From the NCBI RefSeq assembly GCF_005434965.1, contig NZ_SKCI01000001.1, positions 381,370 to 445,369 on the forward strand: a stretch of 64,000 nucleotides of DNA, written 5' to 3'. Under the pieces are notes generated by a model that did no database searches, had not been told where the DNA came from, and saw only the letters and a list, made by a program, of their open reading frames with translations. The position numbers and the translations under genes were made by a program. The DNA comes from Marimonas lutisalis. GTDB lineage: Bacteria; Pseudomonadota; Alphaproteobacteria; Rhodobacterales; Rhodobacteraceae. Positions 1 through 64,000 of the stretch are shown here, one piece after another. The first letter of the stretch is position 1. Every line of letters begins with the position of its first letter.

Positions 1-794
1 TGGGCGCCGCGGCGCTGGCCGGCACGTCCTTTCCGATCGACCGCGAGATGACGGCAAAGGCGTTGGGCTTTGACCGGCCGGCGGCCAATTCGCTCGATGC
101 GGTCAGCGACCGGGATTTCGCGCTGGAATTCCTGGCGGCAAGCAGCATCTGTGCGATGCATCTGAGCCGCTTCGCCGAAGAGCTGGTGATCTGGTCCAGC
201 GCCCAGTTCCGCTTTGTCACGCTGTCGGATCGGTTCTCGACCGGCTCGTCGATCATGCCGCAGAAGAAGAACCCCGATGCCGCCGAACTGATCCGGGCCA
301 AGATCGGCCGCATCTTCGGGGCCAACGTGGCCCTGATGACGGTGATGAAGGGGCTGCCGCTGGCCTATTCCAAGGACATGCAGGAAGACAAGGAACAGGT
401 GTTCGACGCCGCCGACAACCTGATGCTGGCGCTGGCGGCGATGGAGGGCATGGTGCGCGACATGTCGGCCAACCGTGAAAGCCTTGAAGCCGCGGCCGGC
501 AGCGGGTTTTCAACCGCGACAGACCTGGCCGACTGGCTGGTGCGGACATTGAACATGCCCTTCCGCGACGCGCATCACGTGACCGGCAGCCTGGTCGCGA
601 TGGCGGAATCCCGCGGGTGCGATTTGCCTGACCTGAGCCTTGAGGATATGCAATCGGTGCATGGCGCGATCACCGGCGACGTGTTCGGTGTGCTGGGCGT
701 GCAGAACTCGGTGGCGTCGCGCACTTCGTATGGCGGCACGGCGCCGCTGCGGGTGCGTGAACAGATCGCGCGCTGGAAAGAGGTGCTGAAATGA
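1..794 (+). CDS. argH: Argininosuccinate lyase, 3' part (cut by window edge)
   Basis: Last step of arginine biosynthesis: splits argininosuccinate into arginine and fumarate in the cytosol. The reading frame is open from base 3 and runs to TGA at 792-794, so the N-terminal part (roughly 200 residues of a ~465-residue family) lies outside the window. The fumarase/aspartase superfamily signature [11 protein letters not shown] is at 243-275; its Ser loop carries the catalytic serine. The C-terminal region (AHHVTGSLV and following) matches the ArgH C-terminal domain. The stop overlaps the ATG of a small lipoprotein gene by 4 bases (ATGA), so the two are probably translationally coupled. Confidence 0.96.
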
Positions 795-958
795 GAGCGA
801 TTGCAGGTCTTATGCTGATGGCGCTGGTTGCGGCATGCGGTGCGGATGGGGAACCCGAGGCCCCTGAGGAAGGTGGCGGCAAGACTTCGGTCAAGGTGTC
901 GGGCAGCGCCACCTTCGGGGCCGTGCGCGGGCCGGCCGGTATGGGCGTAAAGCCCTGA
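791..958 (+). CDS. Small lipoprotein (55 aa) between argH and lysA
   Basis: A 55-residue protein with a short hydrophobic signal (residues 1-15) and a lipobox LVAAC with Cys16 as the predicted lipidated residue. The mature part is about 40 residues, Glu/Gly-rich and then [17 protein letters not shown], with no recognisable domain. ATG overlaps the argH stop as ATGA, and lysA begins 100 bases downstream. In my recollection, tiny lipoproteins sit at this place in other Rhodobacterales, often annotated as argininosuccinate lyase-associated or hypothetical. Function unknown; real coding is supported by the lipobox, the coupling and the position. Confidence 0.75.
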
Positions 959-1058
959 GCCGCACGGCACGCAGGGAATTTTTCACAAGTTGAGGCAAGG
1001 GCGCTTTTCTTGGGCGCGCGGTTTGGCTATGTCGCGGGTCGGATGAAAGGGGCCGCGC

Positions 1059-2324
1059 ATGGATCATTTCCTGTATCGCAACGGTGAGCTTTACGCCGAG
1101 GACGTCGCCATCGCCGAGATCGCGGCCGAGGTCGGCACGCCGTTCTATTGCTATTCGGCAGCGACGCTTGAGCGCCATTACCGCCTTTTCGACGAGGCGC
1201 TGGAAGGCACTGAACACCTGGTCTGCTACGCGATGAAGGCGGCAAGCAACCTGGCCATCGTCAAGCTGCTGGGCGGCCTGGGCGCAGGCATGGACGTGGT
1301 TTCGGGCGGGGAATACGCCCGCGCCCGCGCCGCCGGCGTGCCGGGCGAGCGGATCGTCTTTTCCGGCGTCGGCAAGACGCGCGCGGAAATGCGCACGGCA
1401 CTGGAGGGCGGCATCCGCCAGTTCAACGTGGAAAGCGAACCCGAGATGGAAGCGCTGAACGCGGTGGCACTGGAGCTGGGGGTGAAGGCGCCGATCGCCG
1501 TGCGGGTGAATCCGGACGTGGACGCCAAAACCCATGCCAAGATCGCCACGGGCAAAAGCGAGAACAAGTTCGGTATCCCGATCGCCCGCGCGCGTGAGGT
1601 TTACCGCCAGGCCGCCGCGATGGAGGGGCTGGAGGTTGTCGGCATCGACGTGCATATCGGCAGCCAGCTGACCGACCTGGAGCCGTTCCGGCAGGCCTAC
1701 CAGAAGGTGGCCGAGCTGACCGACGCGCTGCGCGCCGACGGGCACGACATCCGCCGGCTGGATCTGGGCGGGGGGCTGGGCATTCCCTATACCCGCTCGA
1801 ACGAAGTGCCGCCGCTGCCCAGCGATTACGGCGCGCTGATCAGGGAAACCGTGGGGCACCTGGGCTGCGAGATCGAGATCGAGCCGGGCCGCCTGGTGGC
1901 CGGGAATGCCGGTATCCTGGTGGCCGGGGTGATCTATGTGAAATCGGGTGAAGGGCGCGATTTCCTGATCCTCGATGCCGCGATGAACGATCTCATCCGC
2001 CCGGCGATGTATGACGCGCATCACGATATCGTGCCGGTCAAGGAACCCCATGCGGGCGCCGAAGGTGCGCGATACGATATCGTCGGCCCGGTCTGCGAAA
2101 CCGGCGATACCTTCGCGCGCGGCCGCGACATGGCGGCGGTCGAGGCGGGGGACATGGTGGCGTTTCGCAGCGCGGGCGCCTATGGCGCGGTGATGGCCAG
2201 CGAATACAATTCCCGCCCCCTGATCCCCGAGGTGCTGGTGCGGGGCGATCAATTCGCCGTCATCCGGGCCAGACCCACCTTGGAGGAAATGCTGAATCGC
2301 GATAGCATCCCGGCATGGCTGTAA
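1059..2324 (+). CDS. lysA: Diaminopimelate decarboxylase
   Basis: Decarboxylates meso-diaminopimelate to L-lysine, the last step of lysine biosynthesis; PLP-dependent, fold type III, cytosolic. The 421 residues match the family's normal length. CYAMKAASN carries the PLP lysine (Lys60), HIGSQLTD is the conserved barrel motif, DLGGGLGI is the glycine-rich phosphate-binding loop, EPGR contacts the cofactor phosphate and CETGDTFARGR holds the active-site Cys contributed across the dimer. ATG at 1059 is preceded by a GAAAGGGG ribosome site. It is likely co-transcribed with argH and the lipoprotein. Confidence 0.97.
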   Translation: MDHFLYRNGELYAEDVAIAEIAAEVGTPFYCYSAATLERHYRLFDEALEGTEHLVCYAMKAASNLAIVKLLGGLGAGMDVVSGGEYARARAAGVPGERIVFSGVGKTRAEMRTALEGGIRQFNVESEPEMEALNAVALELGVKAPIAVRVNPDVDAKTHAKIATGKSENKFGIPIARAREVYRQAAAMEGLEVVGIDVHIGSQLTDLEPFRQAYQKVAELTDALRADGHDIRRLDLGGGLGIPYTRSNEVPPLPSDYGALIRETVGHLGCEIEIEPGRLVAGNAGILVAGVIYVKSGEGRDFLILDAAMNDLIRPAMYDAHHDIVPVKEPHAGAEGARYDIVGPVCETGDTFARGRDMAAVEAGDMVAFRSAGAYGAVMASEYNSRPLIPEVLVRGDQFAVIRARPTLEEMLNRDSIPAWL

Positions 2325-2469
2325 CCCTGCAGCCCGCCTGCCTAGGAGCCCCGCTATCGCGACGTCGCCCCGAAATGCCGATCTGAAAGGCCTGCGCTGG
2401 CCGCTGGGCCTGACCCATGCCGGCCTGCTGGCCGAGCGTGCGACGCGCGCGTTCTGGCCGTTCTGGTCG

Positions 2470-4992
2470 GTGGTGATGCTGGCGCTGGGCCTTCTGATGC
2501 TGGGTCTGCAGGATCTGGTCGCGGTTGAGACCGTCTGGGCGGTCGGCGCGGCGCTGGTCCTGGCGGCGTTGTTTTTCCTGATCCGCGGCGCGCTGCGCTT
2601 TCGCTGGCCCCACCGGGACGAGGCGCTGGCGCGGCTGGATGCCACCATGGAAGGGCGTCCGATCCAGACCATGCTGGATTCCCAGGCCATCGGCGCGGGC
2701 GACGAGGCCTCGCGCGCGGTTTGGGCCGCGCACCAGGCGCGGATGCGCGCACGTGCCGCCCAGGCGCGGGCACCGGCGCCCGATCTGCGGGTGTCGCGGC
2801 GCGATCCGTTTGGCCTGCGCTACATGGCGATGCTGGTTCTCTTGGTGGCGCTGCTTTTCGGCTCGCTCTGGCGGGTGGGCAGCGTAGGCGGCATGGCGCC
2901 GGGCGCGGGAGCCGCACAAGCTGCCGCAGGTCCGTCTTGGGAAGGCTGGGTGGAACCGCCCGCCTATACCGGCCTGCCGGTTCTCTATCTTAATGATTTC
3001 GACGAAGGCGAGTTGCGCGCCCCGCAAGGCAGCCGGGTGACATTGCGCCTTTACGGCGAGGCCGGGGCCTTGCGCGTGACCGAGGAGGTTTCAAACCGGC
3101 CAGTGGCGCCGGAAAATCCATCCGAACCGGTGCAGGATTTCACGCTGGCGCAATCGGGCCGCCTGGCCATCGAAGGCGAGGGAGGGCGTGCCTGGGAGGT
3201 CGCCCTGATCCCCGATGCCGCGCCCGAGATCGAGGCGACCGGGCCGGCGGAAACCAGCGCCATCGGGGCCTTCACCATGCCCTTTGCCGCACGCGACGAT
3301 TACGAGGTGATCGCCGGGCGGGCACGGATCACTCTGGATATGGCCCGGCTGGACCGCCGCTATGGCCTGGCGGCCAAGCCCGAGCCGCGCGCGGCGATCG
3401 AGGTTGACCTGCCGATGCCGGTGGCGCGTGGGCGCGAGGATTTCGAGGAAGTGCTGATTGAGGATTTTAGTGAGCACGCTTGGGCCAACATGCCGGTGAA
3501 GATCGAACTGATCGCCGAGGACGCGGCGGGCAATACCGGCACCAGCCCGGTGATCGAAACCGAGCTGGCGGCGCGGCATTTCTTCGATCCGATGGCAGCG
3601 GCGGTGATCGAGATGCGCCGCGACCTGCTGTGGACGCGTGACAATGCGGGCCGCGTGGCGCAGGTGCTGCGCGCGGTGTCCTACCAGCCCGAAGAGGGGC
3701 TTTTCGACCACGAGACCGATTACCTGCGGCTGCGCTTCATCCTGCGGCGGATCGAGGCAACGGCGGCCTATGGCATGAGTGACGAGGCCCAGGCCGAGAT
3801 CGCCGAGGCGCTGTGGGACCTGGCCCTGAAGCTGGAAGAGGGCACGCTGGCCGATGCGCTGGAGCGGATGCGACAGGCGCAGGAGCGGCTGAGCGAGGCG
3901 ATGAAGAACGGCGCCTCGGATGCCGAGATTGCCCGGTTGATGGATGAGTTGCGCGACGCCACGCGCGATTACATGGAACAGCTGCAGCGCGAGTTTGCCC
4001 AGCAGAACCAGGGCGACGGCACCGACCGGCCCGACCAGGGCCAGCCTGACGAGAACACCATGATGATGACGCAGGACGACCTGCAGCGCATGATGGATCG
4101 CATCCAGGAGCTGATGGAGCAGGGCCGCATGGCCGAGGCCCAGCAGGCGCTAGAGGAATTCCAGCGGATGATGGAAAACATGCGCGTGACGCAGGGCCAG
4201 GGCGGGCAGGGCCAGTCGCCGGGACAGCAGGCGATGGAGGGGCTGGCCGATACGCTGCGCCAGCAGCAGGGGCTGAGCGATCAGGCCTTCCGCGACCTGC
4301 AGGAACAGTTCAACCCCGGCGCCAATGCCGGCGAAAGCCAGGGTAACGAAGGCCGCTCGGGCGGGCAGGGGCGCGGGCAGAGCCACGAAGGCCAGGGCCA
4401 GGGGCAGGGCGAAGGCCAGGCCGGTGAGCCTGGGCAGGGCCAGGGCCAGCAGAGCGGGCCGCGCCCGGGCCAGAGCGGCGAGCCACAGGATCTGGGCCAG
4501 TCGCTGGCCGAGCGCCAGAACCAGCTGCGCCGCCAGCTGGAACAGCAGCGCGGCGCGCTGCCCGGCGCGGGCACCCCGGGCGGTGATGCCGCGCGTGAGG
4601 CACTGGACCGCGCCGGGCGCGCCATGGATGGCGCCGAAGAGGCGCTGCGCCAAGATGATCTTGCCGAGGCGATCGACCGTCAGGCCGAGGCAATCGAGAA
4701 CCTGCGCGAAGGCATGCGTGAACTGGGCGAACAGATGGCGCAGGAACAGCGCCAGAACCAGCAGGGCCAGCAGCAGGGCCAGAACCCCGACGCGCTGGCC
4801 GGGCGCAACCGGGCCGACCCGCTGGGGCGCAACCAGCGCGGCACGCCGGGCGTGGAAAACGAAATGTTGCAGGGCGAAGATGTCTACCGCCGTGCCCGTG
4901 ACCTGCTGGACGAGATCCGCCGCCGCTCGGGCGATGCGGAACGGCCCGCGATCGAACTCGATTACCTGAAGCGGTTGCTGGACCGGTTCTGA
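2470..4992 (+). CDS. DUF4175 / TIGR02302 family membrane protein
   Basis: Large alphaproteobacterial protein of unknown function. From the GTG at 2470 it has 840 residues. It contains two N-terminal membrane segments (about residues 1-35 and 118-138), a long periplasmic-type domain, and a Gln/Gly-rich low-complexity coil (about residues 510-790, repeats such as GQGQG, QQGQ) before a conserved end EDVYRRARDLLDEIRRRS. The start is uncertain: the frame stays open upstream to the stop at 2293, and 2386-2469 encodes LKGLRWPL, HAGLLAERATRAFWPF and so on, which resembles the conserved N-terminus of this family. That stretch has no ATG, GTG or TTG, only CTG (2338, 2386) and rarer codons. Downstream of lysA by 145 bases on this start. 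Confidence 0.85.
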   Translation: MVMLALGLLMLGLQDLVAVETVWAVGAALVLAALFFLIRGALRFRWPHRDEALARLDATMEGRPIQTMLDSQAIGAGDEASRAVWAAHQARMRARAAQARAPAPDLRVSRRDPFGLRYMAMLVLLVALLFGSLWRVGSVGGMAPGAGAAQAAAGPSWEGWVEPPAYTGLPVLYLNDFDEGELRAPQGSRVTLRLYGEAGALRVTEEVSNRPVAPENPSEPVQDFTLAQSGRLAIEGEGGRAWEVALIPDAAPEIEATGPAETSAIGAFTMPFAARDDYEVIAGRARITLDMARLDRRYGLAAKPEPRAAIEVDLPMPVARGREDFEEVLIEDFSEHAWANMPVKIELIAEDAAGNTGTSPVIETELAARHFFDPMAAAVIEMRRDLLWTRDNAGRVAQVLRAVSYQPEEGLFDHETDYLRLRFILRRIEATAAYGMSDEAQAEIAEALWDLALKLEEGTLADALERMRQAQERLSEAMKNGASDAEIARLMDELRDATRDYMEQLQREFAQQNQGDGTDRPDQGQPDENTMMMTQDDLQRMMDRIQELMEQGRMAEAQQALEEFQRMMENMRVTQGQGGQGQSPGQQAMEGLADTLRQQQGLSDQAFRDLQEQFNPGANAGESQGNEGRSGGQGRGQSHEGQGQGQGEGQAGEPGQGQGQQSGPRPGQSGEPQDLGQSLAERQNQLRRQLEQQRGALPGAGTPGGDAAREALDRAGRAMDGAEEALRQDDLAEAIDRQAEAIENLREGMRELGEQMAQEQRQNQQGQQQGQNPDALAGRNRADPLGRNQRGTPGVENEMLQGEDVYRRARDLLDEIRRRSGDAERPAIELDYLKRLLDRF

Positions 4993-5039
4993 AGCGGCTC
5001 ACCCGGCAATTTTCGGATCGATCCGCGAGGCACCGGGGA

Positions 5040-6122
5040 TCAGCTTCCGCTGGTGGCGCCTTCGGTGGGTTGTGCCGGGGCATCGCCCGCAGGCGCCTCG
5101 GAGGTCATGCCATCAAGCCATTGCAGCAGCCCGGCGATCTGGCCGTCCAGCCACAGGCGGGCGCGGTTGACCATGTCGATATAGGCATCAAGCGTCGGTT
5201 TCAGCTGCGGCACCATCTCCGCGATGCGCGGCGCGAAGACATAGACCGCCAGCAAGAGCGCGACGATCAGCAGGATAAAGGCAAACCCGCGCGAAAAGCC
5301 CGATTTCTGCGGTGCCGGAGCGGCGGGGCTTTCCTCGTCAGTCTCGGGGATTGGCTGGCGCTCGGATTCCTTGCGCAGGGTCGAGTTGATTTCCTCGATA
5401 TCGGGCAGCAGGTCGCGGCGCGAGTTGTTCGCACCCAGCTGTGACAACCCGGCTGCGGCCAGGGCCTCCTTTTCCGACAGGCCACGCATCCGCGCCATGC
5501 GCAGGCGGGCCTCACGCTCTCGGCGGCTGGCCTCGTCCGAGGGTTCATCGAGCCCGAGATCGGGCTGGGTTTCCAGTCCGCCGGCACCTTCGGTGGCGCG
5601 GGCTTCGCGTTCGCGCTCGGCTTCCTCGCGCAGAACGTCGCGCAGCTCGGGGTCGAGAGGGCGCGGCTGCGGCTCGGGGTGCTGTTCCTCGGCGGTGGCT
5701 TCTTCTTCGTCCCACTCGGCGGTTTCGGCTTCGTCCCAGGTTTCGGTTTCGGGCAGCCAGTCCTCGGTATCCTCGGCCCAGGGTTCGTCTTCCACCTCGG
5801 CTATGTCTTCCGCTTCGGGCTCGGGTTCCGGTTCCGGTGCGGGTACTGGTTCGTACTCGGGTTCTGGTTCCGGTGCGGGTTCCTGTTCGTACTCGGGTGC
5901 CGGCCCCGGTTCCGCTTCCTCGCCGAAGCCGGTGTCGTCTTCCTCCCAATGCGCCTCGTCAAGCGGCTGGCCGAGATCCTCGGCCAGGTCCTGATCCTGG
6001 CTGGGGTGCTTCTGGAACCAGGTATCGCCGCAATTCGAGCATTGCACGTCGCGTCCCGTTTCCGGGATCACGTCGTCGGGCACCTCATACTGTGCCCCGC
6101 AATTCGGGCAGATCAACCGCAT
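5040..6122 (-). CDS. MJ0042-type zinc-ribbon protein with acidic repeat and one membrane segment
   Basis: Probable single-pass membrane protein of unknown role. The N-terminus (residues 1-40) is a zinc ribbon with Cys5, Cys8, Cys28 and Cys31 (LICPNCG and CSNCGDTW), the zinc_ribbon_5/MJ0042 pattern. Residues 60-150 are extremely acidic with Glu-Pro repeats (APEPEPEPEAED), encoded by imperfect tandem DNA repeats around 5810-5920. A charged helical region follows, then one hydrophobic segment (FAFILLIVALLLAVYVFAP) and a short C-terminal tail. ATG at 6122 follows an AGGTGA ribosome site. It is transcribed away from ftsE, with a 183-base shared upstream region. Confidence 0.85.
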   Translation of the reverse strand: MRLICPNCGAQYEVPDDVIPETGRDVQCSNCGDTWFQKHPSQDQDLAEDLGQPLDEAHWEEDDTGFGEEAEPGPAPEYEQEPAPEPEPEYEPVPAPEPEPEPEAEDIAEVEDEPWAEDTEDWLPETETWDEAETAEWDEEEATAEEQHPEPQPRPLDPELRDVLREEAEREREARATEGAGGLETQPDLGLDEPSDEASRREREARLRMARMRGLSEKEALAAAGLSQLGANNSRRDLLPDIEEINSTLRKESERQPIPETDEESPAAPAPQKSGFSRGFAFILLIVALLLAVYVFAPRIAEMVPQLKPTLDAYIDMVNRARLWLDGQIAGLLQWLDGMTSEAPAGDAPAQPTEGATSGS

Positions 6123-6305
6123 ATCTCACCTGTCGCCGATTTTCGGCTTATGCCTCATCCATTACCACATCTTGTAAACTTTCGCGCGGAAAACGCAAAG
6201 AAAATGCGCCATCCGTGCCAATTTCGCACCGCGAGGCGGATTGAAAGTGCCGCGCGGCTGGGGCAAAAGGGGGCCGACAGGGCGCGTGGGATAGGGGCGG
6301 TAATC

Positions 6306-6983
6306 GTGATCGAGCTGGACAACGTGGCCTACAGCTATGGCGGCGGAGAACTGTTGAGCGGTATAACGTTCGACATGCAGCCCGGTTCGTTCCATTTCCT
6401 GACCGGGCCGTCGGGTTCGGGCAAGACGACTTTCCTGAAGCTTTGTTATGGTGCACTTGTTCCCACGGCGGGACATGTGCGGCTGTTCGATCGGGATGTG
6501 CGCGGCATGACCCGCGATGACATCGCTATGGCGCGGCGGCGCGTCGGGGTGGTGCACCAGGACGTGCAGTTTCTCGATCACCTGCCGGTGGCCGACAACG
6601 TCGCTCTGCCGCTGACCGTGTCGGGCCGCACGAAGATAGACGAGCTGGCCAACCTCAAAGAATTGCTGAGCTGGGTGGGGCTTAAGTCGCGCGCCGACGC
6701 GCTGCCGCCCGAGCTGTCGGGGGGCGAACGCCAGCGCGCGGCGCTGGCCCGCGCGGTGATCATGTCGCCCGACGTGATCCTGGCGGACGAACCCACCGGT
6801 AATGTCGATTGGGAGATGTCACAACGGCTGCTGCGTCTGCTGGTCGAGCTGAACAAGATGGGTAAGACAATCATGATCGCCACGCATGATCTCGCGCTGA
6901 TCCGGGCGGCGAAAACCCAGGTGCAGGCGCGGGTTCTGCGGATCGCCAACCGGCAGCTGCAACTGGCGGGGGCGGACCTGTGA
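6306..6983 (+). CDS. ftsE: Cell division ATP-binding protein FtsE
   Basis: ATPase of the FtsEX complex, an ABC-type machine at the division site that controls peptidoglycan hydrolases. I chose GTG at 6306 (protein begins MIELDNVAYSYGGG): this is where homology to FtsE starts, and the upstream open frame lacks family features. It has 225 residues: Walker A GPSGSGKTT (34-42), Q-loop Gln85, signature LSGGERQ (137-143), Walker B ending in Asp161-Glu162, and switch His194. Its stop overlaps the GTG start of ftsX (GTGA). Confidence 0.95.
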   Translation: MIELDNVAYSYGGGELLSGITFDMQPGSFHFLTGPSGSGKTTFLKLCYGALVPTAGHVRLFDRDVRGMTRDDIAMARRRVGVVHQDVQFLDHLPVADNVALPLTVSGRTKIDELANLKELLSWVGLKSRADALPPELSGGERQRAALARAVIMSPDVILADEPTGNVDWEMSQRLLRLLVELNKMGKTIMIATHDLALIRAAKTQVQARVLRIANRQLQLAGADL

Positions 6984-7885
6984 AGTTCACGCCGTCGGAT
7001 ATGCTGTCGATGCTGGTGGGCGACCCGCAGGCCGACCGGATGGTGCCGCCCACGGGCTTTACCGCGCGGTTGACGGTGATCACCGCCGCGATCATGGCGT
7101 TTCTGGCCGTTTTCGCGCTGGCGTTGTCGCTCGCGGCCGGCCGGCTGGCCGACCGCTGGGGCGAGGAGCTGGCGCGCTCGGCCACGTTGCGCATTTCGGC
7201 CCCGGCCGAGCAGATGGCAGACCAGACGGCCGCGGCGCTGCGCGTGCTGGAGACCACCGCCGGCGTGGCCAGTGCCCGCGCGCTGAGCGATGACGAGCAG
7301 CGCGCCCTGCTGGAGCCGTGGTTCGGGCCGGACGTGCCCGTGGACACGCTGCCGATCCCGCAGTTGATCGAGGTGATCGAGGGCGATCCGGGGTTCGATG
7401 CGCAGGGCCTGCGCCTGCGGCTTCAGGCCGAGGTGCCGGGCGCGGTGCTGGATGATCACACCCGCTGGCGGCGGCCACTGGTCGAGGCGGCCTCGCGGCT
7501 GCGGTTGCTCGGGTGGACGTCGATTGCGCTGATCTTCGCGGCAATGGCGGCGATGATCACACTGGCGGCCAACGCGGCGCTGGCGGCGAATGCGCAGGTG
7601 ATCGCGGTGCTGCGGCTGGTGGGCGCGCGCGACAGCTATATCGCGCAGGCCTTCGTGCGCCGCTATACCCTGCGCGCGCTTTCGGGTGCGGGCATCGGAA
7701 TGCTGGCGGGGCTCATCGCCGTGGCGCTGTTGCCCGCGGCTCAGGCCGAGGGCGGCTTCCTGACAGGACTGGGCTTTACCGGGCCGGGCTGGCTCTGGCC
7801 GCTGATCATCCCGCCGCTGGCGGCTGTGGTCGGCTTTGTCGCCACCCAGGCCGCGGCGCGGCGCACATTGAGGGAGCTGAGCTGA
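6980..7885 (+). CDS. ftsX: Cell division permease-like protein FtsX
   Basis: Membrane partner of FtsE; transmits ATPase state to periplasmic cell-wall hydrolases. It has 301 residues with four predicted membrane segments: one near residues 30-52, then an extracytoplasmic loop (about 55-175), then three (about 180-200, 230-255 and 270-290). The layout fits FtsX/FtsX-like permease. GTG at 6980 overlaps the ftsE stop by 4 bases, and the TGA at the end overlaps the next ATG by 1 base (TGATG), so ftsE-ftsX-acyltransferase are tightly coupled. Sequence conservation of FtsX is low, so the call leans on position next to ftsE. Confidence 0.93.
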   Translation: MKFTPSDMLSMLVGDPQADRMVPPTGFTARLTVITAAIMAFLAVFALALSLAAGRLADRWGEELARSATLRISAPAEQMADQTAAALRVLETTAGVASARALSDDEQRALLEPWFGPDVPVDTLPIPQLIEVIEGDPGFDAQGLRLRLQAEVPGAVLDDHTRWRRPLVEAASRLRLLGWTSIALIFAAMAAMITLAANAALAANAQVIAVLRLVGARDSYIAQAFVRRYTLRALSGAGIGMLAGLIAVALLPAAQAEGGFLTGLGFTGPGWLWPLIIPPLAAVVGFVATQAAARRTLRELS

Positions 7886-8637
7886 TGGTTCTGGCATGGC
7901 GCTGGATCATGTCGATCCTCTTCGTGGTGGCGAACGCGGTGATGATGCTGCTCATGGGCATCGTGTTCCTGCCCTGGGCGGCGCTGTCGCCCAATGGCGC
8001 GCTGGCGGCTTGCAAGGCCTATACCTACTGGGTGCGCTTCACCGCCTGGGCGCTGGTCGGCATCACCTGGGAGGTGCGCGGCGAGGTGCCGGATGAAGAA
8101 TGCCTGGTGGTGGCCAAGCACCAGTCGTTCCTCGATATCATCATCATCTTCCAGGCCGTCCCGCGCCCGCGTTTCATCATGAAGCGCGAATTGCTGTGGA
8201 CGCCGATCATCGGGCTCTACGCCTGGCGGCTGGGCTGCGTGCCGGTGGCGCGCGGCAAGCGCGGCGCGGCGATCAAGCGGATGATGGCCGATGTGAAATC
8301 GGGCCGCGTGGCGCCGGGGCAGCTCGTGATCTATCCGCAGGGCACACGGGTGAAGCCGGGGGAATACAGGCCGTTCAAGGTGGGTTCCTACGTTCTTTAC
8401 GACCAGCTGGCGCAGCCCTGCGTGCCGACGGCGACCAATGCGGGGCTTTTCTGGCCCAAGGGCACGATGCTGCGCAAACCGGGCCGGGCGGTGGTGGACT
8501 TCCTGCCGCGGATCGAACCGGGCCAGGGCCAGAACGATTTCATGGGCTACCTGGAATACGAGATCGAAACCGGCTCGAACGCGCTGATGAGGGAGGCCGG
8601 ATATGACGGGGAACTACCGAAAGTTGAGCAGTCTTGA
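7885..8637 (+). CDS. 1-acyl-sn-glycerol-3-phosphate acyltransferase (PlsC family)
   Basis: Transfers an acyl chain to lysophosphatidic acid, giving phosphatidic acid for membrane phospholipids. The 250-residue protein has an N-terminal membrane segment (about 8-35), the catalytic H-x4-D motif as KHQSFLD (His79 to Asp84), the FIMKREL substrate motif and YPQGTR in place of the usual FPEGTR. ATG at 7885 overlaps the ftsX stop (TGATG). The 3' end overlaps the next gene by 35 bases. The coupling of a lipid acyltransferase to ftsEX suggests shared expression with envelope growth, which is inference. Confidence 0.93.
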   Translation: MVLAWRWIMSILFVVANAVMMLLMGIVFLPWAALSPNGALAACKAYTYWVRFTAWALVGITWEVRGEVPDEECLVVAKHQSFLDIIIIFQAVPRPRFIMKRELLWTPIIGLYAWRLGCVPVARGKRGAAIKRMMADVKSGRVAPGQLVIYPQGTRVKPGEYRPFKVGSYVLYDQLAQPCVPTATNAGLFWPKGTMLRKPGRAVVDFLPRIEPGQGQNDFMGYLEYEIETGSNALMREAGYDGELPKVEQS

Positions 8638-9217
8638 AGAGCTGCACGCCCTTTACGGAGAGCCCGGTGCGCCGGCCCTGCGGAAGGTGGCGCGCCGCCT
8701 GACCCCGCTTTACCGCCAGTGGATCATGGCCTCGCGGTTCTGCATCGTCTCGACCGTGGGTCCCGAAGGCGCCGATGGCAGTCCGCGCGGCGATGACGGG
8801 CCCGTGGTGCAGGAACTCGATGACACGACGCTTCTGATGCCCGACTGGCGCGGCAACAACCGTCTGGACAGCCTGCGCAATATCGTGCGCGATGGGCGTA
8901 TTGCGCTGATGTTCATGGTGCCCGGGGAAAACACCGTGGTGCGTGTGAACGGCCGGGCCTGGCTGAGTGATGACAAAGCGCTGCGCGCGCGGTTCGAGCA
9001 GAAAGGCCGCCAGCCCGCCACGGTGATCGGGATCGAGATCGCCGAGATCTATTCGCAATGTCCCAAATCGCTGATCCGCGCGGGTCTGTGGGGGCGCGAC
9101 GACAGCGCCGATCTTCCGACGCTGGGCCAGATCCTCGCCGAGATGACCGAGGGTGACATCGCCGCACAGGAGTGGGATGCGACCTATCCGGACCGGGCGA
9201 AACAGACGCTGTGGTGA
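8603..9217 (+). CDS. Pyridoxamine 5'-phosphate oxidase-like flavin protein
   Basis: A 204-residue protein of the split-barrel FMN-binding superfamily, resembling the MSMEG_1061/TIGR04025 type of PNPOx-like proteins. Visible marks are the segment IMASRFCIVSTVGPEGADGSPRGD, the beta strand LLMPDWRGNNRLDSLRNI with the phosphate-binding RGNNR, and the strand NTVVRVNGRA. Members bind FMN or F420-like cofactors; the substrate here is unknown and it need not act on pyridoxamine phosphate. The ATG lies 35 bases inside the end of the acyltransferase gene, so translation is probably coupled. It ends 6 bases before the convergent neighbour. Confidence 0.85.
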   Translation: MTGNYRKLSSLEELHALYGEPGAPALRKVARRLTPLYRQWIMASRFCIVSTVGPEGADGSPRGDDGPVVQELDDTTLLMPDWRGNNRLDSLRNIVRDGRIALMFMVPGENTVVRVNGRAWLSDDKALRARFEQKGRQPATVIGIEIAEIYSQCPKSLIRAGLWGRDDSADLPTLGQILAEMTEGDIAAQEWDATYPDRAKQTLW

Positions 9218-9223
9218 CGGCGC

Positions 9224-9868
9224 TCAGCGCCGTCCGAGGATGGCGCTGTGCACGATCAGCCAGACCATGAGCGAGACAAAAGCCGCCCACTCCCAGATCA
9301 CCGGGGTAGAGCGGGTGACGCCCGCCTTCCCCACCATCGACAGCAGCACGGCGAAGACGAGGTAGATGACCACCACCGACAGGCTCGTGATGGCCAGAGG
9401 CCAGGGCAGGCGCAGACGGATTTCCTGAACCCCGATCAGGGTTTGCAGGACAACCGTGCCAAAGAAGTAAAGCATCGCCGAGCCTTCGTGCAACGCGAGG
9501 TCGGACGAGGCGGGAAAGGCCGACATACCGGCGCTGCCCAAGACCACGGGCACGCCGATAACGAGCAGCGCGGTGCTCATCACCCTGCCGCCGCCCATGG
9601 CCGCAAAGCTCAGGACCAGGAGAACCAGAAAGGCGTAGCGCACCGGCGCGGCCATCAGCATCATCGTGTTGAACAGCACCATCGGCCATTTCGGCGTGTT
9701 GCCGATGTCGCTGAGATAGGTATTGAAGATCGAAAAGTCGTGGCCCGCGGCGTAAACCAGCGTCGCCAGGGCCACACCGGACAACCCCAGGGTCGCCCCG
9801 ATCAGCCCCACGATCCGCAGCAGGGCGGGCAGGGCGATCTGTGGAAAGCGTGTGTCATGCATGCTCAT
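9224..9868 (-). CDS. DUF998-like integral membrane protein
   Basis: A 214-residue protein with about six hydrophobic segments spread over its whole length. The motif FNTYLSDIGNTP after the first segment resembles the short conserved LS(D/E)xG stretch of DUF998 membrane proteins. No catalytic motif or signal for a known transporter. It stands alone, convergent with the flavin protein gene (6-base gap) and downstream of the lpdA hairpin. Family assignment is moderate and the function is unknown. Confidence 0.7.
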   Translation of the reverse strand: MSMHDTRFPQIALPALLRIVGLIGATLGLSGVALATLVYAAGHDFSIFNTYLSDIGNTPKWPMVLFNTMMLMAAPVRYAFLVLLVLSFAAMGGGRVMSTALLVIGVPVVLGSAGMSAFPASSDLALHEGSAMLYFFGTVVLQTLIGVQEIRLRLPWPLAITSLSVVVIYLVFAVLLSMVGKAGVTRSTPVIWEWAAFVSLMVWLIVHSAILGRR

Positions 9869-9948
9869 GCATTTTGACTAGCGGCTGAATCGCACCCTGT
9901 CTTTGATCGGGATCACCTGCCCTTGGGTCGCGTGGCCCGCGTGCCTGC

Positions 9949-9982
9949 ACACCTTGCGCGTCGGACGTGCCGCGCAAGGTGT
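9949..9982 (-). terminator. Hairpin downstream of lpdA
   Basis: Perfect 12-bp inverted repeat (ACACCTTGCGCG at 9949-9960, complement at 9971-9982) with a 10-base loop, 24 bases after the lpdA stop. No long T run follows, so it may end or stabilise the transcript rather than act as a classical intrinsic terminator. Confidence 0.55.
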
Positions 9983-10006
9983 TGTGCCCGTCCGGCAAAG
10001 GCCCGA

Positions 10007-11395
10007 TCAGCTGTGAATCGGACCGTCCCCGCAGGCAAGTGCCGCCTCGCGCACCGCCTCGGAATAAGTCGGGTGGGCGTGGCAGGTCAGCGCCAGGTCC
10101 TGCGCCGAGGCACCGAACTCCATCGCCACGCAGATTTCGTGGATCATGTCGCCCGCCGCAGGCCCGATGATCGCCGCACCCAGGATGCGGTCGGTCTCGG
10201 GATGGGCGATGATCTTGACGAAGCCGTCGCTCTGGAAAACCGCCTTGGCCCGCGCGTTGCCCTTGAACATGAACTTGCCGATCTTGGGCTTCAGGCCCGC
10301 TTCTTTCAGCTCGGCCTCGGTCTGGCCGACGGTGGCCACCTCGGGGGCGGTGTAGACGACGCCGGGGATGACGCCGTAATTGACGTGGCCATGACGGCCG
10401 GCCAGCACCTCGGCCACGGCCATGCCCTCGTCCTCGGCCTTGTGCGCCAGCATCGGGCCGGGGGTGACATCACCGATCGCATAGATGCCGTCAACGCTGG
10501 TTTTCCAGTTGTCATCGACGGCGACCTGGCCGCGCTCGGTTATCTTCACGCCCAGCGCATCCAGGCCCAGGCCGTCGGAATAGGGTTTGCGGCCGGTGGC
10601 CACCAGCACGATATCGGCGTCGATGGTCACGTCGTCGCCGCCCTTTTTCGGCGCGTAGGTCACCTTGGCCTTGGTCTTGAGCGCCTCGGTGCCCTTGACC
10701 GCGGCGCCGGTGATGATTTCCAGCCCCTGCTTGTCGAGGATGCGCTTGAACGTGCGCTGCACGTCAGCATCCATGCCGGGACAGATCGCGTCCATGTATT
10801 CCAGCACGGTCACGTCCGATCCCAGCCGGGCATAGACGCTGCCCAGTTCCAGCCCGATCACGCCGGCGCCGATCACCACCAGTTTCTTCGGCACCTTCGG
10901 CAGTTCCAGCGCGCCGGTCGAGCTGACCACGGTGTTTTCGTCGATTTCGACGCCGGGAATGCTGGCGGGTTCCGAGCCGGAGGCGATGACGATGTTTTTG
11001 GCCTCATGGGTGTCGTCGCCCACCTGCACCTTGCCCGGCGCGGGGATCGTGGCCCAGCCCCTGATCCAGTCGATCTTGTTCTTCTTGAACAGGAATTCCA
11101 CGCCGCCGGTGTTCTGCTCGATGGTTTCGTCCTTGTAGGCGAGCATCTGTTTCCAGTCGACCGAAGGCGATTTGCCCTTGAGCCCCATGGCCGCGAAATT
11201 GTGCTCGGCTTCGTGCAGCATGTGGGAGGCGTGCAAGAGCGCCTTCGAGGGGATGCAGCCCACGTTGAGGCAGGTGCCGCCCAGCGCCTCGCGGCCCTCG
11301 ACCACGGCGGTCTTGAGCCCCAGCTGGGCGCAGCGGATGGCGCAGACATAGCCGCCGGGGCCGGCGCCGATGATGATCACGTCATATTGGGCCAT
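10007..11395 (-). CDS. lpdA: Dihydrolipoyl dehydrogenase (E3)
   Basis: FAD enzyme that reoxidises dihydrolipoamide on the 2-oxoglutarate dehydrogenase E2 with NAD+. It has 462 residues from the ATG at 11395 ([15 protein letters not shown]), preceded by an AAAGGA-type ribosome site; an in-frame start 36 bases upstream lacks family support. Marks are the N-terminal FAD Rossmann motif GAGPGG, the redox disulfide in [13 protein letters not shown], the NAD Rossmann motif [10 protein letters not shown], and the C-terminal HAHPTYSE with the catalytic His-Glu pair. As last gene of sucCD-DUF805-sucA-odhB-lpdA it is presumably the E3 for this complex, though E3 is often shared with other dehydrogenases. 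Confidence 0.97.
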
Positions 11396-11463
11396 GGGTT
11401 CGGTCCTTTGCTTGCTGGTGTGCTCGCGCACTCAGGTTTGTTCGCGTTCGGGCCACGCAGGCC

Positions 11464-11514
11464 CTGGGGGACGCTGTCCCCCAGACCCCCTGAGGTATTT
11501 TCGGTCAGATGAAG
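11464..11514 (+). repeat. REP-like intergenic repeat, copy 1
   Basis: A palindrome CTGGGGGACGCTGTCCCCC followed by a conserved tail AGGTATTT..GGTCAGATGAAG, in the gap between odhB and lpdA. A second copy in opposite orientation lies at 24618-24665. The pattern looks like the small palindromic intergenic repeats often seen in Roseobacter-group genomes. Confidence 0.75.
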
Positions 11515-11538
11515 CCTCGGGGGATCGTAAGGAAGGGA

Positions 11539-13047
11539 TCAGAGATCCATCAGCAACCGGCGCGGGTCTTCCAGCGCGTCCTTGACGCGGACGAGGAAGG
11601 TAACCGCGCCCTTGCCGTCGACGATGCGGTGATCGTAGCTGAGCGCGAGATACATCATCGGGCGGATCACGATTTCACCGTTCACCACCACCGGGCGCTC
11701 CTGGATCTTGTGCATGCCGAGGATGCCCGATTGCGGCGGGTTGAGGATGGGCGAGGACATGAGCGAGCCGTAGACGCCGCCATTCGACAGCGTGAAGGTG
11801 CCGCCCTGCATTTCCGCCATCGACAGCTTGCCGTCGCGGGCGCGCCGACCCTTTTCGCCGATTTCCTTCTCGATCTGGGCAAAGCTTTTTTCGTGCACGT
11901 CGCGGATCACCGGCACGACGAGACCCTGCGGCGTGCCCGCCGCCACGCCCATGTGGACGTAATTCTTGTAGACGATGTCGGTGCCGTCGATCTCGGCGTT
12001 GACCTCGGGCACCTCGCGCAGCGCGTGCACGCAGGCCTTGGTGAAGAAGGACATGAAGCCCAGCCGCACGCCGTGTTTCTTCTCGAACTCGGCCTTGTAG
12101 GTGTTGCGCAGCTCCATCACCGCGCTCATGTCGACCTCGTTATAGGTGGTCAGGATCGCGGCGGTGTTCTGCGCGTCCTTGAGGCGGCGGGCGATGGTCT
12201 GGCGCAGGCGGGTCATTTTCACCCGTTCCTCGCGCGCGGCATCGTCGGCGGGCACGGGCGCGCGCGGCGCGGCCGCGGGCTGCGGCGCCGGGGCGGCTGG
12301 GGCCGGGGCAGGTGCGGGCGCGGTGGCCGCTTTCTGCACGTCTTCCTTCATGATGCGGCCATCGCGGCCGGTGCCCTGTACGCTGGCCGGGTCGATGCCC
12401 TTGTCGGCCATCAGTTTCTCGGCGGAGGGTGCGTTCTTCACGCCTTCCGGCGCGGCGGCCGGCGCCGGTGCGGCGGCAGCGGCGCTCGCGGTCGCGGCGC
12501 CTTCGCCGGCACTGATCACCGCCAGTTTGCCATTGGCCTGCACGGTGCTGCCTTCGGCGGCGACGATCTCGGACAGTGTGCCCGAGGCAGGCGCGGGCAC
12601 TTCGACCGATACCTTGTCGGTTTCCAGCTCGCAGAGCATTTCATCCTGGGTGACGCTGTCGCCGACGGATTTGAACCAGGTCGAAACGGTCGCCTCGGTC
12701 ACGCTTTCGCCCAGGGTGGGCACCATCACGTCGACGGCGCTGCCGCCCGACTGTGCAGGCGCTTCGGTGGGTTTTGCCGCGGCCTTGGGTTTTTCGGGCG
12801 TGGCTGCGCCGCCTTCGGCGATCGTGGCCAGGAGAGCGTTGACGCCGACTGTGTCGCCCTCGGCGGCGACGATCTCGCCCAGGGTGCCGGCGGCGGGCGA
12901 AGGCACCTCGACCGTCACCTTGTCGGTTTCCAGCTCGCAGAGCATTTCATCGACGGCAACCGCGTCGCCCGGCTTCTTGAACCAGGTTGCGACGGTGGCC
13001 TCGGTGACGCTTTCGCCCAGGGTGGGCACGCGGACTTCGGTGGACAT
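11539..13047 (-). CDS. odhB: 2-oxoglutarate dehydrogenase E2, dihydrolipoyl succinyltransferase (two lipoyl domains)
   Basis: Core of the 2-oxoglutarate dehydrogenase complex: transfers the succinyl group from lipoamide to CoA. The 502 residues contain two lipoyl domains (residues 3-78 and 105-180, lipoyl lysines Lys43 and Lys145 in ETDKV), an Ala/Pro linker, an E3/E1-binding domain ([20 protein letters not shown] to IMKEDV), a second Ala/Pro linker and the catalytic acyltransferase domain with YDHRIVDG. Most bacterial SucB/OdhB have one lipoyl domain; the duplicated copy makes this longer than the ~400-residue norm. ATG at 13047 starts 3 bases after the sucA stop. Confidence 0.96.
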
Positions 13048-13050
13048 GTA

Positions 13051-16014
13051 TCAGTTCCCTTCCAGATTGAGCGCGTCGTTGACCAGCGCTTCCTGTTGTG
13101 CCTTGTGCTGCTTGGCCAGGCCCGTGGCGGGCGAGGCTGCGGCGGGGCGCCCGGCATAGACGGGGCGCGTATGCTTGGCCTTGATGCGTTCGAGCACCCA
13201 CTCGATGTTGGGCTCGATGAAGCTCCAGGCGCCCTGGTTCTTGGGCTCTTCCTGGCACCAGACCATCTCGGCCCCCTTGAAGCGTTCCAGCTCCTTCACC
13301 AGGCTCATCGCCGGGAAGGGATAGAACTGTTCGATCCGCAGGAGGTAGACATCGTCAATCCCGGCAGCATCGCGCGCTTCCAGCAGGTCGAAATAGACCT
13401 TGCCCGAGCACATGACGACGCGGCGGATATCCTTGTCCTTCTTCAGCTTGGTGTCGGAATGGCCTTTCTCGGCATCATCCCACAGCACGCGGTGGAAGCT
13501 GGATCCGGTGGTGAAATCATCGGCATCCGAGATGCAGAGCTTGTGCCGCAGGAGCGATTTCGGGGTCATCAGGATCAGCGGTTTGCGGAACGAACGATGC
13601 AACTGGCGGCGCAGGATGTGGAAATAGTTGGCCGGCGTGGTGCAGTTGGCGACGATCCAGTTGTCTCCGCCGCACATCTGCAGGAAGCGTTCCAGCCGGG
13701 CCGAGCTGTGCTCGGGGCCCTGGCCCTCATAGCCATGCGGCAGCAGCACGGTCAGGCCCGACATGCGCAGCCATTTAGATTCGCCCGAGCTGATGAACTG
13801 GTCGAACATGATCTGCGCGCCGTTGGCGAAATCACCGAACTGCGCCTCCCACATGGTCAGCGCGTTGGGCTCGGCCAGCGAGTAGCCATACTCAAACCCG
13901 AGCACCGCATATTCCGAGAGCATCGAGTCGATGACCTCGTACTGGGCCTGCCCCTCGCGGATGTGGTTCAGCGGGTAATAGCGTTCCTCGGTTTCCTGGT
14001 TGATCAGGCCCGAATGGCGCTGGCTGAAGGTGCCGCGGGTGCTGTCCTGGCCGGCCAGCCGCACGGGATAGCCCTCGGTCATCAGCGAACCGAAGGCCAG
14101 CGCTTCGCCGGTGGCCCAGTCAAAGCCCTGGCCGCTTTCGAACATCTCTTTCTTGGCGTCCAGCAACCGCGCCACGGTCTTGTGCAGCGGAAAGCCCTCT
14201 GGCGCGGTCGAGAGCGCACGGCCGATTTCCGCGAGCGTCTCGGGTTTGATCGCGGTTTCGCCGCGCTGGTATTCCTCGTTGCGGCGGTCCAGGTGGCTCC
14301 AGCGGCCATCCAGCCAGTCGGCCTTGTTGGGCTTGAAGTCCTTGCCGGCCTCGAACTCGTCGTTCAGATGCGCCTGGAAGGCGGCTTTCATGTCCTCGAT
14401 CTCGCCCTCGGGGATCAGGCCATCCTGCACCAGGCGATCGGTATAGAGCGACAGCGTGGTCTTGTGGCTCTTGATCTTCTTGTACATCACCGGGTTGGTG
14501 AACATCGGCTCATCGCCTTCGTTATGGCCGAAGCGGCGATAGCAGAACATGTCGATCACCACGTCCTTGCCGAATTTCTGGCGGAACTCGGTGGCCACCT
14601 TGGCGGCGTGCACCACGGCTTCGGGATCGTCACCGTTGACGTGGAAGATCGGCGCCTCGACCATCAGCGCGATGTCGGTCGGATAGGGCGAACTGCGCGA
14701 GAAATGCGGCGCGGTGGTAAAGCCGATCTGGTTGTTGACGATGATATGGATCGTGCCGCCGGTGCGGTGTCCCTTGAGCCCCGAAAGCCCGAAACATTCG
14801 GCCACGACACCCTGTCCGGCAAAGGCCGCGTCGCCGTGCAGCAGCACCGGGATCACCGCGGTGCGGTCGGGGTCGTTCAACTGGTCCTGCTTGGCGCGCA
14901 CCTTGCCCAGCACCACCGGGTTCACCGCCTCGAGGTGCGAGGGGTTCGCCGTGAGGCTGAGGTGCACGGTATTGCCGTCGAACTCGCGGTCCGAGGAGGC
15001 GCCGAGATGGTATTTCACGTCGCCCGAGCCGTCCACGTCCTCGGGTTTGAAGCTGCCGCCCTGGAACTCGTTGAAGATGGCGCGGTAGGGCTTGCCCATC
15101 ACGTTGGCCAGCACGCTCAGCCTGCCGCGGTGGGGCATGCCGATCACGATTTCCTTGGCGCCAAGGCTGCCGCCGCGCTTGATGATCTGTTCCATCGCGG
15201 GAATGAGCGCCTCGCCGCCATCGAGGCCGAAGCGCTTGGTCCCCATGTATTTCACATGGAGGAACTTCTCGAAGCCCTCGGCCTCGACCAGCTTGTTCAG
15301 GATCGCCTTCCGGCCCTCGCGGGTAAAGGCGATTTCCTTGCCGTAACCCTCGATCCGTTCTTTCAGCCAGCCGGCCTGCTCGGGATCCGAGATGTGCATG
15401 TATTGCAGCGCAAACGTGCCGCAATAGGTGCGCTTCACGATGTCGATGATCTGCCGCATCGTGGCAAAGTCGAGCCCAAGCACCTTGTCGATGAAGATCG
15501 GCCGGTCCATGTCGGCCTCGGTAAAGCCATAGGCCTTCGGGTCGAGCTCGGGGTGCGGCGTCTGGCTGCGCATGCCCAGCGGGTCGAGATCGGCCACGAG
15601 ATGGCCGCGGATCCGGTAGGCGCGGATGATCATCAGCGCGCGGATACTGTCGAGCACCGCCTGGCGGATCGCGTCATCGCTGACCTCGACCTTGGCTTCC
15701 CTGGCCTTGCCCTTGATCTTTTCGGCGGCGGATTTGGCCTCTTCGGGCAGCGGCGCCCAGTCCCCCGTCAGCGCGCCAGTCAGGTCGTCCTGCGGCACGG
15801 GCGGCCAGTCGGGGCGCGCCCAGCTGGGGCCCTGCGCTTCGGCCTTCACGTCAGTCTCGGCATCGCCCATCTGGGCAAAGAACGCGGCCCAGGCCTCGTC
15901 CACCGCGCCCGGATCGTTGGCGTAACGGGCGTAAAGCTGCTCCAGATACTCGGCATTGTGCCCTTGCATGAAGGACGATGCTTTGAATTGGTCGTTGGGG
16001 GAATGTTCGGTCAT
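13051..16014 (-). CDS. sucA: 2-oxoglutarate dehydrogenase E1 component
   Basis: Thiamine-diphosphate enzyme that decarboxylates 2-oxoglutarate and passes the succinyl group to lipoamide on OdhB. It is 987 residues, normal for SucA. Marks include the N-terminal E2-contact helix ending in YLEQLYARYANDPG, GMPHRGRLSVLANV, HGDAAFAGQG (ThDP region), NNQIGFTT, RRFGHNEGDEP and the C-terminal transketolase-like domain with SQRHSG and LLPHGYEGQGPEHSSAR. It lies downstream of sucC-sucD and the DUF805 gene, and upstream of odhB with a 3-base gap. Confidence 0.98.
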   Translation of the reverse strand: MTEHSPNDQFKASSFMQGHNAEYLEQLYARYANDPGAVDEAWAAFFAQMGDAETDVKAEAQGPSWARPDWPPVPQDDLTGALTGDWAPLPEEAKSAAEKIKGKAREAKVEVSDDAIRQAVLDSIRALMIIRAYRIRGHLVADLDPLGMRSQTPHPELDPKAYGFTEADMDRPIFIDKVLGLDFATMRQIIDIVKRTYCGTFALQYMHISDPEQAGWLKERIEGYGKEIAFTREGRKAILNKLVEAEGFEKFLHVKYMGTKRFGLDGGEALIPAMEQIIKRGGSLGAKEIVIGMPHRGRLSVLANVMGKPYRAIFNEFQGGSFKPEDVDGSGDVKYHLGASSDREFDGNTVHLSLTANPSHLEAVNPVVLGKVRAKQDQLNDPDRTAVIPVLLHGDAAFAGQGVVAECFGLSGLKGHRTGGTIHIIVNNQIGFTTAPHFSRSSPYPTDIALMVEAPIFHVNGDDPEAVVHAAKVATEFRQKFGKDVVIDMFCYRRFGHNEGDEPMFTNPVMYKKIKSHKTTLSLYTDRLVQDGLIPEGEIEDMKAAFQAHLNDEFEAGKDFKPNKADWLDGRWSHLDRRNEEYQRGETAIKPETLAEIGRALSTAPEGFPLHKTVARLLDAKKEMFESGQGFDWATGEALAFGSLMTEGYPVRLAGQDSTRGTFSQRHSGLINQETEERYYPLNHIREGQAQYEVIDSMLSEYAVLGFEYGYSLAEPNALTMWEAQFGDFANGAQIMFDQFISSGESKWLRMSGLTVLLPHGYEGQGPEHSSARLERFLQMCGGDNWIVANCTTPANYFHILRRQLHRSFRKPLILMTPKSLLRHKLCISDADDFTTGSSFHRVLWDDAEKGHSDTKLKKDKDIRRVVMCSGKVYFDLLEARDAAGIDDVYLLRIEQFYPFPAMSLVKELERFKGAEMVWCQEEPKNQGAWSFIEPNIEWVLERIKAKHTRPVYAGRPAAASPATGLAKQHKAQQEALVNDALNLEGN

Positions 16015-16136
16015 TGGACTACCTCATCCGGGTTGGGACCGTGTTCATTGTGATGGATAAGCGATGCCAGAACCCGGCTGGGGATGCGATTTCGCGCATC
16101 CGCCCGAGGGTTTATCGCAGGCCCTGCACGCATATG

Positions 16137-16670
16137 TCAGACCGCCCGTTGGTCTGCCGGGGGCGGGCCATAGGCGTTGTCGCCATGGTCCGACGGACGG
16201 GTCAGCCACCAGATCATCAGAATGGTGAGAACGATCATCAGAAGCATGGCGATGAGGGCGCCGATGCCGCCCGCAAGGGCCACTCCTGCGGCCATATCGG
16301 GATCGATGCCCTGACCCTGTTCCATCAGCGCGACACCGAAAATACCGCCAAGAAGCGTGAGATTCAGAAATATCGAAATCACAAGCGGGATCAGGATGTA
16401 CCAGCCCGGGCGTCCGCTGTCGTGCAGTCGGCGGAAGCCCGCAGCCGTAATCGGTATGATCAGCGCGAGCGAGTAGAGCATCGAAAGCGGTTGAGTGCCC
16501 CGCTGCCCGGGTGCTGGGGCGCCGAAGATCGCGGTTTCGATCAGGCTGACGACAACAGCGCCGATAATCATGGCCAGCGCAAACCACCAGTATTCGGATC
16601 GCGACGCGCGCCCCGAAAAGGTGGCATATTTCTCAGTCAGGCAGGTTTTGACTGCCGTTTTGAAATCCAT
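16137..16670 (-). CDS. DUF805 family membrane protein
   Basis: A 177-residue membrane protein. The N-terminal segment YATFSGRASRSEYWWF is the DUF805 hallmark (F-x-GRxxRxxYW), followed by hydrophobic segments and the second hallmark RRLHDSGRPGWY. Function unknown for the family. It lies between sucD (33-base gap) and sucA (122-base gap) on the same strand, splitting what would otherwise be a contiguous sucCDAB operon. Whether it is co-transcribed cannot be read from sequence; I see no strong terminator on either side. Confidence 0.93.
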   Translation of the reverse strand: MDFKTAVKTCLTEKYATFSGRASRSEYWWFALAMIIGAVVVSLIETAIFGAPAPGQRGTQPLSMLYSLALIIPITAAGFRRLHDSGRPGWYILIPLVISIFLNLTLLGGIFGVALMEQGQGIDPDMAAGVALAGGIGALIAMLLMIVLTILMIWWLTRPSDHGDNAYGPPPADQRAV

Positions 16671-16703
16671 GTCGTCTCTCCCGTCAATTGAAAACCGATT
16701 TAA

Positions 16704-17585
16704 CTACCCGATGGCCTCCAGCATCGCTTCGCCCAGGCCGGCGGGGCTTTCAGCCACCACGATGCCCGCGCTGCGCATGGCTTCGATCTTGTCCTCGGCG
16801 CCGCCCTTGCCACCGGCGACGATGGCGCCGGCGTGGCCCATGCGGCGGCCCGGGGGGGCGGTGCGGCCGGCGATGAAGCCCGCGACAGGCTTCTTGCGGC
16901 CCTTCTTGGCCTCGTCTTTCAGGAACTGGGCCGCTTCTTCTTCGGCGCTGCCGCCGATTTCACCGATCATGATGATGCTTTGCGTCTCGTCATCCGCCAG
17001 GAACCATTCCAGCACGTCGATATGCTCGGTTCCTTTGATCGGGTCGCCGCCGATACCCACGCAGGTCGACTGGCCCAGGCCCACATCCGTCGTCTGTTTC
17101 ACGGCCTCATAGGTCAGCGTGCCCGAGCGCGAGACAACACCCACGCTGCCGCGCTTGTGAATATGGCCGGGCATGATGCCGATCTTGCAGGCGTCCGGTG
17201 TAATCACGCCCGGGCAATTCGGGCCAATCAGCACCGATTTGCTGTCTTCCAGCGCGCGTTTCACCTTCATCATGTCCAGAACCGGGATGCCCTCGGTGAT
17301 CGCCACGATCACTTCCATCTCGGCGTCGATCGCCTCGAGGATACTGTCTGCCGCAAAGGGCGGGGGAACGTAGATCACCGTGGCGTTCGCCCCGGTCACA
17401 TGCCTGGCCTCGTGGACCGAGTTGAAAACCGGCAGATCAAGATGCGTCTGCCCGCCCTTGCCGGGGGTCACGCCGCCGACCATCTGGGTGCCATAGGCAA
17501 TGGCCTGTTCGCTGTGGAAGGTGCCCTGCGAGCCGGTAAAGCCCTGGCAGATCACCTTGGTATTTTCGTCGATGAGAACTGCCAT
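16704..17585 (-). CDS. sucD: Succinyl-CoA synthetase alpha subunit
   Basis: With SucC interconverts succinyl-CoA and succinate with ATP or GTP formation in the TCA cycle. The 293 residues carry the CoA-binding Rossmann domain ([25 protein letters not shown]), [10 protein letters not shown], the ligase domain with GPNCPGVI, and [11 protein letters not shown] with the phosphorylated active-site histidine. ATG at 17585 begins 5 bases after the sucC stop. Confidence 0.98.
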
Positions 17586-17590
17586 TTTCC

Positions 17591-18784
17591 TTAGCCCTTC
17601 ACTGCCTTCACGATTTTCTGCGCGCCATCTTTCAGGTCATCCGCGGCAATCACGTCCACGTCGCTCTCGTTGATGATCCGCTTGCCTTCTTCCACGTTGG
17701 TGCCTTCCAGGCGCACCACCAGCGGCACCTTCAGGCCCACTTCCTTCACCGCGGCCACAACGCCCTCGGCGATCACGTCGCAGCGCATGATGCCGCCGAA
17801 GATGTTGACAAGGATGCCTTTGACGTTCGGATCGCTCGTGATGATCTTGAACGCCTCGGTCACTTTCTCCTTGGTCGCGCCACCGCCGACATCGAGGAAG
17901 TTGGCCGGCTCGGCCCCGTAAAGCTTGATGATGTCCATCGTCGCCATGGCCAGCCCCGCGCCATTCACCATGCAGCCGATTTCGCCATCCAGCGCGATGT
18001 AGTTCAGATCGTATTTCGAGGCTTCCAGCTCTTTCGGGTCTTCCTCGGTCACGTCGCGCAACTCGGCGATGTCGGCATGGCGGTAGATCGCATTGCCGTC
18101 AAAGCCCATCTTCGCGTCCAGGCACTTCAGGTCGCCCTTGTCGGTGATGATCAGCGGGTTGATCTCAAGCATCTCCATGTCTTTTTCCACGAAGAGCTTG
18201 TAGAGCGTGCCCATCAGCGCCACGCATTGCTTCACTTGCGGACCGGTCAGGCCCAGCATGAAGGCGATGCGACGGCCGTGAAACGGCTGGTACCCGGTGG
18301 CCGGATCGACCGAAAAGCTGAGGATTTTCTCGGGCGTGCTTTCGGCCACTTCCTCGATGTCCATGCCACCCTCGGTCGAGGCGACATAGGAAATACGGCT
18401 GGTTTGACGGTCGACCAGCAGGGCGAGGTAGAATTCCTTCTCGATGCCCGAGCCGTCCTCGATATAGATGCGGTTCACCTGCTTGCCGGCGGGGCCGGTC
18501 TGCTTGGTGACCAGCGTTCGGCCCAGCATGCGCTTGGCCTCCAGCTCGGCCTCTTCCACCGACTTGGCCAGCCGCACGCCTCCCTTTTCGCCGGCGTCGG
18601 CCTCCTTGAAGCTGCCCTTGCCGCGACCGCCCGCATGGATCTGCGCCTTGACCACCCAGAGCGGGCCATCCAGTTCACCGGCTGCGGTTTTGGCCTCTTC
18701 GGCCCGTGTCACGACGCGGCCATCACTGACCGGTGCGCCATACTGGCGAAGAAGCGCCTTCGCCTGGTATTCGTGAATATTCAT
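17591..18784 (-). CDS. sucC: Succinyl-CoA synthetase beta subunit
   Basis: Nucleotide-binding (ATP-grasp) subunit of succinyl-CoA synthetase. I placed the start at 18784 ([16 protein letters not shown]), the standard SucC N-terminus, with AGGTGAGCCG upstream, instead of an in-frame start 54 bases further out. It has 397 residues, normal length. Visible are the ATP-grasp domain ([13 protein letters not shown]), the metal/nucleotide loop LEINPLI and the C-terminal ligase domain ([24 protein letters not shown]). First gene of the suc block; the 254-base upstream region holds two TGTGATCACA palindromes. Confidence 0.98.
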
Positions 18785-18889
18785 CGGCTCACCTGTTTCA
18801 TTTACGTTGCCCTGCGTAGTGGCATAAGGTTGCGGCAAACCTAAGCTTTATTCGTAAGTCGGGCTGATTTTCGGCAAATTTCCGCAATT

Positions 18890-18920
18890 TGTGATCACAG
18901 CCGGAAAACGTGTGATCACA
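18890..18920. promoter_or_regulatory. Paired TGTGATCACA operators upstream of sucC
   Basis: Two perfect 10-bp palindromes, TGTGATCACA at 18890-18899 and again at 18911-18920, 21 bp apart start to start (two helical turns). They lie 106-136 bases upstream of sucC and 119-149 bases upstream of the divergent sulfotransferase gene. The same pair with the same 21-bp spacing occurs upstream of sdhC. The missing 6-bp spacer argues against a CRP/FNR site. The regulator is unknown. Confidence 0.7.
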
Positions 18921-19038
18921 AATCCAAACATGCCTGAATCCGCATGTTTCAAAAACAGAATCACCCGGGCGATGGTGGACTTGCCTGCAATGCTGTGAAA
19001 CGGTTTGCCGCATCGGTGCCAGTGACAGGACGAAAATC

Positions 19039-19647
19039 ATGCCGCTTGCCAGGATTGGCCAGACGCTTCTCTACTTTGCCCATATCCCGAAAACCGGCGG
19101 CACCAGCATCGAGGCCTATCTGCGCGAAAAGGGCGAGGTGGCGATGCATCACACCCGGCCCGGCGACTGGTCGGCCTGCTCGCCCCAGCATATCCACGCG
19201 GCGGTTCATACCACGCTGTTTCGCCCGGGCTTCTGCGATCATGCCTTCGCCGTGCTGCGCGATCCGCTGGCACGGCTGCAAAGCGAATACCGCTATCGCG
19301 CCGCGCAGGTGAAAAAGCGCAAGGGGCTCGACATTCAGCCTTTCGACGACTGGATCACCAAGACCTTTCGCCGCTACGGCAAGAACCCCTATGTCTTCGA
19401 CAACCACATCCGCCCGCAGGTCGAGTTCCTGAGCGAGGGGATGGAGCTTTTCGCGCTTGAGGACGGGCTGGACCGCGTTTTCGACTGGATCGACCACGTC
19501 ACCGGAGACAGCCGCGCGGTGCCGCGCCGGTGGGAAAAGAAACTTGCCCCGATCCCGATCACGATGAGCGAGGAGACCCGCGCGCGGATCGAGGAGTTCT
19601 ATGCTGCTGATTACACCTTCCTGGCCGGGCAGGGGGGCAGGGCATGA
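19039..19647 (+). CDS. Sulfotransferase family protein
   Basis: A 202-residue protein of the PAPS-dependent sulfotransferase fold. The 5'-phosphosulfate loop is AHIPKTGGTSIE (about residues 14-25), and FAVLRDPLARLQSEYRYR fits the 3'-phosphate-binding motif with its Arg and Ser. Such bacterial proteins sulfate polysaccharides or other acceptors; the acceptor is unknown here. The stop overlaps the ATG of a glycosyltransferase gene (ATGA), so the pair probably modifies the same surface glycan. It is transcribed away from sucC, sharing the region with the paired palindromes. Confidence 0.85.
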   Translation: MPLARIGQTLLYFAHIPKTGGTSIEAYLREKGEVAMHHTRPGDWSACSPQHIHAAVHTTLFRPGFCDHAFAVLRDPLARLQSEYRYRAAQVKKRKGLDIQPFDDWITKTFRRYGKNPYVFDNHIRPQVEFLSEGMELFALEDGLDRVFDWIDHVTGDSRAVPRRWEKKLAPIPITMSEETRARIEEFYAADYTFLAGQGGRA

Positions 19648-20678
19648 GCACACCCAGCTGGGGCATCGTGATGACCGCGCGCGAACCGGGCGACCTGGTG
19701 CTGGCCAACGTGGCCTATCACCTCGGCCTCGGCGCGTCCGAGGCGCATGTCTATCTCGATGATCCGGTCGATCCGGCGGCGGCGCGGCTGCGCGGCTTGT
19801 CCGGGGTCACGCTGACGCTGTGCGATGCCGCGCATTGGGCCAGCCTCGCGCGCGGCCGGCCCGAGGGGCAGAACCGCCGGCAGGGGCTGAACGCGACGCA
19901 GGCTTATCGCCGGGCCGGGGTCGATTGGCTCATCCATCTCGATGCCGATGAATTCCTGCGCCCGCGCGGCGATTTCCTGGCCGAACTGGCGGCCTTTCCG
20001 CGCGGGTTCGGCTATCTTTCGGTGCCCCCGGCCGAGCGGGTGCAAGACCCCGGCGCGATGCAGGCAACTATCTTCGACGGCGGCTTTCGCCGCCCGGCCC
20101 GGGTGCCGCCGCGCCTTCACCGCGCGCTCTATGGCCCGGCGGCGGCCTATCTGGAGGGCGGGATGAGCAGCCACACCACCGGCAAGGCCTTCACCCCTAC
20201 CGGTTATGATTACAACATTCGCATCCACCGCCCGCGCGCGGCAGGCCAGGACAAGCTGCCTGCGCATTCGGCGCTGCGCGCGCATACGGTCGAGCTGTTG
20301 CATTTCGACGGGCTGACGCCGCTGCACTGGCTGGTGAAGCTCCTGCGCTATGGCGAACAGGACGAGGCTACGCTGGCGCAGATGAACGCGGCCCACCGCC
20401 TGCGCCAGATCGCCGAGTGCCTGGAAACGACCGACCCTGCGGCGGCGCGCGCCCTGCATGACCGGGTGCAGGGGTTCGACGGCGAAACGCTGGCCCGGCT
20501 GCGCGCGCTAGGGCTTTATGACGATACGCCCTTCGATCCGGCCCCGGTGATCGCGCGCGTCCTGCCCGATGTGCCGCCCGACCTGACGGCACAGGGCTTT
20601 GACGCGGCACTTCGGCGCGCTTACGCGGGCAATCGGGCTGGCCCGATTGCCACGCTTCTGGCCAGTTGGCCTAGTTGA
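19644..20678 (+). CDS. Glycosyltransferase family 2-like protein
   Basis: A 344-residue protein of the GT-A type related to GT2/GT92-like (DUF23-type) transferases. IVMTAREPGDLVLANVAYHLGLGA is the nucleotide-sugar Rossmann-like start, and LIHLDADEFL carries the DxD-type metal motif (DAD). The C-terminal third is helical, around LLHFDGLTPLHWLVKLLRYG. It overlaps the sulfotransferase stop by 4 bases and its 3' end overlaps the convergent exported-protein gene by 8 bases. Donor and acceptor unknown. Confidence 0.82.
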   Translation: MSTPSWGIVMTAREPGDLVLANVAYHLGLGASEAHVYLDDPVDPAAARLRGLSGVTLTLCDAAHWASLARGRPEGQNRRQGLNATQAYRRAGVDWLIHLDADEFLRPRGDFLAELAAFPRGFGYLSVPPAERVQDPGAMQATIFDGGFRRPARVPPRLHRALYGPAAAYLEGGMSSHTTGKAFTPTGYDYNIRIHRPRAAGQDKLPAHSALRAHTVELLHFDGLTPLHWLVKLLRYGEQDEATLAQMNAAHRLRQIAECLETTDPAAARALHDRVQGFDGETLARLRALGLYDDTPFDPAPVIARVLPDVPPDLTAQGFDAALRRAYAGNRAGPIATLLASWPS

Positions 20679-22494
20679 AGAAAAGCGCGAACGTCCCCGC
20701 GCGCCCATGCGTAAACCGCGAAAACTGGCTCCAGCTTTGTGCCGTGATCTGCGAACCGCGCGCGGCATAGGGATAGGCGCCGATGCCGTGGATCCACTCG
20801 ATCAGATCAATGGGGCCGGGATCGGCGAAATAGGCGGCCAGCGAAATCCCCGTGCCATCGGGCATCAGCGGATGCGGCAGGAGCAGCCGGCCTTCCAGCA
20901 CCGCCTCGGCATCCGACAGGATTTTCTGCCAGGCCTCGGCCATGCGCGCGGGCACCTCGATCCCCAGGGCCGATTGCTGGTCGGGGTTCGGGATCCATTC
21001 GCGGTCATTGTCGGTTTCGCGGGCCAGTTCGCGCCAGAAGATGCGGTTATGCGCGATCATGTTCAGCCAGTTCGACTGCGCCGCCTGAAGCCGCGCGCGG
21101 TCGGGTTTCTGCGCCAGCGACTCGAGCACGAGATAGGCGATGTCGATCGCCGGGCGCACCTGGTCGCGCACCATGCTGCGCCGGTCGAAGCCACGCCGCG
21201 CGTCCAGTTGCGCGCGGGTCATGTCGCGGCGCATGTCTCGGCTTTTCTTCATATTTTCGCCAATCGCATCCATGTTCTGCGACAGCGCTGCGGTCAGCTT
21301 CTCCAGTTCGGCATCCAGCGCTTTGCGCTGTGCGTCGGTCGTGGCAGCCTGGCGCTGGTCAGCAGTCTCCTGTTTGCGGGCACTCAGGCTATCGCGCTCG
21401 GCTTGAAGGCTGCGGCGCTCGTCCAGCAGCTGTTTGGACATCCGGCGCAGGTCATCCAGGCTCGGGCCAGTCGTTTCCTCTTCGGTCTGGGCCAGCTTCG
21501 ATTCGGCGGCACGCAACTCATTGCGGGCCAGGCGTGACTGGCGGCCAAGGTCGCTGCGCTCGTCGGTCAGCGGGCGCATCGCCTCGCGGATATCCTTGAT
21601 CTGCGCGTTCAGCGCGTCACGTTTCTCGCGCGGCTTGTTCTCGGGTTTGCGCATCTCGTCGCGCAGGGCCCGGATCCGGTCATCGAAGGGCTTTTGCATC
21701 TCGCGCAGCTCCTGCGAGCGGGCTTTGATGCGCTCTTGCTCAGCCTTCAACGTTTCGATCTCGGCTTTCACCGCGTCCTGGTCCCAGTAATTGGGGATGC
21801 GTGGCGCGTCCTTCACCGCGGCCAGCTGCGCATCGAGATTGGCAATCACCGGGGTGGGATCAAAGGCCAGGATGGCATTGCCCACGCCGGCCAGAAGATG
21901 GGTATAGGCCGCCAGCCAGGATTGGTCGGCCACGTCGAAGCGGATCGTCAGCGGCTGCTCCAGCGCCCCGCTCTTTTCCATCTCGCGCCGAACCCGCCGG
22001 TCCAGGATCACCGGGGCCAGCAGTTTCATCGCGGACTCGGCTTCGCTGCGGGTGCCGTCACCGTCCATGTCAAACCAGATGTCCTGCAGCGTCAGCTCGA
22101 AGGGCTGCACGCCGTCGCGCTCGGCCCGGGCCAGCACTTTCTGCGCTTCGGCCATGTCCTCGACGAAGGTTGCGATCATGCTGGCGACCAGATCGGGCGT
22201 TTTCTCGCGCGGGTTGGGGTTGCGCATCGGCCCCATGTTCAGCCGCAGCAGCGGCAGGTTTACCATCCGGTCACCCAGCCCGTAGTCGTATCGCGTCTGC
22301 AGCGATTTCTCGACCGCGCGCAGCACCATCATCGCGCCCAGTTCGAAACCGTTCGCGGCCGGGTCCGCCGACAGTGTTTCGATCCGCTGGGTCAGGCCTG
22401 CCGAGGCAAGTTCGCCTTGCTGGGCTCCGGCCGGGCCGGCAAGCGTTGCGGCCAGGGCCAGGGTGGCAAGGGTGCGGGAAAGGGGCTTTTTCAT
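20671..22494 (-). CDS. Exported coiled-coil protein with an EF-hand-like loop
   Basis: A 607-residue protein with a Sec signal peptide (residues 1-24, cut near AGPAGAQQ). Residues 142-153 (DMDGDGTRSEAE) match an EF-hand calcium loop at positions 1, 3, 5, 6 and 12, but position 8 is Arg where a hydrophobic residue is usual. Residues about 255-445 are long charged coiled coil (KAEQERIKARSQELREMQK and similar). The C-terminal third is globular and Trp-rich and ends in Phe-Asn (FALFFN). I chose ATG 22494; ATG 22503 is also possible but sits too close to the AAGG site. No function recognised; it follows mdh after a terminator. Confidence 0.8.
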   Translation of the reverse strand: MKKPLSRTLATLALAATLAGPAGAQQGELASAGLTQRIETLSADPAANGFELGAMMVLRAVEKSLQTRYDYGLGDRMVNLPLLRLNMGPMRNPNPREKTPDLVASMIATFVEDMAEAQKVLARAERDGVQPFELTLQDIWFDMDGDGTRSEAESAMKLLAPVILDRRVRREMEKSGALEQPLTIRFDVADQSWLAAYTHLLAGVGNAILAFDPTPVIANLDAQLAAVKDAPRIPNYWDQDAVKAEIETLKAEQERIKARSQELREMQKPFDDRIRALRDEMRKPENKPREKRDALNAQIKDIREAMRPLTDERSDLGRQSRLARNELRAAESKLAQTEEETTGPSLDDLRRMSKQLLDERRSLQAERDSLSARKQETADQRQAATTDAQRKALDAELEKLTAALSQNMDAIGENMKKSRDMRRDMTRAQLDARRGFDRRSMVRDQVRPAIDIAYLVLESLAQKPDRARLQAAQSNWLNMIAHNRIFWRELARETDNDREWIPNPDQQSALGIEVPARMAEAWQKILSDAEAVLEGRLLLPHPLMPDGTGISLAAYFADPGPIDLIEWIHGIGAYPYAARGSQITAQSWSQFSRFTHGRAGTFALFFN

Positions 22495-22594
22495 CGAAAT
22501 CATGACCTTTTTTGCAATGGTACGGCGCGTTTCACGCTCCAGGTTCTCACGCGCAACCATACGCTGCAATATGGCATGGGTTTGGCGGACAGGC

Positions 22595-22627
22595 GAAAAA
22601 AGAAAGGGCGCCCCGCAAGGCGCCCTT
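22595..22627 (-). terminator. Rho-independent terminator of mdh
   Basis: On the minus strand, AAGGGCGCC - 6-base loop - GGCGCCCTT (arms 22619-22627 and 22604-22612) followed by TCTTTTTT. It begins 24 bases after the mdh stop. Classical stem plus T-run. Confidence 0.9.
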
Positions 22628-22651
22628 CAGATCATCATGTTCCGGCGTGTA

Positions 22652-23653
<1,002 letters not shown>

Positions 23654-23776
23654 CTACGCCCAACACGGCGCCGGTGCAAGGGTGCTGCAGTGCAGCGCAT
23701 CCGAACAGGAAGCTATCGCGCCCTGGTGTTTACCGTTAAACCGGTTGCGAAACCGTAACTTAGAAAGGCTCGCCGC

Positions 23777-24532
23777 GTGTCGCCCCTCGATTTCAGCTTT
23801 TTCGCCATCGCCGGGCCGGCGGTGATGTTCGCAGGTATCTCCAAGGGCGGCTTCGGCTCGGGCGCGGCCTTTGCCTCGGCCGCGATTCTGGCGCTGGTGA
23901 TGGAGCCGGGCGCAGCGATCGGGATCATGCTGCCGATGCTGATGCTGATCGACCTGGCCACGCTGCGCCCCTACTGGAAACGCTGGAGCGCCCATGATGC
24001 CAAGGTTTTGATCGCCGGGTCCGTGCCCGGCGTGGTGCTGGGCGCGGCCTTCTACACGGTGGCAGATGCCGATACGCTGCGGCTCCTGATCGGGGCGATC
24101 GCGGTGCTGTTCGTGGTCTGGCAGATCGCGGGCCGCGCCGGGCTGATCCCGGTGGCGCGGCGGCCATTTCCGCTCTGGGGCGGGTTGCTCGCCGGGGTCG
24201 GGGCCGGGTTCACCAGTTTCGTCGCCCACGCCGGTGGGCCGGCGGCGGCCGTCTACCTGCTGTCGAAGCGCCCCGGCAAGACCGAGTACCAGGCCACCAC
24301 CGTGATCGTCTTCTGGGTCAACAACCTGTTGAAGGCGATTCCTTATGGCATCCTGGGCATCTTCACCGCCGAAACGCTCTGGGCCGATCTGTGGCTCGCG
24401 CCCTTTGCGCTGTTCGGCACCTGGCTGGGGGTGCGGGCGCATTTTGCCATTCCCGAACGTGCGTTCTTTGCGCTGACTTACGTGCTGCTGACGGTGACCG
24501 GCAGCAAACTGATCTGGGACGGGCTGACATGA
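23777..24532 (+). CDS. TauE/SafE (TSUP) family permease
   Basis: A 251-residue polytopic membrane protein with about eight hydrophobic segments in two repeats. Each repeat holds the TSUP signature: FAGISKGGFGSGAAF near the start and LLAGVGAGFTSFVAHAGGPAAAVYLL in the second half. TSUP members export or import sulfite, sulfoacetate or other organosulfur anions; substrate unknown here. The start is GTG at 23777. Divergent from mdh. Confidence 0.9.
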   Translation: MSPLDFSFFAIAGPAVMFAGISKGGFGSGAAFASAAILALVMEPGAAIGIMLPMLMLIDLATLRPYWKRWSAHDAKVLIAGSVPGVVLGAAFYTVADADTLRLLIGAIAVLFVVWQIAGRAGLIPVARRPFPLWGGLLAGVGAGFTSFVAHAGGPAAAVYLLSKRPGKTEYQATTVIVFWVNNLLKAIPYGILGIFTAETLWADLWLAPFALFGTWLGVRAHFAIPERAFFALTYVLLTVTGSKLIWDGLT

Positions 24533-24617
24533 CCCATCTCAACCGGCCTCTCGCCGCCGCTCTCCTGGGCTTGCCGCGCTGCGCGCGCCGAGGCGCCCTG
24601 CACTTTCCCGGATCCGT

Positions 24618-24665
24618 CTTCATCTGACCCCAAATACCTCGGGGGTGTGGGGGCAGCGCCCCCAC
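24618..24665 (-). repeat. REP-like intergenic repeat, copy 2
   Basis: Read on the minus strand: GTGGGGGCGCTGCCCCCAC palindrome, then CCCCGAGGTATTTGGGGTCAGATGAAG-type tail, matching copy 1 at 11464-11514 over nearly its full length in opposite orientation. It lies in the 177-base gap between the TSUP gene and the convergent exported-protein gene. Confidence 0.75.
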
Positions 24666-24709
24666 GACGGCCTCAAGAAGGCCAGGGCGACGCGACACGG
24701 CCTGCCCGC

Positions 24710-25021
24710 TCAGATGTCTTCGCCCCCGGCAGGCAGGGCTTCGGCCAGGGTTTCGAAGGCCTGTCCGCTTGCGACAAGACAGGTGATGCCGTTCGCCGTC
24801 GTCACTGTGATCGTCCAGGTACCGTTGTCGGGGCTGGCGAACACCTCGATCACCGCGTTGTTCGCGCCCAGCCCGATCGCCTGGCGGCTTTCGCCATAGC
24901 CGTCGGCCAGCCGTTGCACCACCCGGTCGCGCGGGGCGCAATTGGGCGCCTGGGCCGTCGCGGCCACCGGGATCATCATCGCGGCCGTGCAGAGGGCCGC
25001 CGTCATGCTCGAAGGTTTCAT
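24710..25021 (-). CDS. Small exported protein of unknown function
   Basis: A 103-residue protein with a signal peptide (about residues 1-23, AAMMIPVAATAQA) and a mature domain of about 80 residues with two cysteines (NCAPRDRVVQRLADGYGESRQAIGLG and GITCLVASGQ), which could form a periplasmic disulfide. It resembles small conserved periplasmic proteins of Rhodobacterales, but I cannot name a family with a known role. Convergent with the TSUP gene; its start region faces the promoter region of the mcl2-type gene. Confidence 0.75.
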   Translation of the reverse strand: MKPSSMTAALCTAAMMIPVAATAQAPNCAPRDRVVQRLADGYGESRQAIGLGANNAVIEVFASPDNGTWTITVTTANGITCLVASGQAFETLAEALPAGGEDI

Positions 25022-25159
25022 TGTTTTACCCTTGTCTAGGCGGCGATGCCGCCGGGTCTGCCGGGTTTTCCGGCTGCGGCATCGACCTGTCCCTGAACCT
25101 GCGCCGCGCCCCTGAAAGAGTGGTTAATTCACCGGTCGATCGCTCAAATTTCACGCGGA

Positions 25160-25177
25160 TTCTGCATTGCGGCGAAA
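25160..25177 (+). promoter_or_regulatory. TTCTGC-N6-GCGAAA motif upstream of the mcl2-type gene
   Basis: TTCTGCATTGCGGCGAAA, 63 bases upstream of the ATG at 25241. The 12-base core CTGCATTGCGGC recurs exactly upstream of ecm (43522-43533) and with one change upstream of ccr (45048-45059). A candidate shared operator of ethylmalonyl-CoA pathway genes. Confidence 0.6.
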
Positions 25178-25240
25178 ATTCCCTTGAACAATTCGGGCGA
25201 AAAATGCTCTATCCGCGCAACAATATTACCGGAGAGACTC

Positions 25241-26083
25241 ATGACCGTTCGCCCCTACCGTTCCGTCCTCTACATCCCCGGCTCGAAAGAGCGCGCACTG
25301 GACAAGGCGCGCGGCCTGCCTGTCGATGCGATCATCTTCGATCTCGAGGATGCCGTGACCCCCGACGCCAAGGTCGAGGCCCGCGCCACGCTGGCCGCCG
25401 CTCTGGCGGAAGGCGGCTATGGCGACCGCGCGAAGATCGTGCGCATCAACGCGCTCGATACCGAATGGGGCCGCGATGATGCGCTGGCGGTAAAGAACAT
25501 GCAGGCCGATGCGGTGCTGCTGCCCAAGGTCGACAATGCACTCGACGTGCAGGCGCTCGCCGACCTGGTGGGCGATATGCCCATCTGGGCAATGATGGAG
25601 AGCTGTCACGGCATCTGGAACGCGATGGAAGTGGCCGCGCACCCGCAGATCGCGGGCTTTGTCGCCGGCACCAACGATCTCGCCAAGGAACTGAACTGCC
25701 GTTCGCGGCCCGACCGCCTGCCGATGATGACGGCGCTGCAGATGATGCTGCTGGCCGCCCGCGCACATGGCGTGATCGCCGTGGATGGTGTCTACAACCA
25801 GTTCAAGGACGAAGAGGGCCTGCGCGCCGAATGCGAACAGGGCCGCGACCTGGGTTTCGACGGCAAGACACTGATTCACCCCGCGCAGGTGGATGTGACG
25901 AACGACTTGTTTTCGCCCTCCGAGGCCGAGATCGACCTGGCCCGCCGACAGATCGAAGCCTTCGAGGAGGTCGAGCGCTCGGGCCAGGGCGTGGCCGTTG
26001 TCGATGGCAAGATCGTCGAGAACCTGCACGTGGAAACCGCGCGCAAGATCCTCGCCATGGCCAGCGCCATCGCCTCGCTGTAG
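25241..26083 (+). CDS. mcl2: HpcH/HpaI aldolase - citrate lyase beta family; probable (3S)-malyl-CoA thioesterase (Mcl2 type)
   Basis: A 280-residue CitE-like TIM-barrel protein. Marks are RSVLYIPGSKERALDKA (CoA-contacting N-terminus), IIFDLEDAVTPDAK with the metal-binding acidic residues, VRINALDTEWG, MMESCHGIWN with the conserved Glu, and the end KTLIHPAQVD. In Rhodobacter two paralogs serve the ethylmalonyl-CoA pathway: Mcl1 (longer, begins differently) cleaves malyl-CoA and methylmalyl-CoA, and Mcl2 hydrolyses malyl-CoA. Length, N-terminus and the nearby mch favour the Mcl2 type; a lyase role cannot be excluded. ATG at 25241 has GGAGAG upstream; the in-frame ATG at 25184 lacks family support. 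Confidence 0.8.
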   Translation: MTVRPYRSVLYIPGSKERALDKARGLPVDAIIFDLEDAVTPDAKVEARATLAAALAEGGYGDRAKIVRINALDTEWGRDDALAVKNMQADAVLLPKVDNALDVQALADLVGDMPIWAMMESCHGIWNAMEVAAHPQIAGFVAGTNDLAKELNCRSRPDRLPMMTALQMMLLAARAHGVIAVDGVYNQFKDEEGLRAECEQGRDLGFDGKTLIHPAQVDVTNDLFSPSEAEIDLARRQIEAFEEVERSGQGVAVVDGKIVENLHVETARKILAMASAIASL

Positions 26084-26101
26084 GGTGGGGCCCACCCCAC
26101 C
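26084..26101 (+). other. Intergenic hairpin after the mcl2-type gene
   Basis: GGTGGGG (26084-26090), 4-base loop, CCCCACC (26095-26101), immediately after the stop codon. No T run, so it probably stabilises an mRNA end or modulates read-through into the nnrU-like gene. Confidence 0.5.
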
Positions 26102-26125
26102 AAGCATTGCGAAGGAAACGATCCC

Positions 26126-26671
26126 ATGACGCTTCTCATCCTCGGTGTTCTTCTCTGGTCCGCGGCGCATCTTTTCAAACGCCTCGCGCCCCAGGCGCGC
26201 GGCGCCATGGGCGAGCGGGCCAAGGGCCCGATCGCGCTGTTGCTGCTGGTCAGCATCGTGCTGATGATCATCGGCTACCGCGCGGCCGACGGGGCGGTGT
26301 TCTGGGGTCGCAGCCCGATGATGACCGGCATCAACAACCTCCTGATGCTGCTCTCGGTCTACCTGTTCGCCGCTTCGGGCATGCGGCTGCGCATCACCCG
26401 CGTCATCCGCCATCCACAGCTCATCGGCTTCAAGACATGGGCGGTGGCGCACCTGCTGGTCAACGGCGATACGCCGTCTTTCGTGCTCTTTGGCGGGCTG
26501 CTGGCCTGGGCGGTGCTTTCGGTCATCCTGATCAACCGGGCCGAACCGCGCCCGGCCGCCCCCGACCCCGCCCCGATGGGCAAGGAAATCGGCGGCATTG
26601 TCGGCACCATCGCCGTCTACGGGGCCATTGTCCTCATTCACAACTGGCTGGGCTATTACCCGTTCGGCTGA
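26126..26671 (+). CDS. NnrU family membrane protein
   Basis: A 181-residue membrane protein with about five hydrophobic segments. It shows the NnrU pattern of an N-terminal AAHLFKRLAP, the central FAASGMRLRITRVIRHPQLIGFKTWAVAHLLVNGD with conserved His and Asn, and the C-terminal LGYYPFG. NnrU was first described next to nitric-oxide-related genes, and eukaryotic/bacterial relatives include 15-cis-zeta-carotene isomerase Z-ISO, a haem protein. It sits between the mcl2-type gene and mch on the same strand with short gaps (42 and 25 bases), so it appears co-transcribed with ethylmalonyl-CoA genes. Role here unknown. Confidence 0.88.
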   Translation: MTLLILGVLLWSAAHLFKRLAPQARGAMGERAKGPIALLLLVSIVLMIIGYRAADGAVFWGRSPMMTGINNLLMLLSVYLFAASGMRLRITRVIRHPQLIGFKTWAVAHLLVNGDTPSFVLFGGLLAWAVLSVILINRAEPRPAAPDPAPMGKEIGGIVGTIAVYGAIVLIHNWLGYYPFG

Positions 26672-26696
26672 TCCCAAGAACAACTGGAGACACGAC

Positions 26697-27728
26697 ATGG
26701 CCAAGACCAATCCGGGCCGGTTTTTCGAAGACTACCGCCTTGGCGACGTGATCGAACACGCGGTGCCCCGCACCGTGTCGGGCGGTGAACGCGCGCTTTA
26801 CCACGCGCTCTACCCGGCGCGCCACGCGCTCTATTCCTCGGACGAATTCGCCCGGGCGTCCGGCCTGCCGGCCAGCCCGCTCGACGATCTCGCCGCCTTT
26901 CACGTGGTGTTCGGCAAGACGGTGCCGGACATCTCGCTCAACGCGGTGGCCAATCTCGGCTATGCCGAGGGCCGCTGGCTGAAACCGGTCTATGCCGGCG
27001 ACACCCTGCGCTCGACCAGCGAAGTGATCGGCCTCAAACAGAATTCCAACGGAAAATCCGGCGTCGTCTATGTCCGCACAAAGGGCCTGAACCAGCGGGG
27101 CGAGGTGGTGATGGACTATGTCCGCTGGGTCATGGTCCGCAAGAACGATCTCGATGCGCCTGCGCCCGAAACGGTGATCCCCGAGTTGAAGCAAACCCTC
27201 GCAGCCAGCGATCTGGCGATCCCCGAAGGGCTCGATTTTTCGAAATACGATTTCACCCTGGCCGGCGAGACGCACCGCTGGGGCGACTACGACATCGGTG
27301 AAATCATCGACCATGTCGATGGCGTGACCGTTGAAGAGGCCGAGCACATGATCGCCACGCGGCTCTGGCAGAACACCGCCAAGGTGCATTTCGATGCCAC
27401 CTTCCGCCCCGATGGCCAGCGCCTGATCTATGGCGGCCACGTCATCTCGATGGCCCGCGCACTTTCGTTCAACGGGCTGGCCAACGCGCAGATGATCGTG
27501 GGCCTCAACGGCGGCGCGCATGCCAACCCGTGCTTCTCGGGGCTCACCGTCAAGGCGTGGTCCGAAGTGCTCGACAAGGCTGAGACATCGGCGCCCGGTG
27601 TTGGTGCCATCCGTCTTCGCCTCGTGGCCACTTCCGATGGCTCGGTCGGCGCGCTCAAGGGCGACGACGGCAAATACCTGCCCGGCGTTTTGCTCGATCT
27701 CGATTACTGGGCATTGATGCCGACGTGA
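26697..27728 (+). CDS. mch: Mesaconyl-C1-CoA hydratase (beta-methylmalyl-CoA dehydratase)
   Basis: Ethylmalonyl-CoA pathway enzyme that hydrates mesaconyl-C1-CoA to beta-methylmalyl-CoA. It is 343 residues, the length I recall for Rhodobacter Mch, with two MaoC/hot-dog repeats. The first repeat carries FFEDYRLGDVIEHAVPRTVSGGE and NAVANLGYAEGRWLKPVYAGDTL; the second carries YDIGEIIDHVDGVTVEEAEHM, HFDATF and GGHVISMARALSFNGLANAQ. I chose ATG 26697 (MAKTNPGRFFEDY), preceded by GGAGACACGAC, over an in-frame start 99 bases upstream inside the nnrU-like gene. Confidence 0.95.
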   Translation: MAKTNPGRFFEDYRLGDVIEHAVPRTVSGGERALYHALYPARHALYSSDEFARASGLPASPLDDLAAFHVVFGKTVPDISLNAVANLGYAEGRWLKPVYAGDTLRSTSEVIGLKQNSNGKSGVVYVRTKGLNQRGEVVMDYVRWVMVRKNDLDAPAPETVIPELKQTLAASDLAIPEGLDFSKYDFTLAGETHRWGDYDIGEIIDHVDGVTVEEAEHMIATRLWQNTAKVHFDATFRPDGQRLIYGGHVISMARALSFNGLANAQMIVGLNGGAHANPCFSGLTVKAWSEVLDKAETSAPGVGAIRLRLVATSDGSVGALKGDDGKYLPGVLLDLDYWALMPT

Positions 27729-27783
27729 CTGCGTTAGGTTTCCCCAGCGTTTCATGCTAGCGTCCCCACAGGGGGATTATGAG

Positions 27784-28191
27784 GTGATCATTTCAAGCAT
27801 TCTGATGGGGATCGCGGCGCTCGGGGCGGCGCTTATGGGCGCAAAATATGGTTTCGGGCCGGTGCCTGCCGATTATCACGCCCAGATCGTCGAAAAGGAC
27901 GGGGCGCCCCCGGGGACGCATTTGCTGCTCGTTTTGACCGCCCTTTACCGGACACTTGCAGGAGCGCTGTTTGCGGTTGCGATTCTCGTCGCCGCGCTTG
28001 CCCTTGGCCCGATCCGCGCAGGGGAGGTTTGGGCGGTGCTCCTGGCCGCAGTTGCGGGGCTTTGCGTCGCTGTTCCTGCCGCGCTCGTGCCGCTGCGGGT
28101 CGAGCGGGCAACCGGCGTCGGCACACCGTGGAAAATCGGGGTATTGTCCGGCGTTTTGATCTTGGCGGGTCTTATCGCCGCGTTTTTGTGA
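27784..28191 (+). CDS. Small integral membrane protein of unknown function
   Basis: A 135-residue protein from GTG 27784 with three or four hydrophobic segments (IISSILMGIAALGAALMG; LVLTALYRTLAGALFAVAILVAALAL; WAVLLAAVAGLCVAVPAAL; IGVLSGVLILAGLIAAFL). GTG 27784 follows AGGGGG with 8-base spacing; an ATG at 27754 in the same frame has only a weak site. No recognised family. Its stop lies in the region where the first TGTGATCAC-type site begins, so the end of the gene overlaps the sdh control region. Confidence 0.65.
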   Translation: MIISSILMGIAALGAALMGAKYGFGPVPADYHAQIVEKDGAPPGTHLLLVLTALYRTLAGALFAVAILVAALALGPIRAGEVWAVLLAAVAGLCVAVPAALVPLRVERATGVGTPWKIGVLSGVLILAGLIAAFL

Positions 28192-28196
28192 TCACG
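28187..28196. promoter_or_regulatory. TGTGATCACG site, distal sdh copy
   Basis: TGTGATCACG, one base off the perfect palindrome, overlapping the stop codon of the upstream membrane-protein gene and 99 bp upstream of the paired sites. It could allow looping or only be a relic. Confidence 0.5.
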
Positions 28197-28285
28197 TTTC
28201 GTGATTGCCGGACCTGTGTTCTGCCGGTGCCGCAGGGTTCGTGGCGACGGCTCTTTCGCGACTGTTCGCCGTTTGAGTGGATTTG

Positions 28286-28316
28286 TGTGATCACGCAACG
28301 CTGTAGCGTGATCACA
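28286..28316. promoter_or_regulatory. Paired TGTGATCACG / CGTGATCACA operators upstream of sdhC
   Basis: TGTGATCACG at 28286-28295 and CGTGATCACA at 28307-28316, again 21 bp start to start, as in the pair before sucC. The two are mirror images around their centre. They lie 150-180 bases upstream of sdhC in a 274-base gene-free stretch, where they would be placed to control the sdh operon. Confidence 0.7.
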
Positions 28317-28465
28317 AAATCCGAGCTTCTGGAAAAAATCCGCGCCAATCCGCCGCGTTACGGGTCATTCCCCCGTGACTCTGCCCTGCAATCCGTTTTA
28401 ATCATTCTCTAGGCATCGCACGTATACCAACGTGTGCAATCCGATTTCTTAGGGGGACACCGCCC

Positions 28466-28849
28466 ATGGCCGAGACAAAGCAGGTCGACCGCCCGCTCAG
28501 CCCGCATATCCAGATCTACCGCCCGCAGCTTACCTCGATCACCTCGATCCTGACGCGGATCACCGGCAACGCGCTCATTGTCGCCGCCGTGCTGATTGTC
28601 TGGTGGCTGCTGGCCGCCTCGACGTCCGAGGCATATTTCGCCACCGCCAACGCGGTGCTGACCTCCTGGTTCGGCGATCTGGTGCTGTCGCTCTCGGTCC
28701 TGGGTGTCTGGTATCACTACCTGGCCGGGCTCAGGCATCTCTATTTCGATGCCGGTCACGGCCTCGATATCCCCACGGCGGAAAAACTCGGCTGGGCCTG
28801 TCTCGTCGGCTCGGTCGTGCTCACCGTCATCACCCTTCTGATCGTGTAA
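28466..28849 (+). CDS. sdhC: Succinate dehydrogenase cytochrome b556 subunit
   Basis: Membrane anchor of complex II that helps bind haem b and ubiquinone. It has 127 residues. The N-terminus RPLSPHIQIYRPQLTSITSILTRITG is the standard SdhC signature, with Ser and Arg near the quinone site; three hydrophobic segments follow, with HYLAGLRHL holding the haem-ligand His. AGGGGGACACC precedes ATG 28466. First gene of sdhCDA-lipoprotein-sdhB. Confidence 0.97.
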   Translation: MAETKQVDRPLSPHIQIYRPQLTSITSILTRITGNALIVAAVLIVWWLLAASTSEAYFATANAVLTSWFGDLVLSLSVLGVWYHYLAGLRHLYFDAGHGLDIPTAEKLGWACLVGSVVLTVITLLIV

Positions 28850-28859
28850 GGAGAAGACC

Positions 28860-29231
28860 ATGCGCTACCTTACAGCCCGCAAACGCGCCGAAGGTAAAGG
28901 CGCCTCGCATACAGGGACCGAGCATCACTGGTACATGACCGTGTCGGCCGTGGGCCTCGCGTTCCTGATCCCCACCTTCATCTTCATCGTCGGCGGTGCC
29001 CTTGGCGGTACCCGCGAAGAGGTGCTGGCCGCCTTCGCGCGCCCCTTTCCGGCAATCCTGACGGGCCTCACGCTCTATGTCGGCATGATGCACTTCAAGA
29101 AGGGCGCCCAGATGATGATCGAGGATTACTGGCAGGGCACCACCCGCAAGGCGCTGATCATGCTGGTGATCGGGCTTTCCTACACCATCACCGCCACCGG
29201 GCTTTTCGCGCTCGCCAAAATCGCACTCTGA
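28860..29231 (+). CDS. sdhD: Succinate dehydrogenase hydrophobic membrane anchor subunit
   Basis: Second membrane anchor of complex II. It has 123 residues with three hydrophobic segments, the N-terminal [23 protein letters not shown] typical of alphaproteobacterial SdhD, and the segment [21 protein letters not shown] with the conserved His and Asp-Tyr of the haem/quinone region. ATG 28860 lies 10 bases after sdhC, with AAGGAGAA upstream. Confidence 0.95.
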
Positions 29232-29241
29232 GGAACGACCA

Positions 29242-31047
29242 ATGGCCGCTTACGAATACGAAACACATGATTACGACGTGGTCGTCGTGGGTGCCGGCGG
29301 CGCCGGTCTGCGCGCGACCCTCGGCATGGCCGAACAGGGCCTGCGCACCGCCTGCGTGACCAAGGTGTTCCCGACCCGATCGCACACCGTGGCCGCGCAG
29401 GGGGGCATCGCCGCGTCGCTCAGCAACATGGGCCCCGACCACTGGCAATGGCACATGTACGACACCGTCAAGGGCTCGGACTGGCTGGGCGATACCGACG
29501 CGATGGAATACCTCGCCCGCGAGGCGCCCAAGGCTGTCTATGAGCTCGAACATTACGGCGTGCCGTTCAGCCGCACGGAAGAGGGCAAGATCTACCAGCG
29601 CCCCTTTGGCGGCCACACCACCGAGTTTGGCGAAGGCCCGCCGGTGCAGCGCACCTGCGCGGCGGCCGACCGTACCGGCCACGCCATCCTGCACACGCTC
29701 TATGGCCAGAGCCTGAAGAACAACGCCGAGTTCTACATCGAGTATTTCGCGATCGACCTGATCATGAGCGAGGATGGCCAGTGCCAGGGCGTCGTCTGCT
29801 GGAAGCTCGATGACGGCACCATGCATGTCTTCAACGCCAAGATGGTCGTGCTGGCCACCGGCGGTTATGGCCGCGCCTATTTCTCCTGCACCTCGGCGCA
29901 TACCTGCACCGGCGACGGTGGCGGTATGGTGGCCCGCGCGGGCCTCGCGCTGCAGGACATGGAATTCGTGCAGTTCCACCCCACCGGCATCTATGGCTCG
30001 GGCTGCCTGATCACCGAAGGCGCGCGCGGCGAAGGCGGCTATCTCACCAATTCCGAGGGCGAGCGCTTCATGGAGCGCTACGCGCCGCAGTATAAAGACC
30101 TCGCACCGCGCGACTATGTCAGCCGCTCGATGACCATGGAAATCCGCGAAGGCCGCGGCGTGGGCGCCGAGGGTGACCATATCCACCTCAACCTCAGCCA
30201 CTTGCCGGCCGAGGCGCTGGCCGAACGCCTGCCGGGCATCTCGGAAAGTGCCAAGATCTTCGCCGGCGTCGATGTCACCAAGGAACCGATCCCGGTTCTG
30301 CCGACGGTGCATTACAACATGGGCGGCATCCCCACCAACTACTGGGGCGAGGTGCTGAACCCCACGAAGAAAGACCCCAACGCCGTCGTGCCCGGCCTGA
30401 TGGCCGTGGGCGAGGCGGGCTGCGCCTCGGTGCATGGCGCCAACCGGCTCGGCTCGAACTCGCTCATCGACCTCGTGGTCTTTGGCCGCGCCGCCGCGAT
30501 CCGCGCCGGCAAAGTGGTCGACCCGGATGCGCCGAACCCGGAACTCAACCAGGCCAGCGTCGATGCCGCCTTCGCGCGTTTCGATGCGCTGCGTCACGCC
30601 AAGGGTGCCATCCCCACGGCCGACCTGCGGCTTGAAATGCAGAAAACCATGCAGGCTGATGCCGCCGTGTTCCGCACCTCGAAAACCCTCGCCGAGGGCG
30701 TCGAGAAGATGACCGCGATCGCCGCCAAGATGGATGATCTCAAGGTCACCGATACGTCGCTGGTCTGGAACTCGGACCTGATGGAGACGCTGGAACTGAC
30801 CAACCTGATGCCCAACGCGATGGCCACCATCGTCGGCGCCGAGGCGCGCAAGGAATCCCGCGGCGCCCACGCGCACGAGGATTTCACCGAGCGCGACGAC
30901 AAGAACTGGCGGGTGCACACCATCGCCCATGTCGACGGGCCCAAGGTCACGCTTTCCTATCGCGATGTCATCAAGGACCCGCTGACCACCGAAAAGGAAG
31001 GCGGCATCAGCATCAAGAAAATCGCCCCCAAGGCGCGGACCTTCTGA
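29242..31047 (+). CDS. sdhA: Succinate dehydrogenase flavoprotein subunit
   Basis: Catalytic subunit of complex II, oxidising succinate to fumarate with covalently bound FAD. It has 601 residues. Visible are the FAD Rossmann motif [21 protein letters not shown] with the histidine that links [12 protein letters not shown] with the active-site His, [13 protein letters not shown]-like PRDYVSRSM with catalytic Arg, and [11 protein letters not shown] near the C-terminus. ATG 29242 with GAGGAACGACC upstream, 10 bases after sdhD. The stop overlaps the following ATG by one base (TGATG). Confidence 0.98.
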
Positions 31048-31367
31048 TGCGGATGGCGCTGGCTCTCCTCGCGCCCCTGGCGCTTGCGGCCTGCGACGTG
31101 GCCCAGCAGGCCGCCGACGATGTCGCGCGCGGTCAGGCCAAGCGCGCCGTCAATTCCGTGGTGGCCGAACGCTTCCCGGGCGTCGATGCGGCGCCCGTCA
31201 CCGATTGCATCATCGACGCGGCCAGCGCCCAGGAAATCCTGCAGATCGCAGGCAGTTCCGCCACCGGCGCGCGGGCCGAAATCACCCAGATGGTGCTCCA
31301 GATCGCGCAGCGCCCCGAGGCCGTCACCTGCATCGCAGGCGCCGGCGTCACGCTTCTGAAACTATGA
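31047..31367 (+). CDS. Small lipoprotein between sdhA and sdhB
   Basis: A 106-residue protein with a signal peptide and lipobox LALAAC, so the predicted lipidated residue is Cys16. The mature part is helical and Ala/Gln-rich with two further cysteines (VTDCIIDAA and AVTCIAGAG) that may pair. It overlaps the sdhA stop (TGATG) and is followed by sdhB after 10 bases, so it is fully embedded in the operon. A role in complex II assembly or in the envelope is possible but not shown by any motif. Confidence 0.78.
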
Positions 31368-31377
31368 GGATAGACCC

Positions 31378-32160
31378 ATGGTTCAACTGACCCTCCCCAA
31401 GAACTCGCGCATGATCACGGGCAAGACATGGCCCAAGCCCGAGGGCGCGATCAACCTGCGCAAGTTCCAGATCTACCGCTGGAACCCCGATGACGGGCAG
31501 AACCCGCGGCTCGACACCTATTTCGTCGATCTCGACGATTGCGGGCCGATGGTTCTCGACGGGCTCATCTACATCAAGAACAAGATCGACCCGACGCTCA
31601 CCTTCCGCCGGTCCTGCCGTGAAGGCATCTGCGGCTCCTGCGCGATGAATATCGACGGGATCAACACGCTGGCCTGCATCTACGGCATGGACGAGGTCAA
31701 GGGCGACACGGTCAAGATCTACCCGCTGCCGCACATGCCGGTGGTCAAGGACCTGATCCCGGACCTCACCCATTTCTATGCCCAGCATGCCAGCATCATG
31801 CCGTGGCTGGAGACCAAGACGAACCGCCCGCAGAAAGAGTGGAAACAGTCGATCGAGGATCGCAAGAAGCTCGACGGGCTCTATGAATGCGTGATGTGCG
31901 CCTCGTGCTCCACGTCCTGCCCCAGCTACTGGTGGAACGGCGACAAGTATCTCGGCCCGGCGGCGCTCCTACATGCCTATCGCTGGATTATCGACAGCCG
32001 CGACGAGGCCACGGGCGAACGTCTGGACGATCTGGAAGATCCGTTCAAACTCTACCGCTGCCACACCATCATGAACTGCGCCAAGACCTGCCCCAAGGGG
32101 CTGAACCCGGCAAAGGCGATCGCGGAAATCAAGCGCATGATGGTCAACCGGGTAGTGTGA
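31378..32160 (+). CDS. sdhB: Succinate dehydrogenase iron-sulfur subunit
   Basis: Electron-transfer subunit of complex II linking FAD to ubiquinone. It has 260 residues. The N-terminal 2Fe-2S domain has CREGICGSC and a distal Cys (NTLAC); the C-terminal ferredoxin domain has [12 protein letters not shown] for the 4Fe-4S cluster and [17 protein letters not shown] for the 3Fe-4S/4Fe-4S pair. ATG 31378 preceded by GAGGATAGACCC. Last gene of the sdh operon; a perfect palindrome follows at 32206-32229. Confidence 0.98.
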
Positions 32161-32205
32161 TCCCCTCGGGACCGGCGCAGGAGATCGACTCCGGATTTGA
32201 AAACA

Positions 32206-32229
32206 ACGGGCGGCCCTAGGGCCGCCCGT
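32206..32229. terminator. Bidirectional terminator between sdhB and the Trp-rich gene
   Basis: A 24-base perfect palindrome of two 12-base arms (ACGGGCGGCCCT and its complement), flanked by AAAACA on the left and GTTTTG a few bases to the right, so a T-rich tail can be found in either direction. It sits 45 bases after sdhB and 11 bases after the convergent gene's stop. Confidence 0.8.
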
Positions 32230-32239
32230 CGCCGTTTTG

Positions 32240-34360
32240 TCAGGTCACTGCAAGCGTCATCGTCGAATGGTTGCGATAATTGTAGTCCTCATCGCAATTC
32301 ACGATCGTGCGCTTCCAGGCCCAGAGGTCGAGCAGGTAACAACACGGCTCGGGGAACGCCTTTTCCCCGTCCGTGATGGTCAGGCGCATGGTGCCGCCCT
32401 CCCATTTGGGTGCCGCCGCGCCTTGGCCGATGGCCGCGCCGTAGGTCGGGCCGGGCTGCCCCGGGCCAACCATGCTCAGCGTCCCGGCATTCAGCAGGTT
32501 GACGGCGTTGTTCTCGCCCCACAGCGCCCGCAGCGAATAACGCGCCAGATGCGCCGAACTGTCCGAGGCCATGAACTCGATCACCAGCGGCGTGGCCGGT
32601 GAAATCGCGTCGCGATCAATATTCCCGCAGGGGCCGATGGTTCCGCCGCCCAGCGTGATCGACACGAAATCGGTGTCCGGCTCGGTGGTTTCCAGATGCA
32701 CGCCACCCGGCGGCACCGGATGGCTGGGCGAGGTCGGATGCCCCGATCCCGGACCGACAATCCGGTTGTCGATCGCCACCGCGACGTCATTGTCGCCCAG
32801 ATGGGTGCAGCGATCGGGAATACCCAGATCAATCAGTGCGCCACCGGCTTCGCGATAGGCCCTCAGCCGCAGGTGATAGACCCCGTCCGAGAACAGGTTC
32901 GCCGTCTGCCAGCGCAGGAGAACCGTGCGATCGCCGACCCAGGTGCGTGGCCCATTGACCGATTCCCAGTGGCCCAGCGTCTCGCAGACCCATTTGCCGT
33001 CGACCATGGCAAAGTTGAACGGCACCGACTGGAACCAGGGCGGCCCCCCGAAATCGAAATAGGTGCGCGACATGTGCAACGTCGCGGCCGGGGGCAGCGG
33101 GGCCCAGGTCGTGCCGCCATCGCCGGAATACTCGAACGCATAGTAATCGAACCAGTCGGTACAGACGCCACGGATCGGAACGATCCCGCCATAGGGCCGG
33201 TCATGCCAATAGCTCCCCGCGGGCGGCGCCGGCGGGCTCGGGTTGCGATAGCCTTCGGGCGTGGCCTGCGCGCCCAGATTGCCGCCGATCGTCGCCACGA
33301 GATCGTCGCAGACATGGGTCAGGACAATGCATTCCTCGTCCTCGCATTCCGTGGGCGGCAGCTGTACGCAGCAGGCCTCGTTCGTGGCAACCAGCGTCAC
33401 GTCCAGCAGCGTCGGAATGTTCCAGCGCGCGTCGCCACAGCTTTCATCCAGGATCACCACTTCGCCCTGGCCGCAATCCTGCGTCGAGTGGAAGATGATG
33501 TCGGGCGTGCAATCGGTCCAGGGATGCCACGGCACCCAGGGCCAGATCCGCAGCGCCTCGAGATGCGGCGCCGCCGGCAGCCGGCGCACCAGGTCGGGCC
33601 GTATCCGGCTCAGCCGCTCGGGCGCCGCAATCGGCTCCGGCGGGCGCTTGATGGTGCCGCCATCGGCCAGCAGCCTGTCCAGAACTTCGGTACTGGGCAC
33701 CGGGTCGGGCTTGGGCAGCGGCACGATCTCGGGGATGTCGCGCACCAGGTCGTCGATCAGGCGGAACACCTTGGGATCCACCTGCCACACCCTGCGGCGC
33801 CACCACCACCACGGCCACCAGCCACAGCACCAGCGGAACTTGATGGTGAAATTACCGTTCGCGTCCGTTGTGGCGCAGCCAACCTGCTGCTTGCTGCACC
33901 ACCACCAGAACCGATCGACATCAAAGGCGCAGACCTCGGCGCCCGGGACCGGGTTGCCGTCTGGGCAGACCAGTTTGCCACGGATCACGAACGTCCGGCA
34001 CCAGCGCAACCACCAGTGCCAGTACCACGGGTGGACGATTACTGGATCCAGCAGCAGCTCCGCCTTCTCGGCCCAAAGCCGCGGGCTGATATCCACGTGA
34101 AGTGTCTGCAATCCTGGCAATTCATCGTCATCCGCATCGGGCGGGCCCAGGATCACCTGGCCGCCATGCGGCCGGTCCATCCGGAACTCGGCCACGCCTT
34201 GCCCGTCGCGATCCAGCTTCACGCCGGTGCTGGCCAGAACGCCGCCTTTGCCAACAAAAACGGCCTTCAATGCTTTGAGTTCGGATCGATCCTCTACCCC
34301 GCTGGCATCTATCGGCACACGCAGGACGTACTTCTCGGAACCTGTTTTCTTGGGACTCAT
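32240..34360 (-). CDS. Large Trp/Cys-rich protein with a carboxypeptidase-regulatory-like domain
   Basis: A 706-residue protein of unknown function, without a signal peptide or membrane segment. Residues 123-176 look like a CarboxypepD_reg/Cna-B-type beta-sandwich (VIRGKLVCPDGNPVPGAEVCA to TTDANGNFTIKF). Extraordinary tryptophan clusters flank it: WYWHWW (112-117), FWWWC (151-155) and WCCGWWPWWWWRRRVW (177-192). The remainder is beta-rich with many cysteines (CEDEECIVLTHVCDD). The ribosome site AAAGGAGGT at 34367-34375, spaced 6 bases from ATG 34360, is an unusually perfect match, which points to high translation. I recall similar Trp-rich proteins in scattered bacteria but know of no characterised member. 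Confidence 0.8.
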   Translation of the reverse strand: MSPKKTGSEKYVLRVPIDASGVEDRSELKALKAVFVGKGGVLASTGVKLDRDGQGVAEFRMDRPHGGQVILGPPDADDDELPGLQTLHVDISPRLWAEKAELLLDPVIVHPWYWHWWLRWCRTFVIRGKLVCPDGNPVPGAEVCAFDVDRFWWWCSKQQVGCATTDANGNFTIKFRWCCGWWPWWWWRRRVWQVDPKVFRLIDDLVRDIPEIVPLPKPDPVPSTEVLDRLLADGGTIKRPPEPIAAPERLSRIRPDLVRRLPAAPHLEALRIWPWVPWHPWTDCTPDIIFHSTQDCGQGEVVILDESCGDARWNIPTLLDVTLVATNEACCVQLPPTECEDEECIVLTHVCDDLVATIGGNLGAQATPEGYRNPSPPAPPAGSYWHDRPYGGIVPIRGVCTDWFDYYAFEYSGDGGTTWAPLPPAATLHMSRTYFDFGGPPWFQSVPFNFAMVDGKWVCETLGHWESVNGPRTWVGDRTVLLRWQTANLFSDGVYHLRLRAYREAGGALIDLGIPDRCTHLGDNDVAVAIDNRIVGPGSGHPTSPSHPVPPGGVHLETTEPDTDFVSITLGGGTIGPCGNIDRDAISPATPLVIEFMASDSSAHLARYSLRALWGENNAVNLLNAGTLSMVGPGQPGPTYGAAIGQGAAAPKWEGGTMRLTITDGEKAFPEPCCYLLDLWAWKRTIVNCDEDYNYRNHSTMTLAVT

Positions 34361-34366
34361 GAATAC

Positions 34367-34375
34367 ACCTCCTTT
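34367..34375 (-). promoter_or_regulatory. Near-perfect ribosome binding site of the Trp-rich gene
   Basis: AAAGGAGGT on the minus strand, complementary over 9 bases to the 3' end of 16S rRNA, 6 bases from the ATG. It is the strongest site I noticed in the window and fixes the start at 34360. Confidence 0.85.
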
Positions 34376-34620
34376 TTCAAATAAATCGGGAAAGAAAGTG
34401 AACGAAGTCTACCATGCCGGGTGTGAGTCTGAGGGCGATCTACCGGCTCGCATGCGTGCCTCGGCTAAACTTGGCCGGTTTTTCAGTTCGCCTTAAGCGG
34501 GATTTTGCCTCGGGCTGGAAAATTCTGACGCGCATTGCCCCTTGGGAAGGGTTGGACAAGGCAGAACTCGGCTCATAGGCTCGGCAGGAAATCGCCGGAA
34601 ACGCAACAAGGGGCGAGGGA

Positions 34621-36264
34621 ATGCAGCAGGATGTCATCATTGTCGGTGGTGGGTTGGCCGGACTGGCCGCGGCCCACGAGCTGACCAAGCGCGGCCGCAA
34701 GGTTCTGATCGTCGATCAGGAGGGCGAACAATCGCTGGGCGGTCAGGCGTTCTGGTCGCTTGGCGGCCTCTTCATGGTCGACACGCCCGAACAGCGCCGC
34801 ATGGGCATTCGCGACAGCCGCGACCTGGCCGCGATCGACTGGTTCGGCAGCGCAGGCTTCGACCGGCCCGAGGATGAAAACCCCCGCAAATGGGCCGAGG
34901 CCTATCTCGACTATGCCGCCGGCGCGATGCGCGCCGACCTGTCCGCCATCGGCATGCGCTGGTTTCCCGTGGTCGGCTGGGCCGAGCGAGGCGGCGCGCT
35001 GGCCGATGGACACGGTAACTCCGTGCCGCGCTTCCATATCACCTGGGGCGCGGGCGAAGGCATTGTTGCGCCCTATGTGCGCCTCGCCGAAGAGGCCGAG
35101 GCCGCGGGCCTCCTGCGCTTTGCCTTCCGCCACCGCGTCACCGGTCTCGAGGTGGAAAACGGCCGCGTGACCGGCGTTTCAGGCGACCAGCTCGCCATCG
35201 ACCACGCCCGCCGCGGCGCCTCGACCAACCGCGAGGTGGTGGGCGATTTCACCTTCCACGCCGAAAACGTGATCCTGACCACCGGCGGCATCGGCGGCAA
35301 TTTCGATCGTGTCCGCGCCGTCTGGCCCTCCGACAGGCTCGGCCCGGCGCCGAAACACATGGTCGCCGGCGTGCCCGATTACGTCGACGGCCAGATGGCC
35401 GACATCGCCAAAAGGGCCGGGGCAGGGGCGATCAACGAAGACCGCATGTGGCACTATACCGAAGGCCTTAAGAACTGGGATCCGATCTGGCCCCGCCACG
35501 GCATCCGCGTGCTGCCCGGCCCGTCCTCGGTGTGGTTCGACGCGCTGGGCCAGCGGATGGAGGCGCCCTGCCTGCCGGGGTTCGACACGCTCGCCACCCT
35601 CAAACGCATCCTGCAAACGGGGCATGAGCACAGCTGGTTCATCCTGACCCAGAAGATCATCGAAAAGGAATTCGCGCTCTCGGGCAGCGAACAGAACCCC
35701 GATTTCGTCTCGGGCAGCATGTGGGAGGTGCTGAAGGAACGCACGCTGTCGAAGGGCGCCACCCGCGCCGTCGAAGCCTTCAAGCGCGAAGGCGAGGATT
35801 TCGTCGTGGCGCGCGATCTCGACACGCTGGTCGCCGGCATGAACGCGCTCACCCCCGACGCGCCGCTCGACCCCGCGAAGATCCGCGCCCAGGTTGAGGC
35901 GCGCGATGCCCAGATCGCCAACCCGTTCTCGAAGGATGCGCAGATCACCGCCATTCGCCAGGCCCGCGCCTATCGCGGTGACCGGCTGGTGCGCACCGCC
36001 AAACCCCACCGCATCCTCGATCCGGCCGAGGGCCCGCTCATCGCCGTGCGGCTCAACATCCTGACCCGCAAGAGCCTCGGCGGCCTGCACACCAACCTGG
36101 CCAGTCAGGTCCTGCGCCCCGACGGCACGGTGTTCGACGGGCTCTATGCGGCGGGCGAGGCCGCGGGCTTCGGCGGGGGCGGCTATCACGGCTACAACGC
36201 GCTCGAAGGCACGTTTCTGGGCGGCTGCATCTTCTCGGGGCAGGCTGCGGGGCGGAACGCCTGA
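34621..36264 (+). CDS. FAD-binding dehydrogenase (fumarate reductase/ketosteroid dehydrogenase type)
   Basis: A 547-residue flavoprotein of the FAD_binding_2 family. The Rossmann motif VGGGLAGLAAAHEL is at residues 8-21, with the acidic ribose-binding residue in VDQEG. EQSLGGQAFWSLGG follows, and the C-terminus has SLGGLHTNLASQVL and YAAGEAAGFGGGGYHGYNALEGTFLGG, where the FAD pyrophosphate and the active-site region lie. Homologs are annotated as FAD-binding dehydrogenases and may act on steroids or other enones; substrate unknown. The stop overlaps the next small gene's ATG by one base. ATG 34621 follows AGGGGCGAGGGA. Confidence 0.9.
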   Translation: MQQDVIIVGGGLAGLAAAHELTKRGRKVLIVDQEGEQSLGGQAFWSLGGLFMVDTPEQRRMGIRDSRDLAAIDWFGSAGFDRPEDENPRKWAEAYLDYAAGAMRADLSAIGMRWFPVVGWAERGGALADGHGNSVPRFHITWGAGEGIVAPYVRLAEEAEAAGLLRFAFRHRVTGLEVENGRVTGVSGDQLAIDHARRGASTNREVVGDFTFHAENVILTTGGIGGNFDRVRAVWPSDRLGPAPKHMVAGVPDYVDGQMADIAKRAGAGAINEDRMWHYTEGLKNWDPIWPRHGIRVLPGPSSVWFDALGQRMEAPCLPGFDTLATLKRILQTGHEHSWFILTQKIIEKEFALSGSEQNPDFVSGSMWEVLKERTLSKGATRAVEAFKREGEDFVVARDLDTLVAGMNALTPDAPLDPAKIRAQVEARDAQIANPFSKDAQITAIRQARAYRGDRLVRTAKPHRILDPAEGPLIAVRLNILTRKSLGGLHTNLASQVLRPDGTVFDGLYAAGEAAGFGGGGYHGYNALEGTFLGGCIFSGQAAGRNA

Positions 36265-36479
36265 TGGTCTTTGCCATCGCCGGCCTCGTCATCGCTTTCG
36301 TGCTGATCCTCGCCTTCCGCGATCCGAAAACCCGCCATTGCCGCTGGCGCGCGCAGCGCGGGCCGCTCTCGGGTGAGGTCGCGTATTACAAATGCATGAC
36401 CTGCGGCGCCGAGACCATCACCGAAGACGGCAAACCGCCCCGTCAATGCCTGCGTGACCGCCCGCCACCGGATTTCTGA
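36264..36479 (+). CDS. Small membrane-anchored Cys-x2-Cys protein
   Basis: A 71-residue protein with one N-terminal hydrophobic segment (FAIAGLVIAFVLILAF, residues 3-18), then a basic stretch and YYKCMTCGAETITEDGKPPRQC, where CMTC plus a later Cys may bind a metal or form a disulfide. ATG overlaps the stop of the FAD dehydrogenase gene (TGATG), so the two are coupled. No family recognised. Confidence 0.72.
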   Translation: MVFAIAGLVIAFVLILAFRDPKTRHCRWRAQRGPLSGEVAYYKCMTCGAETITEDGKPPRQCLRDRPPPDF

Positions 36480-36653
36480 GAAAATTTCCGGGCCGTCATT
36501 TTCCCTCTTGAAACGACTCGCGACTTGCCCCAAATGCGCGCTCAAGACGCCAACGCACGCGCCTCTGTACTCACAGGCACACATGCAGCGACGGTAACGT
36601 CTCTGATTGCAACCCGTCCGGCTGAAAGACGCCGGGGTCTCTTGGAGATGACC
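36480..36653 (+). ncRNA. Long leader upstream of ornithine decarboxylase; candidate structured (speF-like) RNA
   Basis: A 174-base stretch between the small Cys protein gene and the chosen start of the decarboxylase. The last part holds a stem CCGGC - TGAAAGAC - GCCGG just before the ribosome site GGAG. Alphaproteobacterial ornithine decarboxylase genes often carry the speF RNA motif in this position. I could not fold it or compare it with the covariance model, so this is only a candidate. The open reading frame from TTG 36525 runs through it but has no coding resemblance. Confidence 0.35.
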
Positions 36654-37826
36654 ATGACCGCTCATGTGACCGACCGCGCCCTCGGCGCGCGCGCCTTTGT
36701 TCCATCCGCCGCCGAAGCCTTCATCCGCGCGCATTCCTTCGAGCGCCCGACGCTCGTGCTCGACCGTGGCGCACTTGCCCGTCAATACAACGCTCTGAAA
36801 ACCGGCCTGGGCCGCGCGCATATTCACTATGCCGTCAAGGCCAACCCGGCGCCCGATTTCATCGAAACCCTTGTTGCACTCGGCTCGGGCTTCGACGCCG
36901 CCTCGCGCGCCGAGATCGAGCTCTGCCTCAGCCAGGGCGCCGAGCCGGGCCATATCTCCTTTGGCAACACCGTGAAGAAACCCGGCGACATCGCCTTCGC
37001 CCACCACGCCGGCGTGAGCCTTTTCGCCGCCGATGCCACCGAAGAGCTGGAAAAGATCGCCGCCCACGCGCCCGGCGCACGCGTCTACATCCGCCTCATC
37101 GTCGAGGCGTCCGAGGCCGACTGGCCGCTCACGCGCAAATTCGGCTGCGCCCCGTCCGAGGCTCTGGGCCTGATGAACCATGCCCGCGCCCTGGGTCTTG
37201 TCCCCGTGGGGCTCAGCTTCCACGTGGGATCGCAGACCCGCCGCGCCGATATGTGGTCGCCGATTCTGGCGCAGGTGGCGTCGGTCTGGCACGCGCTTCG
37301 CGCCGCCGGGCATGACCTTACGCTTCTGAACATCGGCGGCGGGTTCCCGGCCTTCTATGGCGATCCCGTCGACCGCCCGGAAACCTATGCCGCCCGCGTG
37401 ATGGAACTCGTTTCGCTCTATTTCGGCGCGGTCGAGCAGGTGATGGCCGAGCCGGGCCGCGGCCTTGTGGCCGAGGCCGGTGCGATCGCCGCCGAGGTGC
37501 TGCTGGTGGCGAAGAAATCCGCCGATGATCTGCACCGCTGGGTCTATCTCGACATCGGCAAATTCTCGGGGCTCGCCGAGACCATGGACGAGGCGATCCG
37601 CTACCAGTTCCTGACCGACCGCGATCACGAACGCATGGGCCCCTGCATCCTCGCCGGTCCTTCCTGCGACAGCGCCGACGTGCTCTATGAAAAACGCATG
37701 ATCGACCTGCCGCTGGGGCTCAAATCCGGCGACAAGGTGATCATCCGCAACTGCGGGGCCTATACCTCGTCCTATGCGTCCGTCGGCTTCAACGGCTTCC
37801 CGCCGCTCGATGTCATCGTGATCTGA
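36654..37826 (+). CDS. Ornithine/lysine decarboxylase, fold type III
   Basis: PLP enzyme making putrescine (or cadaverine) from ornithine (or lysine). It has 390 residues from ATG 36654 (MTAHVTDRALGARAF), with GGAG 6 bases upstream; ATG 36648 sits right against that site. HYAVKANPAP holds the PLP lysine, HVGSQ and LNIGGGFPAFY are barrel motifs, EPGRGLVAEAG binds phosphate, and GPSCDSADVLYEK carries the active-site Cys-Asp of eukaryotic-type ornithine decarboxylases. The alphaproteobacterial group includes bifunctional lysine/ornithine enzymes, so substrate preference is open. A G-quadruplex-type hairpin follows the stop. Confidence 0.92.
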   Translation: MTAHVTDRALGARAFVPSAAEAFIRAHSFERPTLVLDRGALARQYNALKTGLGRAHIHYAVKANPAPDFIETLVALGSGFDAASRAEIELCLSQGAEPGHISFGNTVKKPGDIAFAHHAGVSLFAADATEELEKIAAHAPGARVYIRLIVEASEADWPLTRKFGCAPSEALGLMNHARALGLVPVGLSFHVGSQTRRADMWSPILAQVASVWHALRAAGHDLTLLNIGGGFPAFYGDPVDRPETYAARVMELVSLYFGAVEQVMAEPGRGLVAEAGAIAAEVLLVAKKSADDLHRWVYLDIGKFSGLAETMDEAIRYQFLTDRDHERMGPCILAGPSCDSADVLYEKRMIDLPLGLKSGDKVIIRNCGAYTSSYASVGFNGFPPLDVIVI

Positions 37827-37832
37827 TACGCC

Positions 37833-37887
37833 GGATCGCCCCCGGGGCAACGCCCACCCACCCACCCCGTTGCCCCGGGGGCGATCC
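37833..37887. terminator. Perfect 20-bp hairpin with a C-tract / G-quadruplex loop
   Basis: Arms 37833-37852 and 37868-37887 are perfectly complementary (begin GGATCGCCCCCGGGGC). The 15-base loop 37853-37867 is CCCACCCACCCACCC, so the minus strand reads GGGTGGGTGGGTGGG, an ideal four-tract quadruplex with one-base loops. It starts 6 bases after the decarboxylase stop and ends 63 bases before the next ATG. A hairpin of the same build lies at 60773-60819. Confidence 0.7.
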
Positions 37888-37950
37888 TTCCTCTTGCACC
37901 CGGGCGCGGGACCGGGAAGGGTAGGGCGAACCGCTTTTTCGGAGCCACCC

Positions 37951-38793
37951 ATGCAAGAGCCGACCGACGCTGCCCAACGCCGCGCCATCCGCCCCGTCAT
38001 CTGCTATCCGAACGACACGCTGCCCAGGCCCGACCTTACGCTCTACCGCGCCGCCCGGGCCGCATCGCAAAAGACCGGCGAGGTTCTGGTGCCACCGCGC
38101 GACGCGAAATGCTTTCGCGTGCCTGCTGGGCACTTCTTCCGCATCTCCTCGGTCGAGGGTCCGCAGGTGGGTGATCTGAACCTTTGGAACGCCCATGATC
38201 TGTCGGAGCGGTTCTACTCGGGCAAGTCCCGCGCGCTGCACGGCACGCATCTGGGCGTGGGAGAGCGGATGTGGTCCTCTTTCCCCACGCTGCGCCCGAT
38301 GGCGACGATCATCGAAGACACGCTGGGATGGTATGGCATCGACGATTTTGGCGGCTCGGTCCATGACGTGATCGGCACGCGCTGCGATCCCTATACCGGG
38401 AATCTCCTGTCGGGCACGCAATATCACCATTGCTGCCACTCGAACCTGACCCGCGCGCTGGCCGATGAAACCGGTATGATACTGACCGAGGCCGAACCCA
38501 ACGTGCATGACGTCCTCAACGTCTTCATGTGCACCGGCTTTACCCGTGATACGGGGCAGTATTTCATGAAGGCCTCGCCGGTGCGGCCGAGCGATTACCT
38601 TGAGTTCTTCGCCGAGATCGACCTGCTGGGCGCCCTCTCGGCCTGCCCGGGCGGTGATTGCTCGTCCGAGCACAGCTCGGACACGGCCGCCTGCTACCCG
38701 TTGCTGGTCGAGGTCTTCGCCCCGCCGGAAGGTGCGCTCGCAGATTGGGAGTCTCCGTCCGTCAACGGCTATGACCGCAGCCACGGGCGTTAA
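37951..38793 (+). CDS. DUF1989 / urea carboxylase-associated family protein
   Basis: A 280-residue protein of the DUF1989 (YcgI-like) family, often annotated urea carboxylase-associated or aminomethyltransferase-like. Visible conserved marks are RVPAGHFFRISSVEGPQVGDLNLWNAHD, HGTHLGVGERMWSSFPTLRPM, YTGNLLSGTQYHHCCHSNL, NVFMCTGF and the C-terminal LSACPGGDCS. The repeated His and Cys residues suggest a bound metal. ATG 37951 follows GGAGCCACCC. It stands downstream of ornithine decarboxylase, possibly in nitrogen-compound metabolism; the reaction is unknown. Confidence 0.9.
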   Translation: MQEPTDAAQRRAIRPVICYPNDTLPRPDLTLYRAARAASQKTGEVLVPPRDAKCFRVPAGHFFRISSVEGPQVGDLNLWNAHDLSERFYSGKSRALHGTHLGVGERMWSSFPTLRPMATIIEDTLGWYGIDDFGGSVHDVIGTRCDPYTGNLLSGTQYHHCCHSNLTRALADETGMILTEAEPNVHDVLNVFMCTGFTRDTGQYFMKASPVRPSDYLEFFAEIDLLGALSACPGGDCSSEHSSDTAACYPLLVEVFAPPEGALADWESPSVNGYDRSHGR

Positions 38794-38843
38794 CCAAATT
38801 CGGTTACATCTGGAACCAATTTGCCCGGCAGCCGGATGTCAGC

Positions 38844-38870
38844 CGGGGGGTGCACGCATGTCACCCCCCG
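38844..38870. terminator. Hairpin between convergent genes
   Basis: CGGGGGGTG (38844-38852), 9-base loop, CACCCCCCG (38862-38870), followed by TATTTT on the plus strand. It lies between the DUF1989 gene and the convergent SHMT-like gene and can end plus-strand transcription. Confidence 0.65.
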
Positions 38871-38892
38871 TATTTTCGACCGTGCGGTGGCG

Positions 38893-40221
38893 TTAACCGG
38901 AGTGAATGAAGTGTAGCTTGTCGAAGCTCTCGCGCCATTTCGCGGTCTCGTCCGCCATACCCTCCGGCGCGTTGGAACGGAGCGCATTGGCGATGCGCAC
39001 GGCCAGCTCAGGCATGTGCTCTTGGGTCATGCCCCAACGCACGATTTCCGGCGTTCCAATGCGTAAGCCATTGAGATCGTTTGGAACTTCTGGCGCGGGC
39101 AGGCCAATGCCGCAGGCCAGGAAGCCCGCCTTCTCCAGCTTTTTTGAGGCCGTCTGTCCCCCGCCGAACCCTTCGGCCAGGATGGCGAACTGGTGGCTAT
39201 GTGTCGGCCCATCGCGCCCCTCGAAAACCGGAATTCCGTTTTCCGTCAATGCCTTGGCCAGGGCCTGCGCCGTATCCACCATCGCCTGGGCATAGCCCTG
39301 CCCATGATCCTTCCAATCCAGCATCGCCATCGCCAGCGCCGCCGATTTCGCCGCGTCGAAGTTCGCCGTCATCCCCGGAAAAGCGATGGAATCCAATCGC
39401 TTGGCAATTTTGCCCTCGTTGGTGACGATCAGCCCCGACGGCGGGCCGCCAAGGCTTTTGTAGGTGCTCATCGTCATCAGATGCGCCCCTTCGTCGAGCG
39501 GGTTTTTCCAGGCCCGCCCGGCGATGATCCCGCATTGATGCGCCGCGTCAAAAAGCACGTAAGCGCCTGTTCTGTCGGCGATTTCCCTGATCTCACGCAC
39601 CGGGTGCTCGTAAAGGTTCAAGCTGCCGCCGATGGTGATGAGTTTCGGTTTCACCTTGTCCGCAAGCTGTGCCAGCCCATCGAGATCGACCGAATAGCCA
39701 TCCGCGTCCACGGGCGCTTCGTGACTATGAAGCCCGTAAAGCCCGGCGCAACCGTCGATGTGATGTGTGACGTGCCCGCCAATTTTTGCAGGCGGAACAA
39801 TGATTTGATCGCCAGGTTTGGCCAGTGCCATGAACCCGTAAAGGTTGGCGATCGCCCCCGAGGGCACGCGGATTTCAGCGTATCTTGCGCCAAACACCTC
39901 GGCACAAAGCTCGGCGCAGATCACCTCGATTTCCTCGATCGCCTGCAGGCCCATCTCGTACTTGTCACCCGGATAGCCCAGCGACGGCCGCGTGCCTATT
40001 CCGCTGGCGAGCAGCGCCTCGGCGCGCGGGTTCATCACGTTGGTCGCCGGGTTAAGGTTGAAGCAACGTTTTTCGTGGATAATCCGGTTCTCGCGGGCCA
40101 GGTCCTCGATCCGTGCGGCAATCGCCGCCGTATCCTCGCCCGCGACGCGTTTGGCGATGCCTTGCACCCGGGTTTCACTGATTTCCGGGACCCAGTCGCG
40201 CTTTGCCAGTTGTTCAGTCAA
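38893..40221 (-). CDS. Serine hydroxymethyltransferase-like PLP enzyme
   Basis: A 442-residue PLP fold-type I protein related to GlyA. Visible are [28 protein letters not shown] (SHMT-like), [26 protein letters not shown] (cofactor Asp-x-x-His) and [12 protein letters not shown] with the Schiff-base Lys, where canonical SHMT has THK(T/S)LRGPRGG. The changed active-site loop and the pairing with deoD suggest a specialised paralog, such as an alpha-methylserine transferase or aldolase. I chose TTG 40221 ([13 protein letters not shown]), with GGAGG upstream; it overlaps the deoD stop by 8 bases, implying coupling. A start at 40257 would add 12 unusual Arg/Trp-rich residues. Confidence 0.8.
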
Positions 40222-40918
40222 AGGCCGCCTCCAACGCAATCTCAACCATCTCGCCAAAGCTCCGCTCGCGGTCTTCGCTTGGCAGGGACTCGTGGGTCAG
40301 CAGGTGGTCCGATACCGTCAGCACCGCCAGCGCCCGCGCCCCGAACCGCGCGGCCACTGTGTAGAGTTCAGCCGCCTCCATCTCGACGGCCAGGATGCCG
40401 TGACGGGTCATCTGTTCATTCAGATCAGGGCGTTCGTCATAGAAAACATCCGCCGAATAAATCCCGCCGACATGCGTGGTCACCGCCTTGGCCCGCGCCG
40501 CCGCGACCGCCCGTTCCAGCAACCCGTAATCGGCGCAGGGCGCGAATTGCAGTTCCTTGAAAAACCCGCGTGACGGTGTCGAAAGGCTGCTCGCCGTCAT
40601 CGCGATCACCACGTCGCGAATGCCGACACTTTCCTGCATCGCGCCGCAGGATCCGATCCGGATCAGCGTTTTTGCACCGTAATCACGTATGAGTTCATTG
40701 GCATAGATGCTCAGGCTCGGCATCCCCATACCCGAGCCCTGGATCGTCACCTTGTGGCCTTTCCAGCTGCCGGTAAAACCCAGCATCCCACGGGTTTCAT
40801 TGACACATTCGGCATTCTGCAAGAACGTCTCGGCCGCCCATTTCGCCCGCAGGGGATCGCCGGGTATTAATACGGTTTCGGCAATTTCGCCGGGTTGCGC
40901 GCCGATATGGATCGTCAT
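40214..40918 (-). CDS. deoD: Purine nucleoside phosphorylase (DeoD type)
   Basis: Phosphorolysis of purine (deoxy)nucleosides to base and ribose-1-phosphate. The 234 residues start with the DeoD signature [33 protein letters not shown] is the phosphate-binding region, RIGSCGA follows, [16 protein letters not shown] is the ribose/base site, and [10 protein letters not shown] contains the catalytic Asp in SDH. It is coupled to the SHMT-like gene downstream. The nucleoside-type ABC importer 10 kb away may supply its substrate (inference). Confidence 0.96.
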
Positions 40919-40927
40919 GCCGGTATC

Positions 40928-41371
40928 CTACCTTTGGTACTTGATGAACGGTGTCAGCTGCGCCACCCGGTCATACAGCTGCCGGGCGGTCGCATTGAAG
41001 TCCTGCGTCAGCCAATAGACAGACGGCGTACCATTGGCATCCGCCGCGGCATAGACTGCCTCGATCAGTTTGCGGCCCACGCCGCTGCCTCGCACCTCGG
41101 GATCGGCATAGAGATCCTGCAGGTAACACACATCCTCAACCCGCCAGTTATGCGGATGATAGATGTAGTGCACGAGGCCCACGGGCCGCCCATCGGCCAA
41201 TGCCAGAAACCCGTTCTGATCGGCATTTCCCTTGTCGCACAGACGCTTGAATGTGGTGTCATAGACCTCGTCAGAGACGCGGGCTTCGTAGAAATCCAGA
41301 TACCCCGTCCACAGCCGGCGCCAGTCGTCGTAATCTTCGGGCTCAATCGGGCGTATGGTGATCTCGGGCAT
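40928..41371 (-). CDS. GNAT family N-acetyltransferase
   Basis: A 147-residue GCN5-related acetyltransferase from ATG 41371 (MPEITIRPIEPEDYDDWRRLWTGYLDFYE), with GAGGG just upstream; a TTG 12 bases out is the alternative. The acetyl-CoA loop is DPEVRGSGVGRKLIEAV (Q/R-x-x-G-x-G/A), preceded by beta strand VCYLQDLYA, and followed by PSVYWLTQDFNATARQLYDRV, the typical fourth motif. Close relatives act on diverse amines or amino acids; the substrate is unknown. It starts the deoD strand group, 9 bases before deoD. Confidence 0.9.
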   Translation of the reverse strand: MPEITIRPIEPEDYDDWRRLWTGYLDFYEARVSDEVYDTTFKRLCDKGNADQNGFLALADGRPVGLVHYIYHPHNWRVEDVCYLQDLYADPEVRGSGVGRKLIEAVYAAADANGTPSVYWLTQDFNATARQLYDRVAQLTPFIKYQR

Positions 41372-41440
41372 GCTCCCTCGCAAAAGAAAATGGCGCCAGA
41401 ACCGAGCCTAGCGCCATTCGCAAGGGATTGGCCAGAGTCC

Positions 41441-43441
41441 TTATTCGGCGGCAGCAACCTTGGGGTCGGCCAGCGCCACGATATCCATCATGATCGTGTT
41501 CAGCTCGAAATCCTTGGGTGTATAGACCTGTGCCACGCCCAATTCGCGCAGGCGTTTGGCGTCTTCCTCGGGGATGATGCCGCCGACGATCACGGGCACA
41601 TGGGCCAAACCCGCGTCACGCATCCGGGTCAGGGTTTCCTCGACCAGCGGCATGTGACTGCCACTCAGGATCGACAGGCCCACCACATGCGCGTCCTGCT
41701 CCTTGGCCGCGGTCACAATCTCTTCGGGCGTCAGGCGGATGCCTTCGTACTCGATATCCATGCCGCAATCGCGCGCGCGGAAAGCGATCTGCTCGGCCCC
41801 GTTCGAATGGCCATCCAGCCCCGGCTTGCCAACCAGGAACTTCAGCCGCCGGCCCAGCCGGTCGCTGACCGCATCGACGGCGGCGCGGATTTCATCTAGG
41901 CCCTCGGTCTTGTTCGAGACCGAGCGCGAAACCCCCGTGGGGCCGCGATATTCGCCGAATGTCTCGCGCATTACCTGCGCCCATTCGCCGGTCGTCGCAC
42001 CGGCCTTGGCCGCCGCGATTGAGGCGGGCATCACGTTCTCGCCGGCCTTCGCCGCGTCGCGCAGCGCACCAAGCGCCAGCTGCACCGCGCCCTCGTCGCG
42101 CGCGTCGCGCCAGGCGTTCAGTCGCTCGACCTGCTCGGCCTCGACCGCCGGGTCGACGGTCAGGATGCCGCCATCCGCGCTCATCAGCGGGCTAGGTTCG
42201 GCCTCGGTCCACTTGTTCACACCCACGACCACGGTTTCCCCGGCCTCGATCCGGTTCAGCCGTTCTGCGTTTGAATCCACCAGCCGCGATTTCATGTATT
42301 CGATCGAGGCGATCGCGCCGCCCATGCCACCGAGATTATCGAGTTCGTGCCGCGCCCCGGTCTTCAACTCCTCCACCTTGGCGTCGACCGCAGGGTTATT
42401 GTCGAACAGGTCTTCGTATTCCAGAAGGTCGGTTTCATAGGCCATGATCTGCTGCATCCGCATCGACCATTGCTGATCCCATGGGCGGGGCAGGCCAAGC
42501 GCCTCGTTCCAAGCCGGAAGCTGCACGGCGCGGGCGCGGGCCTTTTTCGACAGGGTCACCGCCAGCATCTCGATCAGGATGCGGTAGACGTTGTTTTCAG
42601 GCTGTTGTTCCGTCAGGCCCAGGCTGTTGACCTGCACACCATAGCGGAAGCGGCGGAACTTGGGGTTCTCAACGCCATAGCGTTCCAGCAGGATCTCGTC
42701 CCAAAGGTCGACAAAGGCGCGCATCTTGCACATCTCGGTGACAAAACGGATGCCCGCGTTCACGAAGAACGAAATCCGGCCGCAAAGCGCCGGGAAGTCC
42801 TCGGCCGGGACGCGGGGCTTCAACTCGTCCAGCACCGCCATCGCCGTGGCCAGCGCAAAGGCCAGTTCCTGCTCGGGCGTCGCGCCCGCCTCTTGCAGGT
42901 GATAGGAACACACGTTCATCGGGTTCCACTTGGGCACGTTCGAATAGCAATACTCGGCCACGTCGCCGATCAGTTTCAGCGACGGCTTGGGGGGGCAGAC
43001 ATACGTACCGCGGCTTAGGTATTCCTTAATGATATCGTTTTGTACTGTGCCCTGCAGCTTCGAGATATCCGCGCCCTGTTCCTCGGCCACCGCGACGTAA
43101 AGCGCCAGCAGCCAAGGCGCCGTGGCGTTGATCGTCATCGAGGTGTTCATCTGTTCCAGCGGGATTTGGTCGAAGAGCGTGCGCATGTCGCCCAGGTGGC
43201 AGATCGGGACGCCCACCTTGCCGACCTCACCCTTGGACAGGACGTGGTCGCTGTCATAGCCGGTCTGCGTGGGAAGATCGAACGCAACAGACAGGCCGGT
43301 CTGTCCCTTCGCCAGGTTCGTCCGGTAAAGCTCGTTCGAGGCCTTGGCGGTCGAATGGCCGGAATAGGTGCGGATAATCCACGGACGATCGGGTTGGCGA
43401 TCGGCCCCACTGTTCTGGCGGTCTTTCTGCGTCTGCGACAT
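41441..43441 (-). CDS. ecm: Ethylmalonyl-CoA mutase
   Basis: Adenosylcobalamin enzyme of the ethylmalonyl-CoA pathway, converting (2R)-ethylmalonyl-CoA to (2S)-methylsuccinyl-CoA. It has 666 residues, single chain: an N-terminal substrate TIM barrel (RPWIIRTYSGHSTAKASNELY, SVAFDLPTQTGYDSDH, MNTSMTINATAPW) and a C-terminal B12 domain with GKPGLDGHSNGAEQIA holding the cobalamin-ligating His in DGHSNG, then LSILSGSH and VGGIIP. The barrel motif with SVAFDLPTQ fits Ecm/MeaA over methylmalonyl-CoA mutase, and ccr nearby supports it. Its upstream region, shared with the divergent acyltransferase, has a copy of the pathway motif. Confidence 0.96.
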   Translation of the reverse strand: MSQTQKDRQNSGADRQPDRPWIIRTYSGHSTAKASNELYRTNLAKGQTGLSVAFDLPTQTGYDSDHVLSKGEVGKVGVPICHLGDMRTLFDQIPLEQMNTSMTINATAPWLLALYVAVAEEQGADISKLQGTVQNDIIKEYLSRGTYVCPPKPSLKLIGDVAEYCYSNVPKWNPMNVCSYHLQEAGATPEQELAFALATAMAVLDELKPRVPAEDFPALCGRISFFVNAGIRFVTEMCKMRAFVDLWDEILLERYGVENPKFRRFRYGVQVNSLGLTEQQPENNVYRILIEMLAVTLSKKARARAVQLPAWNEALGLPRPWDQQWSMRMQQIMAYETDLLEYEDLFDNNPAVDAKVEELKTGARHELDNLGGMGGAIASIEYMKSRLVDSNAERLNRIEAGETVVVGVNKWTEAEPSPLMSADGGILTVDPAVEAEQVERLNAWRDARDEGAVQLALGALRDAAKAGENVMPASIAAAKAGATTGEWAQVMRETFGEYRGPTGVSRSVSNKTEGLDEIRAAVDAVSDRLGRRLKFLVGKPGLDGHSNGAEQIAFRARDCGMDIEYEGIRLTPEEIVTAAKEQDAHVVGLSILSGSHMPLVEETLTRMRDAGLAHVPVIVGGIIPEEDAKRLRELGVAQVYTPKDFELNTIMMDIVALADPKVAAAE

Positions 43442-43519
43442 GGTCGGCCTCGTGAATCGGGATGGGCAATTTTGTTGCGTCCAGATGTTGATACTTGGAA
43501 TTTTGTGGCGCTGTCAATT

Positions 43520-43537
43520 CGCTGCATTGCGGCATGA
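43520..43537 (-). promoter_or_regulatory. Pathway motif between ecm and the acyltransferase gene
   Basis: CGCTGC-ATTGCG-GCATGA (plus strand). The core CTGCATTGCGGC is identical to the copy before the mcl2-type gene, while the outer half-site bases differ. It lies 79 bases upstream of ecm and 41 bases upstream of the divergent acyltransferase start, so it could serve either. Confidence 0.45.
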
Positions 43538-43577
43538 GGCGATTTACCACCGTGCAAAACCCTGCCACGGTGGCACG

Positions 43578-44948
43578 ATGACAAGTACCGTGCAAATGCC
43601 GTTTTGGCTTCTGATCGTGATCCTGTGCTTCGCGGCATTTGCGGCGCTGGAAAAAATCATGCTGCCGTCGGTCCGCTGGTTTTTCCGCCGCCGGATGGAG
43701 CGTGTGGTGGCACGCCTGAACACGAGGCTGGAGCGGCCAATCCAGCCCTTCAAGCTGGCCCGCCGACACGACATGATCCAGCGCCTGATTTATGATCCCG
43801 AGGTGTCAAAGGCGATCGCGGCACACGCGCGCGAAGAGGGCGTGCCCGAGAACGTCGCCTTCGAAACAGCGCAGCGCTATGCCCGCGAAATCGTGCCTTC
43901 CTTCAGCGCGTCGCTCTACTTCGGTCTGGCGATCCGTCTGGCCAAGCTAATCAGCACCACGCTCTACCGCGTGCGCCTTGGGCACTACGCCGAATCCAAG
44001 CTGTCCGAGATCGATCCCGAGGCGACGGTAGTTTTTGTCATGAACCACCGCTCGAACATGGACTACGTGCTGGTCACATATCTGGCGGCGGAGCGCAGTG
44101 CGCTATCTTACGCCGTCGGCGAATGGGCGCGGGTCTGGCCGCTCAGTCGCCTGATCAAGGCCATGGGGGCCTACTTCATCCGGCGGAAATCGCGCAACGC
44201 ACTCTATCGCAAGGTGCTAGCGCGCTATGTGCGTCTGGCCACCGATGGTGGGGTCATGCAGGCGGTTTTCCCCGAAGGCGGGTTGTCTTTGAATGGCGGC
44301 CTGGCCGAGCCGAAGCTTGGGTTGCTGAAATACATCGTTGAAGGTCATGACGCAGAAGCGCGAGATGTTGTCTTCGTGCCGGTGGCGCTGAACTATGACC
44401 GCGTGTTCGAAGACCGCATCCTCGTGGCGGCGGGACAGGCGGGGGAACGGCGTTTCCGTGCCCGCATCTCTCTGATCGCCACCTTCCTGATGAAGCAGCT
44501 ATGGCTGCGTCTGCGCGGCAAGTACCACAGGTTCGGATATGCCGCGGTCAGCTTTGGCGCGCCGATTTCGCTGCGGGGCTTCTACCGCGGCCATGGTGAG
44601 CACCTTGTCGAAGACCTGGCACAAAGGATCATGACCAGTATCGGCGAGGAAGTCCCGGTGCTGCCGGTGCCGCTGGTTGCCACAGCCCTGATGCAGGCCG
44701 CAGGCCCTTTGACGCGCGAAGAGCTGGAAATGGCCGTTGACGTTTTGATGAGACAATTGCCGAACGCTCATGTCCATATCCCCCGCGATGATCGCCAATA
44801 TGCGGTCGAGGTCGGCCTTCGGAACCTCCGTCGCCGTCACATCGTGCTGGAACGTGACGGGCGCTTTCAGGCCAATGCCGATGACGCGTCTCTGCTGGAT
44901 TACTACGCCGCCTCGATCGCCCATCTTTTCCCCAAAGCTGAAAACTGA
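43578..44948 (+). CDS. Glycerophosphate acyltransferase-like protein (PlsB/PlsC superfamily)
   Basis: A 456-residue acyltransferase. An N-terminal hydrophobic segment (FWLLIVILCFAAFAAL, residues 9-24) is followed by the catalytic H-x4-D motif in VMNHRSNMDYV (His157 to Asp162), PEGGLSLNG (in place of PEGTR) and FVPVALNYDR. The length and the motifs resemble glycerol-3-phosphate acyltransferases or their relatives rather than short PlsC. ATG 43578 was chosen because hydrophobic and conserved sequence starts there; the open frame further upstream overlaps the ecm promoter. It lies between ecm and ccr, so co-regulation with the ethylmalonyl-CoA genes is possible. Confidence 0.88.
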   Translation: MTSTVQMPFWLLIVILCFAAFAALEKIMLPSVRWFFRRRMERVVARLNTRLERPIQPFKLARRHDMIQRLIYDPEVSKAIAAHAREEGVPENVAFETAQRYAREIVPSFSASLYFGLAIRLAKLISTTLYRVRLGHYAESKLSEIDPEATVVFVMNHRSNMDYVLVTYLAAERSALSYAVGEWARVWPLSRLIKAMGAYFIRRKSRNALYRKVLARYVRLATDGGVMQAVFPEGGLSLNGGLAEPKLGLLKYIVEGHDAEARDVVFVPVALNYDRVFEDRILVAAGQAGERRFRARISLIATFLMKQLWLRLRGKYHRFGYAAVSFGAPISLRGFYRGHGEHLVEDLAQRIMTSIGEEVPVLPVPLVATALMQAAGPLTREELEMAVDVLMRQLPNAHVHIPRDDRQYAVEVGLRNLRRRHIVLERDGRFQANADDASLLDYYAASIAHLFPKAEN

Positions 44949-45045
44949 CTTTTCTGCGACTGCGAGGTTATAAAGTTTCAAAAATGGCATTCTCGGCATT
45001 GCATTGTTTCGCGCACACCGATATTTCGATGCTCAAGCGCCGTGA

Positions 45046-45063
45046 TTCTGCATCGCGGCAAAA
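45046..45063 (+). promoter_or_regulatory. TTCTGC-N6-GCAAAA motif just upstream of ccr
   Basis: TTCTGCATCGCGGCAAAA, an imperfect inverted repeat (TTCTGC against GCAAAA), ending 18 bases before the ccr ATG. Core CTGCATCGCGGC differs by one base from the copies at the mcl2-type gene and ecm. A weaker similar string (GGCATTGCATTG) lies at 44995-45006. Confidence 0.6.
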
Positions 45064-45081
45064 CAACGACGGGAGCATGAC

Positions 45082-46371
45082 ATGGCACTGGATACCGAAA
45101 CCGGGATTGCGGCGTATGAAGCGCCTGAAAAGGACCTGTACGAAATTGGCGAGATGCCGCCCCTGGGCCACGTGCCTAAGCAGATGTATGCTTGGGCCAT
45201 TCGACGCGAGCGTCATGGTGAGCCGGATAAGTCATTCCAGGTCGAGGTGGTCGATACCTGGGAGATCGACAGCCACGAAGTTCTCGTTCTCGTGATGGCG
45301 GCCGGCGTCAACTATAATGGTGTTTGGGCGGGTCTGGGTGTGCCGATTTCGCCTTTTGATGGTCACAAACAACCTTATCACATCGCCGGTTCCGACGCGT
45401 CTGGCATCGTCTGGAAGGTCGGTGACAAGGTGAAGAACTGGAAAGTTGGCGACGAGGTTGTGATCCACTGCAACCAGGACGATGGCGACGATGAAGAATG
45501 CAATGGCGGTGACCCGATGTATTCGCCGACGCAGCGTATCTGGGGATATGAAACGCATGACGGATCCTTTGCCCAATTCACGCGCGTGCAGGCGCAGCAG
45601 CTTCTACCGCGGCCGAAGCACCTGACCTGGGAAGAGTCGGCCTGCTACACGCTGACCCTGGCCACCGCCTACCGGATGCTGTTTGGCCACCACCCGCACG
45701 AACTCAAACCGGGCCAGAACGTCCTGGTCTGGGGCGCCTCTGGTGGACTTGGTTCCTACGCGATCCAGCTGATCAACGCAGCCGGCGGCAATGCGATCGG
45801 CGTAATCTCCGACGAGGACAAGCGCGAATTCGTCATGGATCTGGGCGCCAAGGGCGTGATCAACCGCAAGGACTTCAACTGCTGGGGACAGCTGCCCACG
45901 GTGAACACCGAGGAGTACAAACAGTGGTTCAACGAGGTTCGCAAGTTTGGCAAGGCGATCTGGGACATCACCGGCAAGGGCAATAATGTCGACATCGTGT
46001 TCGAACACCCCGGTGAGGCGACTTTCCCGGTTTCCAGTTTCGTCTGCAAGAAAGGCGGTATGGTCGTGATTTGCGCGGGCACAACAGGTTTCAACTGCAC
46101 CTTCGATGTGCGGTACATCTGGATGCACCAGAAGCGCCTACAGGGTTCTCACTTTGCTCATCTTAAACAGGCGGCTTCCGCCAATCGTCTGATGGTCGAA
46201 CGCAGGTTGGACCCGTGCATGTCCGAGGTATTCCCGTGGGATGAAATTCCGCAGGCGCATATGAAAATGATGCGCAACGAGCACAAGCCCGGCAACATGG
46301 CTGTCCTGGTCCAGGCGCCCACGACCGGCCTGCGTACTGTTGAGGACGTGGTTGAAGCCGGAAAGAAGTAA
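45082..46371 (+). CDS. ccr: Crotonyl-CoA carboxylase/reductase
   Basis: Key enzyme of the ethylmalonyl-CoA pathway: NADPH-dependent reductive carboxylation of crotonyl-CoA to (2S)-ethylmalonyl-CoA. It has 429 residues, zinc-free medium-chain dehydrogenase/reductase fold: the N-terminal domain with AAGVNYNGVWAGLG (residues 73-86, including the CO2-site Asn), IWGYETHDGSFAQF, the nucleotide-binding loop VLVWGASGGLGSYAIQ, and the C-terminal RLQGSHFAHLKQA with the CO2-site His. ATG 45082 has GGGAGC upstream. Followed by a clear intrinsic terminator. It is the marker gene of acetyl-CoA assimilation without a glyoxylate shunt. Confidence 0.98.
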   Translation: MALDTETGIAAYEAPEKDLYEIGEMPPLGHVPKQMYAWAIRRERHGEPDKSFQVEVVDTWEIDSHEVLVLVMAAGVNYNGVWAGLGVPISPFDGHKQPYHIAGSDASGIVWKVGDKVKNWKVGDEVVIHCNQDDGDDEECNGGDPMYSPTQRIWGYETHDGSFAQFTRVQAQQLLPRPKHLTWEESACYTLTLATAYRMLFGHHPHELKPGQNVLVWGASGGLGSYAIQLINAAGGNAIGVISDEDKREFVMDLGAKGVINRKDFNCWGQLPTVNTEEYKQWFNEVRKFGKAIWDITGKGNNVDIVFEHPGEATFPVSSFVCKKGGMVVICAGTTGFNCTFDVRYIWMHQKRLQGSHFAHLKQAASANRLMVERRLDPCMSEVFPWDEIPQAHMKMMRNEHKPGNMAVLVQAPTTGLRTVEDVVEAGKK

Positions 46372-46389
46372 ACGCGCTATTCAAGATCG

Positions 46390-46435
46390 AATCGCCCGCG
46401 GAGCCATCAATGCCTCGCGGGCCGATTATTTTTTT
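46390..46435 (+). terminator. Rho-independent terminator of ccr
   Basis: Stem CCCGCG (46395-46400) with CGCGGG (46416-46421), extended by AATCG/CGATT with a one-base bulge, followed by TTATTTTTTT. Ends ccr transcription 20 bases after its stop. Confidence 0.85.
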
Positions 46436-46572
46436 GTATCGGCTATTGTTTTCAGGGTGTTGAGAATCTCTCCATCGCCATTTCTGGGGAGTGAAATCTC
46501 GTGAATACACACAAAAATACATTCGTGGTAAGGTTGTTTTAGTATTTCATTAACCACTGGTGGACGATTATC

Positions 46573-46785
46573 GTGGCGCAATACGAATGGATACTGGATG
46601 TACTTGAAGATCTGAAAGCGTTTGCGCGCTGCAATGGTCTGAACGATCTCGCCGAGCAGTTGGACGATACGTCGCTGGTCGCCGCGGTTGAACTCGCATC
46701 CAGGGGGGAAGGGGCTGACGTTGAGACGACAGTCGAAAGTGCCAACTCTGGACGAGATTCTGGAAGCCTTGGAACGGGCGTCTGA
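46573..46785 (+). CDS. Small conserved protein upstream of and overlapping luxR-type gene
   Basis: A 70-residue acidic protein starting at GTG 46573 (MAQYEWILDVLEDLKAFARCNGLNDLAEQLDDTSLVAAVELA), a predicted helical hairpin. The first 45 residues look like small proteins I associate with LuxR solos in Rhodobacterales; the tail is less constrained. It overlaps the LuxR gene by about 65 bases in another frame. Role unknown; modulation of the regulator by coupling or interaction is only a guess. The preceding 137 bases are AT-rich. Confidence 0.7.
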   Translation: MAQYEWILDVLEDLKAFARCNGLNDLAEQLDDTSLVAAVELASRGEGADVETTVESANSGRDSGSLGTGV

Positions 46786-47449
46786 GTTTGACGAGCTTCA
46801 GTCGATTTCGGAAATAGTTCGCGACTTTTTTTCCATCGATCACATCAATTACCACTGGGTCAGCAGTTCAAGCAGCCCTTATGTGTGCGGGACACATTCC
46901 AAAGCCTGGATTGCCCGATATCACGAAAAGGAATACCTGCGCGTCGATCCTGTGATCCAGGGCTGTTTCCAACGCTTCCACCCCGTGGATTGGAAGCGTC
47001 TGGACTGGAGTGGCAAGGCGGCACGGGCGCTTCAGGCCGATGCTATCGCGCATGGCGTGGGTACGCAGGGGTATTCAGTGCCCATCCGGGGTCCAAACGG
47101 GCAGTTCGCCCTTTTCACTCTTAATCACACGTGCTCGGATGAGGAGTGGGCCGATTTTATGCGCAGGAATCGCTGCAATTTCTTGCTGATTGCGCATTAT
47201 TTCAACCAGAAGGCGCTGGAGTTCGAGCCGGAGCGCGCGCCGGAACTGGCGCAATCTTTGTCACCGCGGGAGATCGACGCAATGACGCTGCTGGCGATGG
47301 GGTACAGTCGCGCGCAAGTGGCCGAGACACTCTCGATCTCCGAACATACTCTGCGAGTGTATATCGAGTCCGCCCGTTACAAGCTGGGCGCAGTCAACAC
47401 CACGAATGCCGTTGCACGTGCGCTGTCGCGCGGCTTGATTGTCATCTGA
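46721..47449 (+). CDS. LuxR-family transcriptional regulator (autoinducer-binding type, solo)
   Basis: A quorum-sensing-type regulator of 242 residues. The N-terminal autoinducer-binding domain (about 8-165) shows INYHWV, WIARYHEKEYLRVDPVI (with the conserved Trp, Tyr, Asp and Pro of the acyl-homoserine-lactone pocket), DWKRLDW and GTQGYSVPIRGPNG. The C-terminal GerE-type helix-turn-helix (about 175-240) reads LSPREIDAMTLLAMGYSRAQVAETLSISEHTLRVYIESA in pieces. I chose TTG 46721, with GGGGGGAAGGGG upstream; TTG 46688 and GTG 46739 are alternatives. No luxI synthase gene is in the window. Confidence 0.88.
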   Translation: MRRQSKVPTLDEILEALERASEFDELQSISEIVRDFFSIDHINYHWVSSSSSPYVCGTHSKAWIARYHEKEYLRVDPVIQGCFQRFHPVDWKRLDWSGKAARALQADAIAHGVGTQGYSVPIRGPNGQFALFTLNHTCSDEEWADFMRRNRCNFLLIAHYFNQKALEFEPERAPELAQSLSPREIDAMTLLAMGYSRAQVAETLSISEHTLRVYIESARYKLGAVNTTNAVARALSRGLIVI

Positions 47450-47594
47450 AATCCCAAGGCCGGGGTATCTCTATCGGCGCACCGGTAGGCATTCGATTGA
47501 ACAGGCCGTGCACGGCCAGCAAGCTGATGATACATCCGCCATGACCACCACCGGTTTTGTTGTGCTCGTCAGGCGTGGGTTGTAGTTTGCCTGC

Positions 47595-49121
47595 ATGAAC
47601 GCGGCAAATCTCACTTTCTCGCACGATCAAGCCGAAGCCTTTGACAGAATTGCCGAGGTTCTGCAGTTGATGGGCGTTGATCTGGAAGAGGGTACGGCTG
47701 TCCCCCCGCGCGAGGGCAAAGGTGCCGTGGTGGCCGTGATCGGCAAGGCGGGTTCGGGCAAGACGCTTCTGTTGGCCGAGCTGTTCAAGGCTCTGGAAGA
47801 CAGCGGGGTCGAGATCGTCAGCGGCGAATACGAAGGCCGGCGGCGCAAGGATCGGCGAACACTGGCCGTTTTGGCGCCCACGAACAAGGCAGCCAGCGTT
47901 CTGCGAACACGCGGCGTACCAGCCACGACCATTCACCGGATCCTGTATACGCCGGTCTATGATCCGGAATACGAACGCATCGCGGCCTGGTTGGCCGGTG
48001 ACGGAGAGCGACCCGAGATCGAGGGGCTGACCGACGTTGCGCTGGATCGGGCCGAGGCGTTCTACAAGACCAACCGCTCGATCCCGGGGGCTCTGGCGGC
48101 GGCCGGATTGCGCGGATCGGACTTCATCACCGGCTGGAAACGTCGCGAAGAACCGTTGGATATCGGTTTTGTCGACGAAGCATCGATGCTGGACGACAAG
48201 CAGTTCGAAGACCTACAAGAGATTTTCCCGGCGCTGGTCCTCTTCGGAGACCCGGCGCAGTTGGCGCCGGTGAATCAATCCGGCGCTATGGTTTTCGACA
48301 AGTTGAAGGATGAGGCCAAGCTGGTTCTGCACCGGGTCCACCGGCAGGAAGCAGATAGCCCGATTCTGGATCTTGCGCATGCTCTGGCCGATCCGCAGCT
48401 TGGGTTCGCGGATTTCGAGACCATGGTCGAGGAGACCGCGCGACGGGACGATCGGGTCGTCTGGGCCCAGAGGGTCGAAGTCGACCTGATGGCGCGCAGT
48501 CCCGTGCTGGTTTGGCGCAATGTCACCCGTATCCGCCTGATCAATGCGTTTCGCATGGTGTATGGCGCCCCCGAAACCGAGTTATTGCCGGGCGAGCCGC
48601 TGATCTGCGACGGTATCGAATTGCCGCTCAAGCACCGCAAGCGCCGCCTCGATCTCGAGGCCCGGGGCCTGATCAAGGGCGCGCAGGTGGTGTATTTGGG
48701 GCCGGGGCGCAAGCCGGGTTTCTCACGTTTGCACGTGATCGGAGCACCGGATCCGCAGGTATCGGCCGCGTCGATCGTGAAGATCGAGAAACCGGATGAG
48801 GAAGAGCCGTTCATCCCGTTTGCCGCCCGCATGGGTGCAACATTCCTGCACGGCGCCGCGGTGACGATTCACAAGGCGCAAGGCTCACAATGGGAGAACG
48901 TTCAGGTGTTTGCGCCCGATCTTTACGTTGCTGCTAAAATGGGCCGGGTGGAAGCAGGGCAGCCACTTTGGAAAAGATTGGCGTATGTGGCGATAACCCG
49001 TGCGCAGGAGCGCCTGTATTGGGTCGTCCGCAACCGTCTGGCAAAGCCCACGCAGCCGCTCACCACGGCGGATCTTGCCGCGCCTGCAATGCCACTTGAA
49101 CTGGAAGCGACCGAGGTCTGA
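47595..49121 (+). CDS. ATP-dependent helicase (RecD-like, UvrD_C_2 family)
   Basis: A 508-residue superfamily 1 helicase or DNA-dependent ATPase. Walker A GKAGSGKT at residues 50-57, motif Ia APTNKAASVLRTRG, Walker B FVDEASM, motif III LFGDPAQLAPV, motif IV-like LHRVHRQE and C-terminal TIHKAQGSQWENV plus YVAITRAQERL (motifs V and VI of the UvrD_C_2 fold). The start ATG 47595 is placed after a 145-base gap from the LuxR gene. It lacks the N-terminal domain of full RecD2; it resembles stand-alone AAA_30/DEAD-like RecD relatives of Alphaproteobacteria. Likely DNA repair or replication restart; partner unknown. Confidence 0.9.
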   Translation: MNAANLTFSHDQAEAFDRIAEVLQLMGVDLEEGTAVPPREGKGAVVAVIGKAGSGKTLLLAELFKALEDSGVEIVSGEYEGRRRKDRRTLAVLAPTNKAASVLRTRGVPATTIHRILYTPVYDPEYERIAAWLAGDGERPEIEGLTDVALDRAEAFYKTNRSIPGALAAAGLRGSDFITGWKRREEPLDIGFVDEASMLDDKQFEDLQEIFPALVLFGDPAQLAPVNQSGAMVFDKLKDEAKLVLHRVHRQEADSPILDLAHALADPQLGFADFETMVEETARRDDRVVWAQRVEVDLMARSPVLVWRNVTRIRLINAFRMVYGAPETELLPGEPLICDGIELPLKHRKRRLDLEARGLIKGAQVVYLGPGRKPGFSRLHVIGAPDPQVSAASIVKIEKPDEEEPFIPFAARMGATFLHGAAVTIHKAQGSQWENVQVFAPDLYVAAKMGRVEAGQPLWKRLAYVAITRAQERLYWVVRNRLAKPTQPLTTADLAAPAMPLELEATEV

Positions 49122-49125
49122 GGGA

Positions 49126-49890
49126 TCACGCCTGGCGAAATACCCGGAAGATCGCTGATGCACCCCAACCGGCCGCGATCGCGATGGCGAGGGACATGAG
49201 GCCGTAAACCAGGGGGTTCTCGCGCGAGAGGTTGAACAGGAACCGCTCGAGACCGACCTTTTGCACATCGATCTGGGTTTCGTAATTCGAGACGACTTCG
49301 CCATTGCGCGTCAGGAAGACACGGGTCTTGTACTTGCCCTCTGTCAGGTTCGATGGCAGGGCGATCGAAGTTTTAAACAGGGTTTCCTGATCCACTTCAA
49401 CCGCTCCCTCAAGTGTCTGGTAGAGGCCGTTATTCTTGCGAATGCGGATAACGGCTTCTGTGAATTCCTCGACATTCTTGATATTCGCAGGTGCACCAAC
49501 TGAGCGAATGGATCGAGGGATCGACACGTGGTGGCGCAGGTCCTCGGTTTGATTGATAACCTCTTCGAACGGACCGCTTGTCGCCACGGCATAGAATGCC
49601 GGCGCCGAGTCGATCTCGAGCGCGTCGGTGTTGATCCAGATGCCGAACTTTTTTTCCTTGCGCCGAACTGTCAGGGGGACCGAGGGACCCTCGACAGCAA
49701 CTACTACGCCGAGAGATGATCCGCCGGGCAGGGGGGTTTCGCGTTTGACCGCACCGAAAATAAGGATTTCAGAACCATCGAAGTTTGCGGTGATCGCAAC
49801 CCGGTTCTGACTGAGACCCAGAACAACCTCTTCCTTGGCGGTTGCCATCGACGCGGCAACGAGGGCGAATATGGCAAGCAGGAACCGCAT
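49126..49890 (-). CDS. TIGR02186 family exported/membrane protein
   Basis: A 254-residue protein with a signal peptide (residues 1-19, FLLAIFALVAASMATAKE), a beta-rich extracytoplasmic domain (VVLGLSQNRVAITANFDGSEILIFGAV, ALEIDSAPAFYAVATSG, FKTSIALPSNLTEGKYKTRVFLTRNGEVV) and a C-terminal membrane segment (LVYGLMSLAIAIAAGWGASAIF). This is the TIGR02186 pattern, regularly paired with TSUP permeases. I chose ATG 49890, which overlaps the TSUP stop (TGATG); the open frame before it continues into the permease gene. It may be an accessory subunit of the permease (inference). Confidence 0.9.
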   Translation of the reverse strand: MRFLLAIFALVAASMATAKEEVVLGLSQNRVAITANFDGSEILIFGAVKRETPLPGGSSLGVVVAVEGPSVPLTVRRKEKKFGIWINTDALEIDSAPAFYAVATSGPFEEVINQTEDLRHHVSIPRSIRSVGAPANIKNVEEFTEAVIRIRKNNGLYQTLEGAVEVDQETLFKTSIALPSNLTEGKYKTRVFLTRNGEVVSNYETQIDVQKVGLERFLFNLSRENPLVYGLMSLAIAIAAGWGASAIFRVFRQA

Positions 49891-50813
49891 CAGTGCCCTC
49901 CCGCCGCGCCGATCGAATAGAGCTCGTTGGGTTGCCACAGTAGGTCAAGCGCCAGTTTCGCGCATACGGCCAAAACCATCATGGCCAGAAGAATCCGAAG
50001 TTGCTCGGCCTTCATTTTGACGCCGATCCGTGTGCCGATCTGAGCACCGATAACGCCGCCGATCAGAAGTAGAACGGCAAGCGCCATGTCGACGGTATAG
50101 TTCGTGGTGGCGTGCAGCATCGTGGTGAATGCTGTCACGAAGATGATCTGAAACAGAGAGGTGCCGACAACCACCTTGGTGGGCATGCCCAGCAGGTAGA
50201 TCATGGCCGGCACCATGATGAAGCCACCGCCCACCCCCATGATGGCCGCCAGAACGCCCACCGACAGACCAACGAGAAGCGGCGGGATGACGGAAATGTA
50301 TAGCCCGGAGGTGCGGAACCGCATTTTGAACGGCATCGCATGAACCCAGCTGCGCTGCCGCCTCTTGGGTACAGAGGCAGTCGTGGCCTTGCGGGCCCTG
50401 CGAATGGCGTTGAGGCTTTCGACGAACATCAGCGCGCCGATGACCCCAAGAAAGACAACATAGCAAAGCCGCACGAGCAGATCGACCTGTCCGAGCGATT
50501 TGAGGTAATTGAACAGCAAAACCCCGAGCGCCGCGCCCATTAGACCACCGATCAACAAAACCGTTCCCATCTTCAGGTCGACGGTTTTTCGCCTGAGATG
50601 CGCAAGCACCCCAGAGAAGGACGACGCCACGATTTGGTTGGCTTCGGTGGCAACTGCGACGGCAGGGGGGATGCCGATGAAGAACAGCAACGGCGTCATG
50701 AGAAACCCACCGCCCACGCCGAACATGCCGGACAAGACGCCGACAAGTCCACCAAGACCAAGCAGCAGGAAGGCGTTGACCGAGACTTCGGCTATGGGAA
50801 GGTAGATCTGCAT
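49890..50813 (-). CDS. TauE/SafE (TSUP) family permease partnered with TIGR02186
   Basis: A 307-residue membrane permease from ATG 50813 (MQIYLPIAEVSVNAFLLLGLGG). It has about eight hydrophobic segments in two repeats: VGVLSGMFGVGGGFLMTPLLFFIGIPPAVAVAT and VGVLAAIMGVGGGFIMVPAMIYLLGMPTKVVVGTS, the classical TSUP glycine motifs, separated by a basic cytoplasmic loop (RRARKATTASVPKRRQ). It resembles sulfite/thiosulfate or other anion exporters; the substrate is unknown. Coupled to the TIGR02186 gene. The open frame upstream of 50813 is not conserved-looking and overlaps the next gene's promoter region. Confidence 0.93.
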   Translation of the reverse strand: MQIYLPIAEVSVNAFLLLGLGGLVGVLSGMFGVGGGFLMTPLLFFIGIPPAVAVATEANQIVASSFSGVLAHLRRKTVDLKMGTVLLIGGLMGAALGVLLFNYLKSLGQVDLLVRLCYVVFLGVIGALMFVESLNAIRRARKATTASVPKRRQRSWVHAMPFKMRFRTSGLYISVIPPLLVGLSVGVLAAIMGVGGGFIMVPAMIYLLGMPTKVVVGTSLFQIIFVTAFTTMLHATTNYTVDMALAVLLLIGGVIGAQIGTRIGVKMKAEQLRILLAMMVLAVCAKLALDLLWQPNELYSIGAAGGH

Positions 50814-50920
50814 GGATGTAGCTAGCGCCGGTTGTAAGTCCAATGCAAGCGTCAGAACGGGGCATTTTGGCACATCCCCGCTAAAATATCCGCAAATATG
50901 AATATTTGCCTTGCCGCCGT

Positions 50921-51886
50921 CTACCTTTCCTTGACGTAGGCTTCGCCTCCAGCGCGCGGTGGAATGGCTTTGCCGACGAAACCGGCGAGAATCACTACCG
51001 TCAGGATGTAAGGAAGCGCTTGCACCAGTTGCAGCGGAAGCGGAACGCCGAAAAGCGCGATATTCTGGAACCGTGTCTCGATCGCGAACAGAAACCCGAA
51101 CAGCAGGCAGGCGGCCAGGGCGTACCAGGGGCGCCATTTGGCAAAGATCAGCGCAGCCAGCGCGATGAAGCCGCGGTTCGCGGTCATGTCCTTGGTAAAG
51201 TTCGCTTGCAGCCCGGTGGCAAGGTAGGCTCCGGCCACCCCGCAAAGCACACCGCAAATGATCACGGCGCTATAGCGAAGCCGGATTACCGATACCCCGG
51301 CTGTGTCAACGGCTTCGGGGGCTTCGCCTACGGCCCGCAGGCGTAGTCCGAACCGCGACCGATAAAGCACCCACCATGTCACCGGCACCATGGCAAAGGC
51401 GACATAGACGAGCACTGAATGCCCCGAAAGAAGCCCCGCGTAGATCGGACCGACAACCGGAGTATCGGCGATCTGATCTGCGAAGGGCAGTTTGATCGGA
51501 CCGAACCGTGCGCTGCCTTCCAGAGAGGGTGTGCGACCGCCTTCGGAGAACCAGTCTTCGGCTACAAGGACCGTCATCCCGGCCGCGAGGAAATTGATCG
51601 CGACACCTGAGATCAACTGGTTGCCACGGTAGTTGATGGATGCAAGCCCATGGATCACAGAAAGGACCAGAGAGGCCCCGATTCCGGCAAGCAAGCCAAG
51701 CCAGGCCGATCCGGTCATGAAGGCAATGGCGGCCGAGAAGAACGCCGCGGCCAGCATCTTGCCTTCGAGCCCGATATCGAAAATGCCCGCGCGTTCCGAG
51801 TAGAGGCCGGCAAGGCAGGCCAGCAGCAGAGGCGTTGCGCTGCGAACTGTCGAGTCGAGCAATTCGATGAGCGTGAGAAAGTCCAT
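50921..51886 (-). CDS. ABC transporter permease, nucleoside (BMP/PnrA) type, subunit 2
   Basis: A 321-residue inner-membrane permease of the BPD_transp_2 family, with about eight hydrophobic segments. GLEGKMLAAAFFSAAIAFMTG and RAVGEAPEAVDTAGVSVIRLRY (the EAA-like cytoplasmic loop), GVLCGVAGAYLA and ALAALIFAKWRPW are typical of the second permease of BMP-linked importers. It is the last gene of the importer, 3 bases after the first permease. Substrate is probably purine nucleosides or bases, by family. Confidence 0.9.
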   Translation of the reverse strand: MDFLTLIELLDSTVRSATPLLLACLAGLYSERAGIFDIGLEGKMLAAAFFSAAIAFMTGSAWLGLLAGIGASLVLSVIHGLASINYRGNQLISGVAINFLAAGMTVLVAEDWFSEGGRTPSLEGSARFGPIKLPFADQIADTPVVGPIYAGLLSGHSVLVYVAFAMVPVTWWVLYRSRFGLRLRAVGEAPEAVDTAGVSVIRLRYSAVIICGVLCGVAGAYLATGLQANFTKDMTANRGFIALAALIFAKWRPWYALAACLLFGFLFAIETRFQNIALFGVPLPLQLVQALPYILTVVILAGFVGKAIPPRAGGEAYVKER

Positions 51887-51889
51887 GGT

Positions 51890-52981
51890 CTAACCCTCCC
51901 GCCGCAACGACAGGAACAGGCGTTCCAGCGGCATGCGCACCATGTTGTCCAAGGCACCGGTGAACAGGATCACCAGCGCCTGGATCACCACGATCAATTC
52001 GCGTGGGATATTCGTCCAGAGCGCCAGCTCCGCGCCACCCTGGTAGAGAAATCCGAAGAGGATCGCGGCAAGAAAAACGCCCAAGGGATGTGAGCGCCCC
52101 ATGAGCGCCACGGCGATGCCGATGAAGCCCGCCCCCTCGGTTGAATTGAGGATCAGGCGCTCGGCTTCGCCCTGCGTGGTGTTGACGGCCATCAGGCCGG
52201 CCAGCGCACCTGAGATGAGCAGGGCGACGACCGTGATACGGACAGGTGAAATGCCTGCATATTGTGCGGCCGGTTCCGAATGCCCGAAAGCCCGGATGTC
52301 ATAGCCAAGCCGTGTGCGCCAGATCAGCAGCCAGACCAGAACGCAGGCGAGCACCGCGAAAAAGAACGACACGTTCGCGGGCGACCCACGAAACAGGATC
52401 GTCTCCGAAGTCGAGAACATATCGCGGAACGTGGGCAAATGTGTTGGCTCGGGAAACTTCGCGGTTGCGGGATCCATGGCACCCTGTGGCCTGAGCACAT
52501 TGACCAGCAAGTAGTTCAGAAGCGAGGCGGCGATGAAATTGAACATGATCGTCGTGATCACGATATGGCTACCGCGCTTGGCCTGGAGCCATGCGGGGAT
52601 GAGTGCCCAGGCGGCTCCGAAGAGCATCGCGGCGAGGCAACTGCCGAGAATGGCAAGGCTCCAATGGGGCCAGGGGACGTAGAGACAGGCCAGCGCGACA
52701 CCAAGACCACCCAACATGGCCTGGCCTTCGCCACCGATGTTGAACATACGTGCGTGAAACGCGACCGCGACGGCAAGCCCCGTGAACATGAAGTTGGTGG
52801 CGTAATATAGCGTGTAGCCCCAACCCGCCGACCGCATCAACGCGCCATCGACCATCAGTTTGAACGCTGCGATCGGATCTTCGCCGATACCGATAATGAC
52901 GAGGCCAGACAGGAGCGCCGCCAGCAGCAGAGAGATCAGTGGCACCAGGATGGCATCCGCCCATGCCGGCATTTTCTGCAT
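51890..52981 (-). CDS. ABC transporter permease, nucleoside (BMP/PnrA) type, subunit 1
   Basis: A 363-residue BPD_transp_2 permease. GLAVAVAFHARMFNIGGEGQAMLGGLG and RAFGHSEPAAQYAGISPVRITVVALLISGALAG (EAA-like loop), NSTEGAGFIGIAVALMGRSHPLGVFLAAILFGFLYQGG mark the first permease of the type. About ten hydrophobic segments. ATG 52981 overlaps the stop of the ATPase gene (TGATG). Confidence 0.9.
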   Translation of the reverse strand: MQKMPAWADAILVPLISLLLAALLSGLVIIGIGEDPIAAFKLMVDGALMRSAGWGYTLYYATNFMFTGLAVAVAFHARMFNIGGEGQAMLGGLGVALACLYVPWPHWSLAILGSCLAAMLFGAAWALIPAWLQAKRGSHIVITTIMFNFIAASLLNYLLVNVLRPQGAMDPATAKFPEPTHLPTFRDMFSTSETILFRGSPANVSFFFAVLACVLVWLLIWRTRLGYDIRAFGHSEPAAQYAGISPVRITVVALLISGALAGLMAVNTTQGEAERLILNSTEGAGFIGIAVALMGRSHPLGVFLAAILFGFLYQGGAELALWTNIPRELIVVIQALVILFTGALDNMVRMPLERLFLSLRREG

Positions 52982-54546
52982 CAGGCGGCCTCCCCGCGGA
53001 TACCGGCCATCAGCAGGCCGAGTTCGGTTTCGTTGGTTTCATGCGGAAGGCGTTCGCCCATGACCTGGCCATCGAACATCACTGCGATCCGATCAGATAG
53101 GGACATGATCTCGTCCAGTTCGACGGACACGAGAAGAATCGCCTTTCCGGCATCGCGAAGCGCGATGAGCTGGCGGTGGATGAACTCGATCGCGCCAATA
53201 TCGACACCGCGTGTGGGTTGGCCGACCAGTAGCACATCAGGGTTACGCTCGATCTCGCGGGCGACAACGATCTTCTGCTGGTTTCCGCCCGAAAAGTTGC
53301 GGGCGAAAAGCCGTGGTGCCGGCGGCCGCACGTCGAAGCGTTCCATCTTGGCTGCCGTTTCGCGCTGGATTGCGCCATTGTCCATCAACACACTGTTGGA
53401 CTGGTAGGCCGCGTCATGGTGATACCCAAAGGCCATGTTCTCCCAAGCCATGAAATCCATGATCAGGCCCTTGCGCTGGCGGTCTTCGGGGACATGGGCG
53501 ATGCCCGCCGCGCGCCGGGCCCGGCCATCGGCGCCCTTGCCGGCAAGCGGCAGAGGCTGGCCGTTCACGCGGATCGTTCCCGTCGCGCCCAACATGCCGC
53601 CCAGAACCTCGAGCAGTTCGGACTGGCCGTTGCCAGCGACCCCGGCAATTCCTAGGATTTCGCCCGCGCACACATCCAGTGAAACCCCCTTGAGCCGCGC
53701 GACGCCCTTGTCGTCGACCACGCGAAGGTTTTCGACCTCGAGGATTTTGTCGCCCGGCTTGGCGGGAGCCTTGTCGACCCGCAGCAGCACCTTGCGCCCC
53801 ACCATCAACTCGGCCAATTCCTCCGGGCTGGTTTCGGCGGTTTTGACGGTTGCCGTCATTTCACCGCGGCGCATAACGCTGACCGTGTCGGTGGCTTCCA
53901 TGATTTCGCGCAGTTTGTGCGTTATCAGGATGATGGTCTTTCCCTCGGCTTTCAGCCGGTCGAGAATACGAAACAGCTGATCCGCCTCGGCGGGCGTAAG
54001 AACGCCGGTGGGTTCGTCGAGGATGAGGATATCGGCCTGACGATAGAGCGCCTTGAGGATTTCCACGCGCTGTTGCTTGCCCACTCCGATCTCGGAAATC
54101 AGCGCGTCCGGATCGACGTGCAGTTCGTATTCCCTTTCCAGTTCGGTCAGGATCTTGCGGGCCTTGGCCAGAGACGGGCGCAGCAGCGCGCCACCCTCGG
54201 CGCCAAGAATTACGTTTTCGAGAACCGTGAAGTTATCGACCAGTTTGAAGTGCTGGAACACCATGCCGATGCCTGTGGCTATCGCGGCCTGGCTGTCGGG
54301 TATCTGGACTTTTTTGCCGCGGATGAATATCTCGCCTGCATCGGCCTTGTAGAAGCCGTAGAGGATCGACATCAGGGTCGACTTGCCGGCGCCGTTTTCA
54401 CCGATGATCCCGTGGATCGTGCCGGGCTGGACAGAGATTGAAATGTCCTTGTTGGCCTGAACTGCGCCGAAGGCCTTGGAGATACCGCGAAGCTCGATGG
54501 CCGGGGCGGCAGTATCCTGCCGCCCCTTCTCTTTGCCCCCCTGCAT
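52981..54546 (-). CDS. ABC transporter ATP-binding protein, nucleoside (BMP/PnrA) type
   Basis: A 521-residue ATPase with two fused ABC domains, as in sugar and nucleoside importers. The first domain has Walker A GENGAGKST and signature ISEIGVGKQQRVEILKALYR with DEPTGVLTP; the second has GVAGNGQSELLEVLGG in place of a canonical Walker A (degenerate, as is usual) and NFSGGNQQKIVVAREI with GQPTRGVD. It energises the two permeases next to it. ATG 54546 is 8 bases after the BMP gene. Confidence 0.95.
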   Translation of the reverse strand: MQGGKEKGRQDTAAPAIELRGISKAFGAVQANKDISISVQPGTIHGIIGENGAGKSTLMSILYGFYKADAGEIFIRGKKVQIPDSQAAIATGIGMVFQHFKLVDNFTVLENVILGAEGGALLRPSLAKARKILTELEREYELHVDPDALISEIGVGKQQRVEILKALYRQADILILDEPTGVLTPAEADQLFRILDRLKAEGKTIILITHKLREIMEATDTVSVMRRGEMTATVKTAETSPEELAELMVGRKVLLRVDKAPAKPGDKILEVENLRVVDDKGVARLKGVSLDVCAGEILGIAGVAGNGQSELLEVLGGMLGATGTIRVNGQPLPLAGKGADGRARRAAGIAHVPEDRQRKGLIMDFMAWENMAFGYHHDAAYQSNSVLMDNGAIQRETAAKMERFDVRPPAPRLFARNFSGGNQQKIVVAREIERNPDVLLVGQPTRGVDIGAIEFIHRQLIALRDAGKAILLVSVELDEIMSLSDRIAVMFDGQVMGERLPHETNETELGLLMAGIRGEAA

Positions 54547-54554
54547 CGGTTCTC

Positions 54555-55544
54555 TTACTCGACCGGGCAGGCGTTGTCGGACATGTAATCATGCACGGCA
54601 AGTGCGCCGCTGGCGATCTGGTCCTTGGCGCCATCCACCGCCGCCTTCATCTCGTCCGAGACGAGGGGCGCGTTATGTTCGTCCATAGCATAATCGATGC
54701 CGCCATTTGCAACGCCCATCACATTGAAGCCGGTTTCAAGGTTCTCGCCCATCTTCATGGCCTCGTACACAGCATTGTCGACGCGCTTCATCATCGAGGT
54801 CAGAACCTTGCCCGGGTGCATGTAGTTCTGGTTGCTGTCTACGCCGATCGACAGGATGTTTTCATCGGCTGCGGTCTGCAGAACGCCGACACCGGTGCCG
54901 CCCGCCGCTGCGTAAACCACGTCCGCCCCCTGGCTAATCTGCGCCTTGGTGAGTTCCGAACCTTTCACCGGGTCATTCCATGCTGCGGGCGTCGTGCCTG
55001 TCATGTTCTGGATCACGGTCGCATCGGGGTTCACCGCCTTGACGCCCTGCACGTAACCGCAGGCGAATTTGCGGATCAGCGGGATATCCATGCCACCGAT
55101 AAAGCCCACCGTGCCGGATGTCGATGCCATCGCGGCCATCATGCCGACGAGGTATGAGCCTTCGTGCTCGTTGAAGACGACTGAGCGGACATTCGGCGCA
55201 TCGACCACCATGTCGATGATGGCGAACTTGGTGTCGGGATAGTCCGGCGCCACTTCGCCGAGGACGTTGCCGAAGGCAAAGCCGGTCATGACGATCGGAT
55301 TGGCGCCGGCTTCGGCGAAACGGCGAAGCGCCTGTTCGCGCTGGGCTTCGGACTGAAGCTCGATTTCGCGGAATGTGCCGCCCGATTCATCCGCCCAGCG
55401 TTTGGCGCCATTGAAGGCGGCTTCGTTGAACGACTTGTCGAACTTGCCACCCAGATCGAAGATCAGGGCCGGTTCTGACAGGGCGGCGCCAGCTGACAGC
55501 GCAAGGGCCGCGGCGGTGCTCAGAAACTTGTGTACGAAGGTCAT
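54555..55544 (-). CDS. BMP family ABC transporter substrate-binding protein
   Basis: Periplasmic receptor of the importer. It has 329 residues with a Sec signal peptide (about residues 1-23) and no lipobox Cys, so it is free in the periplasm. Conserved marks are IFDLGGKFDKSFNEAAFNGAKRW (the FDxxFN start of the PnrA/BMP fold), VVFNEHEGSYLVGMMAA, GFIGGMDIPLIRKFACGYVQG and YAAAGGTGVGVLQTA. Family members bind purine nucleosides. I chose ATG 55544 (MTFVHKFLSTAAALA); the earlier in-frame start lacks a signal-like N-terminus. First gene of the minus-strand operon BMP-ATPase-permease-permease. Confidence 0.93.
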   Translation of the reverse strand: MTFVHKFLSTAAALALSAGAALSEPALIFDLGGKFDKSFNEAAFNGAKRWADESGGTFREIELQSEAQREQALRRFAEAGANPIVMTGFAFGNVLGEVAPDYPDTKFAIIDMVVDAPNVRSVVFNEHEGSYLVGMMAAMASTSGTVGFIGGMDIPLIRKFACGYVQGVKAVNPDATVIQNMTGTTPAAWNDPVKGSELTKAQISQGADVVYAAAGGTGVGVLQTAADENILSIGVDSNQNYMHPGKVLTSMMKRVDNAVYEAMKMGENLETGFNVMGVANGGIDYAMDEHNAPLVSDEMKAAVDGAKDQIASGALAVHDYMSDNACPVE

Positions 55545-55711
55545 GGTTTTCTCCCAGTTGGTAAGGTGGACAGGACTGGCTTCTGTGCGGCCTTGCCATG
55601 TCGCGCAAACGAGCAGATCACGTGCGATCAAGAGCAATTTAGGACGCAGTCACACCGGTGCGTCAACCTGTAAGTGCATGGGAGCGTCCGGCCTGGACGG
55701 GTGACGAAAGG

Positions 55712-56128
55712 TCAAGCGTCGAATGATCGGCGCATGATCAACGCGTCGGCCGCCGCCCCGTTTGCGCGGTGATAATACCCGGGACGGCGCGCGACTATGG
55801 CGTAACCTTGCGTTTCATAAAGCAGGTGTGCGGCGGTATTGTCAGCCGCGACCTCCAGGAAGGCCGTGCTGGCGCCGCGGGCGCCTGCGGTATCTTCGAA
55901 TGCCGACAGGCAAGCCCGGGCGAGGCCCTGCCGGCGGTAATCGGGGGCGGTCGCGATCGTCAGAAGCTCGGCTTCGTCCGCGATGACGCGGCCAAGCGCG
56001 AAGGCGGCGCCGCGCACCTCAAGAAACACGTGGGGATCATTCAGCAGGGACCGGAACTCGTCCGCGCTCCAGGGTCGGCTCTCGGGGAAGGCGCGTGCAT
56101 AGAGGCGGGACAGGGCGTCAGGTATCAT
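55712..56128 (-). CDS. rimI: Ribosomal protein S18 alanine N-acetyltransferase-like protein
   Basis: A 138-residue GNAT protein of RimI type. Marks are PWSADEFRSLL (N-terminal helix), AFALGRVIADEAELLTIATAPDYRRQGLARACLSAFE (strand 4 and acetyl-CoA loop RRQGLA), STAFLEVAADNTAAHLLYETQGYAIVARRPGYYH (the typical Tyr-containing end). Genuine RimI acetylates the N-terminus of S18, though alphaproteobacterial relatives may have other targets. It overlaps tsaB by 11 bases; the tsaB-rimI order is common in bacteria. Confidence 0.9.
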   Translation of the reverse strand: MIPDALSRLYARAFPESRPWSADEFRSLLNDPHVFLEVRGAAFALGRVIADEAELLTIATAPDYRRQGLARACLSAFEDTAGARGASTAFLEVAADNTAAHLLYETQGYAIVARRPGYYHRANGAAADALIMRRSFDA

Positions 56129-56711
56129 TGGCCAGTATTACCGGTGGGGCCTCGCGCGAAGGGGCAGCATCGGCGGGCCGGATGTAAAGCGGGGCCGGGG
56201 GGATGATGCCGTGTCCCTGTGACGCCAGGCGGGCAATGTTCCTTGCCAGAAGCCCGGGGGCGGGGGGGGGAAGAACCGGTTGTGCGTACTCGGCCAGTTC
56301 CGCCTTGCCGACCAGTTGCCCGGGCTTTCCGGCCAGGCGAGCATAAAACTGATCGCGCGGGGCAGGGACGATGGCGACGATCGGGTCGTCGTAGTCGATC
56401 TGGGTGGCGTCGAAGCTGTTGATCCCGCGCGCCGGAATGCCAAGCGCCAGGGCGAGGCCACGCGCGGCGGCGACGGAAATGCGGATGCCAGTGAAATTGC
56501 CGGGCCCGATGCCAACGCCGATCGCGTGAAGATCGCTCCAGCTCTTGCCGCCGTCAGCGAGTACGGCCTCAAGCATCGGGAACAGATGCTCTGCCTGTCC
56601 GCGCCCCATTTCGGCGGCACGGCTGGCGATGATCTGCTCGCCGCATAGCAAAGCGGCCGCGCAATGCGCGGCCGATGTGTCAAATCCCAGAACGCAGGTG
56701 TCAGACGGCAA
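56118..56711 (-). CDS. tsaB: tRNA threonylcarbamoyladenosine biosynthesis protein TsaB
   Basis: Partner of TsaD in the universal t6A37 modification of tRNAs that read ANN codons. A 197-residue ASKHA-fold protein: VLGFDTSAAHCAAALL at the N-terminus, GRGQAEHLFPMLEAVL, IGVGIGPGNFTGIRISVAAARGLALA (the glycine-rich TsaB signature) and SFDATQ. It has a nine-G run at 56262-56270 on the plus strand, coding for the Pro-rich VLPPPAPG, a possible slippage site. It overlaps rimI and nfuA by 11 bases each. Confidence 0.95.
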   Translation of the reverse strand: MPSDTCVLGFDTSAAHCAAALLCGEQIIASRAAEMGRGQAEHLFPMLEAVLADGGKSWSDLHAIGVGIGPGNFTGIRISVAAARGLALALGIPARGINSFDATQIDYDDPIVAIVPAPRDQFYARLAGKPGQLVGKAELAEYAQPVLPPPAPGLLARNIARLASQGHGIIPPAPLYIRPADAAPSREAPPVILANDT

Positions 56712-57264
56712 CCGGGCGTACCTCGGTAACCTCGGGGATATAGTGGCGCAGCAGGTTCTCGATGCCCATCTTCAACGTCAGAGTGGACGAGGGGCAGCCG
56801 GCGCAGGCACCCTGCATGTGCAGGTATACAATGCCTTTTTCAAACCCGTGAAAGGTGATGTCACCGCCGTCCTGAGCCACGGCGGGGCGCACGCGCGTAT
56901 CGAGCAACACCTTGATCTGGTTGACGATCGCGCTATCCGGGCCATCGTTTTCGGTGTGCCCGCTCGACGCTTCGGCGCCTTCCGCCATAACCGGCTGGCC
57001 GGATTGGAAATGTTCCATAATAGCGCCCAGAATGGCGGGCTTGATATGGTCCCATTCGACCGCGTCGGTTTTCGTCACGGTGACGAAGTCATTGCCAAGG
57101 AAAACGCCCTTGACCCCGTCAACCGAGAAAACCCGCGCGGCGAGCGGCGAAACATCTTTGCCAACAGCGTCCGGGAAATCTGCCGTACCGGCCTCTAGTA
57201 CAGTCTGGCCCGGCAGGAATTTCAAGGTTGCGGGGTTCGGGGTGGATTCGGTTTGAATAAACAT
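56701..57264 (-). CDS. nfuA: Iron-sulfur cluster scaffold/carrier NfuA
   Basis: Carries Fe-S clusters to target proteins such as aconitase or lipoate synthase. It has 187 residues. The N-terminal Nfu_N domain begins MFIQTESTPNPATLKFLPGQTV; the C-terminal NifU-like domain has GACAGCPSSTLTLK with the cluster-binding C-x2-C, then GIENLLRHYIPEV. I chose ATG 57264, preceded by GAAAGG; a start 57 bases upstream lacks family support. It overlaps tsaB by 11 bases, so nfuA-tsaB-rimI form one unit. Confidence 0.96.
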   Translation of the reverse strand: MFIQTESTPNPATLKFLPGQTVLEAGTADFPDAVGKDVSPLAARVFSVDGVKGVFLGNDFVTVTKTDAVEWDHIKPAILGAIMEHFQSGQPVMAEGAEASSGHTENDGPDSAIVNQIKVLLDTRVRPAVAQDGGDITFHGFEKGIVYLHMQGACAGCPSSTLTLKMGIENLLRHYIPEVTEVRPVAV

Positions 57265-57347
57265 GTGGCGCGCACCTTTCGTTTCGTGTTCCGATATGCG
57301 CCTCGCGGCTTGCGAAGTCAAGGTTTGGAACGATTCTAAGGTATTCG

Positions 57348-57803
57348 TCAGGTGATGGCTTCGAGCCGTTCCTTGGACATGTCACCCGGCACGATCGTGA
57401 TCGGAACCGGCAATGAACCCGATGTGCGGGTCATCTGCGTAACAAGTGGGCCCGGGCCTTTCTTGTCGGTTCCGGCGCCCAGAACCAGCACGCCGATCTC
57501 GGGGTCATCCTTGATCTGCGCCAGGATTTCGGTGATCGGTTCGCCTTCGCGGATCACCAGCTCGGGATCGATGTTCTGCTTGTCGCGCATCCACTTGGCG
57601 AACACCTCGAAATGCGCTTCGATCCGTTCGCGCGCTTCTTCGCGCATGATGTCGCCAACGCCGATCCAGTGATTGAATTCATCCGGCGGTATCACGGCCA
57701 GAACCTCGACCCCTCCGCCGGTATGCGAGGCCCGCATCGCGGCAAAACGCATGGCGTTCAGGCATTCGCGGCTGTCGTCGAGAACAACGAGGAATTTGCG
57801 CAT
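57348..57803 (-). CDS. Universal stress protein (UspA family)
   Basis: A 151-residue Usp-domain protein: RKFLVVLDDSRECLNAMRFAAMRA (nucleotide-binding start), VEVLAVIPPDEFNHWIGV, ITEILAQIKDDPEIGVLVLGAGTDKKGPGP and a C-terminal PVTIVPG. The glycine loop is only partly like the ATP-binding GxxGxxxxS motif, so nucleotide binding is uncertain. Upstream of nfuA with an 83-base gap; the cue is unknown. Confidence 0.9.
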   Translation of the reverse strand: MRKFLVVLDDSRECLNAMRFAAMRASHTGGGVEVLAVIPPDEFNHWIGVGDIMREEARERIEAHFEVFAKWMRDKQNIDPELVIREGEPITEILAQIKDDPEIGVLVLGAGTDKKGPGPLVTQMTRTSGSLPVPITIVPGDMSKERLEAIT

Positions 57804-57861
57804 CTGGCTTTTCTCCCTTTGACGCGATCATGGCCGAAGGCCTGATCGCTCGTAACAAGTC

Positions 57862-58731
57862 TTATCCGTTCGAAGCGGCCCAGTCCCAGTAGAGTTCGCG
57901 CACGCGGCGGGTTACGGGGCCTACCTGGTATTGCGTGTCGTCGAACGCGGTGACCGGTGTAACCTTAGCCATGTTGCCCGACAGGAACACCTCGTCCGCG
58001 GCGTGGAAATCATCGAAGCTCAGCACGGTTTCATGCACGGTGACGCCCTCGGCGGCCAGATTGCTGATATGGCGTGCGCGAGTGATGCCCGACAGGAACG
58101 TGCCATTGGCGATCGGGGTGAAAACTTCGCCGTCCTTGACCATGAAGACGTTGGCGGTGGCGGTTTCGGCGACGTTGCCCAGGGCATCGGCCACCAGCGC
58201 GTTGCCAAAGCCCTTGGACTTGGCTTCTTTCAGCATGCGCGCATTGTTGGGATAGAGGCACCCCGCCTTTGCGTTCACTACAGCATCTTCCAGCACCGGT
58301 CGGCGAAAGCGCGTGCGTGTCAGCGTCGTGGTTGCGGTCGCGGACGACATCGGGATTGCCTCGAGGCAGACACAGAAGCCGGTTTCATCAGCTTTGGGCG
58401 CGATGGCCGAAGAAGTCATGTCGCCATCGATGCCCCAATACATCGGGCGGATATAGACGGCTTCGGACTTGTCATACAGTGCGAGACCTTCGCGAATGAT
58501 CTCGACCATGTTTTCGGCCGTGACCGTGGGCGTCAGCATCAGCGCCTCGGCCGAGCGGTTGACGCGGGCACAATGCGCATCCAGATCGGGCGCCAGCCCG
58601 TCGAAATAGCGGGCCCCGTCGAACACGGTGGTCCCCAGCCAGCTGCCATGATCGGCCGATGTCATCACCGGCACCTCGCCCGCGTGCCAGGTGCCGTTGA
58701 AATAGGTGCGGATATTGCTGCCCACTGCCAT
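57862..58731 (-). CDS. ilvE: Branched-chain amino acid aminotransferase
   Basis: PLP fold-type IV transaminase that makes or breaks down leucine, isoleucine and valine. It has 289 residues: the N-terminal NGTWHAGEVPVMTSADHGSWLGTTVFDGAR, YIRPMYWG, VVNAKAGCLYPNNARMLKEA with the PLP lysine, GNVAETATANVFMV and GTFLSGITRA with the phosphate-binding Thr. A close D-amino-acid transaminase function cannot be ruled out by motif alone, since the group shares the fold. ATG 58731; 58 bases lie between its end and the UspA gene start. Confidence 0.9.
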   Translation of the reverse strand: MAVGSNIRTYFNGTWHAGEVPVMTSADHGSWLGTTVFDGARYFDGLAPDLDAHCARVNRSAEALMLTPTVTAENMVEIIREGLALYDKSEAVYIRPMYWGIDGDMTSSAIAPKADETGFCVCLEAIPMSSATATTTLTRTRFRRPVLEDAVVNAKAGCLYPNNARMLKEAKSKGFGNALVADALGNVAETATANVFMVKDGEVFTPIANGTFLSGITRARHISNLAAEGVTVHETVLSFDDFHAADEVFLSGNMAKVTPVTAFDDTQYQVGPVTRRVRELYWDWAASNG

Positions 58732-58840
58732 CTGTCATCTCCCTTGCGCAGGGGGCAGGTTAGGGCGGCCTGCAAAGGGCGTAAAGAGCGAACCGCGCCA
58801 CCGCGACACGAGGTACCGCACGCCGCAGATGTCGATGGGT

Positions 58841-59857
58841 TCAGCGCACCATGCCGACGATGTCGTAGGTGCGCTGCAGGATAGGCGCAGCGATGGCGCG
58901 CGCGCGATCCGAGCCGCGGTGCAGGATGGCATCTATTTCCGCCGGGTCCTGCATCAGGCGCGCCATCTCGCCCGAGATCGGGGCCAGTTTTTCAACGGCG
59001 AGTTCCGATAACATCGGCTTGAACTCGGAAAACTGCTTGCCGCCGACATCGCGCAACACGTTCTCGACCGTCGTGTCCGACAATGCCGCATAAATGTTAA
59101 CAAGGTTTCGTGCCTCCGGACGGTCGTCCAATCCCTTAGCTTCCGAGGGCAGCGCCTCGGGGTCTGTCTTGGCCTTGCGGATCTTTTTCGCAATCGCATC
59201 GGCATCGTCGGTCATGTTGATACGGCTGGCATCCGAGGGGTCGGACTTTGACATTTTCTTCGATCCGTCGCGCAGGCTCATCACCCGGGTGGCGGCGCCT
59301 TCGATCACCGGTTCGGTGATGGGGAAGAAATCGACCTTGTAATCGTGGTTGAACTTGATCGCGATGTCGCGGGTCAGTTCCAGGTGCTGCTTCTGGTCTT
59401 CGCCCACGGGCACGTGAGTGGCGTGGTAGATCAGGATGTCGGCCGCCATCAGCGCCGGGTAGGCGAACAGCCCCAGCGAGGCATTCTGCGCGTTCTTGCC
59501 CGCCTTGTCCTTGAACTGGGTCATGCGCTGCATCCAGCCCATGCGTGCAACGCAGTTGAAGATCCAGGCCAGCTGGGCATGCTCGGCCACCTGCGACTGG
59601 TTGAACAGAATGGATTTTTCCGGGTCGAGACCGGACGCGATGAAACCTGCGCAGAGCTCGCGCGTGGCATGGGCCAGCTTCTCGGGATCCTGCCAGACGG
59701 TGATCGCGTGCAGGTCGACCATGCAGTAGATCGTTTCCATGCCGCTTTCCTGCATCTCGACAAAGCGCTTGATCGCGCCGAGATAGTTGCCCAGCGTCAG
59801 CCCGCCCGAGGGCTGGATGCCGGAAAAGACGCGGGGGGTAAAGGCGGCCTCGGTCAT
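58841..59857 (-). CDS. trpS: Tryptophanyl-tRNA synthetase
   Basis: Class I aminoacyl-tRNA synthetase charging tRNA-Trp. It has 338 residues. The HIGH-type motif is in [16 protein letters not shown] (PSGxxTLGN), and the second signature is KKMSKSD (the KMSKS loop). [11 protein letters not shown] and [27 protein letters not shown] belong to the Trp-binding and catalytic core. ATG 59857. Divergent from the rhomboid-like gene (73-base gap). Confidence 0.97.
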
Positions 59858-59930
59858 CGCTGATCTCCGTCTGGATTTATGGGTGCGGCTGGCTTACCCA
59901 TGGGGCAAAGCCCCGTCAAGGAAGTGAGGC

Positions 59931-60632
59931 ATGAGCGAAAGTTACAATCCCGGCCCGGTCAACCCCGTGTCGCCCGCAGTGGTGGCACTGTTTCTGGCGA
60001 TGCTGGTCATTGAGATCGCCTTTACCCTTGGAAACCAGGGGGTTGTCGGCGGACCCGGAGCGGTGGGCTGGCGCGCGGCAGCGATCCAGGCATACGGGTT
60101 CAACGGGCCGGTCTTCGACTGGATGGTGACGCAGGGGCGCTGGCCTACAGAGCACGTGATGCGCTTCGTCACCTACCTGTTCGTGCATGGGTCGATCACG
60201 CATATGGTGGTGGCCGGCGTGATCCTGCTGGCGCTGGGCAAGTTCGTGGGCGACGTGTTCGCCTGGTGGGCGGTGCTGGTCGTTTTCTTTGGCGCTGGCA
60301 TCGGCGGGGCGGCGGTATGGGGCCTGGTGCTGGACGATCCGCGTTATCTTATCGGCGCCTTTCCAGGGGTTTACGGGCTGATCGGCGCCTTCACCTACGT
60401 GATCTGGCTGCGGCTTGGGCAGACAGGGGAAAGTCGTGCGAGAGCTTTCGCGCTGATTGGCATGCTGGCCGTGATCCAGCTTGTCTTCGGTCTTTACTAC
60501 TTCATGATCGGGGTTGATGGCGGCACCGAGTGGCTGGCGGATCTGGCCGGGTTCGGTTGCGGATTCCTTTTGTCCTTCGTGGTCAGCCCCGGCGGCTGGC
60601 AGCGCCTTCGCGAAAAACTGCGCCACGACTGA
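59931..60632 (+). CDS. Rhomboid-family membrane protein lacking catalytic residues (pseudoprotease)
   Basis: A 233-residue protein with six hydrophobic segments in the rhomboid layout. The TM2 motif is TYLFVHGSITHMVVAG (residues 81-96), with Ala95 where active rhomboids have the oxyanion Asn. The usual GxSG in TM4 is GAFPGVYGLIGA (142-153): Phe144 replaces the catalytic Ser and Pro145 the Gly. The TM6 histidine is replaced by Asp204 in WLADLAGFGCGF. It should be an inactive membrane protein, perhaps binding partners like iRhoms or derlins. ATG 59931, upstream AGGAAGTGAGGC. Confidence 0.85.
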   Translation: MSESYNPGPVNPVSPAVVALFLAMLVIEIAFTLGNQGVVGGPGAVGWRAAAIQAYGFNGPVFDWMVTQGRWPTEHVMRFVTYLFVHGSITHMVVAGVILLALGKFVGDVFAWWAVLVVFFGAGIGGAAVWGLVLDDPRYLIGAFPGVYGLIGAFTYVIWLRLGQTGESRARAFALIGMLAVIQLVFGLYYFMIGVDGGTEWLADLAGFGCGFLLSFVVSPGGWQRLREKLRHD

Positions 60633-60772
60633 GCGTTCGCCGGGCTTAACGCCGCCGCGGCGCGGCGAAAGCCAGGGGGTGATCCGCGGCTGTCCCCCGG
60701 CTGACATGCGTGCACCGCCGCATCGCGGCAAGTCTTTACGCTTTCTTCAGTTAACCGCGCGTGCGGTGGGCC

Positions 60773-60819
60773 GCCCCCCGGCACACGGCCCGCCCGCCCA
60801 CCCCCGTGTGCCGGGGGGC
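60773..60819. repeat. Perfect 16-bp hairpin with a C-tract / G-quadruplex loop, copy 2
   Basis: Arms GCCCCCCGGCACACGG (60773-60788) and its exact complement (60804-60819). The 15-base loop is CCCGCCCGCCCACCC, giving four GGG tracts with single-base loops on the minus strand. Same loop length and C-tract pattern as 37833-37887, but unrelated arm sequence. Confidence 0.7.
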
Positions 60820-60865
60820 TTGGCGCGCCATGGCAAACGGCGCGCGCGTAGAGAGGGCGGAGTTT

Positions 60866-60931
60866 GAGTATTTGGACCAAGAAAGAGCGAAGGATCGGAT
60901 GGCCCATGTCTCTTTCTTGGCAAAAATACTC
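60866..60931. repeat. Inverted repeat, 22-base arms
   Basis: Arm 1 GAGTATTTGGACCAAGAAAG (60866-60887) and arm 2 at 60910-60931 match as inverted copies with three central mismatches; the loop is 22 bases. The arm's GAGTATTT..CCAAGAAAGAG looks like the tail of the REP-like element (GAGGTATTT..GGTCAGATGAAG) in altered form. Confidence 0.65.
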
Positions 60932-61056
60932 AATGGCCTGACCGATCGGTCGGCGGCGCGGTGGAGGATCAGGCAGGCGGATGATGGCCTGGCGGGGCCG
61001 AGGCGCCAGCCGAGGCCCCGCCCCGCCGCGACGCGTGGAACACGCGGCGCAAAACC

Positions 61057-62601
61057 TTAGTTGCCGCGGCGCAGGGCGGCGCGGAACTCGTGCAGGGCGA
61101 AGGCGCCGAGTAGCTGGCCTGAGAGAAAGTAACTGACCATACCCGATCCAACCAGCACAGCGAGCGCGAGGTAGCGCCAGCCCGGCGCTGTGATCCAGGG
61201 GCCGAGCAGCAGGTTCACACCCCAGAGCACGGCCCCCATGATCACTGAGGCGGCGATGATGCGCCAGATGCGGCGGCGGAAGCGGGTGTCGAACCGCGCG
61301 ACGTCACCCATGGGGCGGGCGCCGCGGGCAAGCAGCCAGACCAGCGTCCAGCCCGCCAGCGTGGTGGCCAGCGCCGCGGCGATCCAGCCGATATAGAAGT
61401 GCAGGCCGATCGCGACCACCGCGTTGACCACCATTGCCCAGAGCGCGTAGCGAAAGGGTGTGCGGGTGTCCTCGCGCGCGAAGTAGAGAGGCTGCAACAC
61501 TTTCTGCAGCACGAAGGCGGGCAGGCCGAGCCCGTAGACGGCGACGGCAAGGGCGATGGCGGCGCTGTCATCGGCTGTTTGCTGTCCGCGTTCGAACAGT
61601 ACCGAAACGAGGGGCAGCGGGATCACCACGAGCGCGACCGCCGAGGGTATCGTGAGCGCCAGCGCGATCTCGCCCGCGCGGGAAAACGCGTGGCGCGCGC
61701 CGTCGCCGTCATCGTCGCGCAGCCGGCGCGAGAGGTCGGGTAGAAGCACGATGCCCACGGCAATGCCGACCACGCCCAGAGGCAGCTGGTAGAGCCGGTC
61801 GGCGGCGAAAAGCCAGCTGACCGCGGCATCGTAGCGCGAGGCAACCTGCTGGCCGACAAGCAGGTTGATCTGCATGACGCCGGATGAGAGCGCGGCTGGG
61901 ATAGCCACGACGACGAGGTGCTTCATTTCGGGTGACCAGCGCGGCCGGCCCGGGCGGATGGAAATGCCCGCGCGGTGGGCGGCGGTCCAGACCAGGGTGA
62001 GCTGGGCGATGCCGGCCACGGGGATGGTCCAGACCAGCCAGCGGATGACCTCGCCCCCGAGAACGGCGCCGGCGGCCATGGCGCAGATCACGAAGATGTT
62101 GAGCAGAACCGGTGCCGCGGCGGCGGCGGCAAAGCGGCCGGTGGCGTTGAGTACGCCCGAAAAGAGCGCCGAGAGCGACATGAAGAGGATGTAGGGAAAG
62201 ACGATGCGTCCGTACCCCACGGTCAGGTCGAACCGAGCGTCGCCCGAGAAGCCTTCGGCCGTGGCCCAGACGAAGGCCGGCATGAAGACCATCGCCAGCG
62301 CGGTCAGGATCAGCACGAGGAAGGCCAGCCCGTTGAAGGCTTCGCGCGCGAAGCCCTCGGCGTTGTCGCCGGCCTCATAGCGTTTGGCGAACTGGGGCAC
62401 AAAGGCGGCGTTGAAGGCGCCCTCAGCGAAGAAGCGGCGGAACATGTTGGGCAGGCGGAAGGCAGCGACGAAAGCGTCCATCACCGGACCGGGGCCGATG
62501 AAAGCGAGGATCATCATCTCGCGCACGAAGCCGAGGATGCGGCTGGCCAGCGTCCAGAACCCCACGGTGAGAAAGCCGGAGACGAGGCGGATGGGTTTCA
62601 T
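61057..62601 (-). CDS. murJ: Lipid II flippase MurJ (MviN)
   Basis: Flips lipid II across the inner membrane for peptidoglycan synthesis. A 514-residue polytopic protein with about 14 hydrophobic segments. The start FLTVGFWTLASRILGFVREMMILAFIGPGPVMDAFVAAFRLPNMFRRFFAEGAFNAAFVP is the MurJ signature (in which conserved Arg residues line the cavity), followed by FPYILFMSLSALFSGVLNATG and PIVVP-like YQLPLGVVGIAVGIVLLPDLSRRL. ATG 62601. Divergent gene-free stretches on both sides suggest it is monocistronic. Confidence 0.96.
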   Translation of the reverse strand: MKPIRLVSGFLTVGFWTLASRILGFVREMMILAFIGPGPVMDAFVAAFRLPNMFRRFFAEGAFNAAFVPQFAKRYEAGDNAEGFAREAFNGLAFLVLILTALAMVFMPAFVWATAEGFSGDARFDLTVGYGRIVFPYILFMSLSALFSGVLNATGRFAAAAAAPVLLNIFVICAMAAGAVLGGEVIRWLVWTIPVAGIAQLTLVWTAAHRAGISIRPGRPRWSPEMKHLVVVAIPAALSSGVMQINLLVGQQVASRYDAAVSWLFAADRLYQLPLGVVGIAVGIVLLPDLSRRLRDDDGDGARHAFSRAGEIALALTIPSAVALVVIPLPLVSVLFERGQQTADDSAAIALAVAVYGLGLPAFVLQKVLQPLYFAREDTRTPFRYALWAMVVNAVVAIGLHFYIGWIAAALATTLAGWTLVWLLARGARPMGDVARFDTRFRRRIWRIIAASVIMGAVLWGVNLLLGPWITAPGWRYLALAVLVGSGMVSYFLSGQLLGAFALHEFRAALRRGN

Positions 62602-62794
62602 GGGTCTGCTCGTACGCTATGCGGCCAAACCGGCCTTGTTTTCCACCTTATAGCCGGTTGCGCCGGTTGGGGGAATGGGGAGCGGTTGAATGTCGTATGA
62701 GAGCCCTTTTTGCGGGTCTTAAGCTCAACGCAGAAAGTCCGTTTTTCAGAAGCCTGAAATCCGAGAACGTTCGGGGGGCGAGGCACAGATCTGC

Positions 62795-64000
62795 TCACTT
62801 GGGCACTGACTGGTGCACACCCAATTCTGAAGTGCTTCCTGTCTTGGCGCTTCGCAAAGGCACGACTTCGTGGAATTTTCCGCTCGCGGTGAATTCGGGA
62901 GGGGCTTCTGCGGCCCGCACCGTGACATCATCCAGACCGTTATCGCGAAACACGCGCTGCACCGATGCGATGACCTCTTGAAAGACAGGCCCTGCCGCCG
63001 CGCCTTCGGCCAGTTGTATGCGCAACTCGAAATCGCGTTCACCAATCTGGACCAGCTGGATACGCTGGGCCTGGTCGTGTTCAAGATCGAAGACCAGCGG
63101 CGATAGCGTCACCTCGCCCACCCGAACGAGCGTCGCCTGGCGCCCCTCCACCTCGAAACTGCGAAACGGCGATCCGCAGGGGCAGGTGTCCTCGTAAAAG
63201 CGAACACAGTCGCCAAGATCGTATCGGATGAAGGGCTGCACCTCGTTGGCGAGCACCGTCAGCAGTACGGTCGCAGATAACGTGCCGTCGGGAACGGGCC
63301 GCATTGCTTCGTCGACCGCCTCGAGGATGACCCAGTCTTCGTTCACGTGCTTCCGCCCGTGGCTACATTCGAACGAAAGCGCCAGGCACTCGGTACACCC
63401 ATAGGGATCAGAAATGCCGTATTTCAGCGAGGGGAAGGCTCGTCGAGCCCGCTCGCGAAGGTCACCCGTCAGTGTCTCGCCCCCCGTGGTAAAGAACGCG
63501 GGCTCGATCTGTAGCCGCCCGGCCTCCTTTTCCCTGACCAGAATGGCCAGCATGCTCGGGTAAGTCACGATCCAAGAGATGTTCGCAATCGCATTGAGTC
63601 TGTCAACGAGCTGACCAATTGGCTGCTCGGCCTCGATGAAGGTTATCCCAAACCCCTTCGCCAACCGCGGACTCAACCGTTGCACCAGTTTGTTGAACCC
63701 GTTTCCGGCGAAGTGGCCATGCCCTCCTGTGATCGTCACCCTCACGCCGAGCTTGCGAACGTCTCGCACGAGCTTGCGATGGTATCTTTCGAAGCGCGCC
63801 AGCATGATGCCAGAGGCGTATTCGACGAAGGATTCGGACAAGACGATGACAGCAGGTTCGCCCGATGTTCCGGAGGTCTGAAAGACGGCAACATCGTCGA
63901 TCGGCACGCCAACCTTTTCGATGTCCCGGAGATGCTCGCGGGCCCTCTCGAGAGGAAGGGAGCGGATCGTCAACCAGTCATCGAACTTCGACATGAGGTC
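62795..64000 (-). CDS. CapK/PaaK-like adenylate-forming protein (5' end beyond window edge)
   Basis: A phenylacetate-CoA-ligase-like protein of the AMP-binding superfamily. The frame is open to the window edge; at least 401 residues are visible. FQTSGTSGEPAVIV, the ATP phosphate loop, sits about 40 residues from the ATG at 63994, whereas in the family it usually lies near residue 90-100, so the true start is probably outside. Further marks are FFTTGGETLTGDLRERA, YGISDPYGCTECLALSFEC (AMP-binding YGxTE-like), FIRYDLGDCVRF and CPCGSPFRSFEVEGRQ (zinc-binding-like Cys). Relatives in polysaccharide loci (CapK) or natural-product clusters activate carboxylic acids. The lower GC feel and position suggest an accessory region starts here (inference). 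Confidence 0.82.
   Translation of the reverse strand, partial: DLMSKFDDWLTIRSLPLERAREHLRDIEKVGVPIDDVAVFQTSGTSGEPAVIVLSESFVEYASGIMLARFERYHRKLVRDVRKLGVRVTITGGHGHFAGNGFNKLVQRLSPRLAKGFGITFIEAEQPIGQLVDRLNAIANISWIVTYPSMLAILVREKEAGRLQIEPAFFTTGGETLTGDLRERARRAFPSLKYGISDPYGCTECLALSFECSHGRKHVNEDWVILEAVDEAMRPVPDGTLSATVLLTVLANEVQPFIRYDLGDCVRFYEDTCPCGSPFRSFEVEGRQATLVRVGEVTLSPLVFDLEHDQAQRIQLVQIGERDFELRIQLAEGAAAGPVFQEVIASVQRVFRDNGLDDVTVRAAEAPPEFTASGKFHEVVPLRSAKTGSTSELGVHQSVPK

Follow-up and report, generated by a model that had tools for sequence, protein, structure and literature searches.

Which protein reads the two palindromes ahead of sucC in Marimonas lutisalis, and which genes does it control? The palindrome, TGTGATCACA, consists of two half-sites that abut without a spacer, and its two copies lie 21 bp apart from start to start. 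The original prediction had described two exact copies at this distance before the suc operon, and both were recovered in place (Table 1). The pair is separated by 105 bases from sucC, whose start codon is at 18784 on the minus strand, and is flanked on the other side by a Sulfotransfer_2 gene that begins at 19039 on the plus strand. The gene order behind the pair is sucCD-DUF805-sucAB-lpd. Relatives of the sulfotransferase at E 1e-5 were found in none of the 30 named loci compared (L016–L045); in view of this absence, the divergent gene was rejected as a co-target and probably lies outside the regulated set.

Table 1. Coordinates of the palindromes, the neighbouring genes and the regulator gene
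Feature	Position	Strand	Description or basis
Palindrome, sucC-proximal site	18890..18899	.	Exact TGTGATCACA; position conserved in named relatives
Palindrome, sucC-distal site	18911..18920	.	Exact TGTGATCACA; 21 bp step
Whole dyad with outer flanks	18887..18923	-	Letter counts per column in the 28 aligned suc pairs spaced at 21 bp
sucC, first gene behind the pair	17591..18784	-	Translation and relatives
sucD (CoA-binding, CoA-ligase)	16704..17585	-	Pfam
DUF805 protein, encoded between sucD and sucA	16137..16670	-	Pfam
sucA, 2-oxoglutarate dehydrogenase E1	13051..16014	-	Pfam
sucB, E2 component	11539..13047	-	Pfam
lpd, E3 component	10007..11431	-	Pfam
First site of the sdhC pair	28286..28295	.	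TGTGATCACG
Second site of the sdhC pair	28307..28316	.	CGTGATCACA; 21 bp step; 149 bp before sdhC
Extra single site	28187..28196	.	TGTGATCACG; overlaps the terminal part of the preceding ORF
sdh genes: two Sdh_cyt membrane subunits, flavoprotein, iron-sulfur protein	28466..32160	+	Pfam
GntR/FCD regulator, 215 residues	Other contig, G000:C7, L003:1519-2166		Pfam GntR and FCD

In the window, i.e. the whole stretch of 64,000 nt that was analysed, exact TGTGATCACA occurs twice as compared to 0.06 expected, and none of 100 shuffles gave two copies. With at most one mismatch, it occurs five times as compared to 1.27 expected, a count given by one of 100 shuffles. Across the genome (4.32 Mb), there are four exact copies and none in the control, and 34 occurrences with at most one mismatch as compared to four in the control. 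The palindrome therefore stands above its chance frequency; a frequency no higher than chance was one of two outcomes, with lack of conservation before sucC, that would have refuted the original prediction, and neither was observed. Two of the four exact genomic copies form the suc pair, one precedes a GntR gene and one lies inside coding frames. The last (L004:748-1548) is accompanied by a near copy 12 bp away, in what looks by eye like the His-rich tail of an ABC-transporter-ATPase-like frame, and both probably stem from codon repetition.

We scanned 198 genomes of the family, one per genus, for the pattern YGTGATCACR-N1-31-YGTGATCACR, using the reversed pattern as the control. The pair was present in 171 of the 198 genera (152 of 173 among the high-quality genomes), and the control gave no match. 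The 75 pairs listed, which came from 42 genomes, comprise 65 with a step of 21 bp, seven with 20 bp and one each with 13, 18 and 31 bp. A random-window null contained a pair in 66 of 3000 windows, 60 at a step of 21 bp, five at 20 bp and one at 17 bp; since the windows were drawn from loci that themselves contain real pairs, this null shows only the rarity of other steps. The notion that the pair is a chance or compositional repeat could draw on the exact single sites elsewhere, which mostly lie in coding frames, but the shuffles (0/100), the silence of the reversed control in all 198 family genomes and the fixed step leave it practically no credit.

A narrower scan of the class, restricted to spacers of 10–12 and covering 289 genomes, found the pair in six: all four sampled family members and two of the 285 others. 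These two genomes, G211 and G344, belong to one other family, and their palindrome pairs, spaced by 21–22 bp (L268:2001-2032 and L269:991-1021), stand 80–110 bp before frames that resemble TonB-dependent receptors by eye, not before suc or sdh; they are perhaps sites of another GntR relative that shares the core. In one genome of the class scan, G271, the reversed control matched twice and the pattern not at all.

The conservation holds at the suc locus itself. Of the 80 named sucC loci, the 30 that match best (L016–L045) include 26 with two strict sites in the 400 bp upstream; a strict site was found there in none of the other 50, among them two labelled Rhodobacterales (L079 and L093). When the window is added to the 30 best-matching loci and the threshold is set at 17 or more of the 20 site positions, the pair is kept in 30 of 31 orthologous sucC regions, with a step of 21 bp in 28 and 20 bp in two. 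Two sites separated by two helical turns, as originally proposed, are thus borne out by relatives, with a step of 21 (or 20) bp. The exception is L029; a 21-bp pair occurs elsewhere in its genome, so the sucC gene at this locus may be a second copy. In the aligned regions, the second site ends 95–119 bp before the sucC start codon, and only weakly conserved blocks are found between the two.

The 28 suc pairs with the 21-bp step were aligned column by column. The two GTGATCAC cores together span 16 columns; fifteen show a single letter throughout, and the sixteenth differs in two of the 28 sequences. Read toward sucC, the two positions preceding the first site are each T in 20 of the 28, the two positions behind the second site are A in 26 and 25, and the inner position after the first site is C in 21. 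With its A/T outer flanks and C inner flank, the whole dyad is roughly a palindrome of two palindromes, the form expected if two dimers sit symmetrically on one face of the DNA. One dimer of a GntR/FCD protein would occupy each palindrome, and the 21-bp step would place both dimers on the same helix face, favouring a contact between them that may make their binding cooperative.

The sdh genes bear a similar pair. The claim that the same arrangement precedes sdhC stood as to the spacing, which is 21 bp, but not as to the exact letters, since TGTGATCACG and CGTGATCACA each differ from TGTGATCACA by one mismatch. In the 31 sequences, sdhC was found in 21, and 20 of these carry the pair upstream, 18 at a step of 21 bp and two at 20 bp. 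The window has a further single site at 28187-28196, about 100 bp ahead of its sdhC pair; additional sites near the sdh pair also occur in L019 and perhaps in L031.

The third exact copy of TGTGATCACA points to a candidate for the binding protein, as it is located 8 bp upstream of the start codon (ATG) of a GntR/FCD gene. The genome has 17 GntR-domain hits, and this regulator gene is the only one with an upstream site matching at least 9 of 10 positions. Its closest GntR paralog, L139 (G000:C9:472013), is 44% identical and has no upstream palindrome. Matches to the regulator at E 1e-30 or better were found in 181 of the 198 genera, and many genera show a second match. Among solved structures, the closest chain by sequence is McbR (PDB 4p9f, E 5.9e-20).

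To describe the regulator's own promoter, we compared the upstream regions from 72 genomes, including that of the window. Twelve came from those of the 30 best matches that lie on the plus strand; the other 60 were mostly next-best or minus-strand matches, some of them picked for linkage or for lacking the pair. In this sample, which is not random, 57 of the 72 orthologs have an upstream site matching at least 9 of 10 positions and 15 have none; the site frequency in letter shuffles of the regions from the second group of 60 is 0.3%. A TTGA lies 9–24 bp upstream of the site in 56 of the 57 site-bearing orthologs, at exactly 17 bp (first letter to site) in 49 of them, and the next ATG follows 7–8 bp after the site in 36. 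The corresponding TTGA-palindrome-ATG arrangement in the window's own genome is found at L003:1484-1521. TTGACN corresponds to the consensus of a -35 box. If it is read as such, the palindrome would extend from the last part of the spacer into the -10 element, and the ATG would lie at about the transcription start. An operator so placed inside the regulator's own promoter suits repression, and the arrangement hints at a leaderless message. The single palindrome within the putative core promoter thus most likely serves autorepression, and an AkgR-type regulator would probably repress its own gene.

The presence of the pair also tracks that of the regulator. Of the 198 genomes, the pair is missing from 27 and the regulator from 17, with 16 genomes having neither (Fisher p = 1.5e-15, uncorrected for kinship). 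The 173 high-quality genomes comprise 152 with both, eight with the regulator only, 13 with neither and none with the pair only; in other words, all 13 without the regulator also lack the pair, as compared to eight of the 160 with it. The sole genome in which the pair is present and the regulator was not found, G095, is 77% complete. Eleven genomes have the regulator and no strict pair. Five of these carry a pair with one or two mismatches, which in four cases stands beside sucC or sdhC according to a short peptide check. Among the other six, three (G054, G121 and G194) show weak regulator matches only, two (G146 and G165) are 71–73% complete, and one, G154 (92% complete), is unexplained, although the search for sucC in it came up empty. 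The suspicion that one regulator serves both suc and sdh is upheld by these data, inasmuch as the pair precedes both operons and a GntR gene bearing the same motif tracks the pair. Furthermore, an unsystematic reading of the match lists shows at least ten genera in which no more than 20 kb separates the regulator gene from a palindrome pair.

Of the 17 genomes without the regulator, 16 have a sucC gene, with a match of only 52% in G021. Fifteen of their sucC upstream regions were read, two of which (L295 and L301) were excluded because, with the loci cut, the position fell inside the gene; among the 13 that count, the pair is present only in G095. Three regulator-less genomes have two-mismatch hits, located away from sucC and sdhC by the short peptide check. 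Two of the 13 contain what look like relics: in G156 (L297), TGTGATAACA and CGTAGTCATA are 21 bp apart at -139 of sucC, and in G108 (L292), a single TGTGATCAAA lies at about -116. These eroded sites appear as if they were decaying after loss of the regulator. A sucC tree requires seven changes of pair state (7–8 in bootstraps), of which well-supported branches force only two; the tree left out the wrongly framed L295, five named rows without a pair (L079 and L093 among them) and the two weak-match genomes G054 and G194, and its two outgroup rows were labelled regulator-minus by assumption.

We take RSP_0981 of Rhodobacter sphaeroides to be AkgR, per Imam et al. 2015. RSP_0981 is a GntR-family protein with predicted control of sucCD, sdh and kgd (2-oxoglutarate dehydrogenase), according to the available portion of PMC4344238, and the accessible text of PMC6365646 describes AkgR as a transcriptional activator that binds GTGATCAC. 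This core is present in both suc palindromes, the genome encodes a GntR-family protein with the motif at its own gene, and pairs stand before the whole suc run and before sdhC. The linkage of regulator and pair agrees with the proximity of the gene numbers RSP_0974-6 and RSP_0981 in R. sphaeroides (PMC4344238, same portion). A more distant likeness is offered by PS417_07240 from the deoxyribonate cluster of Pseudomonas simiae, which is gntR-like, 32% identical to AkgR, and shares the GTGATCAC palindrome, which occupies -47 to -40 relative to its own start codon; it differs in that one palindrome only is described and in being proposed for deoxyribonate oxidation, not the TCA cycle (PMC6365646, accessible text). 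Searches of the literature for TGTGATCACA returned, judged by title, nothing related, and those for AkgR/CceR, RSP_0981 and GTGATCAC retrieved no text on a 21-bp pair, the primary AkgR paper being outside their scope. The kind of system, the regulator and the core motif have been published before for R. sphaeroides, and we claim no priority for the pair. With high confidence, we propose on sequence grounds that the pair is the double operator of an AkgR ortholog, a statement that would fix both the operator and the identity of its regulator; the equation with AkgR itself draws on motif, targets, family and linkage.

A different protein, whether of the CRP/FNR family, CceR or an unidentified one, might instead bind the pair, the link with the GntR gene being coincidental. 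The CRP box is TGTGA-N6-TCACA, with a 6-bp spacer, and the FNR box is TTGAT-N4-ATCAA. The half-site of the palindrome resembles that of CRP (TGTGA...TCACA), but here the half-sites have no spacer between them, and the original prediction was right that this is no normal CRP/FNR box. CceR is presumably RSP_1663, and by eye TGTGATCACA has no GTT/AAC arms. RSP_1663 is indeed predicted to regulate sdh in R. sphaeroides, but its motif, [AGT]GTT-N6-8-AAC[ACT], does not fit (PMC4344238, available portion). The fixed geometry of the site at the GntR gene in 49 of the 57 site-bearing orthologs and the co-occurrence of the site with that gene, the only gene so compared, further argue against a foreign binder, which we regard as very improbable.

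The sign of control calls for more caution than the identity of the operator. At suc, which encodes succinyl-CoA synthetase and 2-oxoglutarate dehydrogenase, and at sdh, which encodes succinate dehydrogenase, the pair lies about 100–150 bp before the start codon, where the AkgR ortholog would most likely act as an activator. The same regulator at the same sites could instead repress suc and sdh and be released by a TCA intermediate, a reading that shares operator and regulator with ours and departs from it only as to the sign. Many GntR/FCD proteins act as repressors, and at the regulator's own gene the site lies over the putative core promoter. Since a scan near the suc pair found no sigma-70 consensus, the suc promoter, and hence the geometry of activation or repression, is not fixed, which leaves room for a repressor. 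However, with the second suc site ending 95–119 bp before the start codon and only weakly conserved blocks following, the pair need not cover the promoter, and AkgR is called a transcriptional activator (PMC6365646, accessible text). Repression of suc and sdh is accordingly the less favoured reading, and we consider it rather unlikely; activation by the AkgR ortholog is preferred.

The regulon appears compact. By a rough GC3 screen, the remaining near-matches in the genome are mostly coding, with a few intergenic ones (e.g. L007 and L014), and the extra exact sites in eight relatives likewise lie mostly in coding frames, with no common target seen. For these reasons, the predicted targets with support are limited to suc, sdh and the regulator's own gene; further weaker sites are possible. 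A site near ccoN (named by eye) was considered as a target and rejected, as it falls in the ccoN coding start.

The regulator would sense a metabolite. We tentatively extend the proposal, giving it somewhat less than an even chance, to a scheme in which the phased pair of dimers, forming one dyad-symmetric complex, would be the sole mode of action on the metabolic targets and would provide a cooperative switch for the stretch from 2-oxoglutarate to fumarate, while the single operator in the apparently leaderless promoter of the regulator would set its level. This three-promoter regulon would have been kept across the family and dismantled, with decay of its operators, in several lineages that lost the regulator. 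The pair gives the family an operator that is simple to search for, placed before two central operons of the TCA cycle, and with it the name of the protein expected to bind there. Regulator-less genomes with eroded or no operators, taken with the compact regulon and the strict two-turn spacing, form a natural series, which suits the questions of how paired GntR sites act and how a circuit of core metabolism is lost.
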